NCBI GenBank assembly: GCA_012517235.1 | Contig: JAAYVI010000065.1 | Span: forward strand, 1-50,506 | Reading direction: 5' to 3' | DNA from: Elusimicrobiota bacterium | Lineage (GTDB): Bacteria; Elusimicrobiota; Elusimicrobia; Elusimicrobiales; UBA9959 | Length of the DNA: 50,506 nt | Shown here: positions 1 through 50,506 of the stretch, in pieces | Layout: each line of letters begins with the position of its first letter | Numbering within the stretch: the stretch's first letter is position 1 | The notes under the pieces: generated by a model | The model's database searches: none | What the model was told of the DNA's origin: nothing | What the model saw: the letters and a program-made list of their open reading frames with translations, nothing else | Program-made: the position numbers and the translations under genes

Positions 1-722
1 ATCGGTTTCGATATATAATCGAAAGCTCCTTTTTTAAGGCAAAGCCTGGCCAAATCTTCTTCGTCATTGCCGGTTATCATCATTACGGCCGAAGATGGAT
101 CTTGAGATATTATTTCTTCCAAAGCTTCTATGCCGTTTTTTTGCGGCATATAAATATCCAAAAGAATTATTTCCGGTTTTTCTTTTTTAAAAAGTTCTAC
201 GGCCTGTGTGCCGTTTTCGGCGATTATGGCTTTAAAACCCAAAGATGCGACAAATCTTGAAAGCATATTCCTTACCGGTTCTTCGTCGTCGGCTATTAGT
301 ATTTTTTCAGTTTTTTCTTTTTTGGCGGTCGTCATGTGGATATTTTCTCTTTTTGTATTAGAATTCGACGGGCATATTTTTTCTATCTCGTCAAGAAGCG
401 GAACAAGTCCGCCGGCTTTGGATAAAAAAGACGTAGCCCCTTCTTTGATATATTGCGCGGCGTCTTCCGGACTGTCATAGCCGGTAAGTATTATAACGGG
501 AACCGTTTTTGAAAATTCTCTTATTTTTTCCAATACTTGAGAGCCGGTCAAGTTAGGCATTTCTCTGTCTAATATTACGGCGTCCGGTCTTATATTTTTA
601 TAAAGAGTTATTCCGTTTAGACCGTCGGCGGCGCAGAAAACTTCGTGACCGTTTCTCGATAAAAAAGATTTTACCGCATCTCTTACTATTCCGTCGTCGT
701 CTATTATAAGTATCTTTGCCAT
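1..722 (-). CDS. Two-receiver response regulator (partial, C-terminus cut by window edge)
   Basis: My translation from the ATG at 722-720 gives at least 240 residues and stays open to the window edge. Two CheY-like receiver domains stand in tandem. The first (about residues 3-117) begins with an IIDDD acidic pocket, has the phospho-acceptor Asp52 in VILDREMP, and has a conserved Lys in SFLSK. The second (about 138-240) has the acidic pair in IADDE, Asp189 in LLDIYMP and a Lys in YISKP. No output domain is visible before the sequence ends; whether one follows cannot be seen. The start lies 1 bp after the stop of the upstream kinase, so the two are almost certainly cotranscribed and are likely partners. 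A double receiver could act as a phosphorelay intermediate or integrate two kinases. Confidence 0.85.
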   Translation of the reverse strand, partial: MAKILIIDDDGIVRDAVKSFLSRNGHEVFCAADGLNGITLYKNIRPDAVILDREMPNLTGSQVLEKIREFSKTVPVIILTGYDSPEDAAQYIKEGATSFLSKAGGLVPLLDEIEKICPSNSNTKRENIHMTTAKKEKTEKILIADDEEPVRNMLSRFVASLGFKAIIAENGTQAVELFKKEKPEIILLDIYMPQKNGIEALEEIISQDPSSAVMMITGNDEEDLARLCLKKGAFDYISKP

Positions 723-723
723 C

Positions 724-1392
724 CTATCTCCCGAATATTAAACGTACTTCGTTAAATTCTTTTGTTTTTATTATCTTGAAAAAAGCTTTGTGCCTTACCG
801 CTATTCCGTACGCTTTGCTAAGTCCCAGCCCCTGTCTTTCGGGTTTGGTGGTTTCGTAAGGATAGAAGAATTTAATAGGATTTTCTCCAAGTCCGGGATC
901 TCGGTCTTTTACGGATAAAAAAGGCGATTGACTGTCGTATCCGCATGTTATTTCTATTTGAGAATTAGGCGGAGAGAAAATACAGGCGTTTTCTATCAAT
1001 TCGGATAATAATTCGATTATTTGGTCCGAAGATCCTTTTACAAAAGAATCGGTTTTATTTATTTTTAAAGTATGATTTGAGCATTTTTTTGAGAAATATG
1101 AAGAATCTTGATCCAAAAGTTCGGATAAATTTATTTCTTCCAACGCCGGTTCTTTTCTTCTGGCAAAACACAATAGTTTTTTATTGAAAAGAGCCATTTT
1201 TTCGCAGGCGGATTTTATTTCTTTTATGTCCGACGCATTTTGAGAATCTTGCGGCAAATCTCTTAAAATAAGATCCGCATATCCCTGTACCGCCGCCAAA
1301 AAATTATTATAATCGTGCGCGATTCTGTTTACGGCCGAGCACATCGCTTCAAGTTTCTCGTCCGCCTCTATTATTTTTTCGCCCTCAAACAT
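724..1392 (-). CDS. Sensorless soluble histidine kinase
   Basis: This 222-residue protein is only the transmitter core of a histidine kinase. The H-box is at residues 22-31 with His26 in AHDYNN, the HDFNN-like form typical of hybrid or PAS-linked kinases. The ATPase domain (about 110-222) shows an N-box ELIENA, a G1-like DPGLG and a G2-like GLGLSKAYG. There is no signal peptide, membrane segment or PAS/GAF input domain, and the N-terminus before the H-box is only about 20 residues. It therefore probably takes its input from a partner protein. It is followed 1 bp later by the two-receiver regulator. A -10 box sits 6 nt before the ATG, which suggests a leaderless message. Confidence 0.85.
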   Translation of the reverse strand: MFEGEKIIEADEKLEAMCSAVNRIAHDYNNFLAAVQGYADLILRDLPQDSQNASDIKEIKSACEKMALFNKKLLCFARRKEPALEEINLSELLDQDSSYFSKKCSNHTLKINKTDSFVKGSSDQIIELLSELIENACIFSPPNSQIEITCGYDSQSPFLSVKDRDPGLGENPIKFFYPYETTKPERQGLGLSKAYGIAVRHKAFFKIIKTKEFNEVRLIFGR

Positions 1393-1398
1393 ATTTTA

Positions 1399-1427
1399 AG
1401 TATATAATAAAGAACCGCCGAAATCAA
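1399..1427 (-). promoter_or_regulatory. Promoter of the sensorless kinase operon
   Basis: Read on the minus strand: -35 TTGATT (1427-1422), a 17-bp spacer and -10 TATACT (1404-1399), then only 6 nt to the ATG at 1392. No Shine-Dalgarno sequence fits in that gap. Prediction from consensus match and position. Confidence 0.5.
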
Positions 1428-1430
1428 ATA

Positions 1431-1459
1431 TTGCGCCCTTAAAACAAAATTTGTATATT
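1431..1459 (+). promoter_or_regulatory. Promoter of the PhoB-type regulator operon
   Basis: TTGCGC (1431-1436), 17-bp spacer, TATATT (1454-1459), then a short leader with a strong AAGGAGGAGG ribosome site before the ATG at 1482. It is back-to-back with the promoter of the divergent kinase operon, so the two -35 regions nearly touch and could be coregulated. Confidence 0.45.
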
Positions 1460-1481
1460 ATTTTTAAGGAGGAGGGGGATT

Positions 1482-2171
1482 ATGCGCTACTGCGTTCTTA
1501 TTGCTGACGACGATAGGGATTTTTTGGAAATGCTCAGGCGATATCTTAGCGCCGCCGGTTTTTCCGTTTATACTTTTCCAAATGTAAAATCGGCTTTATC
1601 TTCTTTGTCAAAAATATCCCCGGACATAGTCCTTACCGACGTAGAAATGCCCGGTCTTAGCGGTTTCGATTTTATAAAGATTTTAAGAGAAAATCCGAAG
1701 TTTTCGTCCGTGCCGGCCATAATGATGTCCGGTAAAAGAATTTCCGAGATAGATATGATAGAAGGCTATCATAAAGGAAGCGACGATTATTTGGTTAAGC
1801 CTTTTTCTATGCAGGTATTATCGGCAAAAATAAAAAATATTCTAAAAAGAGCTTACCCCGACAGAGAAAAAAACGGAAATTCTATTTCTTTCGGAGAATT
1901 TAAGCTTCTTTTGGATTCGAGAAAGGTTCTGTCGGGTAAAAAAGAAGTGAATCTTACGAAAAAAGAATTTGATTTGATTTTAATATTGGCTAAGGAAAAG
2001 GGAAAAATAGTATCTTCCGAAAAGATATTGGATTCCGTTTGGGGATATGAAAACGCTTCCGCTTCGGATCCTCATACCATAGAACAGCATATTTCAAGTA
2101 TTAGAAAAAAATTAGGTCTTAAAAAAGAAATAAAAAAAGTGAGCGGACACGGATACATCTTGGAAATATGA
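1482..2171 (+). CDS. OmpR/PhoB-family response regulator
   Basis: At 229 residues this has the normal length for the family. The receiver domain (about 1-120) has acidic residues in ADDDRD, the phospho-acceptor Asp53 in VLTDVEMPG, and Lys106 in YLVKPF. The winged-helix DNA-binding domain (about 133-229) shows the familiar LTKKEFDLI and SVWGY blocks, an IRKKLG recognition helix and GHGYIL at the end. The start is set by a strong purine-rich ribosome site. It overlaps the next gene by 4 bp (ATGA), so the GAF-PAS protein is its translationally coupled neighbour. That neighbour lacks an ATPase domain, so the kinase that phosphorylates this regulator is not obvious. Confidence 0.9.
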   Translation: MRYCVLIADDDRDFLEMLRRYLSAAGFSVYTFPNVKSALSSLSKISPDIVLTDVEMPGLSGFDFIKILRENPKFSSVPAIMMSGKRISEIDMIEGYHKGSDDYLVKPFSMQVLSAKIKNILKRAYPDREKNGNSISFGEFKLLLDSRKVLSGKKEVNLTKKEFDLILILAKEKGKIVSSEKILDSVWGYENASASDPHTIEQHISSIRKKLGLKKEIKKVSGHGYILEI

Positions 2172-3643
2172 AAGAATGCCATTATCAAAAATCTCTTAAG
2201 AAAATAATTTTTTCATATCTTACCGATAGAAATCCGAATTTCCTTAAAATATCGGATAAGATACTTAAAATAATAAAAAAAGAGACGGAGAGCCGATACG
2301 GATTCGCCGGATATTTGGACGATAAAACCGGATGGCTTATAGTTCCGACCTTGTCTAAAAATGTGGTTGAAGAATGCCGTGTGGACAAAAAAAACTTAAT
2401 TTTTAAAAATTTTGATACCGTTTACGGTATTGCCATAAAAAGCAAAAAACCTTTTTTGTCAAACGATTTGCCTTCGGATATGAAAGAGAGAAGTCTGCCG
2501 GAAGGACATGTTAAAATGAAAAGCTTTTTGGCCGTTCCGGCGGTTATAAAAAATAAAACGGTAGGGATTTTGGCCGTCGCGGATAAGAAAGAAGGTTATT
2601 CTAAAAAAGAAGTCGCCTTTCTATCCGTTATGGCCGGATTCTATGCCATGATCGTATATAATTTGCTGAATCTTAAGAGAATAGAGGAACAAAACGAAAC
2701 ATTAAGACAAATAATAGAAAATGCCAGAGACATAATATATATGGTCGATTCCTCCGGTAAAATAGAATATATGAACAAAAGATATAAGTATTACGGATAC
2801 GAAGAATCGGACATAATAGGTCGTCATGTTTCCGAATTTTCTCATAAAGACGATTTGTCTTATGTTATGAAAGCTTTTTCTTCGGCTTTAAAAACCGGAA
2901 AAACCAAAGACGTAATAAAATATAGGATTATGAAAAAAGACGGAAGTTTTTTTTATGCGGATCAAAAATCTTCCGTTATATTCAAAAACGGCAAGCCTTA
3001 CAAAATAATCGGCAGCATAAGAGATTCCGGAAAAGAAAGAGAGCTGGTTTCCAAATTGGCGTCTCAAAAAGAAATTTTAAATAAGATTTATGAAAATGCT
3101 CCGGATATGATGTACATAAAAAATATTGACGGGATTTATGTCGGAGTAAATAAGGCATGCTCGCTTTTTTTAAAAAAACCTAAAAAAGAAATAATCGGCA
3201 AAAGCGATTCGGATATTTTCGGAAAAGAATTGTCCGAAAAAATAAGAATCGACGATATTAGAGTCGCGGCGGGTGAAACGGTTAACGCCGTTTATGAATG
3301 GAACGGGAGAACCGTCAATGTCATAAAGGCTCCTATTAAAGACGACGACGGAAAAGTAAAGTTTATTCTTTCCATGGGCAGAGATATAAGCAGAATAAAA
3401 AAGATGGAAAACGAATTGGCGCTGATGAAGGCAAAGGAAAAAATTAAGAAAATAACAAGCGATCTGTCTCACGATATAAATAATACTCTGGCCGTTATGT
3501 CCGGGTATACGGCTTTAATAAGCGAATCCGCCGGAGAATCTTTGGGCGAAAAAGCGGGTCTTAAGATAATAGATAAATCCATAAAAAAGGCCGCCAATAT
3601 AGTTAAGGTTTTCAGAAAAAAGATAGAAAAAGAAAAACTCTAA
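2168..3643 (+). CDS. GAF-PAS-PAS sensor with HisKA helix but no ATPase domain
   Basis: This 491-residue soluble protein has a GAF-like domain (about 25-165), two PAS domains (about 172-285 and 292-405, the first followed by a typical PAC segment) and a HisKA dimerisation segment with His435 in LSHDINN. It stops 56 residues after that histidine. A normal kinase would continue with about 120 residues of HATPase, and no N, G1 or G2 box is present in it or in any frame of the following 200 bp, which is non-coding. It could be a dimerisation partner, a phosphatase-like or phosphotransfer module, or a decayed kinase. It is coupled by an ATGA overlap to the PhoB-type regulator. The sensory ligand is unknown. 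Confidence 0.85.
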   Translation: MKECHYQKSLKKIIFSYLTDRNPNFLKISDKILKIIKKETESRYGFAGYLDDKTGWLIVPTLSKNVVEECRVDKKNLIFKNFDTVYGIAIKSKKPFLSNDLPSDMKERSLPEGHVKMKSFLAVPAVIKNKTVGILAVADKKEGYSKKEVAFLSVMAGFYAMIVYNLLNLKRIEEQNETLRQIIENARDIIYMVDSSGKIEYMNKRYKYYGYEESDIIGRHVSEFSHKDDLSYVMKAFSSALKTGKTKDVIKYRIMKKDGSFFYADQKSSVIFKNGKPYKIIGSIRDSGKERELVSKLASQKEILNKIYENAPDMMYIKNIDGIYVGVNKACSLFLKKPKKEIIGKSDSDIFGKELSEKIRIDDIRVAAGETVNAVYEWNGRTVNVIKAPIKDDDGKVKFILSMGRDISRIKKMENELALMKAKEKIKKITSDLSHDINNTLAVMSGYTALISESAGESLGEKAGLKIIDKSIKKAANIVKVFRKKIEKEKL

Positions 3644-3706
3644 TTTTTGAAAAAAACTTGAGTTTTTTTTGAGTTATTTTAAGTATACTTTAAGTATAGT
3701 ACAAAG

Positions 3707-3860
3707 CTCTCTAAAAAGATTTAAAAGATTTATCCAGCGTTGCGTGTGCTGCCCCCCTAACCCCCAAACCCCAAAGCATAGTCCCCAAGACACAATGCTA
3801 AGCCATGCGGCGCTGGATATTTTTAAAACTTAAAAAAAGCCGCCGAAAGGCGGCTTTTTT
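3707..3860 (+). ncRNA. Candidate structured small RNA with C-rich internal loop
   Basis: A perfect 9-bp stem joins 3731-3739 to 3811-3819. It extends inward through about ten more pairs using G-U wobbles and one bulge (3740-3750 with 3801-3810). Because the wobbles are U-G on the plus strand, the plus strand is the likely RNA. Inside are C-runs of 6, 5, 4 and 4 (3752-3786) and a small AGCAU/AUGCU hairpin (3775-3779 with 3795-3799). A terminator ends the unit, and a -10-like TATAGT sits at 3695-3700. It does not match tmRNA, RNase P, SRP or a tRNA by eye. The boundaries are estimates, and it could also be a repeat element. Confidence 0.35.
3834..3860. terminator. Bidirectional intrinsic terminator
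   Basis: A GC-rich 6-bp stem, GCCGCC (3839-3844) with GGCGGC (3849-3854), closes a GAAA tetraloop and is flanked by an A-run on the left and a T-run on the right. It can therefore terminate both the plus-strand transcript and recG arriving on the minus strand. Confidence 0.85.
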
Positions 3861-3872
3861 CGTTTCTTTAAC

Positions 3873-5957
3873 TTATCCGGCATCTATAAGTTTTAGTTTT
3901 TCCGAATATATTTCCAGTATTTTTTTCTTTAGCGCGGCATTTTCATAAGAACTTAAATTAGGATCGCGGTAGAATAGTTCTTCTTTGTCTTCGGCCGCTT
4001 TTAAAAGAATTTCTCTGTCGTGGTAAGGGTCGGCTATTAGAAATTCCAGATCCCCGTGCTGCTTGACGCCCAAAATTTCTCCGTGACCGCGAAGTTTTGC
4101 GTCTTCTTCGCTTAATGAAAAGCCGTCTGAAAATTTACAAAAAGCTTTTAGCCTTTCTTGAGATTTGTCCGAAACCGTTTCTGATACGGCCAGACAAAAA
4201 GATTCTCTTTGCCCTCTGCCTACTCTGCCTCTTAATTGGTGAAGAGAGGCCAAACCGAATCTTTCCGCATTTTGTATTATCATAAGAGAAGCGTTTTTTA
4301 TGTCTAAGCCTACTTCCACCACTTGAGTTGCGAATAAAACCTTGGTTTTGCCTTGGGCAAAATCTTTCATGGCTTTTTCTTTATCGGCGGGTTTCATAGT
4401 CCCGTAAATTATTCCCGATTTTATATTGGGATAAGCCGAAGAAAATTTTTCAAATTCTTTTTTTACCGATTTTATTTCAGAGAGCGTTTCTTCTATGGCC
4501 GGAAAAACGATATAGACCTGTCCGCCTTTTTTTATCTCTTCCAAAAGCTTATTTTCCGCTTCTTCTTTGGAAGCTGTAAAAGTTTTAACAGGCTTTCTTC
4601 CGGGAGGTATATCTTTTATTTGAGATATGTCCAAATCTCCGTAAAGAGATAGTGCCAGAGTTCTCGGTATCGGCGTAGCCGTCATTATAAGCATATCCGC
4701 GTCAAATCCTTTCTGTCTTAGAGCGGATCTTTGTCTGACACCGAATTTATGCTGCTCGTCTATTATTGCCAAACCCAAAGATTTAAAGTTTATTTCTTTT
4801 TCTATCAAAGAATGGGTGCCTACTAAAATATCTATTTCTCCGCGTCGAACTTTTTCCTTTAAAATTTCTTTTTCCGAAGATTTTATAGAAGAGGTTAAAA
4901 GAGCTATTCTTACGGGCAGACCGGAAAGAAGCGATAAAAAAGTTTCGTAATGCTGTCTTGCGAGAATTTCCGTCGGCGCCATAAAAGCGGCTTGATGAGC
5001 GTTTTCGCAGGCAAGCAATGCGGCGCTTAAAGCCACTACCGTTTTACCGCAGCCGACGTCTCCTTGAAGCAGGCGAGACATAGGATGAGGCGAAGTCATG
5101 TCTTTAAAAATTTCGTTTATGGCCTTTTTTTGACCGGAAGTAAACTCAAATCCCAGTTTTTCTTTAAAAGGAGTCAAAAGATGTTTTTTTACTTCGTATT
5201 TTCTCGGTTTTTTATAGAGAGAATTTTGCGCTTTTTTTAATCCCCACGCGCAAAGCATTAGAAAAAACTCCTCATATACGGCTCTTTCTCTGGCTTTTTT
5301 TAATTCGAGGGCGGAAGAAGGAAAATGAAGATTTTTAAGAGATTCGCTTAAAGACAAAAATCCTCTTTTTATCAAAATTTCCGAAGGTATAAAATCATTT
5401 TCCATTTCCGCAAAGTCTCTTAAGGCCGAATATGAGATTTCTCTTAAAAATTTTTGACTTATTCCGGCGCATGAACGATAAACAGGTATTATTCTATCGA
5501 AATGAACCGAAGAACCCGAAATTGTATAAGGATAATATTCCGAAACTTTTATTTTGATTTTTAAAAAATCCGGTTCTTTTTCTCCTATTAAGACAAATTT
5601 CTTTCCCGGTATAAAATCTTTTTTTAAAGGAATTAGGGGGTCAAAACGTCCTTTTCTTTTCCTAAAAAATAAAGCTTCGGCTTGTTCTCTTTGATTTCTT
5701 AAAATGACTTTAAATAGGGAAACGGGAGCGGAAACATATACTTGAGAAGCCGATATTACTTCTCCGATAAAAATAAAATCTTTTTGAAGATATTCGGGCA
5801 AAGATTCGTTTGAATTACTACGATCCGACCATCTATAAGGATAGTGATACAGCAAATCCTTTATCGTTTTAATTTCTAATTGCGCCAAAAATTTTGCCTT
5901 GATCGGACCTACGCCTTTAAGATATTTAATATCCGTAGATAGTGAGGCATTTGGCAT
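3873..5957 (-). CDS. recG: ATP-dependent DNA helicase RecG
   Basis: RecG remodels stalled replication forks and branch-migrates Holliday junctions. The protein from the ATG at 5957 is 694 residues, the usual family length. It starts with a helix-hairpin-helix-like stretch (YLKGVGPIKA, residues 12-21) and an OB-fold wedge domain. These are followed by the helicase core, with Walker A GDVGCGKT (299-306), a DEQH box near residue 394, the ATPIPRTLA motif and the RGRVGRG motif. The frame stays open 64 codons further upstream, but that extension falls inside an interspersed repeat and is unlike RecG. The internal ATG is preceded 6 nt earlier by a TATAAT box, which supports the start chosen here. 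Confidence 0.95.
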   Translation of the reverse strand: MPNASLSTDIKYLKGVGPIKAKFLAQLEIKTIKDLLYHYPYRWSDRSNSNESLPEYLQKDFIFIGEVISASQVYVSAPVSLFKVILRNQREQAEALFFRKRKGRFDPLIPLKKDFIPGKKFVLIGEKEPDFLKIKIKVSEYYPYTISGSSVHFDRIIPVYRSCAGISQKFLREISYSALRDFAEMENDFIPSEILIKRGFLSLSESLKNLHFPSSALELKKARERAVYEEFFLMLCAWGLKKAQNSLYKKPRKYEVKKHLLTPFKEKLGFEFTSGQKKAINEIFKDMTSPHPMSRLLQGDVGCGKTVVALSAALLACENAHQAAFMAPTEILARQHYETFLSLLSGLPVRIALLTSSIKSSEKEILKEKVRRGEIDILVGTHSLIEKEINFKSLGLAIIDEQHKFGVRQRSALRQKGFDADMLIMTATPIPRTLALSLYGDLDISQIKDIPPGRKPVKTFTASKEEAENKLLEEIKKGGQVYIVFPAIEETLSEIKSVKKEFEKFSSAYPNIKSGIIYGTMKPADKEKAMKDFAQGKTKVLFATQVVEVGLDIKNASLMIIQNAERFGLASLHQLRGRVGRGQRESFCLAVSETVSDKSQERLKAFCKFSDGFSLSEEDAKLRGHGEILGVKQHGDLEFLIADPYHDREILLKAAEDKEELFYRDPNLSSYENAALKKKILEIYSEKLKLIDAG

Positions 5958-5963
5958 TATAAT

Positions 5964-5969
5964 ATTATA
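5964..5969 (-). promoter_or_regulatory. -10 box of recG
   Basis: TATAAT on the minus strand, 6 nt before the ATG at 5957. I see no convincing -35, and there is no ribosome-binding site between the box and the start, which suggests leaderless initiation. Confidence 0.4.
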
Positions 5970-5971
5970 GA

Positions 5972-6176
5972 AGATTGGACGATTGGAAGAATAGATGATT
6001 AGTAAGGAAGCGAGCTTGCGTTTTCGAGCAGCATAAGCCGTATGTCCGAAAAACGAGGAAATCTTCTCTTGAAGACGGGAAGGCTTTGTCCGACGAGCTA
6101 AAACTTTGCTTTTCGCGAGGAGTTGCCGGCCGCCGAGTTTTGAGGACATTATTAAGCGGCTTTTTAGCGGCGTAGA
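5972..6176 (-). repeat. Interspersed repeat, copy inverted relative to 9349-9911
   Basis: Two blocks match the reverse complement of the repeat at 9.35-9.9 kb. Block 5973-6000 (an ATTGGACGATT then GGAAGAATAGATGAT pattern) matches except for an 8-nt indel. Block 6138-6172 (TTTTGAGGACATT followed by GCGGCTTTTTAGCGGC) matches with about three differences. The middle is diverged or unrelated. It carries open frames on both strands that look like no known protein, including the spurious N-terminal extension of recG. Confidence 0.6.
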
Positions 6177-6212
6177 AGAAAGGATACATTGAGGTATGGC
6201 AAACTCTGTATG

Positions 6213-6240
6213 TTTACAATGTTTGCTAAAAATATATAAT
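6213..6240 (+). promoter_or_regulatory. Promoter of the nucleotide-sugar dehydrogenase operon
   Basis: TTTACA (6213-6218), 16-bp spacer, TATAAT (6235-6240), then 7 nt to the ATG at 6248. The start of transcription would fall at or next to the start codon, with no Shine-Dalgarno sequence. Confidence 0.55.
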
Positions 6241-6247
6241 AATTAGT

Positions 6248-7546
6248 ATGAGCTTTGAGGAATTGAAAAAGAAGATTTTTGAAAGAAAAGTAAAAGTAGG
6301 TATCATCGGCTTCGGTTATGTCGGCATGCCTTTGGGCGTAGAATTTGCGGAAAATGGAATTAAGGTTACGGCTTTTGAAAAAGACGAAAGCAAGATAAAA
6401 TCCGTGAATAAAGGTTCATCATACGTAATAGACATAAAAAACGATAAATTGGCTCCTTTGGTTAAAAAAGGCAATATAAAAGCTACCGGAGATTTTTCGG
6501 AACTTAAAAAAAACGACGCCGTGATAATATGCGTTCCGACTCCTTTGAGAAAGAGCAAAGATCCGGACGTTTCCTATATAGTTTCTTCTTGTAAAGTTTT
6601 ATCCGAAAATTTAAAAAAGGGAATGCTTGTCATTTTGGAAAGCACCACTTATCCCGGAACGACTTCCGAACTTGTTAAGCCGATATTGGAAAAAAGCGGA
6701 CTTAAAGCCGGAAAAGATTTTTGGCTGGCTTTTTCTCCGGAAAGAGTAGATCCGGGTAATATTAAGTACGGAATAAGGAATACTCCGAAAATAGTAGGCG
6801 GATTTGAAGAAAAATCGTCGCAATTGGCCGCGGAACTTTATTCGATAGCCGCGGAAAAAGTTGTTAAGGTTTCTTCCTGCGAAGCCGCGGAAATGGTTAA
6901 GCTTTTAGAGAATACTTTTAGAGCCGTAAATATAGCGATGATAAACGAAATGGCGCTTATGTGCGAAAGGTTGGGCCTTAATATTTGGGAGATAATAGAA
7001 GCGGCCAAGACAAAACCTTTCGGTTTTATGCCTTTTTATCCCGGTCCCGGGATAGGAGGTCATTGCATACCTTTGGATCCTCATTATTTGGGCTGGAAAA
7101 TGAAAACTCTTAATTTTGAACCGAGATTTATAGAGTTGGCCGGAGCGGTAAATTCTGCGATGCCGGAATATGTGATTATGCGGCTATATAAGCTTTTAAG
7201 CGAAAATAAAAAACCTTTAAAAGGTTCTAAAATCTTAGTTCTCGGCGCCGCTTATAAAGCCGATATATCCGACGAAAGAGAATCGCCCGCCATAGACATA
7301 ATATCATTGCTTGCCAAACATAAAGCGAATGTTTATTATCACGATCCTTATATAAAAGAAATAACGGTATCGGGAATAAAATATAAAGACGCCGGATTTA
7401 AAAATCTTTCTTTTTACGACTGCGTCGTAATAATTACCGGTCATTCTTGCATCGATTATTCTAAACTTCTGAAAGAATCAAAACTTATTTTTGACGCGAG
7501 AAACGTTCTTAAAAATTTTAGATCCGATAAGATAATAAGATTATGA
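6248..7546 (+). CDS. UDP-N-acetyl-sugar 6-dehydrogenase (WbpA/TviB-like)
   Basis: Catalyses two-step NAD-dependent oxidation of a UDP-sugar to the uronic acid, for surface polysaccharide. At 432 residues it fits the UDP-glucose/UDP-GlcNAc dehydrogenase family. The N-terminal Rossmann site is GFGYVGMPLG (21-30). Further hallmarks are CVPTPL (95-100), ESTTYPGTT (131-139) and the catalytic Cys273 in GPGIGGHCIPLDP. The latter motif, with IPLDP, resembles the UDP-GlcNAc/ManNAc group more than UDP-glucose dehydrogenase. No glycosyltransferase or epimerase is next to it; instead the stop overlaps the start of a histidine kinase by 4 bp. The substrate is inferred, not shown. Confidence 0.85.
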   Translation: MSFEELKKKIFERKVKVGIIGFGYVGMPLGVEFAENGIKVTAFEKDESKIKSVNKGSSYVIDIKNDKLAPLVKKGNIKATGDFSELKKNDAVIICVPTPLRKSKDPDVSYIVSSCKVLSENLKKGMLVILESTTYPGTTSELVKPILEKSGLKAGKDFWLAFSPERVDPGNIKYGIRNTPKIVGGFEEKSSQLAAELYSIAAEKVVKVSSCEAAEMVKLLENTFRAVNIAMINEMALMCERLGLNIWEIIEAAKTKPFGFMPFYPGPGIGGHCIPLDPHYLGWKMKTLNFEPRFIELAGAVNSAMPEYVIMRLYKLLSENKKPLKGSKILVLGAAYKADISDERESPAIDIISLLAKHKANVYYHDPYIKEITVSGIKYKDAGFKNLSFYDCVVIITGHSCIDYSKLLKESKLIFDARNVLKNFRSDKIIRL

Positions 7547-9318
7547 ACGAAAAAACAAGAACGGAACTGATAAATTTTCTTAAAAGTCTGACGAGACTTG
7601 TGGTGCAGAGCAATTTGTATTCCAGCGGACATCCGCAAGTCGCCGAGGCGTCTTTGGAGGCAAAAAAATACCTTGAAGCGGCGGCTCAGTCGGAAAATAT
7701 TTCGGAACTCGTTTTTACTTTGGATCAAAATCGTCTTTTATTTAACGGAGTTTTGCTTTTAAATTCCGACAGAGTTCCCAATTCTCTTTTAAACCTTTTT
7801 AAAAAAACGTCCTGCGACAGCATAGTCTTTTCAAAAGATGTTTCCAAGGAAGAGCTTGTTTCTTTCCCAAAAATAATAGCGCATAAGGGAACACCCGACG
7901 AGTTCCTAAAAAACAATTCGATAGAAAAAATAAGGCTTATAAAATCTTTATATGTCAAAGCCGAAAAGGCGGCGGATAATAAAAATCAAGATTCTAAGGA
8001 AATTAAGGATCATCAAGACATATCCAAGGAAATAAAAGATAGAAGTTTTGAAGATAGTCTAAAAAGCATAGTGTCGCGTTTGACTCAAGACGAAAATCAG
8101 CAAAAACAGATAATAGACGCTTTGTTTGAAAAATTTAAAAGCGAAGTCGAGGCCCGGGTAAATTTGGCCGTGGAAAAAATAAAAAAAGAAAAAATTAAAG
8201 TAGAAAACGATTATGAAAGAACCCAAGCCGTAATAACCAATATAGCCAACGGCGTTCTTACCGTAGATAAAAACGGAAATGTGATAATGATGAATCCGCA
8301 GGCTCAGGCGATAACGGGCAAGCCTCTTAAAGAAATAGCGGGAAAGAAAATTTTTGACGCGGTAAATTTGGAGAATCAAATAATAAACATAGCAAACGAA
8401 CTCAAAAACGAAGGAGATAAGAAGATAGATACGGCGGTCAGTTCCAAGGGCAAAGAAGAATTGTCTAAAACAATAAAAAACTCCACCGCTTTGATAAAGA
8501 ACGAGGAAGGAAAAATAGTGGGTACCATATCTTTGCCCACCGATATGGCAAAACTTCAAGAGCTTGATAGATTAAAAGACGATTTTATATCTACGATGAC
8601 TCACGAACTGCGTTCGCCTTTAACGTCGATTAAAATGGCCTTGGATTTGATATCCAGAGAAAAACTCAGCCCCGGAGTCGGAAATATGCTTAATGCCGCA
8701 ATAAGAAACTCCGAAAGGTTAAATTCCATAATAAGCGATATCCTCGATTTTTCAAAGCTACAATCGGGGAAAATGACTTTTAATTTGGCCGAAAACGACG
8801 CGGCCGAAATAGCAAAAAGCGCGGCCGATTCTATGAAAGCGTGGTCCGCTTCTAAACAAGTTCCGATATCCGTTTCTTTCGGCGAAGATTTGCCCAAGAT
8901 ATATTCCGATAAGAGAAGAACGGAACAGATACTTATTAACTTGCTTTCAAATTCTCTTAAGTTTACGCCTTCTGGCGGTAAGATAGAGATAAATATAGAG
9001 AAAGGCAAGGATTCCCTTTCGAATTTTGTTTTCTTTTCGGTTAAGGATAGCGGCTGCGGCATAAAAAAAGAAGAGATTAATAAAATTTTTGATAAATTCG
9101 TTCAGGCCGCTTCAGGGGAGAAAGTGGGGGGGACCGGACTTGGACTTGCCATTACCAAGGCCATGGTGGTTATGCAGGGCGGAAATATTTCGGTGCAAAG
9201 CGAAGAAGGTAAAGGAGCAGTTTTTACTTTTTCCATTCCGGTTTATAAGGAAGAAGAAAAAAAAGAACAAATTTTACCCGCCGAAAAACCATGGTGGAAA
9301 AAACTTTTAGGCATATAG
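7543..9318 (+). CDS. Soluble PAS histidine kinase with an N-terminal GHP-type domain
   Basis: 591 residues with no membrane segment. Residues 1-135 form an input domain with a LYSSGHP signature (25-31); a similar region precedes signalling domains in other bacteria, but its function is not known to me. A charged linker with coiled-coil character (about 140-225) leads to a PAS domain (about 225-335), then HisKA with His354 in MTHELRSPL, then HATPase (about 455-575) with NLLSNSLKF, VKDSGCGI and GGTGLGLAI. All catalytic boxes are intact. It ends in a basic, Trp-rich tail (KPWWKKLLGI). It overlaps the sugar dehydrogenase by ATGA, so it may tune surface polysaccharide synthesis. No response regulator is adjacent. 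Confidence 0.9.
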   Translation: MNEKTRTELINFLKSLTRLVVQSNLYSSGHPQVAEASLEAKKYLEAAAQSENISELVFTLDQNRLLFNGVLLLNSDRVPNSLLNLFKKTSCDSIVFSKDVSKEELVSFPKIIAHKGTPDEFLKNNSIEKIRLIKSLYVKAEKAADNKNQDSKEIKDHQDISKEIKDRSFEDSLKSIVSRLTQDENQQKQIIDALFEKFKSEVEARVNLAVEKIKKEKIKVENDYERTQAVITNIANGVLTVDKNGNVIMMNPQAQAITGKPLKEIAGKKIFDAVNLENQIINIANELKNEGDKKIDTAVSSKGKEELSKTIKNSTALIKNEEGKIVGTISLPTDMAKLQELDRLKDDFISTMTHELRSPLTSIKMALDLISREKLSPGVGNMLNAAIRNSERLNSIISDILDFSKLQSGKMTFNLAENDAAEIAKSAADSMKAWSASKQVPISVSFGEDLPKIYSDKRRTEQILINLLSNSLKFTPSGGKIEINIEKGKDSLSNFVFFSVKDSGCGIKKEEINKIFDKFVQAASGEKVGGTGLGLAITKAMVVMQGGNISVQSEEGKGAVFTFSIPVYKEEEKKEQILPAEKPWWKKLLGI

Positions 9319-9487
9319 CTTTTTCCAGATCATCTATTCTTCCAATCTTCTAATCGTCCAATCTTTTTTTGCTATACATCCACGCACCTATGCCTCCACA
9401 CATCTATACTTCTACGCATCTAATTTGCTCGCTTGCTATTCTCGCCGCTAAAAAGCCTACTAACAATATACTCAAAATTTAGCGCAT

Positions 9488-9597
9488 AGCTTTCGGCAAT
9501 TTCTCGCCGGCCCGATTGGGAAACCAGTCCCGTCGGTTTCCCCCGATAAATCGGGTCCCCCTTCCGCTACGGGCCGTCTTTAAAACCGCCGAAAGCT
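9488..9597. repeat. Inverted-arm palindromic element, copy 1
   Basis: Terminal arms AGCTTTCGGC (9488-9497) and GCCGAAAGCT (9588-9597) are perfect 10-bp inverted repeats. Nested inside are CGGCCCG/CGGGCCG (9508-9514 with 9570-9576), a CCGA-GGGA/TCCC-TCGG hairpin, and CCCGAT-AA-ATCGGG (9542-9555). It is much more GC-rich than its surroundings. It resembles a REP- or MITE-like element without a transposase. Confidence 0.7.
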
Positions 9598-9728
9598 TTT
9601 TAATCATCCAATCTTGTAATATTTTTCGCCATACATCCACACATCTATACTTCTACGCATCTAATTTGCTCGCTTGCTATTCTTGCCGCTAAAAAGCCGA
9701 CTAACAATGTCCTCAAAATTTAGCGCAT

Positions 9729-9838
9729 AGCTTTCGGCAATTTCTCGCCGGCCCGATTGGGAAACCAGTCCCGTCGGTTTCCCCCGATAAATCGGGTCCC
9801 CCTTCCGCTACGGGCCGGCTTCAAAACCGCCGAAAGCT
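9729..9838. repeat. Inverted-arm palindromic element, copy 2
   Basis: Same architecture as the element 241 bp earlier: arms at 9729-9738 and 9829-9838 with the same nested hairpins. The two copies differ at only a few bases, for example GTCTTTAA versus GGCTTCAA near the right arm. Confidence 0.7.
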
Positions 9839-9987
9839 TTTTAATCATCAATTCTTATATCCGTCCGATCTTCTAATATTTTTCGCCATACATCTATCCG
9901 TCTATACTCTAATTTTATTTCTTGGTATTTGTTATAATTATATTGTCTAAATCTATAGCCCAAAGAGGCTTTTATTCGGAGGTTAAA

Positions 9988-11616
9988 ATGAACGGAATTA
10001 TTAGAGTGCCAGAGCCGCAAAACGAACCGGTGCTTTCTTATGCTCCCGGAACAAACGAAAGAAAGGAGCTTAAAGCAAAAATAGAAGAACTTAGAAATCA
10101 AGTTATAGAAATACCTTTGATAATAGGCGGAAAAGAAATAAGGACCGGAAAAACTTCCGATGTCGTGATTCCTCATGAAAATAAAAAAGTAATAGCCAGA
10201 TATCATAGGGCTTCTTCCAAAGAAGTCGAAACGGCGGTTGAGGAAAGTAAAAAAGCGAGAAAGATTTGGGCTAAGATGCCTTTCGAACATAGAGCCGCGA
10301 TATTTTTAAGAGCGGCCGAGCTTTTAGCCGGACCTATGAGACAAACTCTTAATGCGGCCACTATGATAGGTCAGTCTAAAAATCCTTTTCAAGCGGAAAT
10401 AGATTCGGCCTGCGAACTTGTGGATTTTTACAGGTTTAACACATATTTTGCTCAACAGATATACGCAAATCAGCCTTATTCTCCCAAACCTACTTGGAAT
10501 TATATGGATTATAGGCCCTTGGAGGGATTCGTTTTTGCCGTTACTCCTTTTAACTTTACGTCAATAGCCGGCAATCTCCCGACTTCTCCGGCGATAATGG
10601 GAAATACCGTAATATGGAAGCCGGCTTCTACTGCGGTTTATTCCGGATATTTCCTTATGAAACTTTGGCAGGCGGCCGGGCTTCCGGACGGAGTTATAAA
10701 TATGGTTCCCGGTTCCGGTGCGGATGTGGGAAATCCCGTCATCAATAGTCCAGATTTTATGGGACTTCATTTCACCGGTTCTACCGGAGTTTTCAACGGC
10801 ATGTGGGCTACAATAGTAAAAAATTTGGACAAATATAAAGGATATCCCAGAATAGTCGGAGAAACGGGAGGAAAAGATTTTATATTCGCGCATCCTTCCG
10901 CGGATAGAAAAGCTTTGGTAACCGCCATAGTAAGAGGAGCTTTCGAATATCAAGGTCAGAAATGTTCCGCCGCTTCGAGGGCATATATTCCCGAAAGCGT
11001 ATGGAAAGAAATAAAAGACGATCTTATAAGTCAGATTAAATCCTTGAAAATGGGGCCGGCCGAAGATTTTACAAACTTTGTAAACGCCGTCATAGATAAG
11101 TCGGCTTATCAAAGCATAAAAAGCTATATAGACTACGCCGCATCTTCCGCCGACGCTAAAATTTTAGCCGGAGGCAAATGCGACGACAGTCAGGGTTATT
11201 TTATCGAACCGACTTTGATAGAAGCGCTTAAGCCGGATTTTAAAACGATGTGCGAAGAAATATTCGGACCTGTTATAACCGTTTATGTATACAAGGATTC
11301 CAAACTTGACGAAACATTGGATCTTTGCGATAAAACTTCGCCTTACGCTCTTACCGGCGCGGTGTTTGCTCAAGACAGATCCGCCGTCATTAAGGTTATG
11401 GACGCTTTGGAAAATGCCGCGGGAAATTTTTACATAAACGACAAACCTACCGGAGCGGTAGTAGGACAGCAGCCTTTCGGCGGAGCAAGAGCCAGCGGCA
11501 CAAACGATAAGGCGGGCAGTTATCTTAATCTCATAAGATGGACTTCGCCGAGAGCCATAAAGGAAAACTTTGTTCCTCCTTCGGACTATAAGTATCCTTT
11601 CATGCTTGAAAAGTAA
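9988..11616 (+). CDS. pruA: L-glutamate gamma-semialdehyde (P5C) dehydrogenase
   Basis: Oxidises pyrroline-5-carboxylate/glutamate semialdehyde to glutamate with NAD+ in proline and arginine breakdown. The frame is open from 9922, but the start at 9988 has a GGAGG site 4 nt upstream and begins the family's typical PNEPVLSYAPG-like N-terminus. This gives 542 residues, the length of the ALDH4-type, single-domain enzyme rather than the bifunctional PutA. Catalytic residues are Glu292 in GETGGKD and Cys326 in YQGQKCSAAS; the Asn-containing FNFTSIAGN and the NAD-site FTGST are present. No proline dehydrogenase is visible in the window. A tRNA follows 12 bp after the stop. Confidence 0.93.
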   Translation: MNGIIRVPEPQNEPVLSYAPGTNERKELKAKIEELRNQVIEIPLIIGGKEIRTGKTSDVVIPHENKKVIARYHRASSKEVETAVEESKKARKIWAKMPFEHRAAIFLRAAELLAGPMRQTLNAATMIGQSKNPFQAEIDSACELVDFYRFNTYFAQQIYANQPYSPKPTWNYMDYRPLEGFVFAVTPFNFTSIAGNLPTSPAIMGNTVIWKPASTAVYSGYFLMKLWQAAGLPDGVINMVPGSGADVGNPVINSPDFMGLHFTGSTGVFNGMWATIVKNLDKYKGYPRIVGETGGKDFIFAHPSADRKALVTAIVRGAFEYQGQKCSAASRAYIPESVWKEIKDDLISQIKSLKMGPAEDFTNFVNAVIDKSAYQSIKSYIDYAASSADAKILAGGKCDDSQGYFIEPTLIEALKPDFKTMCEEIFGPVITVYVYKDSKLDETLDLCDKTSPYALTGAVFAQDRSAVIKVMDALENAAGNFYINDKPTGAVVGQQPFGGARASGTNDKAGSYLNLIRWTSPRAIKENFVPPSDYKYPFMLEK

Positions 11617-11628
11617 AATATTAACAGC

Positions 11629-11700
11629 GCGCCCATAGCTCAATGGATAGAGCGCCGGCCTGCGAAGCCGTAGATTCGAGTTCGATTCTCGATGGGCGCA
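11629..11700 (+). tRNA. tRNA-Arg, anticodon GCG
   Basis: A 72-nt cloverleaf. The acceptor stem GCGCCCA pairs perfectly with TGGGCGC. The D stem is GCTC/GAGC with a GG-containing loop. The anticodon stem has four pairs plus one mismatch at its top and the loop C-T-GCG-A-A, and the T arm is TCGAG-TTCGATT-CTCGA. The discriminator is A and CCA is not encoded. The anticodon GCG reads CGC/CGU arginine codons without inosine, whereas most bacteria use ACG edited to ICG. It sits between pruA and a cyclase gene with gaps of 12 and 16 bp. Confidence 0.9.
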
Positions 11701-11716
11701 GTTTTGTTTTAAAAAT

Positions 11717-13246
11717 ATGTCTCAAAAAAAATTAAGCGAAAAAGCCGAAAAAGAGCTTAAATCCATATATCACATATATTTTTTTTTACTTACCCTTTAC
11801 AGCGTAAACGAAAGTTTTTCAAACTTTTTTCTGATAACTTTTTCAAAAGTTCTGAATCTGTCGAAACAAAATATTTCATTTTTGATAGATAATACCAAAG
11901 GCGTGCTCTGGGGTTCTTTTTTTATTATGTTTCTTGCCGTATATTATTGGACTTCGGATTTTAAAAAATACATAAAGAAACCGTCCGACGATTTGAAGCT
12001 TAAAATAAGAAAGAAAATAGAAAATATTTATTTTTATTTTATTTACTTTTATGCCGTATCTTTTTTTACCGCCTTATTATTTTCTTATCTAAGGTTTAAA
12101 TATGAAAATATTTCTTTCTGGAAAACTCTCGCTCCGGCTATTACATTTTCTTTTTTAACTCAATTCGGATTTATACTGCCTTATGTGGACGCCACTTTAT
12201 ATAAACTTGATTCTTTGATGGCGGAACTTTACGATAAAGAAGAATTATATAGACCGAGAAGCGGTAAAAGTTTCCCTGTTTTTTATAAGCTTTTATTCCT
12301 TGTAATTTCATGCGCGGTTATGCCCATAATTATGACCGTATTGGCAATAGAAACAAATGTGGATTTACCCTCTTATAAAGGGGAAATGGCTTTTTCTTTT
12401 TTGCTTTTTATAATATTTTTATCTGTGGGAATAAACAGCATATTTTACGGACTGCATAAGCCTCTGGAGATCTTATCGGATAAAATGAAAAAGGCGGCCG
12501 GCGGCGACTATTCCGCAAAAACCAGAGTTTATTTCTCCGACGAAATAGGAAGAATAAAGGCGGCTTTTAATACGATGTTAGACGGATTAAGAGAAAGAGA
12601 AGAACTGTTTGGAACTTTCGGGCGATATTTGTCGCCGGAAGTAGCCAAAGAACTGATAAAGAATAAAAAATTAAGTTTGGGAGGAGAGGAAATTAAAGCG
12701 GCGGTAATGTTTTGCGACATAAGAGATTTTACTCCTTTAAGCGAAAGAATGTCTCCGTCGCAGTTGGTATCTTTTTTAAACGATTATCTTTCAAAGGTAG
12801 TTCCTCCGATAATGGAAAAAAACGGAGTAATAAGCAAATTTATGGGAGACGGTATTATGGCGATTTTTGCTCCTTCTTTGGGATGTCAAGAATATGCGAA
12901 AAAATCTTTGACTGCGGCTCTGGAAATGAGAAATGCTTTGGCGATATTTAATAATTCAGGCAAATATCCGTTTAAAATATCTTTCGGGATAGGCCTTCAT
13001 GCGGGGAACTTGGTCGCCGGCAACATAGGAGCTCAGGAAAGGATGGAGTATGCTTTTATAGGAGATACCGTAAATGCGGCTTCGAGAATAGAATCCAAAA
13101 CAAAAGATTTTTCCTGCGATATTTTGGTTTCCGAAGAACTTTTAAAAGTTTTGGGAGAAGACGTTAAAAAATTTAATTTAATTTCGGCCGGAGAAGTAAA
13201 ATTGAAAGGTAAAAGTATGCCTTTGTCGGTTTATAAACTTTCTTAA
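11717..13246 (+). CDS. Membrane-bound class III adenylate/guanylate cyclase
   Basis: 509 residues. The N-terminal half is hydrophobic, with about six predicted membrane spans (near 18-38, 62-78, 105-124, 137-156, 190-212 and 224-245). A HAMP linker (about 247-297) leads to the catalytic domain (about 305-500). Metal-binding aspartates are in MFCDIRDFT (Asp334) and KFMGDGIMA (Asp378), and GDTVNAASRIES is also intact. Lys374 before the GD pair favours ATP, so cAMP is the likely product. The sensed signal is unknown. It starts 16 bp after the tRNA with no clear ribosome site. Confidence 0.88.
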   Translation: MSQKKLSEKAEKELKSIYHIYFFLLTLYSVNESFSNFFLITFSKVLNLSKQNISFLIDNTKGVLWGSFFIMFLAVYYWTSDFKKYIKKPSDDLKLKIRKKIENIYFYFIYFYAVSFFTALLFSYLRFKYENISFWKTLAPAITFSFLTQFGFILPYVDATLYKLDSLMAELYDKEELYRPRSGKSFPVFYKLLFLVISCAVMPIIMTVLAIETNVDLPSYKGEMAFSFLLFIIFLSVGINSIFYGLHKPLEILSDKMKKAAGGDYSAKTRVYFSDEIGRIKAAFNTMLDGLREREELFGTFGRYLSPEVAKELIKNKKLSLGGEEIKAAVMFCDIRDFTPLSERMSPSQLVSFLNDYLSKVVPPIMEKNGVISKFMGDGIMAIFAPSLGCQEYAKKSLTAALEMRNALAIFNNSGKYPFKISFGIGLHAGNLVAGNIGAQERMEYAFIGDTVNAASRIESKTKDFSCDILVSEELLKVLGEDVKKFNLISAGEVKLKGKSMPLSVYKLS

Positions 13247-13280
13247 AACGGCAAAAGTGGAAGTCGAAGCCAATAAATAA

Positions 13281-13286
13281 TATAAT
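13281..13286 (+). promoter_or_regulatory. -10 box before the M50-like gene and trpS operon
   Basis: TATAAT, 8 nt before the ATG at 13295. There is no recognisable -35 and no Shine-Dalgarno sequence, so it is another leaderless-type start. Confidence 0.35.
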
Positions 13287-13294
13287 TTATACTT

Positions 13295-13930
13295 ATGGAA
13301 GCCATTCTTCAAATTCCGGCATTGTTTTTTTCGATAATAATACACGAATTTATGCGCGGATACGCCGCATATATAAAAGGCGACGATACGGCTTATCTTT
13401 CCGGAAGACTTACTTTAAATCCTATTCCTCATATAGATCCCGTAGGCACATTAATACTGCCCGCATTGGCATATTTTTCTCATATGCCTTTTATAGGCTG
13501 GGCCAAACCGGTTCCGGTAAATCCTTACAGAATGAGAGATCCCAGATACGATATGGTTTTTGTGGCGGCCAGCGGGCCCGCATCCAATCTGGCTCTGGCT
13601 TTTTTAAGCGCCGTTTCTCTTAAGATTTTATCTCTTGTGGGATTTTTCTATTTTTCTTTTTCTACGCCTTTCTATTATCTCTTAACTTTTATGGTTTATA
13701 TAAACATAGCTTTGGCTTTTTTTAATTTGATTCCCATTTATCCTTTGGACGGCAGTCAAATACTGCTCGGGCTTTTGCCTTATAAAGCTCTTCAAATATA
13801 CGAAAGACATATTCCTTACGGTTTTTACATAATAATATTTTTGGCTTTGGCCGGAATTTTTAAGTATATAATAGTTTATCCCATGGAAATAGTGCTTAAA
13901 TTATTTTCTCTTATGGGATTGGCGGTATAA
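13295..13930 (+). CDS. Site-2-protease (M50) homologue with substituted zinc motif
   Basis: 211 residues with about five membrane spans, matching the short M50B intramembrane protease family: a hydrophobic N-terminus, GRLTLNPIPHIDPVGT (48-63), GWAKPVPVNPYRMRDP and the C-terminal NLIPIYPLDGSQ with the third-ligand Asp. The usual HExxH is HEFMR here (His17, Glu18, Arg21). The second zinc-binding histidine is replaced by Arg, encoded by CGC at 13355-13357, one transition away from CAC. It may be inactive, use another ligand, or reflect a strain variant or base error. The stop overlaps the trpS start by one base. Confidence 0.85.
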   Translation: MEAILQIPALFFSIIIHEFMRGYAAYIKGDDTAYLSGRLTLNPIPHIDPVGTLILPALAYFSHMPFIGWAKPVPVNPYRMRDPRYDMVFVAASGPASNLALAFLSAVSLKILSLVGFFYFSFSTPFYYLLTFMVYINIALAFFNLIPIYPLDGSQILLGLLPYKALQIYERHIPYGFYIIIFLALAGIFKYIIVYPMEIVLKLFSLMGLAV

Positions 13931-15015
13931 TGGAAAAAAGAATAATAGTTTCGGGAATGCGCCCGACCGGGAGACTTCATCTGGGAAATTATTGGGGAGC
14001 TTTGAAGAATTATTTGGAACTTCAAGAAAGCTGCGAATGTTATTTTTTTGCCGCGGATTGGCATGCTTTGACTACGGCGTTTGAAAAAACTCCGATAGCT
14101 GAAAATACTTTAAAACTTGCGGCCGACTGGTTAGCCGCCGGCCTAAATCCCGAAAAATGCGTAATATTCAGGCAATCCGATGTAAAATATCACGGCGAGC
14201 TTTATCTTATGTTGGGCATGATAACGCCCATTTCTTGGCTTTTAAGAAATCCGACATTTAAAGAACAGCTTACCGAATTGTATCGCCAAAAATATAAAGG
14301 TCAGGAAGATAAAATGAAAAAAAGCGAAGGGGCCATGGACGCGGTGGCTTCTTCTCAGGGTTTTAGCGAAGAAGAAAATATGGCCTTAAATTCGGAGCTT
14401 AGCAATTACGGTTTCTTGGGTTATCCGGTTCTTCAGGCCGCGGACATACTTTTATACGGAGCCTCTCATGTGCCGATAGGCAAGGATCAGCTTCCTCATC
14501 TGGAACTGACCAGAGAGATAGCCAGAAGGTTTAATCATATTTTCAAGTGTAAAGTATTTAACGAGCCTCAGCCGCTTTTTACCTCGTCTCCTTTTGTTCC
14601 CGGCATAGATAAAAGAAAAATGTCCAAATCTTACGGAAATACCATAGAACTTTCCGATTGCGGCTCCGTTCTCGAAGCTAAAATAAAGAAAATGTTTACG
14701 GATCCCGCAAAAGTTAAAGCAAACGACAAAGGCAATCCCGACGGCTGCGTGGTTTTCGCTTTCCATAAACTTTACAATAAAGACTGCGCTTTAAGAGAAA
14801 AGGAATGCAGAGAAGGCGCCATAGGCTGCGGAGCTTGTAAAAAACATCTCTACGAATTAATGAATCCTTCTATGGAGAAAATGTCGGAAAAAATTTCTCA
14901 ATATTCGAAAGACTACGGCTTTGTGGAAAAGGTTTTGCGCGAGGGAGCCGAAAAAGCCAAGGCAAAAGCCGAAATAATAATCAAAAAGGCGGCTTCGGAG
15001 GCTAAAATAATATGA
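13930..15015 (+). CDS. trpS: Tryptophanyl-tRNA synthetase, probable [4Fe-4S] type
   Basis: Charges tRNA-Trp. 361 residues, class I core: GMRPTGRLHLGNYWG carries the HIGH-like HLGN (17-20), and KMSKS is at 230-234. Near the C-terminus lie Cys273, Cys293, Cys300 and Cys303 (C-x19-C-x6-C-x2-C), followed by two lysines. This resembles the cluster site I recall from Thermotoga maritima TrpRS (C-x22-C-x6-C-x2-C). There is also an insertion of about 30 residues before the SNYGFLGYPVLQAADIL block. It is the head of a run of overlapping genes, with an ATGA overlap into scpA. Confidence 0.95.
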   Translation: MEKRIIVSGMRPTGRLHLGNYWGALKNYLELQESCECYFFAADWHALTTAFEKTPIAENTLKLAADWLAAGLNPEKCVIFRQSDVKYHGELYLMLGMITPISWLLRNPTFKEQLTELYRQKYKGQEDKMKKSEGAMDAVASSQGFSEEENMALNSELSNYGFLGYPVLQAADILLYGASHVPIGKDQLPHLELTREIARRFNHIFKCKVFNEPQPLFTSSPFVPGIDKRKMSKSYGNTIELSDCGSVLEAKIKKMFTDPAKVKANDKGNPDGCVVFAFHKLYNKDCALREKECREGAIGCGACKKHLYELMNPSMEKMSEKISQYSKDYGFVEKVLREGAEKAKAKAEIIIKKAASEAKII

Positions 15016-15722
15016 GCATGATGGACATACATCTGGAAGTTTTCGAAGGGCCTTTGGATCTTTTGCTTTATTTGGTTAAGAAAAACAATATGGATATCTA
15101 CGATATAAAGATATCGGAGATAACGGGCGAATATTTGGCTTATTTGGACGTTATGAAGGAGCTGAATTTGGAGGTAGCCGGAGAATTTTTGGTTATGGCA
15201 TCCACTCTTATGCAGATAAAAGCGAAAATGCTTTTACCCAAACAGCAGGCTCCGGAAGGGGAAGAGGAAGGGGAAGATCCGAGGGCCGGACTTATTCATC
15301 AGCTTGAAGAATATCAAAAATTTAAAACGGCTTCCAAGGTTTTGGAAGAGCGTTTTGTCAAATATAGAGATGTTTTTTACAGAGGTTCTCCGGTTTTTAG
15401 CGTCGAAGACAAAGTCCTGGACGCCGAGTTTGCCGCGATAATAGAAGCCGTCAGACGGGCTTTTGAAAAGCTTCCCGACAAAAAAGAAATAGCGGGGGAA
15501 AATTTCCCCATAGAAAGCCGTATGGAAAAAATAATGAATCTTTTATCGGGAAAAGAGTGGGTTTTATTGGACGAGGTTTTTGAAAACGAAACAAAAAAAC
15601 TGGCCATAATAACCTGTTTTTTGGCCATGCTCGAACTTATAAAGCAAAGAAAAATAATAGTCAGCCAAGACGACGCTTTTAAGGAAGTCAGAATTTATCC
15701 GAGGAAAGAAGAACATAATTAG
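15012..15722 (+). CDS. scpA: Segregation and condensation protein ScpA
   Basis: Kleisin subunit that bridges Smc heads in the bacterial condensin. 236 residues, normal length. It starts with the hallmark FEGPLDLLLYLVKKNNMDIYD (about residues 8-28), has a variable acidic linker (near 80-95, GEEEGEDPR) and a C-terminal winged helix with FLAMLELIKQRKI. It overlaps trpS by 4 bp and is followed 12 bp later by scpB. smc itself is not in the window. Confidence 0.95.
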   Translation: MSMMDIHLEVFEGPLDLLLYLVKKNNMDIYDIKISEITGEYLAYLDVMKELNLEVAGEFLVMASTLMQIKAKMLLPKQQAPEGEEEGEDPRAGLIHQLEEYQKFKTASKVLEERFVKYRDVFYRGSPVFSVEDKVLDAEFAAIIEAVRRAFEKLPDKKEIAGENFPIESRMEKIMNLLSGKEWVLLDEVFENETKKLAIITCFLAMLELIKQRKIIVSQDDAFKEVRIYPRKEEHN

Positions 15723-15734
15723 GCGGAGAAAAAT

Positions 15735-16487
15735 ATGGAAGAAAACGAACTTATAAAAGCCGTGGAAACACTTTTGTTCATAACGGACGAACCTATAAAG
15801 ACCGAAAGAATGGCGAAAATATGCGAAGTTAAAAACATTAAGCATATGGAAGAAATTTTGGAAAGAATAAAACATTCCTACGACATAGAAAATAGGGCTC
15901 TTTGCGTAATGAAAGTCGCAGGCGGCTGGCAAATGGCGACAAGAAACGAATACAGTATTTGGGTTAGAAAACTTTATCAAACAAGACTGACAATGAGATT
16001 ATCTAATGCCGCTTTGGAAACACTTTGCATAATAGCTTACAAACAGCCCGTTACGAGAGCGCAAATAGAAAAAATAAGAGGAGTCGACGTTATGGGGCCG
16101 ATAGATACTTTGCTTGAAAGAAAACTTATAACCGTTTTAGGCAGAGCCGAAACGATAGGCAGACCCATACTTTTCGGAACTACCGAAGAGTTTTTAAGAC
16201 AATTCGGGCTTAATTCTTTGGCGGATTTGCCTCAGCTCGAAAACATGATTTCAAAAGAAAGTTTGGAAAGAGTAAACGCCATAATGGACGTTCCTCAGCC
16301 GGAAAATAAAGAACAAATGCTTCCTCTCGAAGGTATAACCGAAAATGCCGAAAATAAAAAAGAAAATTTTCAAGAAAATAATAATGCGCAAATAGAGAAT
16401 GCGGCGGAAAACACTTCCGAAAATACTTCTCAAAGCGCCTCAGAAACTTACCAAAATAGCGAAAAAGAGCCGGAGGAAAATAAATAA
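15735..16487 (+). CDS. scpB: Segregation and condensation protein ScpB
   Basis: Partner of ScpA in the Smc complex, made of two winged helices. 250 residues: residues 1-175 are the conserved part (ELIKAVETLLFITDEPI at the start, IIAYKQPVTRAQIEKIRGV in the middle, GRPILFGTTEEFL near 155). Residues about 190-250 form a low-complexity Glu/Asn/Ser-rich tail that is probably disordered and longer than in most homologues. It overlaps galT by one base (TAATG). Confidence 0.94.
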   Translation: MEENELIKAVETLLFITDEPIKTERMAKICEVKNIKHMEEILERIKHSYDIENRALCVMKVAGGWQMATRNEYSIWVRKLYQTRLTMRLSNAALETLCIIAYKQPVTRAQIEKIRGVDVMGPIDTLLERKLITVLGRAETIGRPILFGTTEEFLRQFGLNSLADLPQLENMISKESLERVNAIMDVPQPENKEQMLPLEGITENAENKKENFQENNNAQIENAAENTSENTSQSASETYQNSEKEPEENK

Positions 16488-17467
16488 TGCCGGAAATAAG
16501 AAAGGATATTTTCGGCGGAGGATGGGTAATTTATTCCGGAAAAAGAATAGGCCGTCCTAACGATTATGCGGATTTTAAAGTAAAATGTCCTTTTTGTCCC
16601 GGCAGAGAAGAAGAAACGCCGCCGGAGATATTAAGATGGCCTAAAGGCAAAAATTGGCAAATCAGACTTGTCCCTAACAGATATCCCGCTTTAACAAAAG
16701 AGGAAATTTTTTTAAAGCCTTCCTGCGGACTTTACGAGTATGCCGGAGGTTACGGCATTCACGACGTCTTAGTCGAAACTCCAGAACACAAAGGCGGTTT
16801 TGAAAGTTTTTCCATAGAAAAAATAAAAAAAATTTTTGAAATATATTCAATGCGCTGCGGAGAAATTAAGAAAGAAAAAAACATAAAATATGCCATGGTT
16901 TTTAAGAATGTGGGTAAAAACGCCGGAGCAAGTCTCAGACATCCTCATTCTCAAATAATAGGTTTGCCTCTTATCCCTTCGACCGTATCCTGGGAAACGG
17001 AAAAAAACGAGTCTTTTTGGGAAAAAAATTCCAAATGTCTTTTTTGTGAAACGATAAAAAACGAAATTAAAATAAAGTCCAGAATAGTTTACGAAAACTC
17101 CAAATACGCGGCTTTTTGTCCTTTCGCAAGCAGATTTTTCTTTGAAATATGGATTATGCCCAAGAAACACGAACCTTATTTTGAGAGTCCAAAAAACGAT
17201 TTTTTGGCTTTGGCTTATGCGGTTAAAAAAGTTTTTTCGGCTCTTAATAGAAGCGTAAAAGATCTGTCCTATAATATGATTATTCATTCGGCGCCTTGCG
17301 GAGAACATCCTCATTACCATTGGCATATAGAGATACTTCCAAAACTTGCGAGTATGGCCGGATTCGAATGGGGAAGCGGCTTTCATATAAATTCTTTAAG
17401 GCCGGAAGAAGCCGCCGAAATACTCAGAAAAGGAAAAATTTTTAATTTTGATAAGGAGGAAAAATGA
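16487..17467 (+). CDS. galT: Galactose-1-phosphate uridylyltransferase
   Basis: Leloir-pathway enzyme that exchanges UMP between UDP-glucose and galactose-1-phosphate. 326 residues, two HIT-fold halves. Zinc-binding CPFC (34-37) and a second CLFC (184-187) are visible. The nucleophile motif is RHPHSQ (151-156, His154), and the second half has HYHWHIEILP (276-285). It could alternatively be a relative acting on other sugar phosphates or a nucleotide (ADP-glucose-type) substrate; being coupled to glgA by a 4-bp overlap makes a role in glycogen-linked sugar metabolism plausible. No galK or galE is seen nearby. Confidence 0.85.
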   Translation: MPEIRKDIFGGGWVIYSGKRIGRPNDYADFKVKCPFCPGREEETPPEILRWPKGKNWQIRLVPNRYPALTKEEIFLKPSCGLYEYAGGYGIHDVLVETPEHKGGFESFSIEKIKKIFEIYSMRCGEIKKEKNIKYAMVFKNVGKNAGASLRHPHSQIIGLPLIPSTVSWETEKNESFWEKNSKCLFCETIKNEIKIKSRIVYENSKYAAFCPFASRFFFEIWIMPKKHEPYFESPKNDFLALAYAVKKVFSALNRSVKDLSYNMIIHSAPCGEHPHYHWHIEILPKLASMAGFEWGSGFHINSLRPEEAAEILRKGKIFNFDKEEK

Positions 17468-18924
17468 AAATTCTTCAAGCCGCTTCGGAAGCGTTTCCTT
17501 TTTGTAAAACCGGAGGTTTGGCCGACGTTACTGGCGCTCTTTCCAGATTTTTTGCCGGGGCCGAAGGCGTGGAAGAACTTGTATTATTTCTTCCAAAATA
17601 TAGAAATGCCGGAGGAGGCGCTTTCTCTTTTAAGGCCGTGCCGGGAAGCTATGTGGTGCCCGTATCGGGCAGATTTGAAAAAGCTTCTCTTTATCTGGCT
17701 CAATGGGGCAAAGTAAAAGTTTATTTCGTGGAAAATCAAAAATATTTCGACAGGCCGGGACTTTACAGAGGACCTCACGGAGATTATCAGGATAACGACG
17801 AAAGATTTATATTTTTCTCAAGAGCCGTTTTGGAGGGCGCCAAATTTTTGGGATTTAAACCGGATATAATTCATTGCCACGATTGGCAAACGGCCTTGAT
17901 ACCCGCTTACTTGAAAACTTTATATCTCATAGACGCTTTTTTTGCCAAGACGGCTACCGTATTTACGGTTCATAATATAGCTTATCAGGGGATGTTCGGA
18001 AGAGAAACATTTATAAAAGCCGGTTTCGGCTGGATGGATTTTACTCCCGATAAACTCGAATTTTACGGCGGAATAAACTTTATGAAAGCCGGCATAGTAT
18101 TTGCCGATTTTATTACTACGGTAAGTCCCACTTATGCGCTGGAAATACAATCCGGAGCGGATTTCGGAAAAGGTTTGGAAGGAGTTCTTAAAAGCAGAAG
18201 CGAAAAATTATTCGGCATATTAAACGGAATAGATACCGAAATATGGGACCCGGCTACGGATACTTTTATTTACAGGGGATACGATCATAAAACATTTTGG
18301 CGCGGTAAGCCTCATTGTAAAAAATCCCTTCAAAAAGAATTGGGACTTAAAGAAGATAAAAATGCCGTACTGGCGGGATGCGTTTCCCGTTTGGACTGGC
18401 AAAAAGGAATAGATATAATAGCGGAATCGGCCGGAGAATTTTGCGGAAAAATGCAGTTTGTTTTTTTGGGAATCGGCGAACCGTCGATAACGCAATCTCT
18501 TAAAAAACTTTCCGATGAAAATCCGGGAACCGTTGTTTTTATAAATTCTTTCGACGAGGAAATGGCGCATAAAATTTATGCTTCCTGCGATATCTTTCTT
18601 ATGCCTTCGAGATTCGAGCCTTGCGGTTTAAGTCAGATGATAGCGATGAGATACGGCGCTTTGCCCGTAGTTAACGCGACGGGGGGACTTAGAGATACCG
18701 TTTTTTACGATAAAGATAATTTTACGGCTTCCAACGGATTTTCACTGGGTTTTCCAAATGCCGACAATCTAAAAAGCATGCTCGGACATATACTTTCTCT
18801 TTATTCTTCGAGGGAACTCTGGAACAGCGCGGTTAAAAATGCCATGAAAGGCGATTATTCGTGGAATAAATCGGCGGCCGAATATCTTAAGCTTTTCGGA
18901 CTTTTAAAAAATTCCAGATATTAA
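17464..18924 (+). CDS. glgA: Glycogen synthase (ADP-glucose type, GT5)
   Basis: Adds glucose from ADP-glucose to a growing glycogen chain. 486 residues, as expected. The donor-binding KTGGLADV is at 15-22, HDWQTALIP and HNIAYQGMF lie in the N-terminal Rossmann domain, and the C-terminal domain has SRLDWQKGIDI, PSRFEPCGLSQMIAMRYG and TGGLRDTV. The ATG is preceded by an AAGGAGG site inside the end of galT. It is the last gene of the overlapping trpS-scpA-scpB-galT-glgA run; the next gene has its own promoter. Confidence 0.95.
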   Translation: MKILQAASEAFPFCKTGGLADVTGALSRFFAGAEGVEELVLFLPKYRNAGGGAFSFKAVPGSYVVPVSGRFEKASLYLAQWGKVKVYFVENQKYFDRPGLYRGPHGDYQDNDERFIFFSRAVLEGAKFLGFKPDIIHCHDWQTALIPAYLKTLYLIDAFFAKTATVFTVHNIAYQGMFGRETFIKAGFGWMDFTPDKLEFYGGINFMKAGIVFADFITTVSPTYALEIQSGADFGKGLEGVLKSRSEKLFGILNGIDTEIWDPATDTFIYRGYDHKTFWRGKPHCKKSLQKELGLKEDKNAVLAGCVSRLDWQKGIDIIAESAGEFCGKMQFVFLGIGEPSITQSLKKLSDENPGTVVFINSFDEEMAHKIYASCDIFLMPSRFEPCGLSQMIAMRYGALPVVNATGGLRDTVFYDKDNFTASNGFSLGFPNADNLKSMLGHILSLYSSRELWNSAVKNAMKGDYSWNKSAAEYLKLFGLLKNSRY

Positions 18925-18954
18925 TCGTATTCTCATTTCGGATATTCGTTTGAT

Positions 18955-18983
18955 TTGACATGTTTTTATTTTTTGTATATAAT
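18955..18983 (+). promoter_or_regulatory. Consensus sigma-70 promoter of the efflux operon
   Basis: TTGACA (18955-18960), exactly 17 bp, TATAAT (18978-18983). Both boxes match the housekeeping consensus perfectly, the only such case in this window. Transcription should start near 18990, inside the operator. Confidence 0.85.
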
Positions 18984-19002
18984 TTACTTACCGGTAGGTA
19001 AA
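18983..19002. promoter_or_regulatory. Palindromic operator, probable TetR autoregulatory site
   Basis: A 20-bp imperfect palindrome centred on CCGG (18991-18994): half-sites TTTACTTACC and GGTAGGTAAA, with one mismatched pair. It overlaps the end of the -10 box and the expected transcription start, just before the gene for a TetR-type DNA-binding domain. This is the classic position for repressor self-control. Confidence 0.8.
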
Positions 19003-19004
19003 CT

Positions 19005-20858
19005 ATGAGAAAAATGAAGATTTCCAAAGAAGACATAATAAAAAAGGCTCTCGAACTTATGGCGGAAAACAGCCCGGATTCCGTTTCTATGAGAGAAATT
19101 GCTCAAAAACTTTCCGTTACAAAGCCGATGATATACTATCATTTCAAAGATAAAGAAGATCTTATAAAACAGGTTTTTTTCTCCAAGGCGAAAGAATTAG
19201 AAGAAATAAAGTTTGATACGGATAAGAATCTTTCCGTAGAAGACATAGTTTATGCCATAGTCAAAAAATATTACGATTTTTTAAATTCCAATCCGGAAGC
19301 GGTAAAATGCGTGATGAAAATATTTGACGCGCCGGAAGAAAGCCCGATAAGAAAATACGCTTTGCAGATGAGGGAAAAAAACAGGGAAAAAGTAAAAGAA
19401 GTTTTAAATCGTTTGGCTGCCGAAGGGAAAATAGATAAAAAGGAAATAGATTATATAATACATATGATTTCCGCTCTTTTATCTTATCAAATATTTGAAA
19501 TGAGAGTTTCAAATAATCTTATTTCGCCGGATCTTTTAAAAAAACTTTCTAAAATAGCCGCTTACGGAGTTAAAAAGATAAACGCGGTATTTCTTTTGGC
19601 TTTATTATCTTTGCCGATTTCGGTTTTTTCTCAGATTAGCGCGGAAGACGCCGTAAATATGGCGATGTCTAAAAATGTTTCGGTTCTAAACGCTTTGGAA
19701 ACTCAAGAGATATACTCTCAGAAGATAAGAGAATATTGGGGAGGAGTTTATCCCAATATATCCTTATCCGCTTCTTATTCCAGAAACATAGAAAAGCAAA
19801 GTCTTTTCTTTAACGGAAATAAAATAGAAATGGGTCTGGATAATTCGTATTCCGGCAGTTTGGACTTGAGTCAAATTCTATGGGCGGGAGGAAAAGTCGG
19901 AACCGGGATAGAAATGGCGGAGATCTATGCCGACAGCGCGTCCGAGAATCTTTCTTCGGCAAAAAAAACGATAAAAAAAATAGTCAAACAGACCTATTAT
20001 GCCGCGGCTTTAATGAGAGAAATGCTTAATATACAGAAAGAAAATTTGGATATTTCCAAACAGCATCTCGAAACTATAAAACAGCAGTATGAGAAAGGTC
20101 TAAAAAGCGATCTGGAAGTAATGCGTCAAGAGGTCGAGGTTTCAAATAATGAACCGAGTCTTATAAAAGCCGAAAATGCCTACGAACAGAGCTTGCTGGC
20201 TTTAAAAAATGTCATAGGTATGGATCCCGATGAAAAAATAGAGCTTTCTTCCGGCCCTTTGTGTTCGGATTCCGGCGAATTTGAAGAAAGCCGTTTATAT
20301 GATCTGGCTTTGAAAAATAGGGCCGATTATAAGCTTGCCGTTCTTAATTTGAGTTTGGCACAAAAGCAGTTGAGACTTGAAAAAGCCGGACATTGGCCCA
20401 ATCTTACTGCCTTTGCTTCCAGAGCTTTTTCCGGTCAAAGCGATTCGGGGTTTCCCGATTCTTCTCAAAGATCGTGGAGTTTAACGGCGGGAGTAAAATT
20501 TAATATGCCCATTTTCAGCGGTTTTTCCGTTTCTGCTCGCGTAAAACAAGCGGAAGGCTCGGTAAAGATTGCCGAAAGAAATTTGAAAGATTTGAAGAGA
20601 AAAATAAAAATAGACGTCAAAAGCTCTTTTTTGGATTTAAAAGAAGCTCAAAGAAGACTACTTTCACAAAAAACTTCGGTTGATACCGCGAGAAAAGCTT
20701 TGCAGGCTACGGAAAGCAGATTTAAAAACGGTTTGGCCTCAAGATTGGAATTAAACGATGCGGCTTTGGCCTTAAATAAGGCGGAAACGCTGGCGGTTCA
20801 GGCAGAATATGACTATTGCGGAAATATGGCCAAATTGGATTGGGAGATCGGAAATTGA
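19005..20858 (+). CDS. TetR-type repressor fused in frame to a TolC-family outer-membrane efflux protein
   Basis: One uninterrupted 617-codon frame holds two proteins. Residues 1-188 are a TetR regulator: a helix-turn-helix (about 8-55) with SMREIAQKLSVTKPMIYYHF, then a helical ligand domain. Residues 189-210 (V-K-K-I-N then a hydrophobic stretch ending VFSQ) are a textbook Sec signal peptide. From about 211 onward is a TolC-type channel with the repeated antiparallel-helix pattern (GLKSDLEVMRQEVEVSNNEP and GLASRLELNDAALAL). At the junction GGAG stands at 19566-19569, but no ATG, GTG or TTG follows at useful spacing in any frame; the nearest in-frame ATG is at 19500. It may be a true fusion, a signal-peptidase-split protein, or a lost stop/start. 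Confidence 0.85.
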   Translation: MRKMKISKEDIIKKALELMAENSPDSVSMREIAQKLSVTKPMIYYHFKDKEDLIKQVFFSKAKELEEIKFDTDKNLSVEDIVYAIVKKYYDFLNSNPEAVKCVMKIFDAPEESPIRKYALQMREKNREKVKEVLNRLAAEGKIDKKEIDYIIHMISALLSYQIFEMRVSNNLISPDLLKKLSKIAAYGVKKINAVFLLALLSLPISVFSQISAEDAVNMAMSKNVSVLNALETQEIYSQKIREYWGGVYPNISLSASYSRNIEKQSLFFNGNKIEMGLDNSYSGSLDLSQILWAGGKVGTGIEMAEIYADSASENLSSAKKTIKKIVKQTYYAAALMREMLNIQKENLDISKQHLETIKQQYEKGLKSDLEVMRQEVEVSNNEPSLIKAENAYEQSLLALKNVIGMDPDEKIELSSGPLCSDSGEFEESRLYDLALKNRADYKLAVLNLSLAQKQLRLEKAGHWPNLTAFASRAFSGQSDSGFPDSSQRSWSLTAGVKFNMPIFSGFSVSARVKQAEGSVKIAERNLKDLKRKIKIDVKSSFLDLKEAQRRLLSQKTSVDTARKALQATESRFKNGLASRLELNDAALALNKAETLAVQAEYDYCGNMAKLDWEIGN

Positions 20859-20875
20859 ATTTTCGGAGGATTTAT

Positions 20876-21763
20876 ATGAAAAAAATAATTTTGATAAGCG
20901 CGGTTTTAATTTCTTTTTTTGCTCTTTCCTGCAAGAATAAAGAGGCGGAAGCTTTTAATAAAATAGAAAAGGATGTTTTTTTTGTAAAAGCCGAAAATCC
21001 GCAAATAAGAACCATTTCCAATGAGATAGTTTTGGGAGCATCCCTTAAAGCTATGGAAGAGGCGGTAATTTATCCGAGAATAAACGGCAAGCTTACCGAA
21101 AACGTATTAAAAGAAGGAGATAGCGTATCCAAAGACCAAACGATAGCTTATGTAAAAAAAGACGAAGTGGGCGTAGTTTACGAGCCGGCTCCCATACCTT
21201 CCACCATAGACGGAGTCATAGGCAGAATTTATCAAGATCCCGGCGCGGACGTAAATATTCAAACTCCCATAGCTTTGGTAGTTAATCAGAAAAAGATAAG
21301 AATACAAATGGATATGCCGGAAAAATATCTTTCCGGAATTTATAAAGGCCAGAAGGTTTCTTTTAAGGTAGAGGCTTATCCGGATAAAGTTTTTAGCGCT
21401 AAAATAGAAAAAATAAGTCCGGTGGTGGATAAGGTTTCAAAAACATCTCTTGTGGAAGCGGTTGCGGATAATTCTTCGGGATATCTTAAATCAGGAATGT
21501 TTTGCGAAGCCAGAGTGGCTTTAAAAGAAGTAGATAATGCTTATGCGGTTCCTCTTTCCGCAATAGTATATAAAGAAAAAGTTCCTTATATATACGTTTT
21601 GGACGAAAGCGGGCATTCCGTAAAAGAAGTCAAAGCCTCTTTGGGAATATCGGATTCCCAATATGCTCAGGTTAAAAATATAAATCTAAAGGATAAAATA
21701 ATCACAGTAGGCCTTTACGGGATATACGATAAGGCTAAAGTATATATATCGGAAAACGATTAA
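20876..21763 (+). CDS. RND efflux periplasmic adaptor (lipoprotein)
   Basis: Links the inner-membrane pump to the TolC channel. The start at 20876 follows a CGGAGG site and begins a lipoprotein-like signal ending FFALSC (Cys19); the open frame extends to 20816 but that part overlaps the TolC gene. 295 residues, shorter than typical AcrA. The lipoyl halves (around GDSVSKDQTIAYV and GVIGRIYQDPGADV) are separated by only about 25 residues, so the long alpha-helical hairpin that normally contacts TolC is absent. The beta-barrel and membrane-proximal parts (about 135-295) look normal. Confidence 0.88.
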   Translation: MKKIILISAVLISFFALSCKNKEAEAFNKIEKDVFFVKAENPQIRTISNEIVLGASLKAMEEAVIYPRINGKLTENVLKEGDSVSKDQTIAYVKKDEVGVVYEPAPIPSTIDGVIGRIYQDPGADVNIQTPIALVVNQKKIRIQMDMPEKYLSGIYKGQKVSFKVEAYPDKVFSAKIEKISPVVDKVSKTSLVEAVADNSSGYLKSGMFCEARVALKEVDNAYAVPLSAIVYKEKVPYIYVLDESGHSVKEVKASLGISDSQYAQVKNINLKDKIITVGLYGIYDKAKVYISEND

Positions 21764-21776
21764 TTAAGAGAAAAAT

Positions 21777-24700
21777 ATGAAAATAATAGAATTCTCCGTC
21801 AAAAGACCGGTTTTTACAACCATGCTTTCCACTGCGATAATGGTTTTGGGTTTTTTTGCTTTCGCAAGATTGGGAGTGGACCTTTACCCAAACGTGGAAT
21901 TTCCTTTCGTAACCGTTCAGACTTCTCTTAGAGGAGCAAGTCCTGAAGAGATAGAATCTTCCGTTACAAAAATCATCGAAGAAGCCGTAAATACCGTAAG
22001 CGGCATAGAAGATCTTTCTTCTACAAGCTACGAAGGCCTTTCGGTTGTTATGATAAAATTCCAGCTTGAAAAAAATCCCGATGTGGCCGCTCAAGAAGTC
22101 AGAGATAAAGTAAATTCGGTTCTAAGTCAGCTTCCTCAGGGTACGGACCAGCCGGTCGTGAGCAAAGTAGATTTCGGAAGTATGCCGGTTATGAGCGTGG
22201 CCGCGGCTTCAAAGAGAAACATAATAGATTTTACCCGGATAGTCAAAAAACAAATAAAAGAATCCATAGAGACCGTAAACGGAGTCGGAGGGGTTGATTT
22301 AATAGGCGGAAGAGAAAGAGAAATACATATATCCGTGAATCCTCTAAAACTTCAAGCGATGAACATATCCATAAAGCAGGTTAAAGACGCTCTTACTCAG
22401 CATAATGTCGAAATACCAGGCGGTAAAGTGGAGCAAAAAGACAAAGATTATGTTCTGCGCACATTGGGGAGAATATCTTCTCCCAAGGATTTTAACGATA
22501 TAGTCGTTACTATGGTTAACGGCGCTCCGGTTAAAATATCTGATATAGCAAAAGTCGAAGATACCGGCGAAGAAATACAAACAATATCGTATCTTAACGG
22601 AGTCCCGGCCGTTACTTTAAGCGTCAAAAAACAATCGGGAACAAATACCGTAGAAGTTATAGAAAACGTAAAAAAACGTTTGGAAGAAATTAAAAAAACT
22701 TTGCCTAAAGACATAGAACTAAAAGTAATAGGCGATCAAAGCGTATTCATAAAAGGCTCCGTTCATGCGGTATACGAACATCTGGTGCTCGGCTCTCTTT
22801 TGGCTTCTTTGGTAATACTTCTTTTTATCGGCGATTGGAGATCTACGATAATATCTTCCGTGGCCATACCGGTTTCTCTGATAGGATCTTTCGCTTTGAT
22901 GGAAGCCAGCGGATTTACTTTAAATAATATGACTCTTTTAGGCTTAATGATAGCCGTAGGTCTGGTAATAGACGATGCCGTAGTTATGATAGAAAATATA
23001 CATAGACATATGGAAAAATACGACAAAAGTTCGTATGAGGCCGCGGTTTCCGGATCGGCGGAAATAGGTTTTGCGGTAATAGCGATTTCGGTTTCTTTGC
23101 TTGCCATTTTTGTTCCTTTGGCTTATATGTCGGGTATGATAGGAAGATTTTTAAAAAGCTACGGTCTTTCCATCGCTTATGCCGTAACAATAAGCACTTT
23201 TGTGGCTTTGACTATAACTCCCATGCTTTCGTCTTTGTTTCTTAAAAAAACTCACGGTAATTCTAAGTTTCAAGATTTCGTGGATAATTTCAATAAAATA
23301 TTGGCCGATAAATACTCTCATATACTCCAATGGGCTTTGGCTAATAGAAAAAAGATGATAGTGTTTGCGGGGATTACAATTTTTTCCATGTTTCCTCTTT
23401 TGTTTTTTATAGGCAAAGATTTCCTGCCTCAGGACGATACGGGTATGTTTCAGATTAATATAACCGCTCCGGAAGGCACAAATCTTGAGATGATGAAAAA
23501 AATATCTTTCCAAATAGAAGAGGAAGCAAAAAGAATACCTTATGTCAGAGAGAGTCTTGTTATGGTGGGCTCCGGACAAGGCAATGTAAATTCTTCCAAT
23601 CAGGCTTCTTTGTTTTTTGAACTTACCGATGCTTCGAAAAGAAGCGTTTCTCTTATGGAAATAATGTCTTCGGTAAGAAAAATGCTCGCCAAATATAAAG
23701 ATTTAAGAACCGCGGTTATAGTCGGAGGACAGGGAAGCATAAGCGGAATGAAAAATTATGAAATGGAATACGTGATAACCGGCCCGGAGCTTAAAAATCT
23801 TCAGGATTATTCCTTGGCAATATTGGATAAACTTAAAACTATGAAAGGCGCGGTAGATTTGGATACGAGTTTTACTTATGCCAAGCCGGAATATAGAGTA
23901 ATAATAGACAGAGAAAAGGCCGCTCGATTGGGAGTAAAGCCGGAAGATATAGCGACTTCTCTTAGAACTATGGTCGGCGGCGCCGAAAATATAACGAAAT
24001 ACAAAGAAGGCGACGACCTTTATCAAGTGAGGGTTAGAGCCGATAAGTATTACCGTTCTTCTCCGGAAACGGTAAAATCTCTTATGGTCCCCGCCGCTCA
24101 AAATAAAACGGTAAGATTGGATACGATAGCGCGCTTGGAAGAAGGATTCGGTCCGACACAAATAGATCGTTACAACAGACAAAGAAAAATATCGGTATAT
24201 GCCAATGTGGAAAAGGGCGCTTCTCTAAGCAAACTTTTGAGTGTTTCCGATAAGACATTCGAATCTTTTAAAGCCCCTGCTCAATATAAAGCTCAGCCTA
24301 CGGGCCGAGCGAAAGAATTCGGAAGAATGCTTAAAAGCTTTTTGACCGCTTTTATATTTGCTTTTATATTCGTATATATAGTTTTAGCGGCTCAGTTTGA
24401 AAGCTTTGTATATCCGGTTTCGATAATAGTCGTTTTGCCTTTGACTTTGCCTTTTGCGATAATTTCTTTGTTTTTAACGGGCTCTAATATGACAATATTT
24501 GCTCTTATGGGTATGTTTATGTTGTTTGGAATAGTAAAGAAAAATTCCATACTTCAAGTAGATTATACCAATACTTTGAGATCCGAAGGTAAGCCCAGAT
24601 ATGAGGCTATGATAGAAGCGAATAGAACCAGACTTAGACCCATACTTATGACGACATTAACTTTGATTTTTGCCATGCTGCCTACGGCTTTCGGTTCCGG

Positions 24701-24857
24701 ACCCGGAGCAAATATGAGAAGATCTATGGCATGGGTGATAATAGGCGGACAGTCGTTGTCTTTGCTTATAACTCTTTTAATGACACCGGTTACATATTCC
24801 CTTATGGACGACGCTCAAGAATGGATTAAAAGAAAATTAGGATTTGGCGCCAAATAA
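21777..24857 (+). CDS. RND family efflux transporter (AcrB/HAE1-like)
   Basis: Proton-driven inner-membrane pump. 1026 residues with the family layout: TM1 near 10-30 (FTTMLSTAIMVLGFFAFARLGVD region), a large periplasmic loop, TM2-6 (about 335-490), a second loop, and TM8-12 at about 850-1010. The proton-relay aspartates are in VGLVIDDAVVMIEN of TM4, and GxxxxNPxL-like RLRPILMTTLTLI is in the C-terminal half. It starts 13 bp after the adaptor. Together with the TetR-TolC gene it forms a complete self-regulated three-gene tripartite pump. The substrate is unknown. It ends 2 bp from the stop of a convergent gene. Confidence 0.94.
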   Translation: MKIIEFSVKRPVFTTMLSTAIMVLGFFAFARLGVDLYPNVEFPFVTVQTSLRGASPEEIESSVTKIIEEAVNTVSGIEDLSSTSYEGLSVVMIKFQLEKNPDVAAQEVRDKVNSVLSQLPQGTDQPVVSKVDFGSMPVMSVAAASKRNIIDFTRIVKKQIKESIETVNGVGGVDLIGGREREIHISVNPLKLQAMNISIKQVKDALTQHNVEIPGGKVEQKDKDYVLRTLGRISSPKDFNDIVVTMVNGAPVKISDIAKVEDTGEEIQTISYLNGVPAVTLSVKKQSGTNTVEVIENVKKRLEEIKKTLPKDIELKVIGDQSVFIKGSVHAVYEHLVLGSLLASLVILLFIGDWRSTIISSVAIPVSLIGSFALMEASGFTLNNMTLLGLMIAVGLVIDDAVVMIENIHRHMEKYDKSSYEAAVSGSAEIGFAVIAISVSLLAIFVPLAYMSGMIGRFLKSYGLSIAYAVTISTFVALTITPMLSSLFLKKTHGNSKFQDFVDNFNKILADKYSHILQWALANRKKMIVFAGITIFSMFPLLFFIGKDFLPQDDTGMFQINITAPEGTNLEMMKKISFQIEEEAKRIPYVRESLVMVGSGQGNVNSSNQASLFFELTDASKRSVSLMEIMSSVRKMLAKYKDLRTAVIVGGQGSISGMKNYEMEYVITGPELKNLQDYSLAILDKLKTMKGAVDLDTSFTYAKPEYRVIIDREKAARLGVKPEDIATSLRTMVGGAENITKYKEGDDLYQVRVRADKYYRSSPETVKSLMVPAAQNKTVRLDTIARLEEGFGPTQIDRYNRQRKISVYANVEKGASLSKLLSVSDKTFESFKAPAQYKAQPTGRAKEFGRMLKSFLTAFIFAFIFVYIVLAAQFESFVYPVSIIVVLPLTLPFAIISLFLTGSNMTIFALMGMFMLFGIVKKNSILQVDYTNTLRSEGKPRYEAMIEANRTRLRPILMTTLTLIFAMLPTAFGSGPGANMRRSMAWVIIGGQSLSLLITLLMTPVTYSLMDDAQEWIKRKLGFGAK

Positions 24858-24859
24858 CT

Positions 24860-25957
24860 TTATTTTATCGCTCGCGGAATATAAATTTTAAAAGAAGCTC
24901 CTTTGGGTTTTATATTTGAAGCGTAAACATATCCGCCGTGATTTTTTAATATTCCGTAAACGCTCGAAAGTCCAAGCCCCGTTCCTTTACCTTTCGGTTT
25001 TGTGGTATAAAAGGGTTCGAATATATGATCCAAATCTTTTTCGGGTATTCCGGGTCCGTTGTCCTGGATTTCTATTACGCAGTATTCTCCTATATGATAA
25101 GGTTCTTTTTCTTCGGAAAAGTTTTTAAGAAAATAAGTTTTTATCTTTATTTCCCCGTTGCCGTCTATGGCGTCTTTGGCGTTTGAGGTGAGATTTAATA
25201 AAGCCTGTTTTATCTGGCTTTCGTCTATTTCGGAATTGCAATTTTTTTCTTGGGGTTCGAAAAAAACTTTTATTTTTGCTCCGACCTGAGACTCTATTAA
25301 GGGTAAAAGGTCTTTTACGGTTTCGTTTAAGTCGCAGACCTTTCTTTCGGCCGAACCGCTTTGTTTTCTTGCAAATACCATAAGTTGTTTTATAGTTTTG
25401 GTTTGTTCTTTTGCGCTTCTCAATAATTCGGCGGCCAATTTTTTGGTCGGAGAATTTTCTTTTAAATCTTCCGATATGAGTTCCATAGAACCTATTACTA
25501 CCGTAAGAAGATTATTGAAATTATGCGCAAGTTCTCCGGTCATTGTGGCCAAAGATTCCATTTTTTGAGATTCTATCAGTTTGCCTTCGAGTTGAATTAA
25601 ACTGTCGATATTTTCTTCTCTGCCGAGATAATATTTTATCTCTCCGTCTATTATAACGGGCTGAATGCTTAAAAAAACGGTATATATGGTTGCGTCTTTT
25701 TTCTTGTTAATTATTCTCGACTTAAATTTTTCGCCTTTTTTTATCGTCTCCCAAAGATTTTGATAAAATTCCTTGTTGTGTTTTCCGCTTCTAAGTATGC
25801 CCGGAGTTTTGCCTTCTATTTCTTGGAATGAATAACCGGTAGATTTTTCAAAAGCCGGATTGACAAAAATAATTTTACCGTCTTTATCGGTTATGAAATA
25901 AGATATGTCCGCCTGGCTTATGGCCGAACAAAGTATTTTGCTTAAGTCTTCTTTCAT
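24860..25957 (-). CDS. Soluble PAS histidine kinase (HNFNN type)
   Basis: 365 residues. The PAS domain (about 10-122) has DKDGKIIFVNPAFEKSTGYS and a PAC-like end. HisKA has His145 in GELAHNFNNLL. HATPase (about 235-362) has NLTSNAKDAID, IQDNGPGIP and KGTGLGLSSVYGI, all intact. No membrane segment or receiver is present. It stands alone and converges on the RND gene with a 2-bp gap and no visible terminator between. Its response regulator is not adjacent. A TATAAT box lies 7 nt before its ATG. Confidence 0.9.
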   Translation of the reverse strand: MKEDLSKILCSAISQADISYFITDKDGKIIFVNPAFEKSTGYSFQEIEGKTPGILRSGKHNKEFYQNLWETIKKGEKFKSRIINKKKDATIYTVFLSIQPVIIDGEIKYYLGREENIDSLIQLEGKLIESQKMESLATMTGELAHNFNNLLTVVIGSMELISEDLKENSPTKKLAAELLRSAKEQTKTIKQLMVFARKQSGSAERKVCDLNETVKDLLPLIESQVGAKIKVFFEPQEKNCNSEIDESQIKQALLNLTSNAKDAIDGNGEIKIKTYFLKNFSEEKEPYHIGEYCVIEIQDNGPGIPEKDLDHIFEPFYTTKPKGKGTGLGLSSVYGILKNHGGYVYASNIKPKGASFKIYIPRAIK

Positions 25958-25964
25958 TAATAAA

Positions 25965-25970
25965 ATTATA
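25965..25970 (-). promoter_or_regulatory. -10 box of the PAS kinase gene
   Basis: TATAAT on the minus strand (preceded by TTTGG), 7 nt before the ATG at 25957. No Shine-Dalgarno sequence fits, so a leaderless message is likely. Confidence 0.45.
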
Positions 25971-25981
25971 CCAAATAGATT

Positions 25982-27181
25982 TTAGAAAGAAGATAATCTG
26001 CTGTCCGACGAGAAAGAGTTTATGTTGTCTATTTCTTCCTGAGACGGTTTTCTGGCTTGAGAGTATATATAGTCAAATTCGTTTTCGAAGGCGGAAACAT
26101 AAGATGATTTATCTGTTAAAAAAATGTTTTCAAAATTATAATACTCCGCGCTGTCCGAGAAGTTAAAGGATCCGCTTATCAGCATTTTGGAATCTAAAAC
26201 CATAAATTTATTATGCATAACGCCGCCGCTAAATCCTCCGGACCATTTGAAATCGAAACCTTCTTTAAACATTTTTTTAACTATGTCGCTCTGGCTGGAT
26301 TGGACTCTGTCGGCCGTTATTTTTACTTTTACTCCTCTTGAAACGGCTCTTTTTAATGCGTCGTATATCTTTTCGTCATAAAAACTGAATATGGCGATTT
26401 TAATTTCATATTTTGCGCTGTCTACGGCTTTTATTATGATATTTTTTACGCCTCCGTTCGGAGAAAAAGCATAAGAAGGAAACTTTGAGGAGTTTAAAGA
26501 GACCGAAGGGGAGGAATCAGAAGGTATAAATTTTAAATTCGAAGAGTCATAGTCGGCCATAGGACCTTGAGAATAAGGTTTGGCATAAGACCACATCCAA
26601 TCGAAATAGGCTTTATATCCGGAAAGATATTTCGAATCGGCGCTAAAAACGGCATTTTCAAAATTTGAATTATTGGCTTTCAAAGTCCAGTTGAAAGATC
26701 CGCAAAAAAGTATCCTGGAATCGAAAATAGCGATTTTATTGTGCATTATGCCGTATCTTCCCGCGCCTTTTAGAGTCCTTATTTCGACTTTTGCGTCTAT
26801 AAGCTGCTGCAACGACGGATCTATTTTATTATTGAAAAGGTGAGATTGATTGACTATGATTCTTACTTTTAAACCTCTGTCCTTTGCTTTTATTACCGCC
26901 TGAGCAAGTTCGGGATCGCTTATGCCGTAAATCGCTATGTCTAAAGACGAAGACGAAGACTCTATCGCCGCTTTCAAGTAAGAAGAAACCATGCCTTCTC
27001 TGGAGAAAGCGTAAATCGGAAGTTCGCTTATTTGAGAGTAAACTTCTTTGTAGGGAGATTGGGGAGCGGGAATTTCAAAAGAAAATTTTTGGAGCTCTCT
27101 TAATTGACTTAAGGCATCTGAAGCAAAAGAAACGGCCGGCAGAAAAAGCAAAGAGAGAATTAGAGTTTTAATTTTATTCAT
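25982..27181 (-). CDS. Secreted phospholipase D-like protein with two HKD motifs
   Basis: 399 residues. A Sec signal peptide (1-20, ending VSFA) is followed by two PLD half-domains. The HKD motifs are His147/Lys149/Asp154 (IMHNKIAIFD) and His323/Lys325/Asp330 (VMHNKFMVLD), each followed by GSFN. Both halves are intact, so a phosphodiesterase active site can form at their interface. Substrates in this family include phospholipids, cardiolipin headgroups and nucleic acids; an exported nuclease or lipase are both possible. It is monocistronic or first in line, 88 bp downstream of the minus-strand cluster at 27.3-29.9 kb, with its own -10 box. Confidence 0.88.
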   Translation of the reverse strand: MNKIKTLILSLLFLPAVSFASDALSQLRELQKFSFEIPAPQSPYKEVYSQISELPIYAFSREGMVSSYLKAAIESSSSSLDIAIYGISDPELAQAVIKAKDRGLKVRIIVNQSHLFNNKIDPSLQQLIDAKVEIRTLKGAGRYGIMHNKIAIFDSRILFCGSFNWTLKANNSNFENAVFSADSKYLSGYKAYFDWMWSYAKPYSQGPMADYDSSNLKFIPSDSSPSVSLNSSKFPSYAFSPNGGVKNIIIKAVDSAKYEIKIAIFSFYDEKIYDALKRAVSRGVKVKITADRVQSSQSDIVKKMFKEGFDFKWSGGFSGGVMHNKFMVLDSKMLISGSFNFSDSAEYYNFENIFLTDKSSYVSAFENEFDYIYSQARKPSQEEIDNINSFSSDSRLSSF

Positions 27182-27188
27182 CTTTGAA

Positions 27189-27194
27189 ATTATA
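27189..27194 (-). promoter_or_regulatory. -10 box of the phospholipase D-like gene
   Basis: TATAAT on the minus strand, 7 nt before the ATG at 27181. The -35 is weak and there is no Shine-Dalgarno sequence. Confidence 0.4.
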
Positions 27195-27268
27195 ATATTA
27201 AAAAATTATTTTTGCCACAGTCATAAGTCTAAAAAAATAGGGACTTAAGACCTACGAGTTTTTGATTG

Positions 27269-28756
27269 TTAAAACGGGTAAATAAATCCGTCTTGAATGT
27301 CTTTATATATTCCGTCTATTATGTTTCCCGAATAAGAATTTATTACCGCATATTTCCACTTCTCGAAATTTTGCGGCATATCGGAGGAAGGAATAAAAAA
27401 AAGTCTGTTTCCGCCGTCTTTTTTAAGAGGGTATGTTTTTAGTTTTTTGAGAGAATAAAAAGAATATCCGTAAAGATGAATTTTATCTTTTTCCGCTATT
27501 AAGGCATAATCCCAGGCGTTTTTTACATAAAGTTTATTTTTGACGGAATTTAAAAGAGAAACATTCCCGGCTCCCGTCGCCGAGTTTATGTCTATGTATA
27601 TTCCCAAATCTTTTATTTCGCTTTGAGTCGAGCTTTTTATTACGAAAGAAAGACCTTTTTCGGTTTCGCCTACAGAAAACTCCGAGATTGAAAGCTGAGG
27701 ATTTAAAGCGTAAAAAGATATTTCTTTATTTTTAACCGTCATTTCGTAATTTTTATTTTCCTTTTTTGCAAAGAACGGTTTATATGCGAAATCCGGAGCG
27801 GATTTCCCCATAATTTGATATGCCGATATTATTATTTCGGAGGCTTCTTCTTCGGCTTGAGAGATATCTTTGCCGTTTCTTATATCCGATATCAATTTTT
27901 CGGCTTCAAAATATTGAGATAAAAGTTCCTTTTCCTTTTTGGGAGCGGAATTTAAAAAAAGAGTAATATCGTTTTTCAATAAAGACAAGGTTTTTATATA
28001 AGGATAGAGTTGTTCCGAATTCAGGTAATCTTTATATCCTACCCAGGGATAAAAAGAAAGTTCGTTTTCCGTCAATGCGTCCGGAGTGGAAACGGCTATC
28101 GCTTGACTTACGGTAAGCATATTGATATCTTGCGCCGAAAATAAGGCTTCCATAGTCGAAGAAGAATAATCAGTTTCGTAAAAAGAATCGTTTATCGCAA
28201 AGAAAGGGCAGGAAGATAAAAAAACCTGTTGAGTGGAAGTAAGTATTTCAAAAACGGGAATTTTAAATCCGCCGTAATCGAACAGGCAGTTTTCTTTTTG
28301 TCTATTTGCTCCGGCCGCGGCCCATGAGTAACCGAGAGCTTTGTATAGCGAAATCTGAGAAAGGTTTAAATCGCCGTAAGGAGATACGAATCCGGAAGGA
28401 GAATAATATTGCTCAGCTTCTTTTTTTAAATCGGCGGCCGTTAAAGCGAAAAAAGAGGGATTATCGTTTATCGTTTTGAGAAAATCTATGTCTATAGAAG
28501 AAGGAAAATATATTAAAGACACAAAAGACATATTTTTAGGGGCCGCGGATAGCTCTATTTTATCTTTTTGAACGTATTTGGAAAGATCGGCGCATTTTTC
28601 TATTTCGCATGCGACTGTTAATTTTGCTTTTTGAGGCATGGAAGATGTCAGAACGGAAAAATCGGGTTTCTGAGGAGGAAGCCATAAAAAAGCGGCGTCT
28701 TTGGCGTTTAATCCGATAGGAGATAATACGGCAAACAATAAAAAAATATTTTTCAT
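27269..28756 (-). CDS. Secreted protein, GH57-like N-terminus and glucodextranase-C-like domain
   Basis: 495 residues with a signal peptide (1-18, ending LNA). Residues about 45-300 recall the barrel of GH57-type glycosidases or polysaccharide deacetylases by their run of strand-loop elements (FVSPYGDLNLSQISLYKALGYSWAAAG), but I cannot see a clear catalytic Glu/Asp pair, so activity is doubtful. Residues about 345-495 look like a DOMON/glucodextranase C-terminal beta-sandwich (GIYIDINSATGAG, then WDYALI), which accompanies alpha-glucan enzymes. It overlaps the CBM48-like gene by 4 bp. A role in binding or processing an exported alpha-glucan is an inference. Confidence 0.5.
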   Translation of the reverse strand: MKNIFLLFAVLSPIGLNAKDAAFLWLPPQKPDFSVLTSSMPQKAKLTVACEIEKCADLSKYVQKDKIELSAAPKNMSFVSLIYFPSSIDIDFLKTINDNPSFFALTAADLKKEAEQYYSPSGFVSPYGDLNLSQISLYKALGYSWAAAGANRQKENCLFDYGGFKIPVFEILTSTQQVFLSSCPFFAINDSFYETDYSSSTMEALFSAQDINMLTVSQAIAVSTPDALTENELSFYPWVGYKDYLNSEQLYPYIKTLSLLKNDITLFLNSAPKKEKELLSQYFEAEKLISDIRNGKDISQAEEEASEIIISAYQIMGKSAPDFAYKPFFAKKENKNYEMTVKNKEISFYALNPQLSISEFSVGETEKGLSFVIKSSTQSEIKDLGIYIDINSATGAGNVSLLNSVKNKLYVKNAWDYALIAEKDKIHLYGYSFYSLKKLKTYPLKKDGGNRLFFIPSSDMPQNFEKWKYAVINSYSGNIIDGIYKDIQDGFIYPF

Positions 28757-29229
28757 TTAACCTCTATTACCGAAACTTTTTGTCCGTCAAAATCGGCCAG
28801 TGAGGGATTATAAGGATCCAATATTTTTTCCCCGTCTATGTAAAAAACATATTTGTATGTTCCTTGAGGAAGAGCTATCATTGTTTCATAAGAACCGTTC
28901 TCTTTTTTTATGAGTTTTATATCGTTTTTTTTCCATTTATTAAAATCTCCGGCCAAATAAATCTCGCCGCTTTTTTTCGTCTTTATGGAAAAACTTATCA
29001 TTTTCAGTTCCGGTTCTTTTAAATCGGCCCTAAAATAAGAGGATCTGACCGGCGGTATTTTCCCGGGGTGATTTTTTACTTGAGTTATCGGTTTTTCGGA
29101 CCAAATGTTTAAAAAAAACAAATATTTTTTAACGGCCGCGTTAAATATTACTCCCGGAATAGAAATGAAAATAAACATCAGTACCGCCAAAGCTATCAGG
29201 ATATCTTTCCTTTCAATTTTCATTTTCAA
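28753..29229 (-). CDS. Membrane-anchored CBM48/AMPK-type glycogen-binding protein
   Basis: 158 residues. One membrane anchor lies near residues 9-29 after a basic N-terminus. A linker is followed by a glycogen-binding domain (about 70-158) with the signature GEIYLAGDFNKWKK and GTYKYVFYIDGEKILDP, as in AMPK beta subunits and CBM48. There is no catalytic domain. Orientation suggests the binding domain lies outside the inner membrane. It overlaps the radical SAM gene by 17 bp and the secreted-protein gene by 4 bp, so the three are translated as a unit. Confidence 0.75.
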   Translation of the reverse strand: MKMKIERKDILIALAVLMFIFISIPGVIFNAAVKKYLFFLNIWSEKPITQVKNHPGKIPPVRSSYFRADLKEPELKMISFSIKTKKSGEIYLAGDFNKWKKNDIKLIKKENGSYETMIALPQGTYKYVFYIDGEKILDPYNPSLADFDGQKVSVIEVK

Positions 29230-29857
29230 GCTCCGGTCTTAGTCTCAAACGAACGCCTAAACGTTCCGAAAGTTTTTTTAAACCTTCTTTGTCCGGCTCC
29301 AAATTTTCTATGGCGGTAATAAAAACTTCGGGAATATTTTTTTTCGCTTTGCTTATGAAATCCAAAACGCTTTCAAAACCTTCTTTTTCATATTTGGGAG
29401 CCGGTCTCATAAACTTTATCCAATTTTCTTTGTTGTGAGAATTTAGACTTATATGAACGGAATCGATTATTCCTTTCATTTCTGCGGTTATATCGTATCC
29501 GTTTATGAGATTGCCCAATCCGTTTGTATTTATTCTTATTTTAACGTTTTTTGTGACCCCTTTTATATTTCCGCTTTTTGCCGCCGCGGTAATTTTTTTT
29601 AATATTTCGAATCTCTCAGTAGGCTCGCCGTATCCGCAGAAAACTATTTCCGGGTATTTTTTATTTTCCGCCTTTTTTTCTATTTGCGAAATTATTTCTT
29701 CAAAAGAAGGTTCCTTGCCGGCCAAATTAAGGTTGTTGCCTCTGTATTTCATTTCCCATTTTCTTTTTATGCAAAATAAACAAGATGTCGGACATCTGTT
29801 AGTTATGTTCAGATATAGAGCGTCTTTGTATTCGTAAGCGACGACCGGATTTTCCAT
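29213..29857 (-). CDS. Radical SAM protein, TatD-associated type
   Basis: 214 residues, short for the superfamily. The cluster-binding CxxxCxxC is at Cys22, Cys26 and Cys29 (RCPTSCLFC). It is followed by FCGYGEPTER, the GGE-type SAM contact, and by INTNGLGN and HISLNSHN strands. It resembles the small radical SAM proteins often found next to TatD nucleases; the reaction is not known. No tatD is visible in the window; here it overlaps a glycogen-binding anchor protein. Start chosen at the ATG 6 nt after an extended -10 box. Confidence 0.8.
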   Translation of the reverse strand: MENPVVAYEYKDALYLNITNRCPTSCLFCIKRKWEMKYRGNNLNLAGKEPSFEEIISQIEKKAENKKYPEIVFCGYGEPTERFEILKKITAAAKSGNIKGVTKNVKIRINTNGLGNLINGYDITAEMKGIIDSVHISLNSHNKENWIKFMRPAPKYEKEGFESVLDFISKAKKNIPEVFITAIENLEPDKEGLKKLSERLGVRLRLRPELENEN

Positions 29858-29863
29858 GAAAAT

Positions 29864-29869
29864 ATTTTA
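29864..29869 (-). promoter_or_regulatory. Extended -10 of the radical SAM operon
   Basis: On the minus strand TGGTAAAAT gives a TG-extended -10 (TAAAAT), 6 nt before the ATG at 29857. The -35 region would lie within the 14-bp inverted repeat at 29883-29914. Confidence 0.4.
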
Positions 29870-29882
29870 CCATTTTTGAATA

Positions 29883-29914
29883 TTAACGATTCTAATATAA
29901 ATTAGAATCGTTAA
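29883..29914. promoter_or_regulatory. Perfect 14-bp inverted repeat, possible operator
   Basis: TTAACGATTCTAAT, a 4-nt ATAA centre, then its exact reverse complement. It lies in the divergent region between the radical SAM operon and purM, over the expected -35 of the former. No T-run follows it, so it is a poor terminator; an operator or an RNA hairpin are the alternatives. Confidence 0.55.
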
Positions 29915-29977
29915 ACTTTAATCTAAGCAATCTTCCGACAAAACACATTGACGTTATAGAGTGTTTCGAATCTTAAT

Positions 29978-30006
29978 TTGACAGAAAAACTTCAAAGTAA
30001 TAACAT
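29978..30006 (+). promoter_or_regulatory. Promoter of the purM operon
   Basis: TTGACA (29978-29983), 17-bp spacer, TAACAT (30001-30006). The leader to the ATG at 30067 is about 54 nt and holds an imperfect GGTCT-CTTTT / AAAAGACC pairing and a CGGAG ribosome site. Confidence 0.6.
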
Positions 30007-30066
30007 ATATTTGTCTCAGGTCTCTTTTTATTAGTTAAATTCCCAAAAGACCGAATCGGAGAATTT

Positions 30067-31041
30067 ATGATTTCCTATAAAAAAGCCGGAGTGGACAGCG
30101 CTCTTTCCGACAAATTTACGGAGTTTCTGGAAAAAAAGTCTTCTCTCATAGGAGGATTTGCGGGTCTTTACAGCTTAAAAAAATACGGCTCCGATTATTC
30201 CTTGGTGGCATGTACCGACGGCGTCGGTACGAAACTTAAGCTGGCTTTCGCTTTGAACCGCCACGATAGCATAGGCATAGATTTGGTCGCCATGTGCGTA
30301 AACGACTTAATAACATGCGGAGGAGAGCCTCTTTTTTTCTTGGATTATTATGCTACCGGAAAATTAGACTTGAAAAAATCAAAAAGCATAATAAAGGGAA
30401 TACTTAAAGGATGCGAGATGTCCGGTATGATTTTATTGGGAGGAGAAACCGCCGAAATGCCGGGCTTTTATTCGCAGGGCGAATATGATTTGGGCGGTTT
30501 TTCGGTCGGCATAGTAAAAAATAGCGAAATAATAAACGGCGCCGAAATTAAAGAAGGAGATTGTGTCATAGGATTTAAATCTTCCGGTTTCCATTCAAAC
30601 GGATATTCTTTGATAAGAAAAATAATGGATAAAAAGCCCAAACTTAAAAAATATTCTTCTCAATTCTTGACTCCTACCAAAATATACGTAAAACAAATAA
30701 AAAAAATAAAATCCGTTTTGGCAAGAAAAGGTTCGAAAATATTAGGGTTGGCTCATATAACCGGAAGCGGTATAGAGGGAAATTTGGAAAGAATAATCCC
30801 TTCCGGTTTTTGCGCTTATGTGGATTCTAAAAAATGGGAAATACCGTATTTAATGAGATTATTGGCCGAAGAAGGCAAAATATCGCAAAAGGAAATGTTT
30901 TCAACTTTTAATATGGGCATAGGAATGATAGCGGTGGTTTCGCAAAAAGACGAAAAAGAGGTTTTGAAAGCGGATCCTTCGGCTTTGCCCATAGGGAAAA
31001 TAGGCAAAGGAGAGAAGAAAGTAAAAATATGCGGAATATAA
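30067..31041 (+). CDS. purM: Phosphoribosylformylglycinamidine cyclo-ligase (AIR synthetase)
   Basis: Closes the imidazole ring in purine synthesis, using ATP to convert FGAM to AIR. 324 residues, slightly short of the usual 340-350. Signatures: YKKAGVDSALSDKF at the N-terminus, TDGVGTKLKLA (about 50-60), GGETAEMPGFY (about 119-130) and FKSSGFHSNGYSL. It begins the purine locus; the PurN-PurH fusion lies 1.3 kb on, and the intervening gene overlaps the purM end by 13 bp. Confidence 0.95.
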   Translation: MISYKKAGVDSALSDKFTEFLEKKSSLIGGFAGLYSLKKYGSDYSLVACTDGVGTKLKLAFALNRHDSIGIDLVAMCVNDLITCGGEPLFFLDYYATGKLDLKKSKSIIKGILKGCEMSGMILLGGETAEMPGFYSQGEYDLGGFSVGIVKNSEIINGAEIKEGDCVIGFKSSGFHSNGYSLIRKIMDKKPKLKKYSSQFLTPTKIYVKQIKKIKSVLARKGSKILGLAHITGSGIEGNLERIIPSGFCAYVDSKKWEIPYLMRLLAEEGKISQKEMFSTFNMGIGMIAVVSQKDEKEVLKADPSALPIGKIGKGEKKVKICGI

Positions 31042-32333
31042 AAATATTGCTAATTATTTTGTCTTTTAATTTTTCTTTATTTTCTCAGGAAAAAGATCCG
31101 GGCGAATCGCAAAAATCGGCGGAACTTAAAAAATTGACCGTAGCCGCTTGGAAAATATCTTCGAGGATTTCGCCCGACCCTCAAAAATTAAATTATGTTT
31201 TTGACAAATCTTTTTTTAATTATGTTTCAAAGGAAAAAATGTCCGAAATATTTAAGAAATTATACGAAGAAAACGGAAGCGTTTTGTCGGTAAGCACGGC
31301 TTCTTATAAAGAAGGCTCTCTTACGGCGGATTTTTTCTTTTATACCGAAAAAGGATTTGTTATTCCGGCCACCGTAACCGTAGAAAGTACTAAATGGAAA
31401 GTGACGGGCCTTTTTTTTAGGCCGGCATTCAAAAAAACCGAATCCATTTCGGAAAGCTCTTCTTCTTTCGAAAAAATGCCTTATCAATTTAATTCTATTT
31501 TGGTGAAAAGATTATCCGGTCTTGAAGATAATCTGTATTCCAAAAACGAAACAAAACCCGCCGCCATAGGCTCGGCTTTCAAACTTTATATCTTGGCTTG
31601 GCTGGTAGAAAATCAAACGCCTTGGGATAAAATTTTGAAATTGAAACCTCAGAACAGATCATTGCCTTCGGGTAGAATTCATAATTTCCAGGACGGTTCG
31701 CCTTTTACGGTTTTATCTTTGGCTCAAGCAATGATAAGCGAAAGCGACAATACCGCGGCGGATATGCTTATAGATTTTATCGGAAGAGAAAAACTTGAAG
31801 AATCTCTTAGTCTATTTAAAAATTCTTTTGCTTCGCTTAATAAGCCTTTTCTCAAAACTTCCGAGATGTTTAAGCTGAAAGCGGATCCTCAGCTTGCCGC
31901 CAGATACGCTCTGTCGGATCTTAAAACAAGAAGGAAAATTCTAAAAGAAATAGAAAAGCGTCCGCTTCCTTCCGTATCTTCCGTTTATCCGAATAATAAA
32001 GCGTCTTATATAGTTTCCATAGAATGGTTTGCCTCGGCGGAAGACATATGTTCTCTTATGGATTATTTCAGAAAGAAAAATAATCCTCAGGCGAAAACAA
32101 TATTATCTTTAAATCCCGGTTTGGACGTGAAAACGGGAGGATTTAAATACGCCGGATACAAGGGCGGCGGAGAACCCGGAGTAATAAGCATGAATTGGCT
32201 TTTGGAAGCAAAAAGCGGGACCTGGTATTGCGTTTCTTCGGCGTCTAACGACGAAAATATAAATATAAATAGCGAAGAATATTTTAAAACCGTACAAAAT
32301 ATCCTTAATCAGGTAGGCGCCGAAACTTTTTGA
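31029..32333 (+). CDS. Exported serine hydrolase, class A beta-lactamase / ORF12-like
   Basis: 434 residues with a Sec signal (1-20, ending LFSQ). Residues about 30-135 form an NTF2-like alpha-beta domain resembling the N-terminus of the clavulanate-cluster ORF12 protein. The rest is a penicillin-binding fold: Ser182-x-x-Lys185 (GSAFKLY), Ser239-Asp-Asn (SDN) and Lys368-Thr-Gly (KTG). All three motifs are intact, but a Glu166-type deacylation residue is not obvious, so beta-lactamase activity is uncertain; an esterase or peptidoglycan role is possible. Its start lies inside the 3' end of purM, so it is translationally coupled to a purine gene without obvious functional link. Confidence 0.75.
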   Translation: MRNIKILLIILSFNFSLFSQEKDPGESQKSAELKKLTVAAWKISSRISPDPQKLNYVFDKSFFNYVSKEKMSEIFKKLYEENGSVLSVSTASYKEGSLTADFFFYTEKGFVIPATVTVESTKWKVTGLFFRPAFKKTESISESSSSFEKMPYQFNSILVKRLSGLEDNLYSKNETKPAAIGSAFKLYILAWLVENQTPWDKILKLKPQNRSLPSGRIHNFQDGSPFTVLSLAQAMISESDNTAADMLIDFIGREKLEESLSLFKNSFASLNKPFLKTSEMFKLKADPQLAARYALSDLKTRRKILKEIEKRPLPSVSSVYPNNKASYIVSIEWFASAEDICSLMDYFRKKNNPQAKTILSLNPGLDVKTGGFKYAGYKGGGEPGVISMNWLLEAKSGTWYCVSSASNDENININSEEYFKTVQNILNQVGAETF

Positions 32334-32361
32334 CTCTGTATTATATTATTCGGAGGATAAA

Positions 32362-34491
32362 ATGAATGTGTGCTTATTTGTTTCCGGACGCGGCAGCAAT
32401 ATGTCCGCGATAATAGAGCGTCTTTGCCTTACAAAATCGGGAAAAGCGGTTTTGGCGATTTCCGATAGAGATTGCCCGGCTTTGGAAAAAGCTTCGTCAA
32501 AAAATATTCCCGTACTAAAACTTTCCCGCAAAGATTTTGAAAACGAAAAAGAATGTTCTTCAAAGCTAATTTCGGCTTTGGAAGAAAAAAATGTCCGAGC
32601 GGTATTTCTTGCGGGATTTCTATCAAAACTTCCGCAAGGTTTCATAAAGAAATACGAGGGTAAAATATTAAACGTTCATCCGGCTTTGCTGCCGGCATTC
32701 GGCGGAAAAGGATTTTACGGATTAAACGTTCACAAGGCTGTAATAGAAAGCGGAGCCAAAATTTCCGGAGTTACGGTCCATTTCGTAAACGAAGACTATG
32801 ACAGAGGTCCCATAATAGTTCAACAGCCCGTTTTTTTAAGCTCCCGGGAAACGCCGGAAAGTTTGGCCGAAAAAATAAACAAAGCGGAACTTTATATTTA
32901 TCCCAGAACCGCCGAGCTTTTTTGCAAAGGATTGATTAGTATCGAAAAAGGTAAAGTTTTGATTAAGCCCGAACCGGCCGAGAAAAAATCTAAGTTCGCT
33001 CTTTTTTCCTTAAGCGATAAAGAAGGAGCGTATGAATTCGCTTGCGGTCTTTCGTCTTTGGGTTTTACCGTACTTGCGACCGGGGGAACTTATTCTTTTT
33101 TAAAAGATAAGAAAATAGAAGTTTTGCCGGTGGAATCTTTGACTTCTTATCCCGAAATTTTAGGCGGCCGAGTAAAGACTTTGAATAATAAAATTTTTGC
33201 GGGGCTTTTATATAAAAGGGAAGATTCCCTCCACATAGAAGAAGCGGCGGAGAATTGGATTCCTTCCATAGACATAGCGGCGGTAAATCTTTATCCTTTT
33301 AAAGAAACCGCCGAAAAAGAAGATAATTGGTCGGGAAAATTAATAGAAAACATAGACATAGGCGGAGTTTCTCTTTTGAGAGCGGCGGCCAAAAACTATT
33401 CGGGCTGCTGCCCGGTTTGCGATCCCAAAGATTATGGCGGCATATTGGCGGAACTTAAAGATAAAGGACGAATAAGCGTAGAAAAAGCGAAAGAAATGGC
33501 CGTTAAAGCTTTTGCGCATACGGCAAATTACGATTCGACCATAGTCGATAAGCTTTCCGGAGGGGAATATTTTTCCGTTTGCGAGCCTAAGGTTTTGGAA
33601 TTGAGATACGGAGAAAATCCCCACCAGACGGCCGCGCTTTACTCAAAAGAGAAACTTCCTTTCGAAAAGCTTTGGGGGAAAGAACTATCTTATAATAATC
33701 TTTTGGATATTTACGAAAGTATGCGGGCGGTTATGGATTTTGATAAACCGGCTTGCGTAATTTTTAAACATGTCACCCCTTGCGGTATCGCCATAGGGGA
33801 AAATCACGCTCAAGCTTTCGAAAGAGCATGGAAATGCGATCCGATGTCCGCCTTCGGAGGAATAATATCTTTTAACGGCCGCCTTCCGCTTAGCGCGGCG
33901 CGTTTTATTTCAAGTAAATTTGTCGAGGTTGTTTCCGCTTTAGACTTTGAGCCGGAAGCTTTGGAAGCGTTGAAATCCAAAAAAAATATCAGAATAATAA
34001 AATTTTCAAAAGATATCAGAGATATAGCGTCTTTCAAGTCTCTCGGTTTTCAAACTCTTGTTTGCGGTCCGGATAATAAAGTTTTTTCCGATCAATGGAA
34101 CGAAGTGTCCGGGAAAATATCGGATACTGAAAAAGAAGCTCTGAGATTTGCTTTTACCTGCGTTAAACATGTAAGATCCAATGCCATAGTCCTTTCCGAC
34201 GGATTAAGCGCTTTCGGCATAGGAGCCGGACAAATGTCAAGAGTTGATTCGGTTTTTATGGCCGGTCATAAGTATTCTTTATGGCTTAAAGAAAATGAAA
34301 AGCCCGAGTTTTTGGTTATGGCTTCCGACGCTTTTTTCCCTTTCGAGGATGCGGTAGAAGAAGCGGCGAGAATAGGCGTTTCGGCCATAATACAACCGGG
34401 AGGATCTTTAAGAGATAGCGAAGTCATAGAAAAAGCGAAAGAACTCGGAATAAAAATGGTTCTAACGGGAATAAGGCATTTTAAGCATTAA
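32362..34491 (+). CDS. purNH: PurN-PurH fusion: GAR transformylase plus AICAR transformylase/IMP cyclohydrolase
   Basis: One 709-residue protein. Residues 1-200 are PurN: the phosphate-binding SGRGSN (8-13), Asn104 and His106 in NVHPALLP, and Asp147 in DYDRGPI. After a short linker, residues 209-709 are PurH: the IMP cyclohydrolase domain (FSLSDKEG, LATGGTYSFL, GGRVKTLNNKI) and the AICAR transformylase domain (LRYGENPHQTAALY, KHVTPCGIAIG, DPMSAFGGII, RHFKH at the end). Both formyl transfers use 10-formyltetrahydrofolate, so the fusion joins steps 3, 9 and 10 of purine synthesis. It has a CGGAGG site and overlaps the convergent DUF454 gene by 4 bp. Confidence 0.93.
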   Translation: MNVCLFVSGRGSNMSAIIERLCLTKSGKAVLAISDRDCPALEKASSKNIPVLKLSRKDFENEKECSSKLISALEEKNVRAVFLAGFLSKLPQGFIKKYEGKILNVHPALLPAFGGKGFYGLNVHKAVIESGAKISGVTVHFVNEDYDRGPIIVQQPVFLSSRETPESLAEKINKAELYIYPRTAELFCKGLISIEKGKVLIKPEPAEKKSKFALFSLSDKEGAYEFACGLSSLGFTVLATGGTYSFLKDKKIEVLPVESLTSYPEILGGRVKTLNNKIFAGLLYKREDSLHIEEAAENWIPSIDIAAVNLYPFKETAEKEDNWSGKLIENIDIGGVSLLRAAAKNYSGCCPVCDPKDYGGILAELKDKGRISVEKAKEMAVKAFAHTANYDSTIVDKLSGGEYFSVCEPKVLELRYGENPHQTAALYSKEKLPFEKLWGKELSYNNLLDIYESMRAVMDFDKPACVIFKHVTPCGIAIGENHAQAFERAWKCDPMSAFGGIISFNGRLPLSAARFISSKFVEVVSALDFEPEALEALKSKKNIRIIKFSKDIRDIASFKSLGFQTLVCGPDNKVFSDQWNEVSGKISDTEKEALRFAFTCVKHVRSNAIVLSDGLSAFGIGAGQMSRVDSVFMAGHKYSLWLKENEKPEFLVMASDAFFPFEDAVEEAARIGVSAIIQPGGSLRDSEVIEKAKELGIKMVLTGIRHFKH

Positions 34492-34835
34492 ATTTTTAAT
34501 ATATGCCATGTAACCGCTATTGCCACGGCCGAAAGAATAGCCAAGGCCCAAGCTGTTTTTAAAAAACAAAAGCTTACAGTCAAAGCCGTCCAAAGAAAAA
34601 CTAAGGATATTATTTTGGTTTTTAAAGGTATTTTCTTTTTTTCTTTATAATTTTTTATGTATTCTCCCAAATAAGGAGAGTTTAGAAGTTTTTCGTAAAG
34701 TTTTTTGTCGCTTTTAGCCCAGCAAAATGCGGTTAATAGCAAGAAAGGAGTCGTAGGCAATAGAGGCGTTACTATGCCTATTATCGCCAAAGCAAGAGAT
34801 ATTATGCCGGCTGTCTTCCACAAAAAATTAATCAT
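34488..34835 (-). CDS. DUF454 (YbaN-like) inner-membrane protein
   Basis: 115 residues with about three membrane spans (near 5-22, 26-42 and 74-112). It shows the family's GIVTPLLPTTPFLLLTAFCWA block (about 20-40) and the soluble SDKKLYEKLLNSPYLG segment. Function is unknown in the family. It abuts the hydrolase gene with no gap and closes the dapB operon. Confidence 0.9.
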   Translation of the reverse strand: MINFLWKTAGIISLALAIIGIVTPLLPTTPFLLLTAFCWAKSDKKLYEKLLNSPYLGEYIKNYKEKKKIPLKTKIISLVFLWTALTVSFCFLKTAWALAILSAVAIAVTWHILKI

Positions 34836-35735
34836 TTATGCCGCGGAAAAAAAATCGGAAACCTTTTGCATGAAATGCATGCCGGCGGTTTCCGGACACT
34901 TGGCATGACTTGCGCCCTTGACTATCCATATGTCTTTTTTGGGAGAAGAACATAGTTCGAAAAGTTTTTGAGCTTCTTCTTGAGAAACCAAATCGTCATT
35001 GTCCCCGTTTATAAAAAGTATGGGCGCGGAAATTTTTCCCACATTTAAAACCGGAGAGTATAGATTGGCGTCGACTTTAAGTTTTCTTTTAACAAAAAAA
35101 AGCGTCATTTTTACCATCGGAAAATAGGGGACTTTAAGTCTTTTCCAGCTCCAATTCCTTATTACGGAGTCGAAAGAATAGAAAACGCTTTCGGCTAAAA
35201 CCGCTTTTATGTCTTTATTATGAGCCGCATGGTAAACCGCGACCGAACCGCCCATTGAGCAGCCGTAAAGATAAATTTCGCTCGCATATTGAGATCTGGC
35301 GCTTTTTATAAATTTTACCGCGCCGTCTAAATCTCTTGTTTCCAGATATCCGACCGAAGATATTCCCGCGTCTTTGCTTTCTCCGCAGCCTCTAAAATCG
35401 AAATAAAATAAATTAAATCCTTTCTCGGCCAAAAACCAGGTGTCTTTTAAAAGTTCGCCTTTATTTGAAGCCCAGCCGTGGCAAAAGATTATTGTTTTTG
35501 AGCTTTCTCCGTTTTGAGACGGGATAAACCAGCCGTTTAGTTCGACGGAGTCGGCGGAATTAAAAAATACCGTTTCGTAAGGAAGTTTGAAGTTTTCGGG
35601 CGTTACATTAACCGGAGAGCGCCTGTTTGGAGGATTTAGTATCGCGTCTCTTTTTTTATAAGAAAGATAAACCGCAAATAATAAAACCGCCAGAAAAGAA
35701 AAAGGAATCCATATCAATATTTCGTTTGTGGTCAT
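34836..35735 (-). CDS. Membrane-anchored alpha/beta hydrolase
   Basis: 299 residues. An N-terminal anchor (about 7-25) precedes an alpha/beta hydrolase fold: HGWASNKG (oxyanion region, 86-93), nucleophile Ser160 in YGCSMGGS, and an Asp (in NGDNDDLV) and His (GASHAKCPE) that complete a triad. It resembles the S33-type hydrolases with a YfhR/BAAT-like layout; the substrate is unknown. It overlaps dapL by 4 bp. Confidence 0.85.
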   Translation of the reverse strand: MTTNEILIWIPFSFLAVLLFAVYLSYKKRDAILNPPNRRSPVNVTPENFKLPYETVFFNSADSVELNGWFIPSQNGESSKTIIFCHGWASNKGELLKDTWFLAEKGFNLFYFDFRGCGESKDAGISSVGYLETRDLDGAVKFIKSARSQYASEIYLYGCSMGGSVAVYHAAHNKDIKAVLAESVFYSFDSVIRNWSWKRLKVPYFPMVKMTLFFVKRKLKVDANLYSPVLNVGKISAPILFINGDNDDLVSQEEAQKLFELCSSPKKDIWIVKGASHAKCPETAGMHFMQKVSDFFSAA

Positions 35736-36901
35736 ATCATGCTCCAGTCCAGATTTTGAATTTTTTCGGCGGCTTCCTTGAGAAGCTCGTCTTCTATTGT
35801 GAGAGAAAATCTTATATATCCTTCGCCGTTCTTGCCAAATCCTATCCCCGGAGCAGCCAAGACCTCCGCTTTTTCAAGTAAAAAAACGGCCGCTTTTTCG
35901 CTCGAACATTTGACGGGGGTTTTTGCCCAAATAAAACAGGAACCGCCCGGCTCTTTTATTTTCCATCCGCATTCTTTAAGAGCCTGAGAGAAAAAAAGAG
36001 CTCTTTCCTTAAATTTTTCTCTTATGGGAGGAGTTATTCTTTCGTGATTGTCCAATCCGTAAGCTACGGCGTTTTGTATGGCGTTAAATTGCCCGGAATC
36101 TATGTTTTCTTTAAGCTGATTTAAAGCGCAAACAAGTTTGGAATTGCCTACCGCCCATCCTATTCGCCATCCGGCCATACAATATGTTTTGGAGGCGGAA
36201 TAAAATTCGACCGCTATTTTTTTGGCGCCCGGTATTTCAAATATGCTGTGAGTGGGTTCTTCGAAATAAATTTCGCAATATGCCGCGTCCAAAGCTATTA
36301 CTATATCGTTTTTAAGCGCCCATTTTACGAGCTCTTTATAAAAGTCGGTATTTGCGGCTGCGCCGGTGGGATTGTTGGGATAGTTTAGAAAAAATAAACT
36401 CGTTCTATTTACGATTTTTTGAGGTATTTTGGCAATGTCCGGCAAAAAACCGTTTTCCTCTTTTAAGGGGACATTATAAATTTCCCCTCCGCATAAAAGA
36501 ACGCCGGTTTTGTAAGTGGGATAAGTCGGATCGGGTATTAGGCATATGTCTTTTTTTTCCATTACAGCGAAAGGCAGATGCGCTATGCCTTCTTTTGATC
36601 CTATCAGAATGGAAATTTCGTCATGAGGGTGAAAATCTATGCCGTGTCTTCTTTTATGCCATCTTGCGGCCGCTTCTCTTAGATTTTGATTGCCTTTGGT
36701 ATTGGGATATCTGTGATTTATCGAGTTTTGACTTTCTTTTAAAGCAAATTCCACTATTTCGGGATGTGTCGGGATATCGGGATCGCCTACGGCCATACTT
36801 ATTACTTTTTTCCCTTTTGCTTTTTCCGCTCTTTCTTTTCTGTATAACTCTTCGAACAAAAAAGGTTTGAATTTTTTTAAATTTGAGCTTAGTTTTATCA
36901 T
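35732..36901 (-). CDS. dapL: LL-diaminopimelate aminotransferase-type enzyme
   Basis: 389-residue class I PLP aminotransferase. The PLP lysine is Lys238 in YSASKTYCMAGWRIGW, NYPNNPTG is at 173-180, and the N-terminus has the MAVGDPDIPTHP block typical of DapL. DapL converts tetrahydrodipicolinate directly to LL-diaminopimelate, skipping acylation. Its 4-bp overlap with dapB, the preceding step in lysine and peptidoglycan synthesis, supports that role over other aminotransferases. Confidence 0.85.
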   Translation of the reverse strand: MIKLSSNLKKFKPFLFEELYRKERAEKAKGKKVISMAVGDPDIPTHPEIVEFALKESQNSINHRYPNTKGNQNLREAAARWHKRRHGIDFHPHDEISILIGSKEGIAHLPFAVMEKKDICLIPDPTYPTYKTGVLLCGGEIYNVPLKEENGFLPDIAKIPQKIVNRTSLFFLNYPNNPTGAAANTDFYKELVKWALKNDIVIALDAAYCEIYFEEPTHSIFEIPGAKKIAVEFYSASKTYCMAGWRIGWAVGNSKLVCALNQLKENIDSGQFNAIQNAVAYGLDNHERITPPIREKFKERALFFSQALKECGWKIKEPGGSCFIWAKTPVKCSSEKAAVFLLEKAEVLAAPGIGFGKNGEGYIRFSLTIEDELLKEAAEKIQNLDWSMI

Positions 36902-37584
36902 AATTTTGCCTTAAAAAAATCTAAAAAAGAATAAAGCCTCGGTTTTTGAGAGGAAAGCCATAAACCGGCTTTAATCGCTCCTATGGAAAAAATCCCCCTG
37001 TCGAAAGCGCAATGTTTAAGTATTATCTTTTCTCCTTTGCCGGCAAATACTATTTCATGTTCGCCTTTTATGTCTCCTATTCTTGCGCTGGTTATTTGAG
37101 GTTTTTTGCCCGCTTTTTCTATAAATTCCGCGTATTTTAAAGCGGTACCGCTTGGAGCGTCTTTTTTGGCCGTATGATGAGTCTCGTGTATGTGTATATC
37201 GAAATCTAAATTTTTTGCGAAAAATTCGACCGCAATAAAAGTCAGATTTACGGCGGCGCTCATATTGGAAGAAATGAAAATCGGTATTTTTTTAGAATAT
37301 TTTATTAGCTCTCTTTTTTGATTTTCTTTAATTCCGGTGGTTCCTATTACAGCCGGAATTTTGTTCTTAAGACAGAATAATCCGGCAGACAGAGAGCCTT
37401 CCGGAGACGAAAAGTCTATCAAAAAAGGCTTATATTTCGTTTTGAAATTTTTGCTTTCTATCGGAGCTTTTTTTGTTTTATCGAAACCGATTATTTCTTT
37501 TATTTGGGGAAAAAGCTCGGCTTTTAAGACGGTTTCCCGGCCCATTTTGCCGTCTATCCCGTTTATTAGAAGAGAAAAACTCAT
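36898..37584 (-). CDS. dapB: 4-hydroxy-tetrahydrodipicolinate reductase
   Basis: Reduces HTPA to tetrahydrodipicolinate with NAD(P)H. 228 residues, at the short end of the family (usual 240-270). The nucleotide site is INGIDGKMGRE (7-17); GTTGIKE and the catalytic ETHHTAKKDAPSGTA block (about 133-147) are present. The DHT-type motif is thus intact. It heads the dapB-dapL-hydrolase-DUF454 operon. Its -10 box is 7 nt before the ATG. Confidence 0.93.
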   Translation of the reverse strand: MSFSLLINGIDGKMGRETVLKAELFPQIKEIIGFDKTKKAPIESKNFKTKYKPFLIDFSSPEGSLSAGLFCLKNKIPAVIGTTGIKENQKRELIKYSKKIPIFISSNMSAAVNLTFIAVEFFAKNLDFDIHIHETHHTAKKDAPSGTALKYAEFIEKAGKKPQITSARIGDIKGEHEIVFAGKGEKIILKHCAFDRGIFSIGAIKAGLWLSSQKPRLYSFLDFFKAKL

Positions 37585-37591
37585 AAAATCA

Positions 37592-37620
37592 ATTATATTT
37601 ATTTAACAAAAAAAAAACAA
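37592..37620 (-). promoter_or_regulatory. Promoter of the dapB operon
   Basis: Minus strand: TTGTTT (37620-37615), 17-bp spacer, TATAAT (37597-37592), then 7 nt to the ATG at 37584. No Shine-Dalgarno sequence. Confidence 0.55.
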
Positions 37621-37639
37621 TTTTGTGCCCGCCTTATTA

Positions 37640-37645
37640 TATAAT
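37640..37645 (+). promoter_or_regulatory. -10 box of the subtilase operon
   Basis: TATAAT, 7 nt before the ATG at 37653; no clear -35 and no ribosome site. It is divergent from the dapB promoter within 70 bp. Confidence 0.45.
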
Positions 37646-37652
37646 TTAGTTT

Positions 37653-40600
37653 ATGAAGATAGTCATTTTGTCTTTTGCCCTATTTACTTTTTCTTTTACT
37701 CAAGCCGCCGAAAACGACGCGCGGCCTGTCTATCACCCTTACAGGATACTGGTAAAGTATAAAAGCGACGCCGTTAAAAAAGATTTTTCTTTGCCTTCGA
37801 AAAAAACTTCGGCTTTTTCTCAAAAAGGATTTTCTCTTTCGCATTTAAGAAAAACTGAGGGAGATTTCGATGTCTATAAGTTTTCTTCAAAAATGAAGAA
37901 AAAAGACACGGATTTGGTTTTGGAAGAAATAAGAAAAGATCCGGATGTGGAAACGGCAGAGCCGGTTTATAAGGCTAAGATATTTGCCGCGCCTAACGAT
38001 ACTCAATATTGGGCGCAATGGCATTATCATTCTTCGGTCTCCGAAGCCGCGGGCTTAAATCTGCCTTTGGCCTGGGACATAGTAAAAGGCTCTCCTACGA
38101 TAAATATAGCCGTAATAGATACCGGCATATTAAGCCACGAAGACATATCCGTGTCAAGAATTTTAGGCGGATACGATATGATAAGCGACGTAGATACGGC
38201 AAATGACGGAGACGGCCGGGATTCTAATCCTTCCGACCCGGGCGATTGGTGTACCGCCGCCGAGCAAAACGATTCTTCCAGTCCATGTTACTCCGACCCT
38301 TTTTACGGCGGATGCGCTCCTTCATGTACTCAAAATTATTGGAGTTCATGGCACGGATTGCATGTGGCCGGAACGATAGGGGCGGCCACAAATAATAATT
38401 TGGGCGTGGCCGGCATAGATTGGAATGCCAAGATAATACCGGTGAGAGTATTGGGAAAAGGCGGAGGATGGTCGGACGATATAGCCGACGGTATAAGATG
38501 GGCGGCGGGCCTTCCCGTAACGGGGGCTTCGTCCAATCCGAATCCGGCAAGAATTATAAATATGAGTTTGGGCGGCGCCGGACCTTGTCCGACAGTTATT
38601 CAAAATGCGATCAATGCCGCCGTTTCCGCGGGAGCTTTGGTCGTTGCGGCGGCCGGAAATTCGAGTTCTTTGGCTTCCGGTTTTTTCCCTGCAAACTGTT
38701 CCAATGTCATATCCGTGGCCGCTTTAAATAAAAATGCGGATTTGGCTTCGTATTCCAATTATGGTTCCGCGGTTTATATTTCTGCCCCGGGCGGAGAGAG
38801 TTCCGCCGGAAACGGTGTATTATCTTTGGGAAATAACGGAGTAACTAATCCCGGTTCCGACGCTTATTTCGAAAAAAACGGAACAAGCATGGCGACGCCT
38901 CATGTTACGGGTTTATCGGCTCTTATGCTGGCTTTTAAACCAAATTTAACCATAAGCGAAATGACTTATAATATATCCAAATCGGCAAGAGCTTTTCCGG
39001 CGGGATCTACCATATGCTACGGAACAAGTAATTGCGGCGCGGGAATAGCCGACGCATATAATGCCTTAAATAATTTGAAAACTTCAGTTAATTCTGTTTC
39101 TCCTAATTTCGGCAGAAATGACGGCAGTGTTTCCATAACCGATTTAAGCGGTACCGGTTTTTTATCCGGAGCTTCGGTTAAACTTAAAAGAACGGGGTAT
39201 GCCGATATAAGCGCTATTAACGTAAACGTAGTAAATCTAAATAAAATAACATGCGATTTTCCCATAGGCGGCGCAAGTACGGGAACATGGAATATAGAAG
39301 TTTTGAATGTGGACGGGTCTTCGGCTACTCTATCTTCGGCTTTTAATATCATATATCCTCCTCCTACCGTCACATCAATTACTCCAGATAACGGAGTGAA
39401 TACGGGAGATTTGACCGTTACGGATTTAAGCGGAACCGGTTTTATAAACGGGGCTTCGGTGAAATTAAGCAGAGTAGGATATTCGGAATTTTCCGCAAAT
39501 TCCGTAAATGTCGTTTCGTCGAATAAAATTACTTGCGTTCTTCCTTTGTCGGGAAAAGAAGCCGGAGTATGGAGCGTAAAGGTACAGAATCCCGACGGGC
39601 AAAGTTTTGTCTTAAGCGACGCTTTCACCATAAAGCTGCCTCCTCCGTCCGTATCTTCCATAAGTCCTTCTTCGGCCACAAATAACGGAGTGGCGACAAT
39701 AAACGCCATAAGAGGGAATAATTTTTCGGATAATCCGTCCGTAAGATTTACAAGAAGCGGATACGGCGACATATATGCGTCCAATGTTACAAAAGTAAGC
39801 GTTTCTACGATAACCTGTACGATAAATATAAACGGCGCCGCCGCCGGTTTTTGGAATGTGGTAGTTAGAAATTCCGACGGTCAGGAAGCCGTCTTGAACA
39901 ACGGATTTGAGATAAAAAATCTTCCGCCGTCTTTATCTTCCGTATATCCCAATACGGCCGTAAACTACGGAAATATGAATATAAGAATAACAGGATCCTC
40001 TTTTATGAACGGAATAAGCGCTTCGCTTAAAAAAAGCGGTCAAAGCGATATCCCCTGTACCGGAATATCTCTTACCGGAAATTATCAAATTAATTGTTTA
40101 TTGTTTCTTTCCGGTAAAACCGCGGGAGCTTGGGATGTTTATGTCGCAAATCCGGACGGCCAAAGCGCTCTGTTGCCGGGCGCTTTTGTGATAAATAACG
40201 AAGCACCTTATGTAGATTCTCTAAGCGCCAATGCCGCGATAAATTCCGAAACTTTCAGATTGGAAATATACGGACACGGTTTTTTGCCCGGAGCTTCGGT
40301 TAAATTGTCAAAATCCGGATCCGTCGATATAAACGCTTTGACGGTTTCCGTAGCTTCCGATAAAATAATCTGCGATTTGCCTTTGTCTTCGGCGGCGCCG
40401 GGGGATTGGAGGCTCATAGTAACAAATACCGATTCCCAATATTCTTACTACGGAGATTATTTCCACATAATAGCGCCCGCTGCGGAAAAAACTAAGATTT
40501 ACGGCGGAATAATAAATCCTTCTCAAAACGAAAAAGCGCATATAACATATAAATCTTCTTCTTCGGGTAAATTTTCGGTTAAGATTTACGATCAGGCCGG

Positions 40601-40766
40601 GAGATTGGTTATGACGGTTTTCGAAGGAAGCAGAAGCGCCGGTTCTTACGACGATATTTGGAGCGGAATTAACGAATCGGGCAAAAAAGTTTCCAGCGGG
40701 GTTTATTTTGTGGAAATAGAAACCCCGGAATATAAAGAAACTAAAAGAATTCTGGTTTTGAAATAA
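37653..40766 (+). CDS. Secreted subtilisin-like protease with IPT repeats and FlgD/T9SS-like tail
   Basis: 1037 residues. Sec signal (1-18, TQAA), then a propeptide-like region (about 28-108, YRILVKYKSDAV) as in fervidolysin-type subtilases. The S8 catalytic domain (about 115-475) has Asp156 (AVIDTGI), His234 (HGLHVAG) and Ser412 (NGTSMATPH). Five IPT/TIG-like beta-sandwich repeats of about 93 residues follow (about 478-945), each with a pattern of SVSP, GTGF-GASVKL, ITC and W-V-VxNxDGQ; they are diverged, not recent duplications. The end (about 948-1037) is a FlgD-like/type A sorting domain with VKIYDQAGRLV and SGVYFVEI. This suggests surface anchoring or secretion by a T9SS-like route, an inference. 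Confidence 0.9.
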   Translation: MKIVILSFALFTFSFTQAAENDARPVYHPYRILVKYKSDAVKKDFSLPSKKTSAFSQKGFSLSHLRKTEGDFDVYKFSSKMKKKDTDLVLEEIRKDPDVETAEPVYKAKIFAAPNDTQYWAQWHYHSSVSEAAGLNLPLAWDIVKGSPTINIAVIDTGILSHEDISVSRILGGYDMISDVDTANDGDGRDSNPSDPGDWCTAAEQNDSSSPCYSDPFYGGCAPSCTQNYWSSWHGLHVAGTIGAATNNNLGVAGIDWNAKIIPVRVLGKGGGWSDDIADGIRWAAGLPVTGASSNPNPARIINMSLGGAGPCPTVIQNAINAAVSAGALVVAAAGNSSSLASGFFPANCSNVISVAALNKNADLASYSNYGSAVYISAPGGESSAGNGVLSLGNNGVTNPGSDAYFEKNGTSMATPHVTGLSALMLAFKPNLTISEMTYNISKSARAFPAGSTICYGTSNCGAGIADAYNALNNLKTSVNSVSPNFGRNDGSVSITDLSGTGFLSGASVKLKRTGYADISAINVNVVNLNKITCDFPIGGASTGTWNIEVLNVDGSSATLSSAFNIIYPPPTVTSITPDNGVNTGDLTVTDLSGTGFINGASVKLSRVGYSEFSANSVNVVSSNKITCVLPLSGKEAGVWSVKVQNPDGQSFVLSDAFTIKLPPPSVSSISPSSATNNGVATINAIRGNNFSDNPSVRFTRSGYGDIYASNVTKVSVSTITCTININGAAAGFWNVVVRNSDGQEAVLNNGFEIKNLPPSLSSVYPNTAVNYGNMNIRITGSSFMNGISASLKKSGQSDIPCTGISLTGNYQINCLLFLSGKTAGAWDVYVANPDGQSALLPGAFVINNEAPYVDSLSANAAINSETFRLEIYGHGFLPGASVKLSKSGSVDINALTVSVASDKIICDLPLSSAAPGDWRLIVTNTDSQYSYYGDYFHIIAPAAEKTKIYGGIINPSQNEKAHITYKSSSSGKFSVKIYDQAGRLVMTVFEGSRSAGSYDDIWSGINESGKKVSSGVYFVEIETPEYKETKRILVLK

Positions 40767-40772
40767 AAACAT

Positions 40773-41996
40773 ATGAGGCAAAAGGTCGGACCGTATATCT
40801 TTTTATGGGCGGTTTTACTAACCGCCTCCAAAGCCTTTTGCGAAACCTACGGAACTTCTTCGGTCATGTTTTTAAACGAAGAAGCTTCTCCCGAATGCTT
40901 TGCAAAAGCCGGAGTATGTTCTTTTTCGGTAAATAGCGCGGGAGCGGCTTTTTCCAACCCAGGACTTTTGGGACATATGACCGAAAGCGCTTTCTCTCTT
41001 TCTTACTGGAATGCGCCGGACGGAATAGGAAAATACGGTATGGCAAGTTTTATTTATTCTGCGGGACAATACGGCAGTTTTAATTTGTCTTATCTGGGAT
41101 ATAACAGCGGTTCGGAAACTTTTTACGATTTGTCCGGAAACCAATACAATCTTAATCTTCAGCAGGATTATGCGATAAGCGGCGGCTGGGGAATACCTTT
41201 CGACGAAAGACTATTTTGGGGTTTTAAGGCCAAAAGCGTCACAAGTTCTCTGGCTGAAAAATATAAAGCAAATTCCATGACTTTTGCCACCGGAGCGGTT
41301 TACAAATCTTTGGACGATTTTTTTTCCGCTTCTTTTTTATTGGATAATTTCGGCGGGTCTCTAAATTATAGATACGAAGACGAAAAACTGCCCACCTCGG
41401 CAAAAGTTGAGTCGGGAATAAGATACTTTTCCAAATCTCAAACTTTGGCCTTGGGGATTTCCGCCAAAAAAATACTTAAGGAAAATTTTATCGAGAAAGG
41501 AGTAGGCGCGGAAATAGAGTTTAATAAGATGCCTTTTGTATTGATGGGAGGTTATAAAAATTCTTACGGCGGAAATTTTATAACCGCCGGATTTGCTTTT
41601 AAAATAGCCGGATTGAGAATAGATTATGCGGCGCAGTTTCCAGATACTTTCGGCAACGGAACTCACAGAATAGGGCTTTCTTTCAATTTTTCTTCGCATA
41701 ACGACGGCGACAGAGCCGTAATATACGCCAAAAGAGATCTTAAAAGAAAAGCCGAAGTTTTATCTTTGAAACATATTAAAATGAACGAAAAAAATTTCGT
41801 AAGAGACAGGAAAGAAGATAATTTGAAAGCCGTAAAAGAAGCTCAAAAAGAGGAAAAGAAAAAAAACACAAAGGAAAACGAGGAAAGCAAAGAAGTAAAA
41901 ACTCAGATAAAACCAAAAGAAACACAGCCGGTTAAAAAAGAAAAGAAACAAGAAAAGAAAGAAGTCTATTGGCAGGACTGGCTGCTTTTGCCGTAA
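40773..41996 (+). CDS. PorV/PorQ-like outer-membrane barrel protein
   Basis: 407 residues. A signal peptide (1-23, ending KAFCE) precedes a beta-barrel (about 30-310) beginning with the GTSSVMFL and AGVCSFSVNSAGAAFSNPG region typical of the PorV/UPF0164 family, with many alternating Tyr/Phe/Gly strands. Residues about 320-395 are a Lys/Glu-rich, probably disordered tail, ending WQDWLLLP. In Bacteroidota, PorV collects type IX cargo after translocation; the partner here is the upstream protease with a sorting-type tail, only 6 bp away. No other T9SS genes are in the window. Confidence 0.75.
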   Translation: MRQKVGPYIFLWAVLLTASKAFCETYGTSSVMFLNEEASPECFAKAGVCSFSVNSAGAAFSNPGLLGHMTESAFSLSYWNAPDGIGKYGMASFIYSAGQYGSFNLSYLGYNSGSETFYDLSGNQYNLNLQQDYAISGGWGIPFDERLFWGFKAKSVTSSLAEKYKANSMTFATGAVYKSLDDFFSASFLLDNFGGSLNYRYEDEKLPTSAKVESGIRYFSKSQTLALGISAKKILKENFIEKGVGAEIEFNKMPFVLMGGYKNSYGGNFITAGFAFKIAGLRIDYAAQFPDTFGNGTHRIGLSFNFSSHNDGDRAVIYAKRDLKRKAEVLSLKHIKMNEKNFVRDRKEDNLKAVKEAQKEEKKKNTKENEESKEVKTQIKPKETQPVKKEKKQEKKEVYWQDWLLLP

Positions 41997-42098
41997 TTGT
42001 CATAAAAATTTGCTAAAATATGTTTTTGCCGTTCGGCCCGCCCGAAGCGTTTTCATTTTAATTCAGGCTTCTTTGCGCGTCCATTCGGTAGTAAAATT

Positions 42099-43916
42099 AT
42101 GGAAAGAAAAGATTTGAGAAACATAGCGATAATAGCTCACGTAGACCACGGAAAAACCACTTTGGTCGACGCAATGCTAAAACAAACCGGGTATTTTAAA
42201 GTAAAAGACGAAAATGCCGAATGTGTTTTGGATTCCAACGATTTGGAAAGAGAAAGAGGCATAACGATACTTTCTAAAAATACTTCGGTAAAATATAAGG
42301 ATGTGACCATACATATAGTTGATACTCCCGGACACGCCGATTTTTCAAGCGAAGTCGAAAGGGTTCTTAAAATGGTAGACGGCGTTCTTCTTTTGGTAGA
42401 CGCTTTGGACGGACCGATGCCGCAAACGAGATTTGTCTTGAAAAAAGCTTTGGGACTAAATTTGAAACCCTTGGTGGTAATAAATAAAATCGACAGGCCG
42501 AATGCGGACCCTCATAAAGCTTTGGATAAAGTATTTTCTCTTTTCATAGATTTAAACGCCAGCGACTCGCAGCTGGATTTCCCGGTTATTTACGCTTCCG
42601 GAAAAGAGGGCACGGCTACGGAAAATCTATCGGTTAAAGGCGAAAATTTAAATCCGCTTTTCGAAGCCGTAATAAAACATATACCCGGCCCGAAAGACGA
42701 ATCTTCAAAACCTTTGAGAATGCTTATCACCATGCTCGATTACAGTCCTTATACCGGCAGAATAGGCATAGGCAGAATAGTTTCCGGCGAAGTTTCAAAA
42801 AATCAAAACGTGGTTTTAATGTCGTCTTTGGGAAAAAATTTGAAAAGAAAAGTCTTACAGATAATGAAATTCGACGGTCTTGAAAAAAAAGAAGTTCAAA
42901 AGGCTCTTTGCGGAGACATAGCGGCTTTATACGGTTTGGACGGAATAGACGCAGGAGATACTGTCTCCTGCGAAGACGAGCCCGGCTTTTTGGAAGGACT
43001 AAAAATAGACGAGCCTACGGTCTCAATGGAATTTTACGCCAATGACGGACCTTTTGCCGGAAGGGAAGGGAAGTTTGTAAATATAACTCAGATAAGAGAC
43101 AGACTTTTTAGAGAAGCTCAAGTAAATGTGGGACTTAAAGTGGAAGAAATACCCGGAGAAAGCGGATATAAAGTCTCGGGCAGAGGCGAACTCCATCTTT
43201 CCGTTTTGATAGAAACCATGAGAAGAGAAGGGTTCGAACTTTGCGTTTCAAAGATGAAAATAATAGAAAAAACGGAAAACGGAGAAGTATGCGAGCCGGT
43301 AGAAGAAATAATCCTGGATTTGCCGGCGGAGTTTCAGGGGCCCGTTATGGAAGCCATGGGAAGGCGAAACGCCAAAATGAAAAACATGGAAACGGATTCT
43401 CAAATGCGAGTTAGATTGGAGTATTTGATATCTTCCAGGGCTTTGATAGGTTTTAAAGGCGAATTTCTTACTCTTACCAAAGGCAACGGCTTAATGCACC
43501 AGAGTTTTTACGGCTATTTGCCCAAAGGCGGATTTCAGCCGCCGGCAAGATTAGGAGTATTTATAGCCAAGGAAACGGGGCAGACCGCCGCTTATGCTTT
43601 AAATTATCTTCAGGACCACGGCAAAATGTTCGTAGGTCCGGCCGAAGACGTTTATATGGGGCAGATAGTGGGAGAAAACCTGAGAGATAACGATCTTGTT
43701 GTAAATCCTTGTAAAGAAAAAAAACAAAGCAATATGCGCTCTTCCGGTTCCGACGAATCTATTTTATTGACGCCTCCCAGAAGAATGTCTTTGGAACAGG
43801 CATTGGAATATATATCCGAAGACGAATATGTCGAAGTTACGCCTAAAAGCGTGAGAATGAGGAAAAAAGTTTTGGACCATTCCTTAAGAAAACGCGGAGA
43901 CAAACAATTTATTTGA
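42099..43916 (+). CDS. typA: GTPase TypA/BipA
   Basis: Ribosome-associated translational GTPase important under stress and in 50S assembly. 605 residues, standard length. G1 is AHVDHGKTT (13-21), the switch region is RERGITILSKN, G3 is DTPGH, G4 is NKID. The EF-G-like domains and the BipA-specific C-terminal region (VNPCKEKKQSNMRSSGSDE) are present. It is preceded by a 102-bp gap with a TAAAAT -10-like box at 42014-42019, which would leave a leader of about 73 nt holding a small TTCGG/CCGAA hairpin. Confidence 0.96.
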   Translation: MERKDLRNIAIIAHVDHGKTTLVDAMLKQTGYFKVKDENAECVLDSNDLERERGITILSKNTSVKYKDVTIHIVDTPGHADFSSEVERVLKMVDGVLLLVDALDGPMPQTRFVLKKALGLNLKPLVVINKIDRPNADPHKALDKVFSLFIDLNASDSQLDFPVIYASGKEGTATENLSVKGENLNPLFEAVIKHIPGPKDESSKPLRMLITMLDYSPYTGRIGIGRIVSGEVSKNQNVVLMSSLGKNLKRKVLQIMKFDGLEKKEVQKALCGDIAALYGLDGIDAGDTVSCEDEPGFLEGLKIDEPTVSMEFYANDGPFAGREGKFVNITQIRDRLFREAQVNVGLKVEEIPGESGYKVSGRGELHLSVLIETMRREGFELCVSKMKIIEKTENGEVCEPVEEIILDLPAEFQGPVMEAMGRRNAKMKNMETDSQMRVRLEYLISSRALIGFKGEFLTLTKGNGLMHQSFYGYLPKGGFQPPARLGVFIAKETGQTAAYALNYLQDHGKMFVGPAEDVYMGQIVGENLRDNDLVVNPCKEKKQSNMRSSGSDESILLTPPRRMSLEQALEYISEDEYVEVTPKSVRMRKKVLDHSLRKRGDKQFI

Positions 43917-43943
43917 AAAATATTGTCGTATTTGCAGGTTTAT

Positions 43944-43972
43944 TTGGATTTTTTTTGCTATTTTGCTATTCT
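43944..43972 (+). promoter_or_regulatory. Promoter of the HD-GYP operon
   Basis: TTGGAT (43944-43949), 17-bp spacer, TATTCT (43967-43972), then 6 nt to the ATG at 43979. Again no Shine-Dalgarno sequence. Confidence 0.45.
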
Positions 43973-43978
43973 TAAACT

Positions 43979-45208
43979 ATGGTATACGCTTTAAGCGCCA
44001 TAATAGCCGTTCTTCTCGGTGTTTGCGGATATTTATTGTCCAGACTGTACAAAATACGCCTTTCGGACGGTCCTTCTTCCAAAGGAAAAGATTACGAATT
44101 AAAAAAAACTTGGAGCAAATTCGACGAATTGCTGGCAAGTCTTATGGTTATTCATAACTTGGGAGCCATAGGCAGCGGTAAAACAAAACAAAACGAATTT
44201 TTCCAAATAGCTCTGGATAATGCCTGCGATTTGGTCGGAGCGATTCGCGGCTCGGTAATGGTATACGACGAAACAAACAAAGAACTGAAAATAGTAGCTT
44301 CGAGAGGTATTTCCAGAGAGATAATAGAAAATACTCACATAAAAAAAGGAGAAGGCATAGCCGGCCGCGCTTTTGAAAAAGGAGAAATAATTTTTGTAAC
44401 CGATCCGTCTCAAAATCCTCAATATAAAGGTTTTATGGGCTATCACGAACAGACCGAGCCTTTTATATCGCTTCCTCTTAAAGTTCAAGAAAAAGTTTAC
44501 GGCGTTCTGAATATTCACATGCCGAAAGGCAATAATAGCTTTACGGACTACGATTTGAAATTTTTAAATATTTTGGGCGGAGAAACCGCGGTAACTTTGG
44601 AAAATATAAAACTTTACGAAAGCGTAGAGAACTTCTACCTGGAAATGGTTCAAACTTTGGCCCGCATAATAGACGCCAAAGATTCCTATACCGGCGATCA
44701 TGCCGCCAGAGCCAGAAGCAGGGCCGTGAAATTGGCAAAAGAACTTAATATGCCTCAGCAAATGGTCAAATATGTGGAGTATGCTGCTTTGCTGCACGAC
44801 ATAGGTAAAATAGGCATAGACGCGAGAATACTTCTTAAGCCCGGAAAACTTACCGACGAGGAATACGGAGAAATAAAAAAACATCCGATGATAGGTTATC
44901 AAATTTTAGCTCCGATAGAATTTTTGGCTCCCGTCGCTCAAATGGTTTTATATCATCAGGAGTGGTATAACGGAGCGGGATATCCCGACGGACTAAAAGG
45001 AGAAGAAATACCGGTAGGTTCGAGAATAGTTGCCATAATAGACGCATGGGACGCAATGACAAGTGACAGGCCTTACAGAAAAGCCATGTCTCGCGAAAGA
45101 GCCAGAGAAGAATTGGTTAAAGGCGCCGGAAAACAATTCGACCCTAAAGTGGTGGAAGTGTTTCTTTCCCTTGAAGAAAAAGAATTTTCCGATTCGGCCA
45201 AAAATTAA
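43979..45208 (+). CDS. GAF-HD-GYP cyclic-di-GMP phosphodiesterase
   Basis: 409 residues. A single N-terminal membrane anchor (about 4-22) and short linker lead to a GAF domain (about 65-210), then an HD-GYP domain (about 215-400). Metal ligands are in HDIGK (His273-Asp274), KHPMIGY and YHQEWYNGAGYPDG (GYP at 334-336), followed by the D-x-x-D-A-M-T-SDRPYR block. All signature residues are intact, so it should hydrolyse c-di-GMP, under GAF-sensed control. It ends 1 bp before the RsmI-phosphatase gene. Confidence 0.93.
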   Translation: MVYALSAIIAVLLGVCGYLLSRLYKIRLSDGPSSKGKDYELKKTWSKFDELLASLMVIHNLGAIGSGKTKQNEFFQIALDNACDLVGAIRGSVMVYDETNKELKIVASRGISREIIENTHIKKGEGIAGRAFEKGEIIFVTDPSQNPQYKGFMGYHEQTEPFISLPLKVQEKVYGVLNIHMPKGNNSFTDYDLKFLNILGGETAVTLENIKLYESVENFYLEMVQTLARIIDAKDSYTGDHAARARSRAVKLAKELNMPQQMVKYVEYAALLHDIGKIGIDARILLKPGKLTDEEYGEIKKHPMIGYQILAPIEFLAPVAQMVLYHQEWYNGAGYPDGLKGEEIPVGSRIVAIIDAWDAMTSDRPYRKAMSRERAREELVKGAGKQFDPKVVEVFLSLEEKEFSDSAKN

Positions 45209-45209
45209 T

Positions 45210-46337
45210 ATGCTTATCCTCGCCGGCACTCCGATAGGCAATCTTAAAGACATAACCCAAAGAGCAATAGACGCTTTCTCTTCTTGCGACGCGGTTTTTT
45301 GCGAAGATACCAGAAGAACTCTTGCCTTGCTTTCAAGCTTGGGAATTTCCAAAAAAGTTTTTAGATACAACGATCATATCCCTTCTTCTTTGGTTCAAGC
45401 TATGAATATGCTTAGACAGGGCCTTAAAATTTGCCTTGTAACGGATGCCGGTATGCCATGCATATCGGATCCGGGCTGGAAACTTGTCAGAGAAGCTTTA
45501 AAAGAAAATATAGAAATAGACGTACTGCCCGGGCCTTCTTCGGCTCTTTGCGTATTGGCCGGAAGCGGTTTCCCTTGCGATAATTTTACTTTTTTGGGTT
45601 TTTTGCCCAGAAGCGAAGGTAAAATTTTTAAGAAATTAAGAACGGCTTTGTCTTCCGGGTATCCGGTAGTTTTTTACGAATCGCCTCAAAGAATAAAAAA
45701 ATTTTTTATTTCGGCTTCGAAAGAATTGCCGTCCGTTAATTTTGTTTTGGCAAGAGAGTTGACGAAAACTTATCAGCAATGGATTAGAGGAAATCCGAAA
45801 GAAATAATAGATCTGATAGGAGAAAAAGAAATATTAGGCGAAATTACGGTTGCGGCATGGGAAGATAAAAAAACGGAAAAAGAAGAAAAGAAAAAAATTA
45901 TTTTCGTATGCGCCGGCAACACCTGCAGAAGCGTTATGGCGGAAAGATACGCCAAAAAGATTTTTCCAGAAGGAATAGAAGTTTCTTCCGCCGGCATATG
46001 GGTTTCTTCCGATACGAAAGTCCCAAAAGAGGTTTTTGAAGCGCTTCAAACCGAGGGCATAGACCGTTTTGAGCATATCCCCCGCCAGCTTAACAAAAAA
46101 GATATGGAAGAAAGCGAATTGGTCTTATGTATGACTGAAAAACAAAAAGAAATCTTAGATTCCTTTTTCCCGGAATATTCGGAAAAAATATTTCAAATTT
46201 CTTTCTTTGCCGGTTTGGGGCGTGCGGATATTCAAGACCCTTGGGGACAGAACCGGGATTTCTATCTTATGACTTTCAAAACCGTAAAAAACTGCGTTAA
46301 AGGCGCTTTGGAAAAAATAATAATAAAAAATATATAA
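45210..46337 (+). CDS. rsmI: RsmI fused to a low-molecular-weight protein tyrosine phosphatase
   Basis: 375 residues from the ATG at 45210; the open frame reaches back to 45063 but only inside the previous gene. Residues 1-215 are RsmI, the SAM-dependent 2'-O-methyltransferase of 16S rRNA C1402: LAGTPIGNLKD (4-14), CEDTRRT, VTDAGMPCISDPG and LPGPSSAL. The C-terminal extension typical of RsmI is missing. After a charged linker (218-228, KKTEKEEKKK), residues 229-375 are an LMW-PTP with the CX5R loop Cys234-Arg240 (VCAGNTCRS) and general-acid Asp343 in DPWGQ. Arginine- or tyrosine-phosphatase specificity cannot be decided from the sequence. Both active sites look intact. Confidence 0.88.
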   Translation: MLILAGTPIGNLKDITQRAIDAFSSCDAVFCEDTRRTLALLSSLGISKKVFRYNDHIPSSLVQAMNMLRQGLKICLVTDAGMPCISDPGWKLVREALKENIEIDVLPGPSSALCVLAGSGFPCDNFTFLGFLPRSEGKIFKKLRTALSSGYPVVFYESPQRIKKFFISASKELPSVNFVLARELTKTYQQWIRGNPKEIIDLIGEKEILGEITVAAWEDKKTEKEEKKKIIFVCAGNTCRSVMAERYAKKIFPEGIEVSSAGIWVSSDTKVPKEVFEALQTEGIDRFEHIPRQLNKKDMEESELVLCMTEKQKEILDSFFPEYSEKIFQISFFAGLGRADIQDPWGQNRDFYLMTFKTVKNCVKGALEKIIIKNI

Positions 46338-46338
46338 T
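46333..46338 (+). promoter_or_regulatory. -10 box before glyA
   Basis: TATAAT overlapping the stop codon of the RsmI fusion. Transcription would start near 46345, giving a leader of about 40 nt that ends with a TGAGGAG ribosome site before the ATG at 46386. Confidence 0.4.
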
Positions 46339-46385
46339 ATCATAACGAGCCGTTTTTGCGTTTTTCTATTTTTTGAGGAGAAAAT

Positions 46386-47636
46386 ATGTACGAAGAATTA
46401 AAAAAAGCGGATAAGGAAATTTACGAGTCTGTCAGAGGAGAAGTTTTAAGACAACAAAACAAATTGGAGCTGATAGCTTCCGAAAATTATACATCCAAAG
46501 CCGTTCTGGACGCTTTGGGCTCGGTTTTAACCAATAAATACGCCGAAGGATATCCCGGTAAAAGATATTACGGAGGCTGCGAATATGTGGATGCGGCGGA
46601 AAAAATAGCGATAGAAAGAGCAAAAAAGCTTTTCAATGCGGAACATGCCAATGTTCAGCCCCATAGCGGCACTACGGCAAATATAACCGCTTATTTATCT
46701 TTGATAAATCCCGGAGATACCGTTTTGGGACTAAATCTTTCTCACGGAGGGCATCTTTCCCACGGCCATCCTTTAAATTTTTCCGGAAGATATTTCAAAA
46801 TAGTCACCATAAACGTAAATAAAGATACCGAACTTATAGATTATGACGAAATGGAAAAAATAGTGGAAAAGGAAAGGCCCCGCCTTATTATGGCCGGAGC
46901 TTCCAATTATTCGAGAGTTTGGGATTGGGCCAGAATAAAAAAGATGGCCGATCAATGGAAAGCTTTTTTGGTTACGGATATAGCTCATTATGCCGGACTC
47001 ATAGCGGCCGGCGTATATCCGTCTCCCGCGCCCTACGCCGACATAATGACCACCACTACGCATAAAACTTTAAGAGGTCCCAGGGGAGGATTAATACTTT
47101 CCAAGTCCGCTTATGCCAAAGCGGTAGATAGAACTAATTTTCCGGGCAATCAAGGCGGACCTTTGATGCATGCGGTAGCCGCAAAGGCCGTTTGTTTCGG
47201 CGAAGCTCTTAAACCCGAATTTGTGGAATATCAGAAACAGGTTTTAATGAACGCAAAGAAACTTGCGTCCTGTATGTCCGATATGGGATATAGAATAGTG
47301 TCCGGCGGAACCGATTGTCATTTGCTTTCTTTGGATTTGAGAAGCAAAAATATAACCGGCAAAGAAGCCGAAAAAGCTTTGGATAAAGCGGGAATAACCG
47401 TAAATAAAAACACAATACCTTACGATCCTCAACCGCCTTTGATAACCAGCGGGGTGAGAATAGGAACCCCCGCCGTAACTACGAGAGGAATGAAAGAAAA
47501 AGAAATGGAAATTGTCGCCGGTTTTATAGACGAAGCCGTTAAGAATAAAGACAACGATTCCAATTTAAAAGCCATATCGGAAAAGGTTGAGAAATTTTGC
47601 GGGAAATTTCCGATATATCCCGGATTTGAAAATTAG
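46386..47636 (+). CDS. glyA: Serine hydroxymethyltransferase
   Basis: Interconverts serine and glycine, charging tetrahydrofolate with a one-carbon unit. 416 residues, normal length. ELIASENYTSKAV (28-40), YPGKRYYGGCEYVD, QPHSGTTAN and the PLP lysine Lys227 in TTTTHKTLRGPRGG are all present. It begins a run with the MTA phosphorylase gene 8 bp on, then cytidine deaminase. The one-carbon supply fits with the purine genes elsewhere in the window. Confidence 0.96.
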   Translation: MYEELKKADKEIYESVRGEVLRQQNKLELIASENYTSKAVLDALGSVLTNKYAEGYPGKRYYGGCEYVDAAEKIAIERAKKLFNAEHANVQPHSGTTANITAYLSLINPGDTVLGLNLSHGGHLSHGHPLNFSGRYFKIVTINVNKDTELIDYDEMEKIVEKERPRLIMAGASNYSRVWDWARIKKMADQWKAFLVTDIAHYAGLIAAGVYPSPAPYADIMTTTTHKTLRGPRGGLILSKSAYAKAVDRTNFPGNQGGPLMHAVAAKAVCFGEALKPEFVEYQKQVLMNAKKLASCMSDMGYRIVSGGTDCHLLSLDLRSKNITGKEAEKALDKAGITVNKNTIPYDPQPPLITSGVRIGTPAVTTRGMKEKEMEIVAGFIDEAVKNKDNDSNLKAISEKVEKFCGKFPIYPGFEN

Positions 47637-47644
47637 GAGGATAG

Positions 47645-48499
47645 ATGAAAATAACTGCTAAAATAGGAGTAATCGGCGGAAGCGGACTTTATAAAATAGA
47701 AGAACTGAAAAATAAAAAAGAATTGACGGTTAAAACGCCTTTCGGAAAAACTTCGGACAAGTTAATATTCGGCGAAATATCGGGATGTCCTGTTTTATTT
47801 GTTCCCAGACACGGGAGAATTCATAATATACTTCCTTCGGAAATTCCTCATCAAGCGAATATTTGGGCCTTGAAATCTTTGGGCGTGGAAACCGTGATAT
47901 CGGTAAGCGCCGTAGGTTCTCTACAGCAAAAATTAGCTCCTTCTCATTTTGTTTTTCCGGATCAGTTCGTGGACGAAACCAAACTTAGAAAAGCCACATT
48001 TTTCGGAGAAGGAGCCGTCGCTCATGTGCCTATGGCTCACCCTTTTTGCATGGCTTATTCAAAGTTTATGTTTTCACAAGCGAAAAAATTGGGCATAGTT
48101 TCTCACTACGGCGGAACCTACATATGTATGGAAGGTCCCGGTTTTTCCACAAAAGCCGAAAGCGATTATCATAGAAAAATGGGATATTCCATAATAGGAA
48201 TGACCGTGGCTACCGAAGCAAAAGTCGCCAGAGAAGCCGGCCTGCATTATACCCCCGTATCTTTGGTTACCGACTATGACTGCTGGAAAGAAGGCGAAGA
48301 AGTCGATCAGGCAAAGGTATTGGAAACTCTTCACAAAAATATAGAAAACATAAGACGGCTGCTTGTAAAAGTCATACCTCAAATGGGAAAAATAAATTGT
48401 TCATGCGGATATAAAGATATTATGAAGACTTCTCTTCTGACCGGCAAAGATCATATCCCCGCCGCCTTGAAAAAAAAGCTTAATTTAATAATAGGTTAA
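47645..48499 (+). CDS. mtnP: S-methyl-5'-thioadenosine phosphorylase
   Basis: Splits methylthioadenosine with phosphate to adenine and methylthioribose-1-phosphate. 284 residues. GVIGGSGLYKIE (8-19), RHGRIHNILPSEIPHQANIWALK, EGPGFSTKAESD and GMTVATEAKVAREAGL match the MTAP branch of the PNP family; the TVATEA block and length favour MTA over inosine or guanosine. It is preceded by a GGAGG site. No other methionine-salvage genes are adjacent. Confidence 0.92.
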   Translation: MKITAKIGVIGGSGLYKIEELKNKKELTVKTPFGKTSDKLIFGEISGCPVLFVPRHGRIHNILPSEIPHQANIWALKSLGVETVISVSAVGSLQQKLAPSHFVFPDQFVDETKLRKATFFGEGAVAHVPMAHPFCMAYSKFMFSQAKKLGIVSHYGGTYICMEGPGFSTKAESDYHRKMGYSIIGMTVATEAKVAREAGLHYTPVSLVTDYDCWKEGEEVDQAKVLETLHKNIENIRRLLVKVIPQMGKINCSCGYKDIMKTSLLTGKDHIPAALKKKLNLIIG

Positions 48500-48501
48500 A
48501 A

Positions 48502-48951
48502 ATGGCAAAGAAAGACAAAATAGACAGAAAAAACTGGAATAAAAAAATAAGAGAAAAATTAATAGAACAGGCGAAAAAAGCTCAAAAACATTCTTATTCG
48601 CCTTATTCCAGATATCCGGTCGGAGCGGCCGTATTGGGAGAATCCGGAAGGATATATACCGGATGCAATGTGGAAAACGCTTCTTTCGGTTTGTCCATGT
48701 GCGCGGAAAGAACCGCGATTTTTAAAGCCGTAAGCGCGGGAGAAAAGAAAATAAGAGATATTTGCGTAGTGGCAAAATCGGCCACGCCTTGCGGAGCATG
48801 CAGGCAGGTAATTTTGGAATTTGCCGCCAAAGACGCAAATGTTATTTGCGTCGATTGGCAGCCTCTGGAAAAGAAAAAGGAAAAGGTTACTTTGATAAAA
48901 GTTTCAAAGCTTTTACTTAAACCTTTCGATCCTTCTCAGGCAGGACTTTAA
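48502..48951 (+). CDS. cdd: Cytidine deaminase
   Basis: Pyrimidine salvage enzyme (cytidine to uridine). 149 residues with an N-terminal basic extension of about 28 residues, longer than the small tetrameric type. Zinc site: Cys67-Ala-Glu69 and Pro96-Cys97-x-x-Cys100. SPYSRYPVGAAVL and TGCNVENASFGLSMCAERTAI are typical. It starts 2 bp after mtnP and looks cotranscribed. Confidence 0.94.
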   Translation: MAKKDKIDRKNWNKKIREKLIEQAKKAQKHSYSPYSRYPVGAAVLGESGRIYTGCNVENASFGLSMCAERTAIFKAVSAGEKKIRDICVVAKSATPCGACRQVILEFAAKDANVICVDWQPLEKKKEKVTLIKVSKLLLKPFDPSQAGL

Positions 48952-48961
48952 CGGAGATTTT

Positions 48962-49339
48962 ATGAAAACCGAAAATATGGTTGAAATAGCTAAATGGGCT
49001 AAAACTACCGATTTGGAAGAAATAGTTTATAAAAAAGATAAATACGGTTTTTCTTTTTGCGAGGTTTATCGCGAAGAAAGAGGTTTTAAACCTTACTCTA
49101 ATTTAATAAATGTCAATTCTCCGCATATAGGAATATTTAGAAAGTCTCCTTTGGGAAAAACTCTCGATGTAAAAGAGGGAGACGAAGTTAAAAAAGGAGA
49201 CATTTTGGGATATGTGGAAGTTCTTAAAGAATATAAAGAGATATTGTCGCCGGAAAACGGCATAGTTAGAACTATTTGCTTGCAAGAAGGCTCTTTGGCC
49301 GATTATTCTACGCCTCTTTTTTTCATAGAAAAAATTTAA
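48962..49339 (+). CDS. Biotinyl/lipoyl-domain protein (AccB-like) with atypical attachment motif
   Basis: 125 residues. Residues about 48-125 form a biotin carboxyl carrier-type hammerhead: INVNSPHIGIFRKSP, then GDEVKKGDILGYVEVLKEYKEILSPENGIV. The position of the usual A-M-K-M is V-L-K-E here (Lys89), keeping the lysine but not the flanking methionines. A short N-terminal helix region resembles AccB. No biotin carboxylase (accC) follows; the next gene is a zinc-ribbon protein. Whether Lys89 is biotinylated cannot be decided by eye. Confidence 0.75.
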   Translation: MKTENMVEIAKWAKTTDLEEIVYKKDKYGFSFCEVYREERGFKPYSNLINVNSPHIGIFRKSPLGKTLDVKEGDEVKKGDILGYVEVLKEYKEILSPENGIVRTICLQEGSLADYSTPLFFIEKI

Positions 49340-49340
49340 A

Positions 49341-50506
49341 ATGAAACCTGCAATAATAAGATGCTCCAAATGCGGATATCAATCCAACATAATAAGCGAT
49401 ACTTGTCTTAAATGCGGCTCTCCTTTGGTTAAAATATGCGGCAATTGCGAAGCGGTAAACGCCGTCGAAAAAAATTACTGCGACGGATGCGGCTCTCTTT
49501 TGGCTCTTAAAATGCCGGAACAAAAAGAATCTCCCAAGGAAGAAAAAAAAGAAGAAAAGCCTTCGGCTCCCAAACCGACAATAGAATTCGAATCTTTACA
49601 CGAAACCGTTCAGGGACATGCCGATAGTTTTAGAAAAAAACAGGAAGCAAATCCGCAAAATACGGCTCCCAAGATAGAAAATAAAGACGAAAGAGTCGAA
49701 GCCGCTAAAAAAGAAAAGGAAAAATTAGAAGAACTTAAAAATAAAAAAACGGAAGAAAAAAAATCTTCGGTTAAAGTTCAAGATAAAAAAATATCTTTTG
49801 CGAAGTACGCCGTTTTTATTGCCGCATCCTTGGCCGTTTTTTCAATAGCCTGGCTTGCGGCTTCTCCTCGTATTCCTAAAATAAAGCTGGTTCTTACCGC
49901 AAAAAAATATTTAAACGCTTTAAAAGAGAAGAATTATTCTCAAGCATATTCGTATCTGTCCAATAATTCAAAATTTACATGCAGTTTCACCGATTATGTC
50001 AAATATAACGACGCTTATTATTCTTCCCTTAAAAAAGGATGGGAATTCAAAGATATATCGGTTTTTAAAATGGAAAAAGACGCCGCCTTGGTAAAGTATT
50101 CTCTTAAAGAAGGGACGGGTGCTTGGAAAGAAGATTATATTTCTTTCGTGAAAGAACACGATAAATGGGTCAGGCCGTATATCTGGCATCTTTTTTCGCC
50201 CATAGACGAAGCCATTTCCAAAGGAGATTTTTCTCAGGCTTTGTTTTTGGCGCAAAAACTTTATCTTACCGATCCTATCGACCCGAGAACTTCCGGATAT
50301 CTTTGCAATACGGAGTATTTGATGGGACTTTACGATAAGGCCTCGGAATCCTGCAAAAGGGTATTGGAATCTCAAGCCGATTATCCCGTTGGTTTTAGCA
50401 AAGACGAAATTTTTTGGTTTACTTTTTATTATGCAGACAGTTTGAGGTTTATGGCCAGGTTTAAAGAAGCATTGGATATTTACGAAGAGCTTTTTTCCTT
50501 TGAGGA
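49341..50506 (+). CDS. Zinc-ribbon, single-span membrane protein (partial, 3' end beyond window)
   Basis: My translation from the ATG at 49341 stays open to the window edge (388 codons). Two zinc-ribbon knuckle pairs stand at the N-terminus: Cys8/Cys11 with Cys22/Cys25, and Cys33/Cys36 with Cys47/Cys50. A long Lys/Glu-rich, coiled-coil-prone linker (about 60-150) leads to one membrane span (about 156-174). After it come a folded segment resembling an NTF2/DUF4878-like domain (about 185-285) and TPR-like helices (from about 290). The cytoplasmic ribbon and extracytoplasmic repeat layout suggests a scaffold. I do not recognise the gene. It starts 1 bp after the biotinyl-domain gene. Confidence 0.75.
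   Translation, partial: MKPAIIRCSKCGYQSNIISDTCLKCGSPLVKICGNCEAVNAVEKNYCDGCGSLLALKMPEQKESPKEEKKEEKPSAPKPTIEFESLHETVQGHADSFRKKQEANPQNTAPKIENKDERVEAAKKEKEKLEELKNKKTEEKKSSVKVQDKKISFAKYAVFIAASLAVFSIAWLAASPRIPKIKLVLTAKKYLNALKEKNYSQAYSYLSNNSKFTCSFTDYVKYNDAYYSSLKKGWEFKDISVFKMEKDAALVKYSLKEGTGAWKEDYISFVKEHDKWVRPYIWHLFSPIDEAISKGDFSQALFLAQKLYLTDPIDPRTSGYLCNTEYLMGLYDKASESCKRVLESQADYPVGFSKDEIFWFTFYYADSLRFMARFKEALDIYEELFSFE

What the first reader, a model, noticed from the sequence alone, without database searches (positions are those of the whole stretch)
18955..20858. A TetR repressor and a TolC channel encoded as one continuous protein
The frame runs from a full TetR domain straight into a Sec signal peptide and a full TolC domain. 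There is no stop between them and no ATG, GTG or TTG start at usable spacing near the junction (19550-19620), although a GGAG sits at 19566-19569. If real, a DNA-binding domain would be made on the same chain as an outer-membrane protein. Export could sequester the repressor, or signal peptidase could cut it free, coupling regulator supply to secretion. Alternatives are a non-canonical start (for example the ATA at 19578-19580, 8 nt after GGAG) or a recently lost stop/start.
Basis: partly seen in the sequence, partly recalled or inferred. Interest (0 to 1): 0.78.

Follow-up and report, generated by a model that had tools for sequence, protein, structure and literature searches.

The report
Conserved TetR repressor–TolC channel fusion protein
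In this bacterial family one gene encodes, as a single chain, both the DNA-binding switch that controls a drug-efflux pump and the pump's outer-membrane channel, joined by an export signal; the fusion is in 47 of 59 related genomes, so it is a real evolved design, and how the switch reaches DNA while the channel is exported is an open, testable question.

Summary
ORF 19005-20858 (617 aa) is one open frame: complete TetR repressor (1-187), internal Sec-type signal peptide (~190-211), complete TolC channel (213-617); membrane-fusion and RND pump genes follow. It is not an assembly error. The same fusion, with no stop, occurs in 47 of 59 genomes of the family (10 of 13 genera, about 40-71% identity). 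All parts are under purifying selection, and all 47 keep signal-peptide features. The proposed ATA start is not supported: that column is mostly Leu/Met/Ala in relatives, 18 of 47 have no ATG/GTG/TTG around the junction, and Shine-Dalgarno matches do not exceed synonymous shuffles. A perfect -35/-10 promoter and a palindrome TTTACTTACCGGTAGGTAAA sit directly before the ATG. This operator is conserved in the fused clade, shared with unfused homologues, and unique in this genome, so the fused TetR domain is very probably a working autorepressor. In the sister family and Nitrospirota the genes are separate neighbours; fusion arose more than once and split again once. Most likely the chain is made whole, the internal signal sends TolC through Sec, and signal peptidase cuts, leaving TetR on the cytoplasmic face. 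Processing is inferred. No published description was found.

The parts
18955..18983 (+). Promoter: TTGACA, 17-nt spacer, TATAAT
   Evidence: 12/12 consensus match; the same -35/-10 layout before most fused relatives
18983..19002 (+). Palindromic operator TTTACTTACCGGTAGGTAAA between the -10 box and the start codon
   Evidence: ACCGGTA core in 46 of 50 fused loci and one-base variants in two more; also before unfused homologous tetR genes; unique in own genome
19005..20858 (+). Fused tetR-tolC gene, 617 aa, stop TGA
   Evidence: same fusion in 47 of 59 family genomes
19035..19175 (+). TetR_N DNA-binding domain (residues 11-57)
   Evidence: Pfam PF00440, 7.9e-14; 70% mean pairwise identity across the fused set
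19176..19565 (+). TetR ligand/dimer domain, ending in helix 175-187
   Evidence: AlphaFold2 model helices; Foldseek match to MtrR 8fw8, TMt 0.78; dN/dS 0.08-0.35
19566..19569 (+). GGAG inside coding sequence for Gly-Val; position corresponds to the ribosome-binding region of tolC in unfused relative G024
   Evidence: no enrichment of such matches over synonymous shuffles
19572..19637 (+). Internal Sec-type signal peptide (about residues 190-211: KKINAVFLLALLSLPISVFSQI)
   Evidence: basic residues and hydrophobic core in 47/47; strict AXA in 38/47 and relaxed cleavage motif in 47/47; low-confidence flexible segment 190-208 in the model
19641..20855 (+). TolC/OMF channel domain (residues 213-617)
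   Evidence: two OEP repeats; TolC fold, 1ek9 TMt 0.75
20876..21763 (+). Membrane-fusion (HlyD/AcrA-type) protein, same operon
   Evidence: HlyD_D23 6.9e-19; lipoprotein-like adaptor ORF follows most fused relatives
21777..24857 (+). RND pump (AcrB-type), same operon
   Evidence: ACR_tran 2.5e-279

Best explanation
An RND efflux operon whose own TetR-type repressor and TolC-type outer-membrane channel are translated as one polypeptide. Shown by sequence: one conserved frame, two complete domains, an internal signal peptide with a cleavage motif, and a conserved operator at its own promoter. Inferred: the TetR domain folds in the cytoplasm; the internal signal enters Sec with the N-terminal side inside; the TolC part crosses the inner membrane; signal peptidase I cuts after the small-x-small motif; TolC goes on to the outer membrane. 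The TetR domain, still carrying the signal-peptide helix, stays on the cytoplasmic face of the inner membrane (or is freed by an intramembrane protease), dimerises and represses the operon by covering the site between the -10 box and the start codon until a pump substrate releases it. The fusion fixes repressor and channel at a 1:1 synthesis ratio.
For: Same uninterrupted fusion in 47/59 family genomes, 10 genera. Purifying selection in every region: dN/dS HTH 0-0.16, ligand domain 0.08-0.35, junction 0.14-0.54, TolC 0.07-0.23. All 47 keep basic + hydrophobic + small-x-small signal features; strict AXA in 38. Operator conserved in fused and unfused states and unique in the genome. 18/47 lack any ATG/GTG/TTG from 16 codons before to 6 after the ATA column; CTG at that Leu column (14/26) equals background 0.52. 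Model shows TetR fold, flexible 190-208 and TolC fold. Genome holds signal peptidase I and an M50 intramembrane protease.
Against: No protein or RNA data. In 24 of 47 relatives some in-frame start with a 4-nt or longer Shine-Dalgarno match lies in residues 150-199 (shuffles mean 19.1; 17 of 300 reach 24), so weak internal initiation in some species is not excluded. A signal peptide after a folded 190-residue cytoplasmic domain is unusual. Cleavage, tethering and repression are inferred. TetR proteins are dimers and TolC trimers, so an uncleaved form would be hard to assemble.
Confidence: 0.62

Rival explanations
1. The frame is fused but TolC is mainly made by internal initiation at the junction (near-cognate ATA/CTG or scattered ATG/GTG/TTG codons), so the two proteins are largely separate and the fusion is a read-through by-product.
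For: GGAG 8 nt before ATA in the window; in unfused G024 the equivalent GGAG precedes an ATGA start; ATG at that column in 9/47; Shine-Dalgarno-preceded starts slightly above shuffles (24 vs 19.1).
Against: The ATA column is L/M/A/I/F/V/T in relatives; no start at all in 18/47; CTG not enriched; no Shine-Dalgarno enrichment at that column (0.85 vs 0.97); positions of candidate starts are scattered.
Confidence: 0.17
2. The uncleaved full-length fusion is functional: TetR acts as repressor only while the precursor waits in the cytoplasm, and export removes it, so repression reports on export capacity.
Against: Signal peptides keep small-x-small cleavage motifs in 47/47, which predicts cutting; pulling a folded TetR dimer through Sec is implausible, so only the timing version survives.
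Confidence: 0.12
3. The TetR part is a decaying relic fused by chance to tolC.
For: Two loci have lost parts: L079 (G041 second copy) keeps only the HTH start, and L087 (G163) keeps only the last TetR helices behind a separate tetR.
Against: HTH is the most conserved region (70% mean identity), low dN/dS, conserved operator.
Confidence: 0.05
4. Assembly or sequencing error in this genome.
For: The window is from a fragmented assembly of 140 contigs.
Against: 47 independent assemblies share the junction without a frame-breaking indel.
Confidence: 0.01

Closest known systems
AcrR/MtrR-type TetR autorepressors of RND efflux operons
   Same: TetR-family regulator next to and (inferred here) controlling an RND pump operon; palindromic operator at the promoter; structural match to MtrR 8fw8
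   Different: Here the repressor is covalently joined to the outer-membrane channel of the same pump instead of being a free soluble protein
TolC/OMF outer-membrane channels
   Same: Two OEP repeats, barrel strands and long helices, MFP and RND partners downstream
   Different: The signal peptide is internal, 190 residues into the chain, instead of N-terminal
Transmembrane transcriptional regulators (ToxR, CadC, ChiS/TfoS; PMC11856585)
   Same: Cytoplasmic DNA-binding domain followed by one hydrophobic segment and an extracytoplasmic part
   Different: The extracytoplasmic part is an outer-membrane channel behind a cleavable signal peptide, not a sensor domain; anchoring not shown
iRhom2 cleavage by signal peptidase (PMC7618786, abstract only)
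   Same: Precedent for signal peptidase cutting a membrane protein so that a cytoplasmic part acts in signalling to DNA
   Different: Mammalian protein, unrelated; analogy only
Adjacent tetR-tolC gene pairs in the sister family and Nitrospirota
   Same: Homologous domains, same order; same ACCGGT-centred operator in the sister family
   Different: Two proteins, separated by a stop codon or an ATGA overlap

Membership tests
TetR family of regulators | N-terminal TetR_N helix-turn-helix | tested here: met
   PF00440 7.9e-14, above curated cut-off
TetR family of regulators | All-helical ligand/dimer domain | tested here: met
   helices 50-187 in the model; MtrR match
TetR family of regulators | Palindromic operator at the regulated promoter | tested here: met
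   (sequence only)
TetR family of regulators | Dimer binds operator and is released by a ligand | not testable with these tools
   needs gel shift and ligand screen
TolC/OMF channels | Two OEP repeats with barrel strands and long coiled helices | tested here: met
TolC/OMF channels | N-terminal Sec signal peptide | tested here: not met
   signal features present but internal, residues ~190-211; the TolC domain itself is a member by sequence and fold, the whole chain is not an ordinary OMF
TolC/OMF channels | Trimer in the outer membrane | not testable with these tools
   needs localisation and structure work
Transmembrane transcriptional regulators (ToxR/CadC type) | Cytoplasmic DNA-binding domain plus one membrane segment | tested here: met
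   (sequence only)
Transmembrane transcriptional regulators (ToxR/CadC type) | Extracytoplasmic sensor domain on the same mature chain | tested here: inconclusive
   C-terminal part is TolC behind a cleavage motif; mature state unknown
Transmembrane transcriptional regulators (ToxR/CadC type) | Regulates while anchored in the membrane | not testable with these tools
   needs fractionation

The most novel reading that the evidence does not exclude
A bacterial polyprotein in which signal-peptidase processing of an outer-membrane channel produces, in strict 1:1 ratio, a membrane-tethered (or protease-released) TetR repressor of the same efflux operon, so that export and processing of the channel set the amount or place of its own repressor.
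Probability: 0.4. Interest if true: 0.82.

Novelty: new variant of a known kind. Interest (0 to 1): 0.62.

Why it matters
A soluble DNA-binding repressor and an outer-membrane channel are expected to live in different compartments. A fusion kept across 10 genera, and formed independently elsewhere, means that bacteria can make both from one chain. It gives a natural system to ask whether internal signal peptides after a folded cytoplasmic domain are processed in bacteria, whether TetR repressors work when membrane-tethered, and whether efflux-pump channel export feeds back on transcription.

Tried and rejected
Assembly error: rejected (47 genomes). ATA or CTG start: not supported. Conserved ATG in the HFMIE stretch of most relatives as a hidden tolC start: it is Ile in the window's genus and lies inside a TetR helix. 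Fused TetR-TolC in Nitrospirota (one search hits): they are separate, often overlapping genes. Apparent 685-aa fusions in the sister family: two frames with one in-frame TAA between them. Literature searches for a described TetR-TolC fusion found nothing relevant; the library holds only open-licence papers. No NCBIfam model covers both domains.

Full report
OBSERVATION. The ORF starts at ATG 19005 and ends at TGA 20858, 617 aa with no internal stop. The stretch 18955-18983 named at the start of the finding is a perfect TTGACA-17-TATAAT promoter. Pfam gives TetR_N at residues 11-57 and two OEP repeats. An AlphaFold2 model built on 14 fused homologues (mean pLDDT 76.5, pTM 0.52) shows TetR helices 8-187, a low-confidence stretch 190-208, then the TolC barrel strands and long helices. 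Foldseek matches E. coli TolC 1ek9 (TMt 0.75) and the efflux repressor MtrR 8fw8 (TMt 0.78). The membrane-fusion protein (20876-21763) and the RND pump (21777-24857) follow.

CONSERVATION. Of 59 genomes of the same family, 47 in 10 of 13 genera hold the same fusion as one open frame, about 40-71% identical to the window. Of the other 12, G010 has the orthologous pair split with an ATGA overlap and a fresh signal peptide; G007 and G024 have a related tetR next to a different, separate tolC; the rest showed no orthologous pair. Sequencing error or recent accident is therefore excluded as the cause.

SELECTION. In eight close pairs dN/dS is 0-0.16 for the HTH, 0.08-0.35 for the ligand domain, 0.14-0.54 for the junction and 0.07-0.23 for TolC (short segments, so single values are noisy; the script stopped after eight pairs). 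Mean pairwise identity is 70, 50, 41 and 61%. Both domains are maintained.

JUNCTION. All 47 have K/R residues, a hydrophobic core and at least a relaxed small-x-small motif; 38 have strict AXA. Typical sequence: LPxRLARLICAGARHLKAALVILLLSPLLAxA. The window's ATA (19578) lies in a column with L 26, M 9, A 5, I 2, F 2, V 2, T 1. From 16 codons before to 6 after this column, 18 of 47 have no ATG, GTG or TTG. CTG there is 14 of 26 Leu, equal to the general 0.52. The longest Shine-Dalgarno match upstream of the column averages 0.85 against 0.97 in synonymous shuffles. In a wider window (residues 150-199), 24 of 47 have some start with a 4-nt match against 19.1 expected (17 of 300 shuffles as high); the positions scatter, and the window has none. 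A conserved internal start is thus not supported; occasional species-specific ones are not excluded.

OPERATOR. TTTACTTACCGGTAGGTAAA (18983-19002) lies between -10 and ATG. The core pattern is found in 46 of 50 fused loci, and L007 and L035 have one-base variants. The remaining two, L083 and L084, belong to a separate fused lineage. Unfused homologous tetR genes of the sister family carry the same ACCGGT-centred site. In the own genome the exact site occurs once (read on both strands), and the only other hit has 3 mismatches. This is the signature of autoregulation; DNA binding itself was not tested.

ORIGIN. In Nitrospirota tetR and tolC are separate, often overlapping. In the sister family they are separated by a stop, in several genomes by a single in-frame TAA with the tolC ATG right after. 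In the TolC tree (96 rows, quick method) 49 fused rows form one clade with the split G010 inside it; G169 and G212 are fused nearby; L083/L084 and G235 are fused on distant branches; at least 4 changes of state are forced by starred branches. So fusion recurs and can reverse. In unfused G024 the tetR end carries GGAG before the overlapping ATGA, at the position of the window's GGAG; I infer that it is the old tolC ribosome-binding region.

MECHANISM. The best reading is one chain, internal signal, Sec export of TolC, signal peptidase cleavage, and TetR left at the cytoplasmic face. The genome encodes signal peptidase I and an M50 protease, so cleavage and later release are possible. Transmembrane regulators can bind DNA while anchored (PMC11856585, abstract), and signal peptidase can release a signalling part in mammals (PMC7618786, abstract). 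Processing, tethering and repression are inference.

TAXONOMY. The collection hides names. Contig G067:C1 of the sister family is 1,643,562 bases, which I recall as the length of the Elusimicrobium minutum Pei191 chromosome; if so the window is from another family of Elusimicrobiales. This rests on memory and was not tested; only gives the lineage of that species.

VERDICT. A real, old, selected gene fusion with a new architecture built from two well-known families; function plausible and directly testable.

Noticed in passing
L079 (G041 second copy): A second fused copy in which most of TetR after the start of the HTH is deleted in frame, keeping the operator-like site, the terminal helix, the signal peptide and TolC.
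   Followed up: partly
L083 and L084 (G014, G055): A second, divergent fused TetR-TolC lineage with a different promoter region and another separate tetR just upstream; an independent fusion.
   Followed up: partly
L087 (G163): TolC still carries the last TetR helices, while a divergent full-length tetR-like gene lies just upstream, as if the regulator had been replaced.
   Followed up: partly
L090 (G235): TetR-TolC fusion in a distant family of the phylum, apparently independent.
   Followed up: partly
L064, L065, L068-L070: tetR and tolC in the same frame with a single TAA between them; stop readthrough would give the fusion.
   Followed up: no
window 19308-19310 (residue C102 of the fused protein): Cys102 in the TetR ligand domain is invariant in 14 aligned fusions, with K101 and K105; possible sensing residue.
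   Followed up: no
window 13670-13840: M50 peptidase-like match on the same contig.
   Followed up: no
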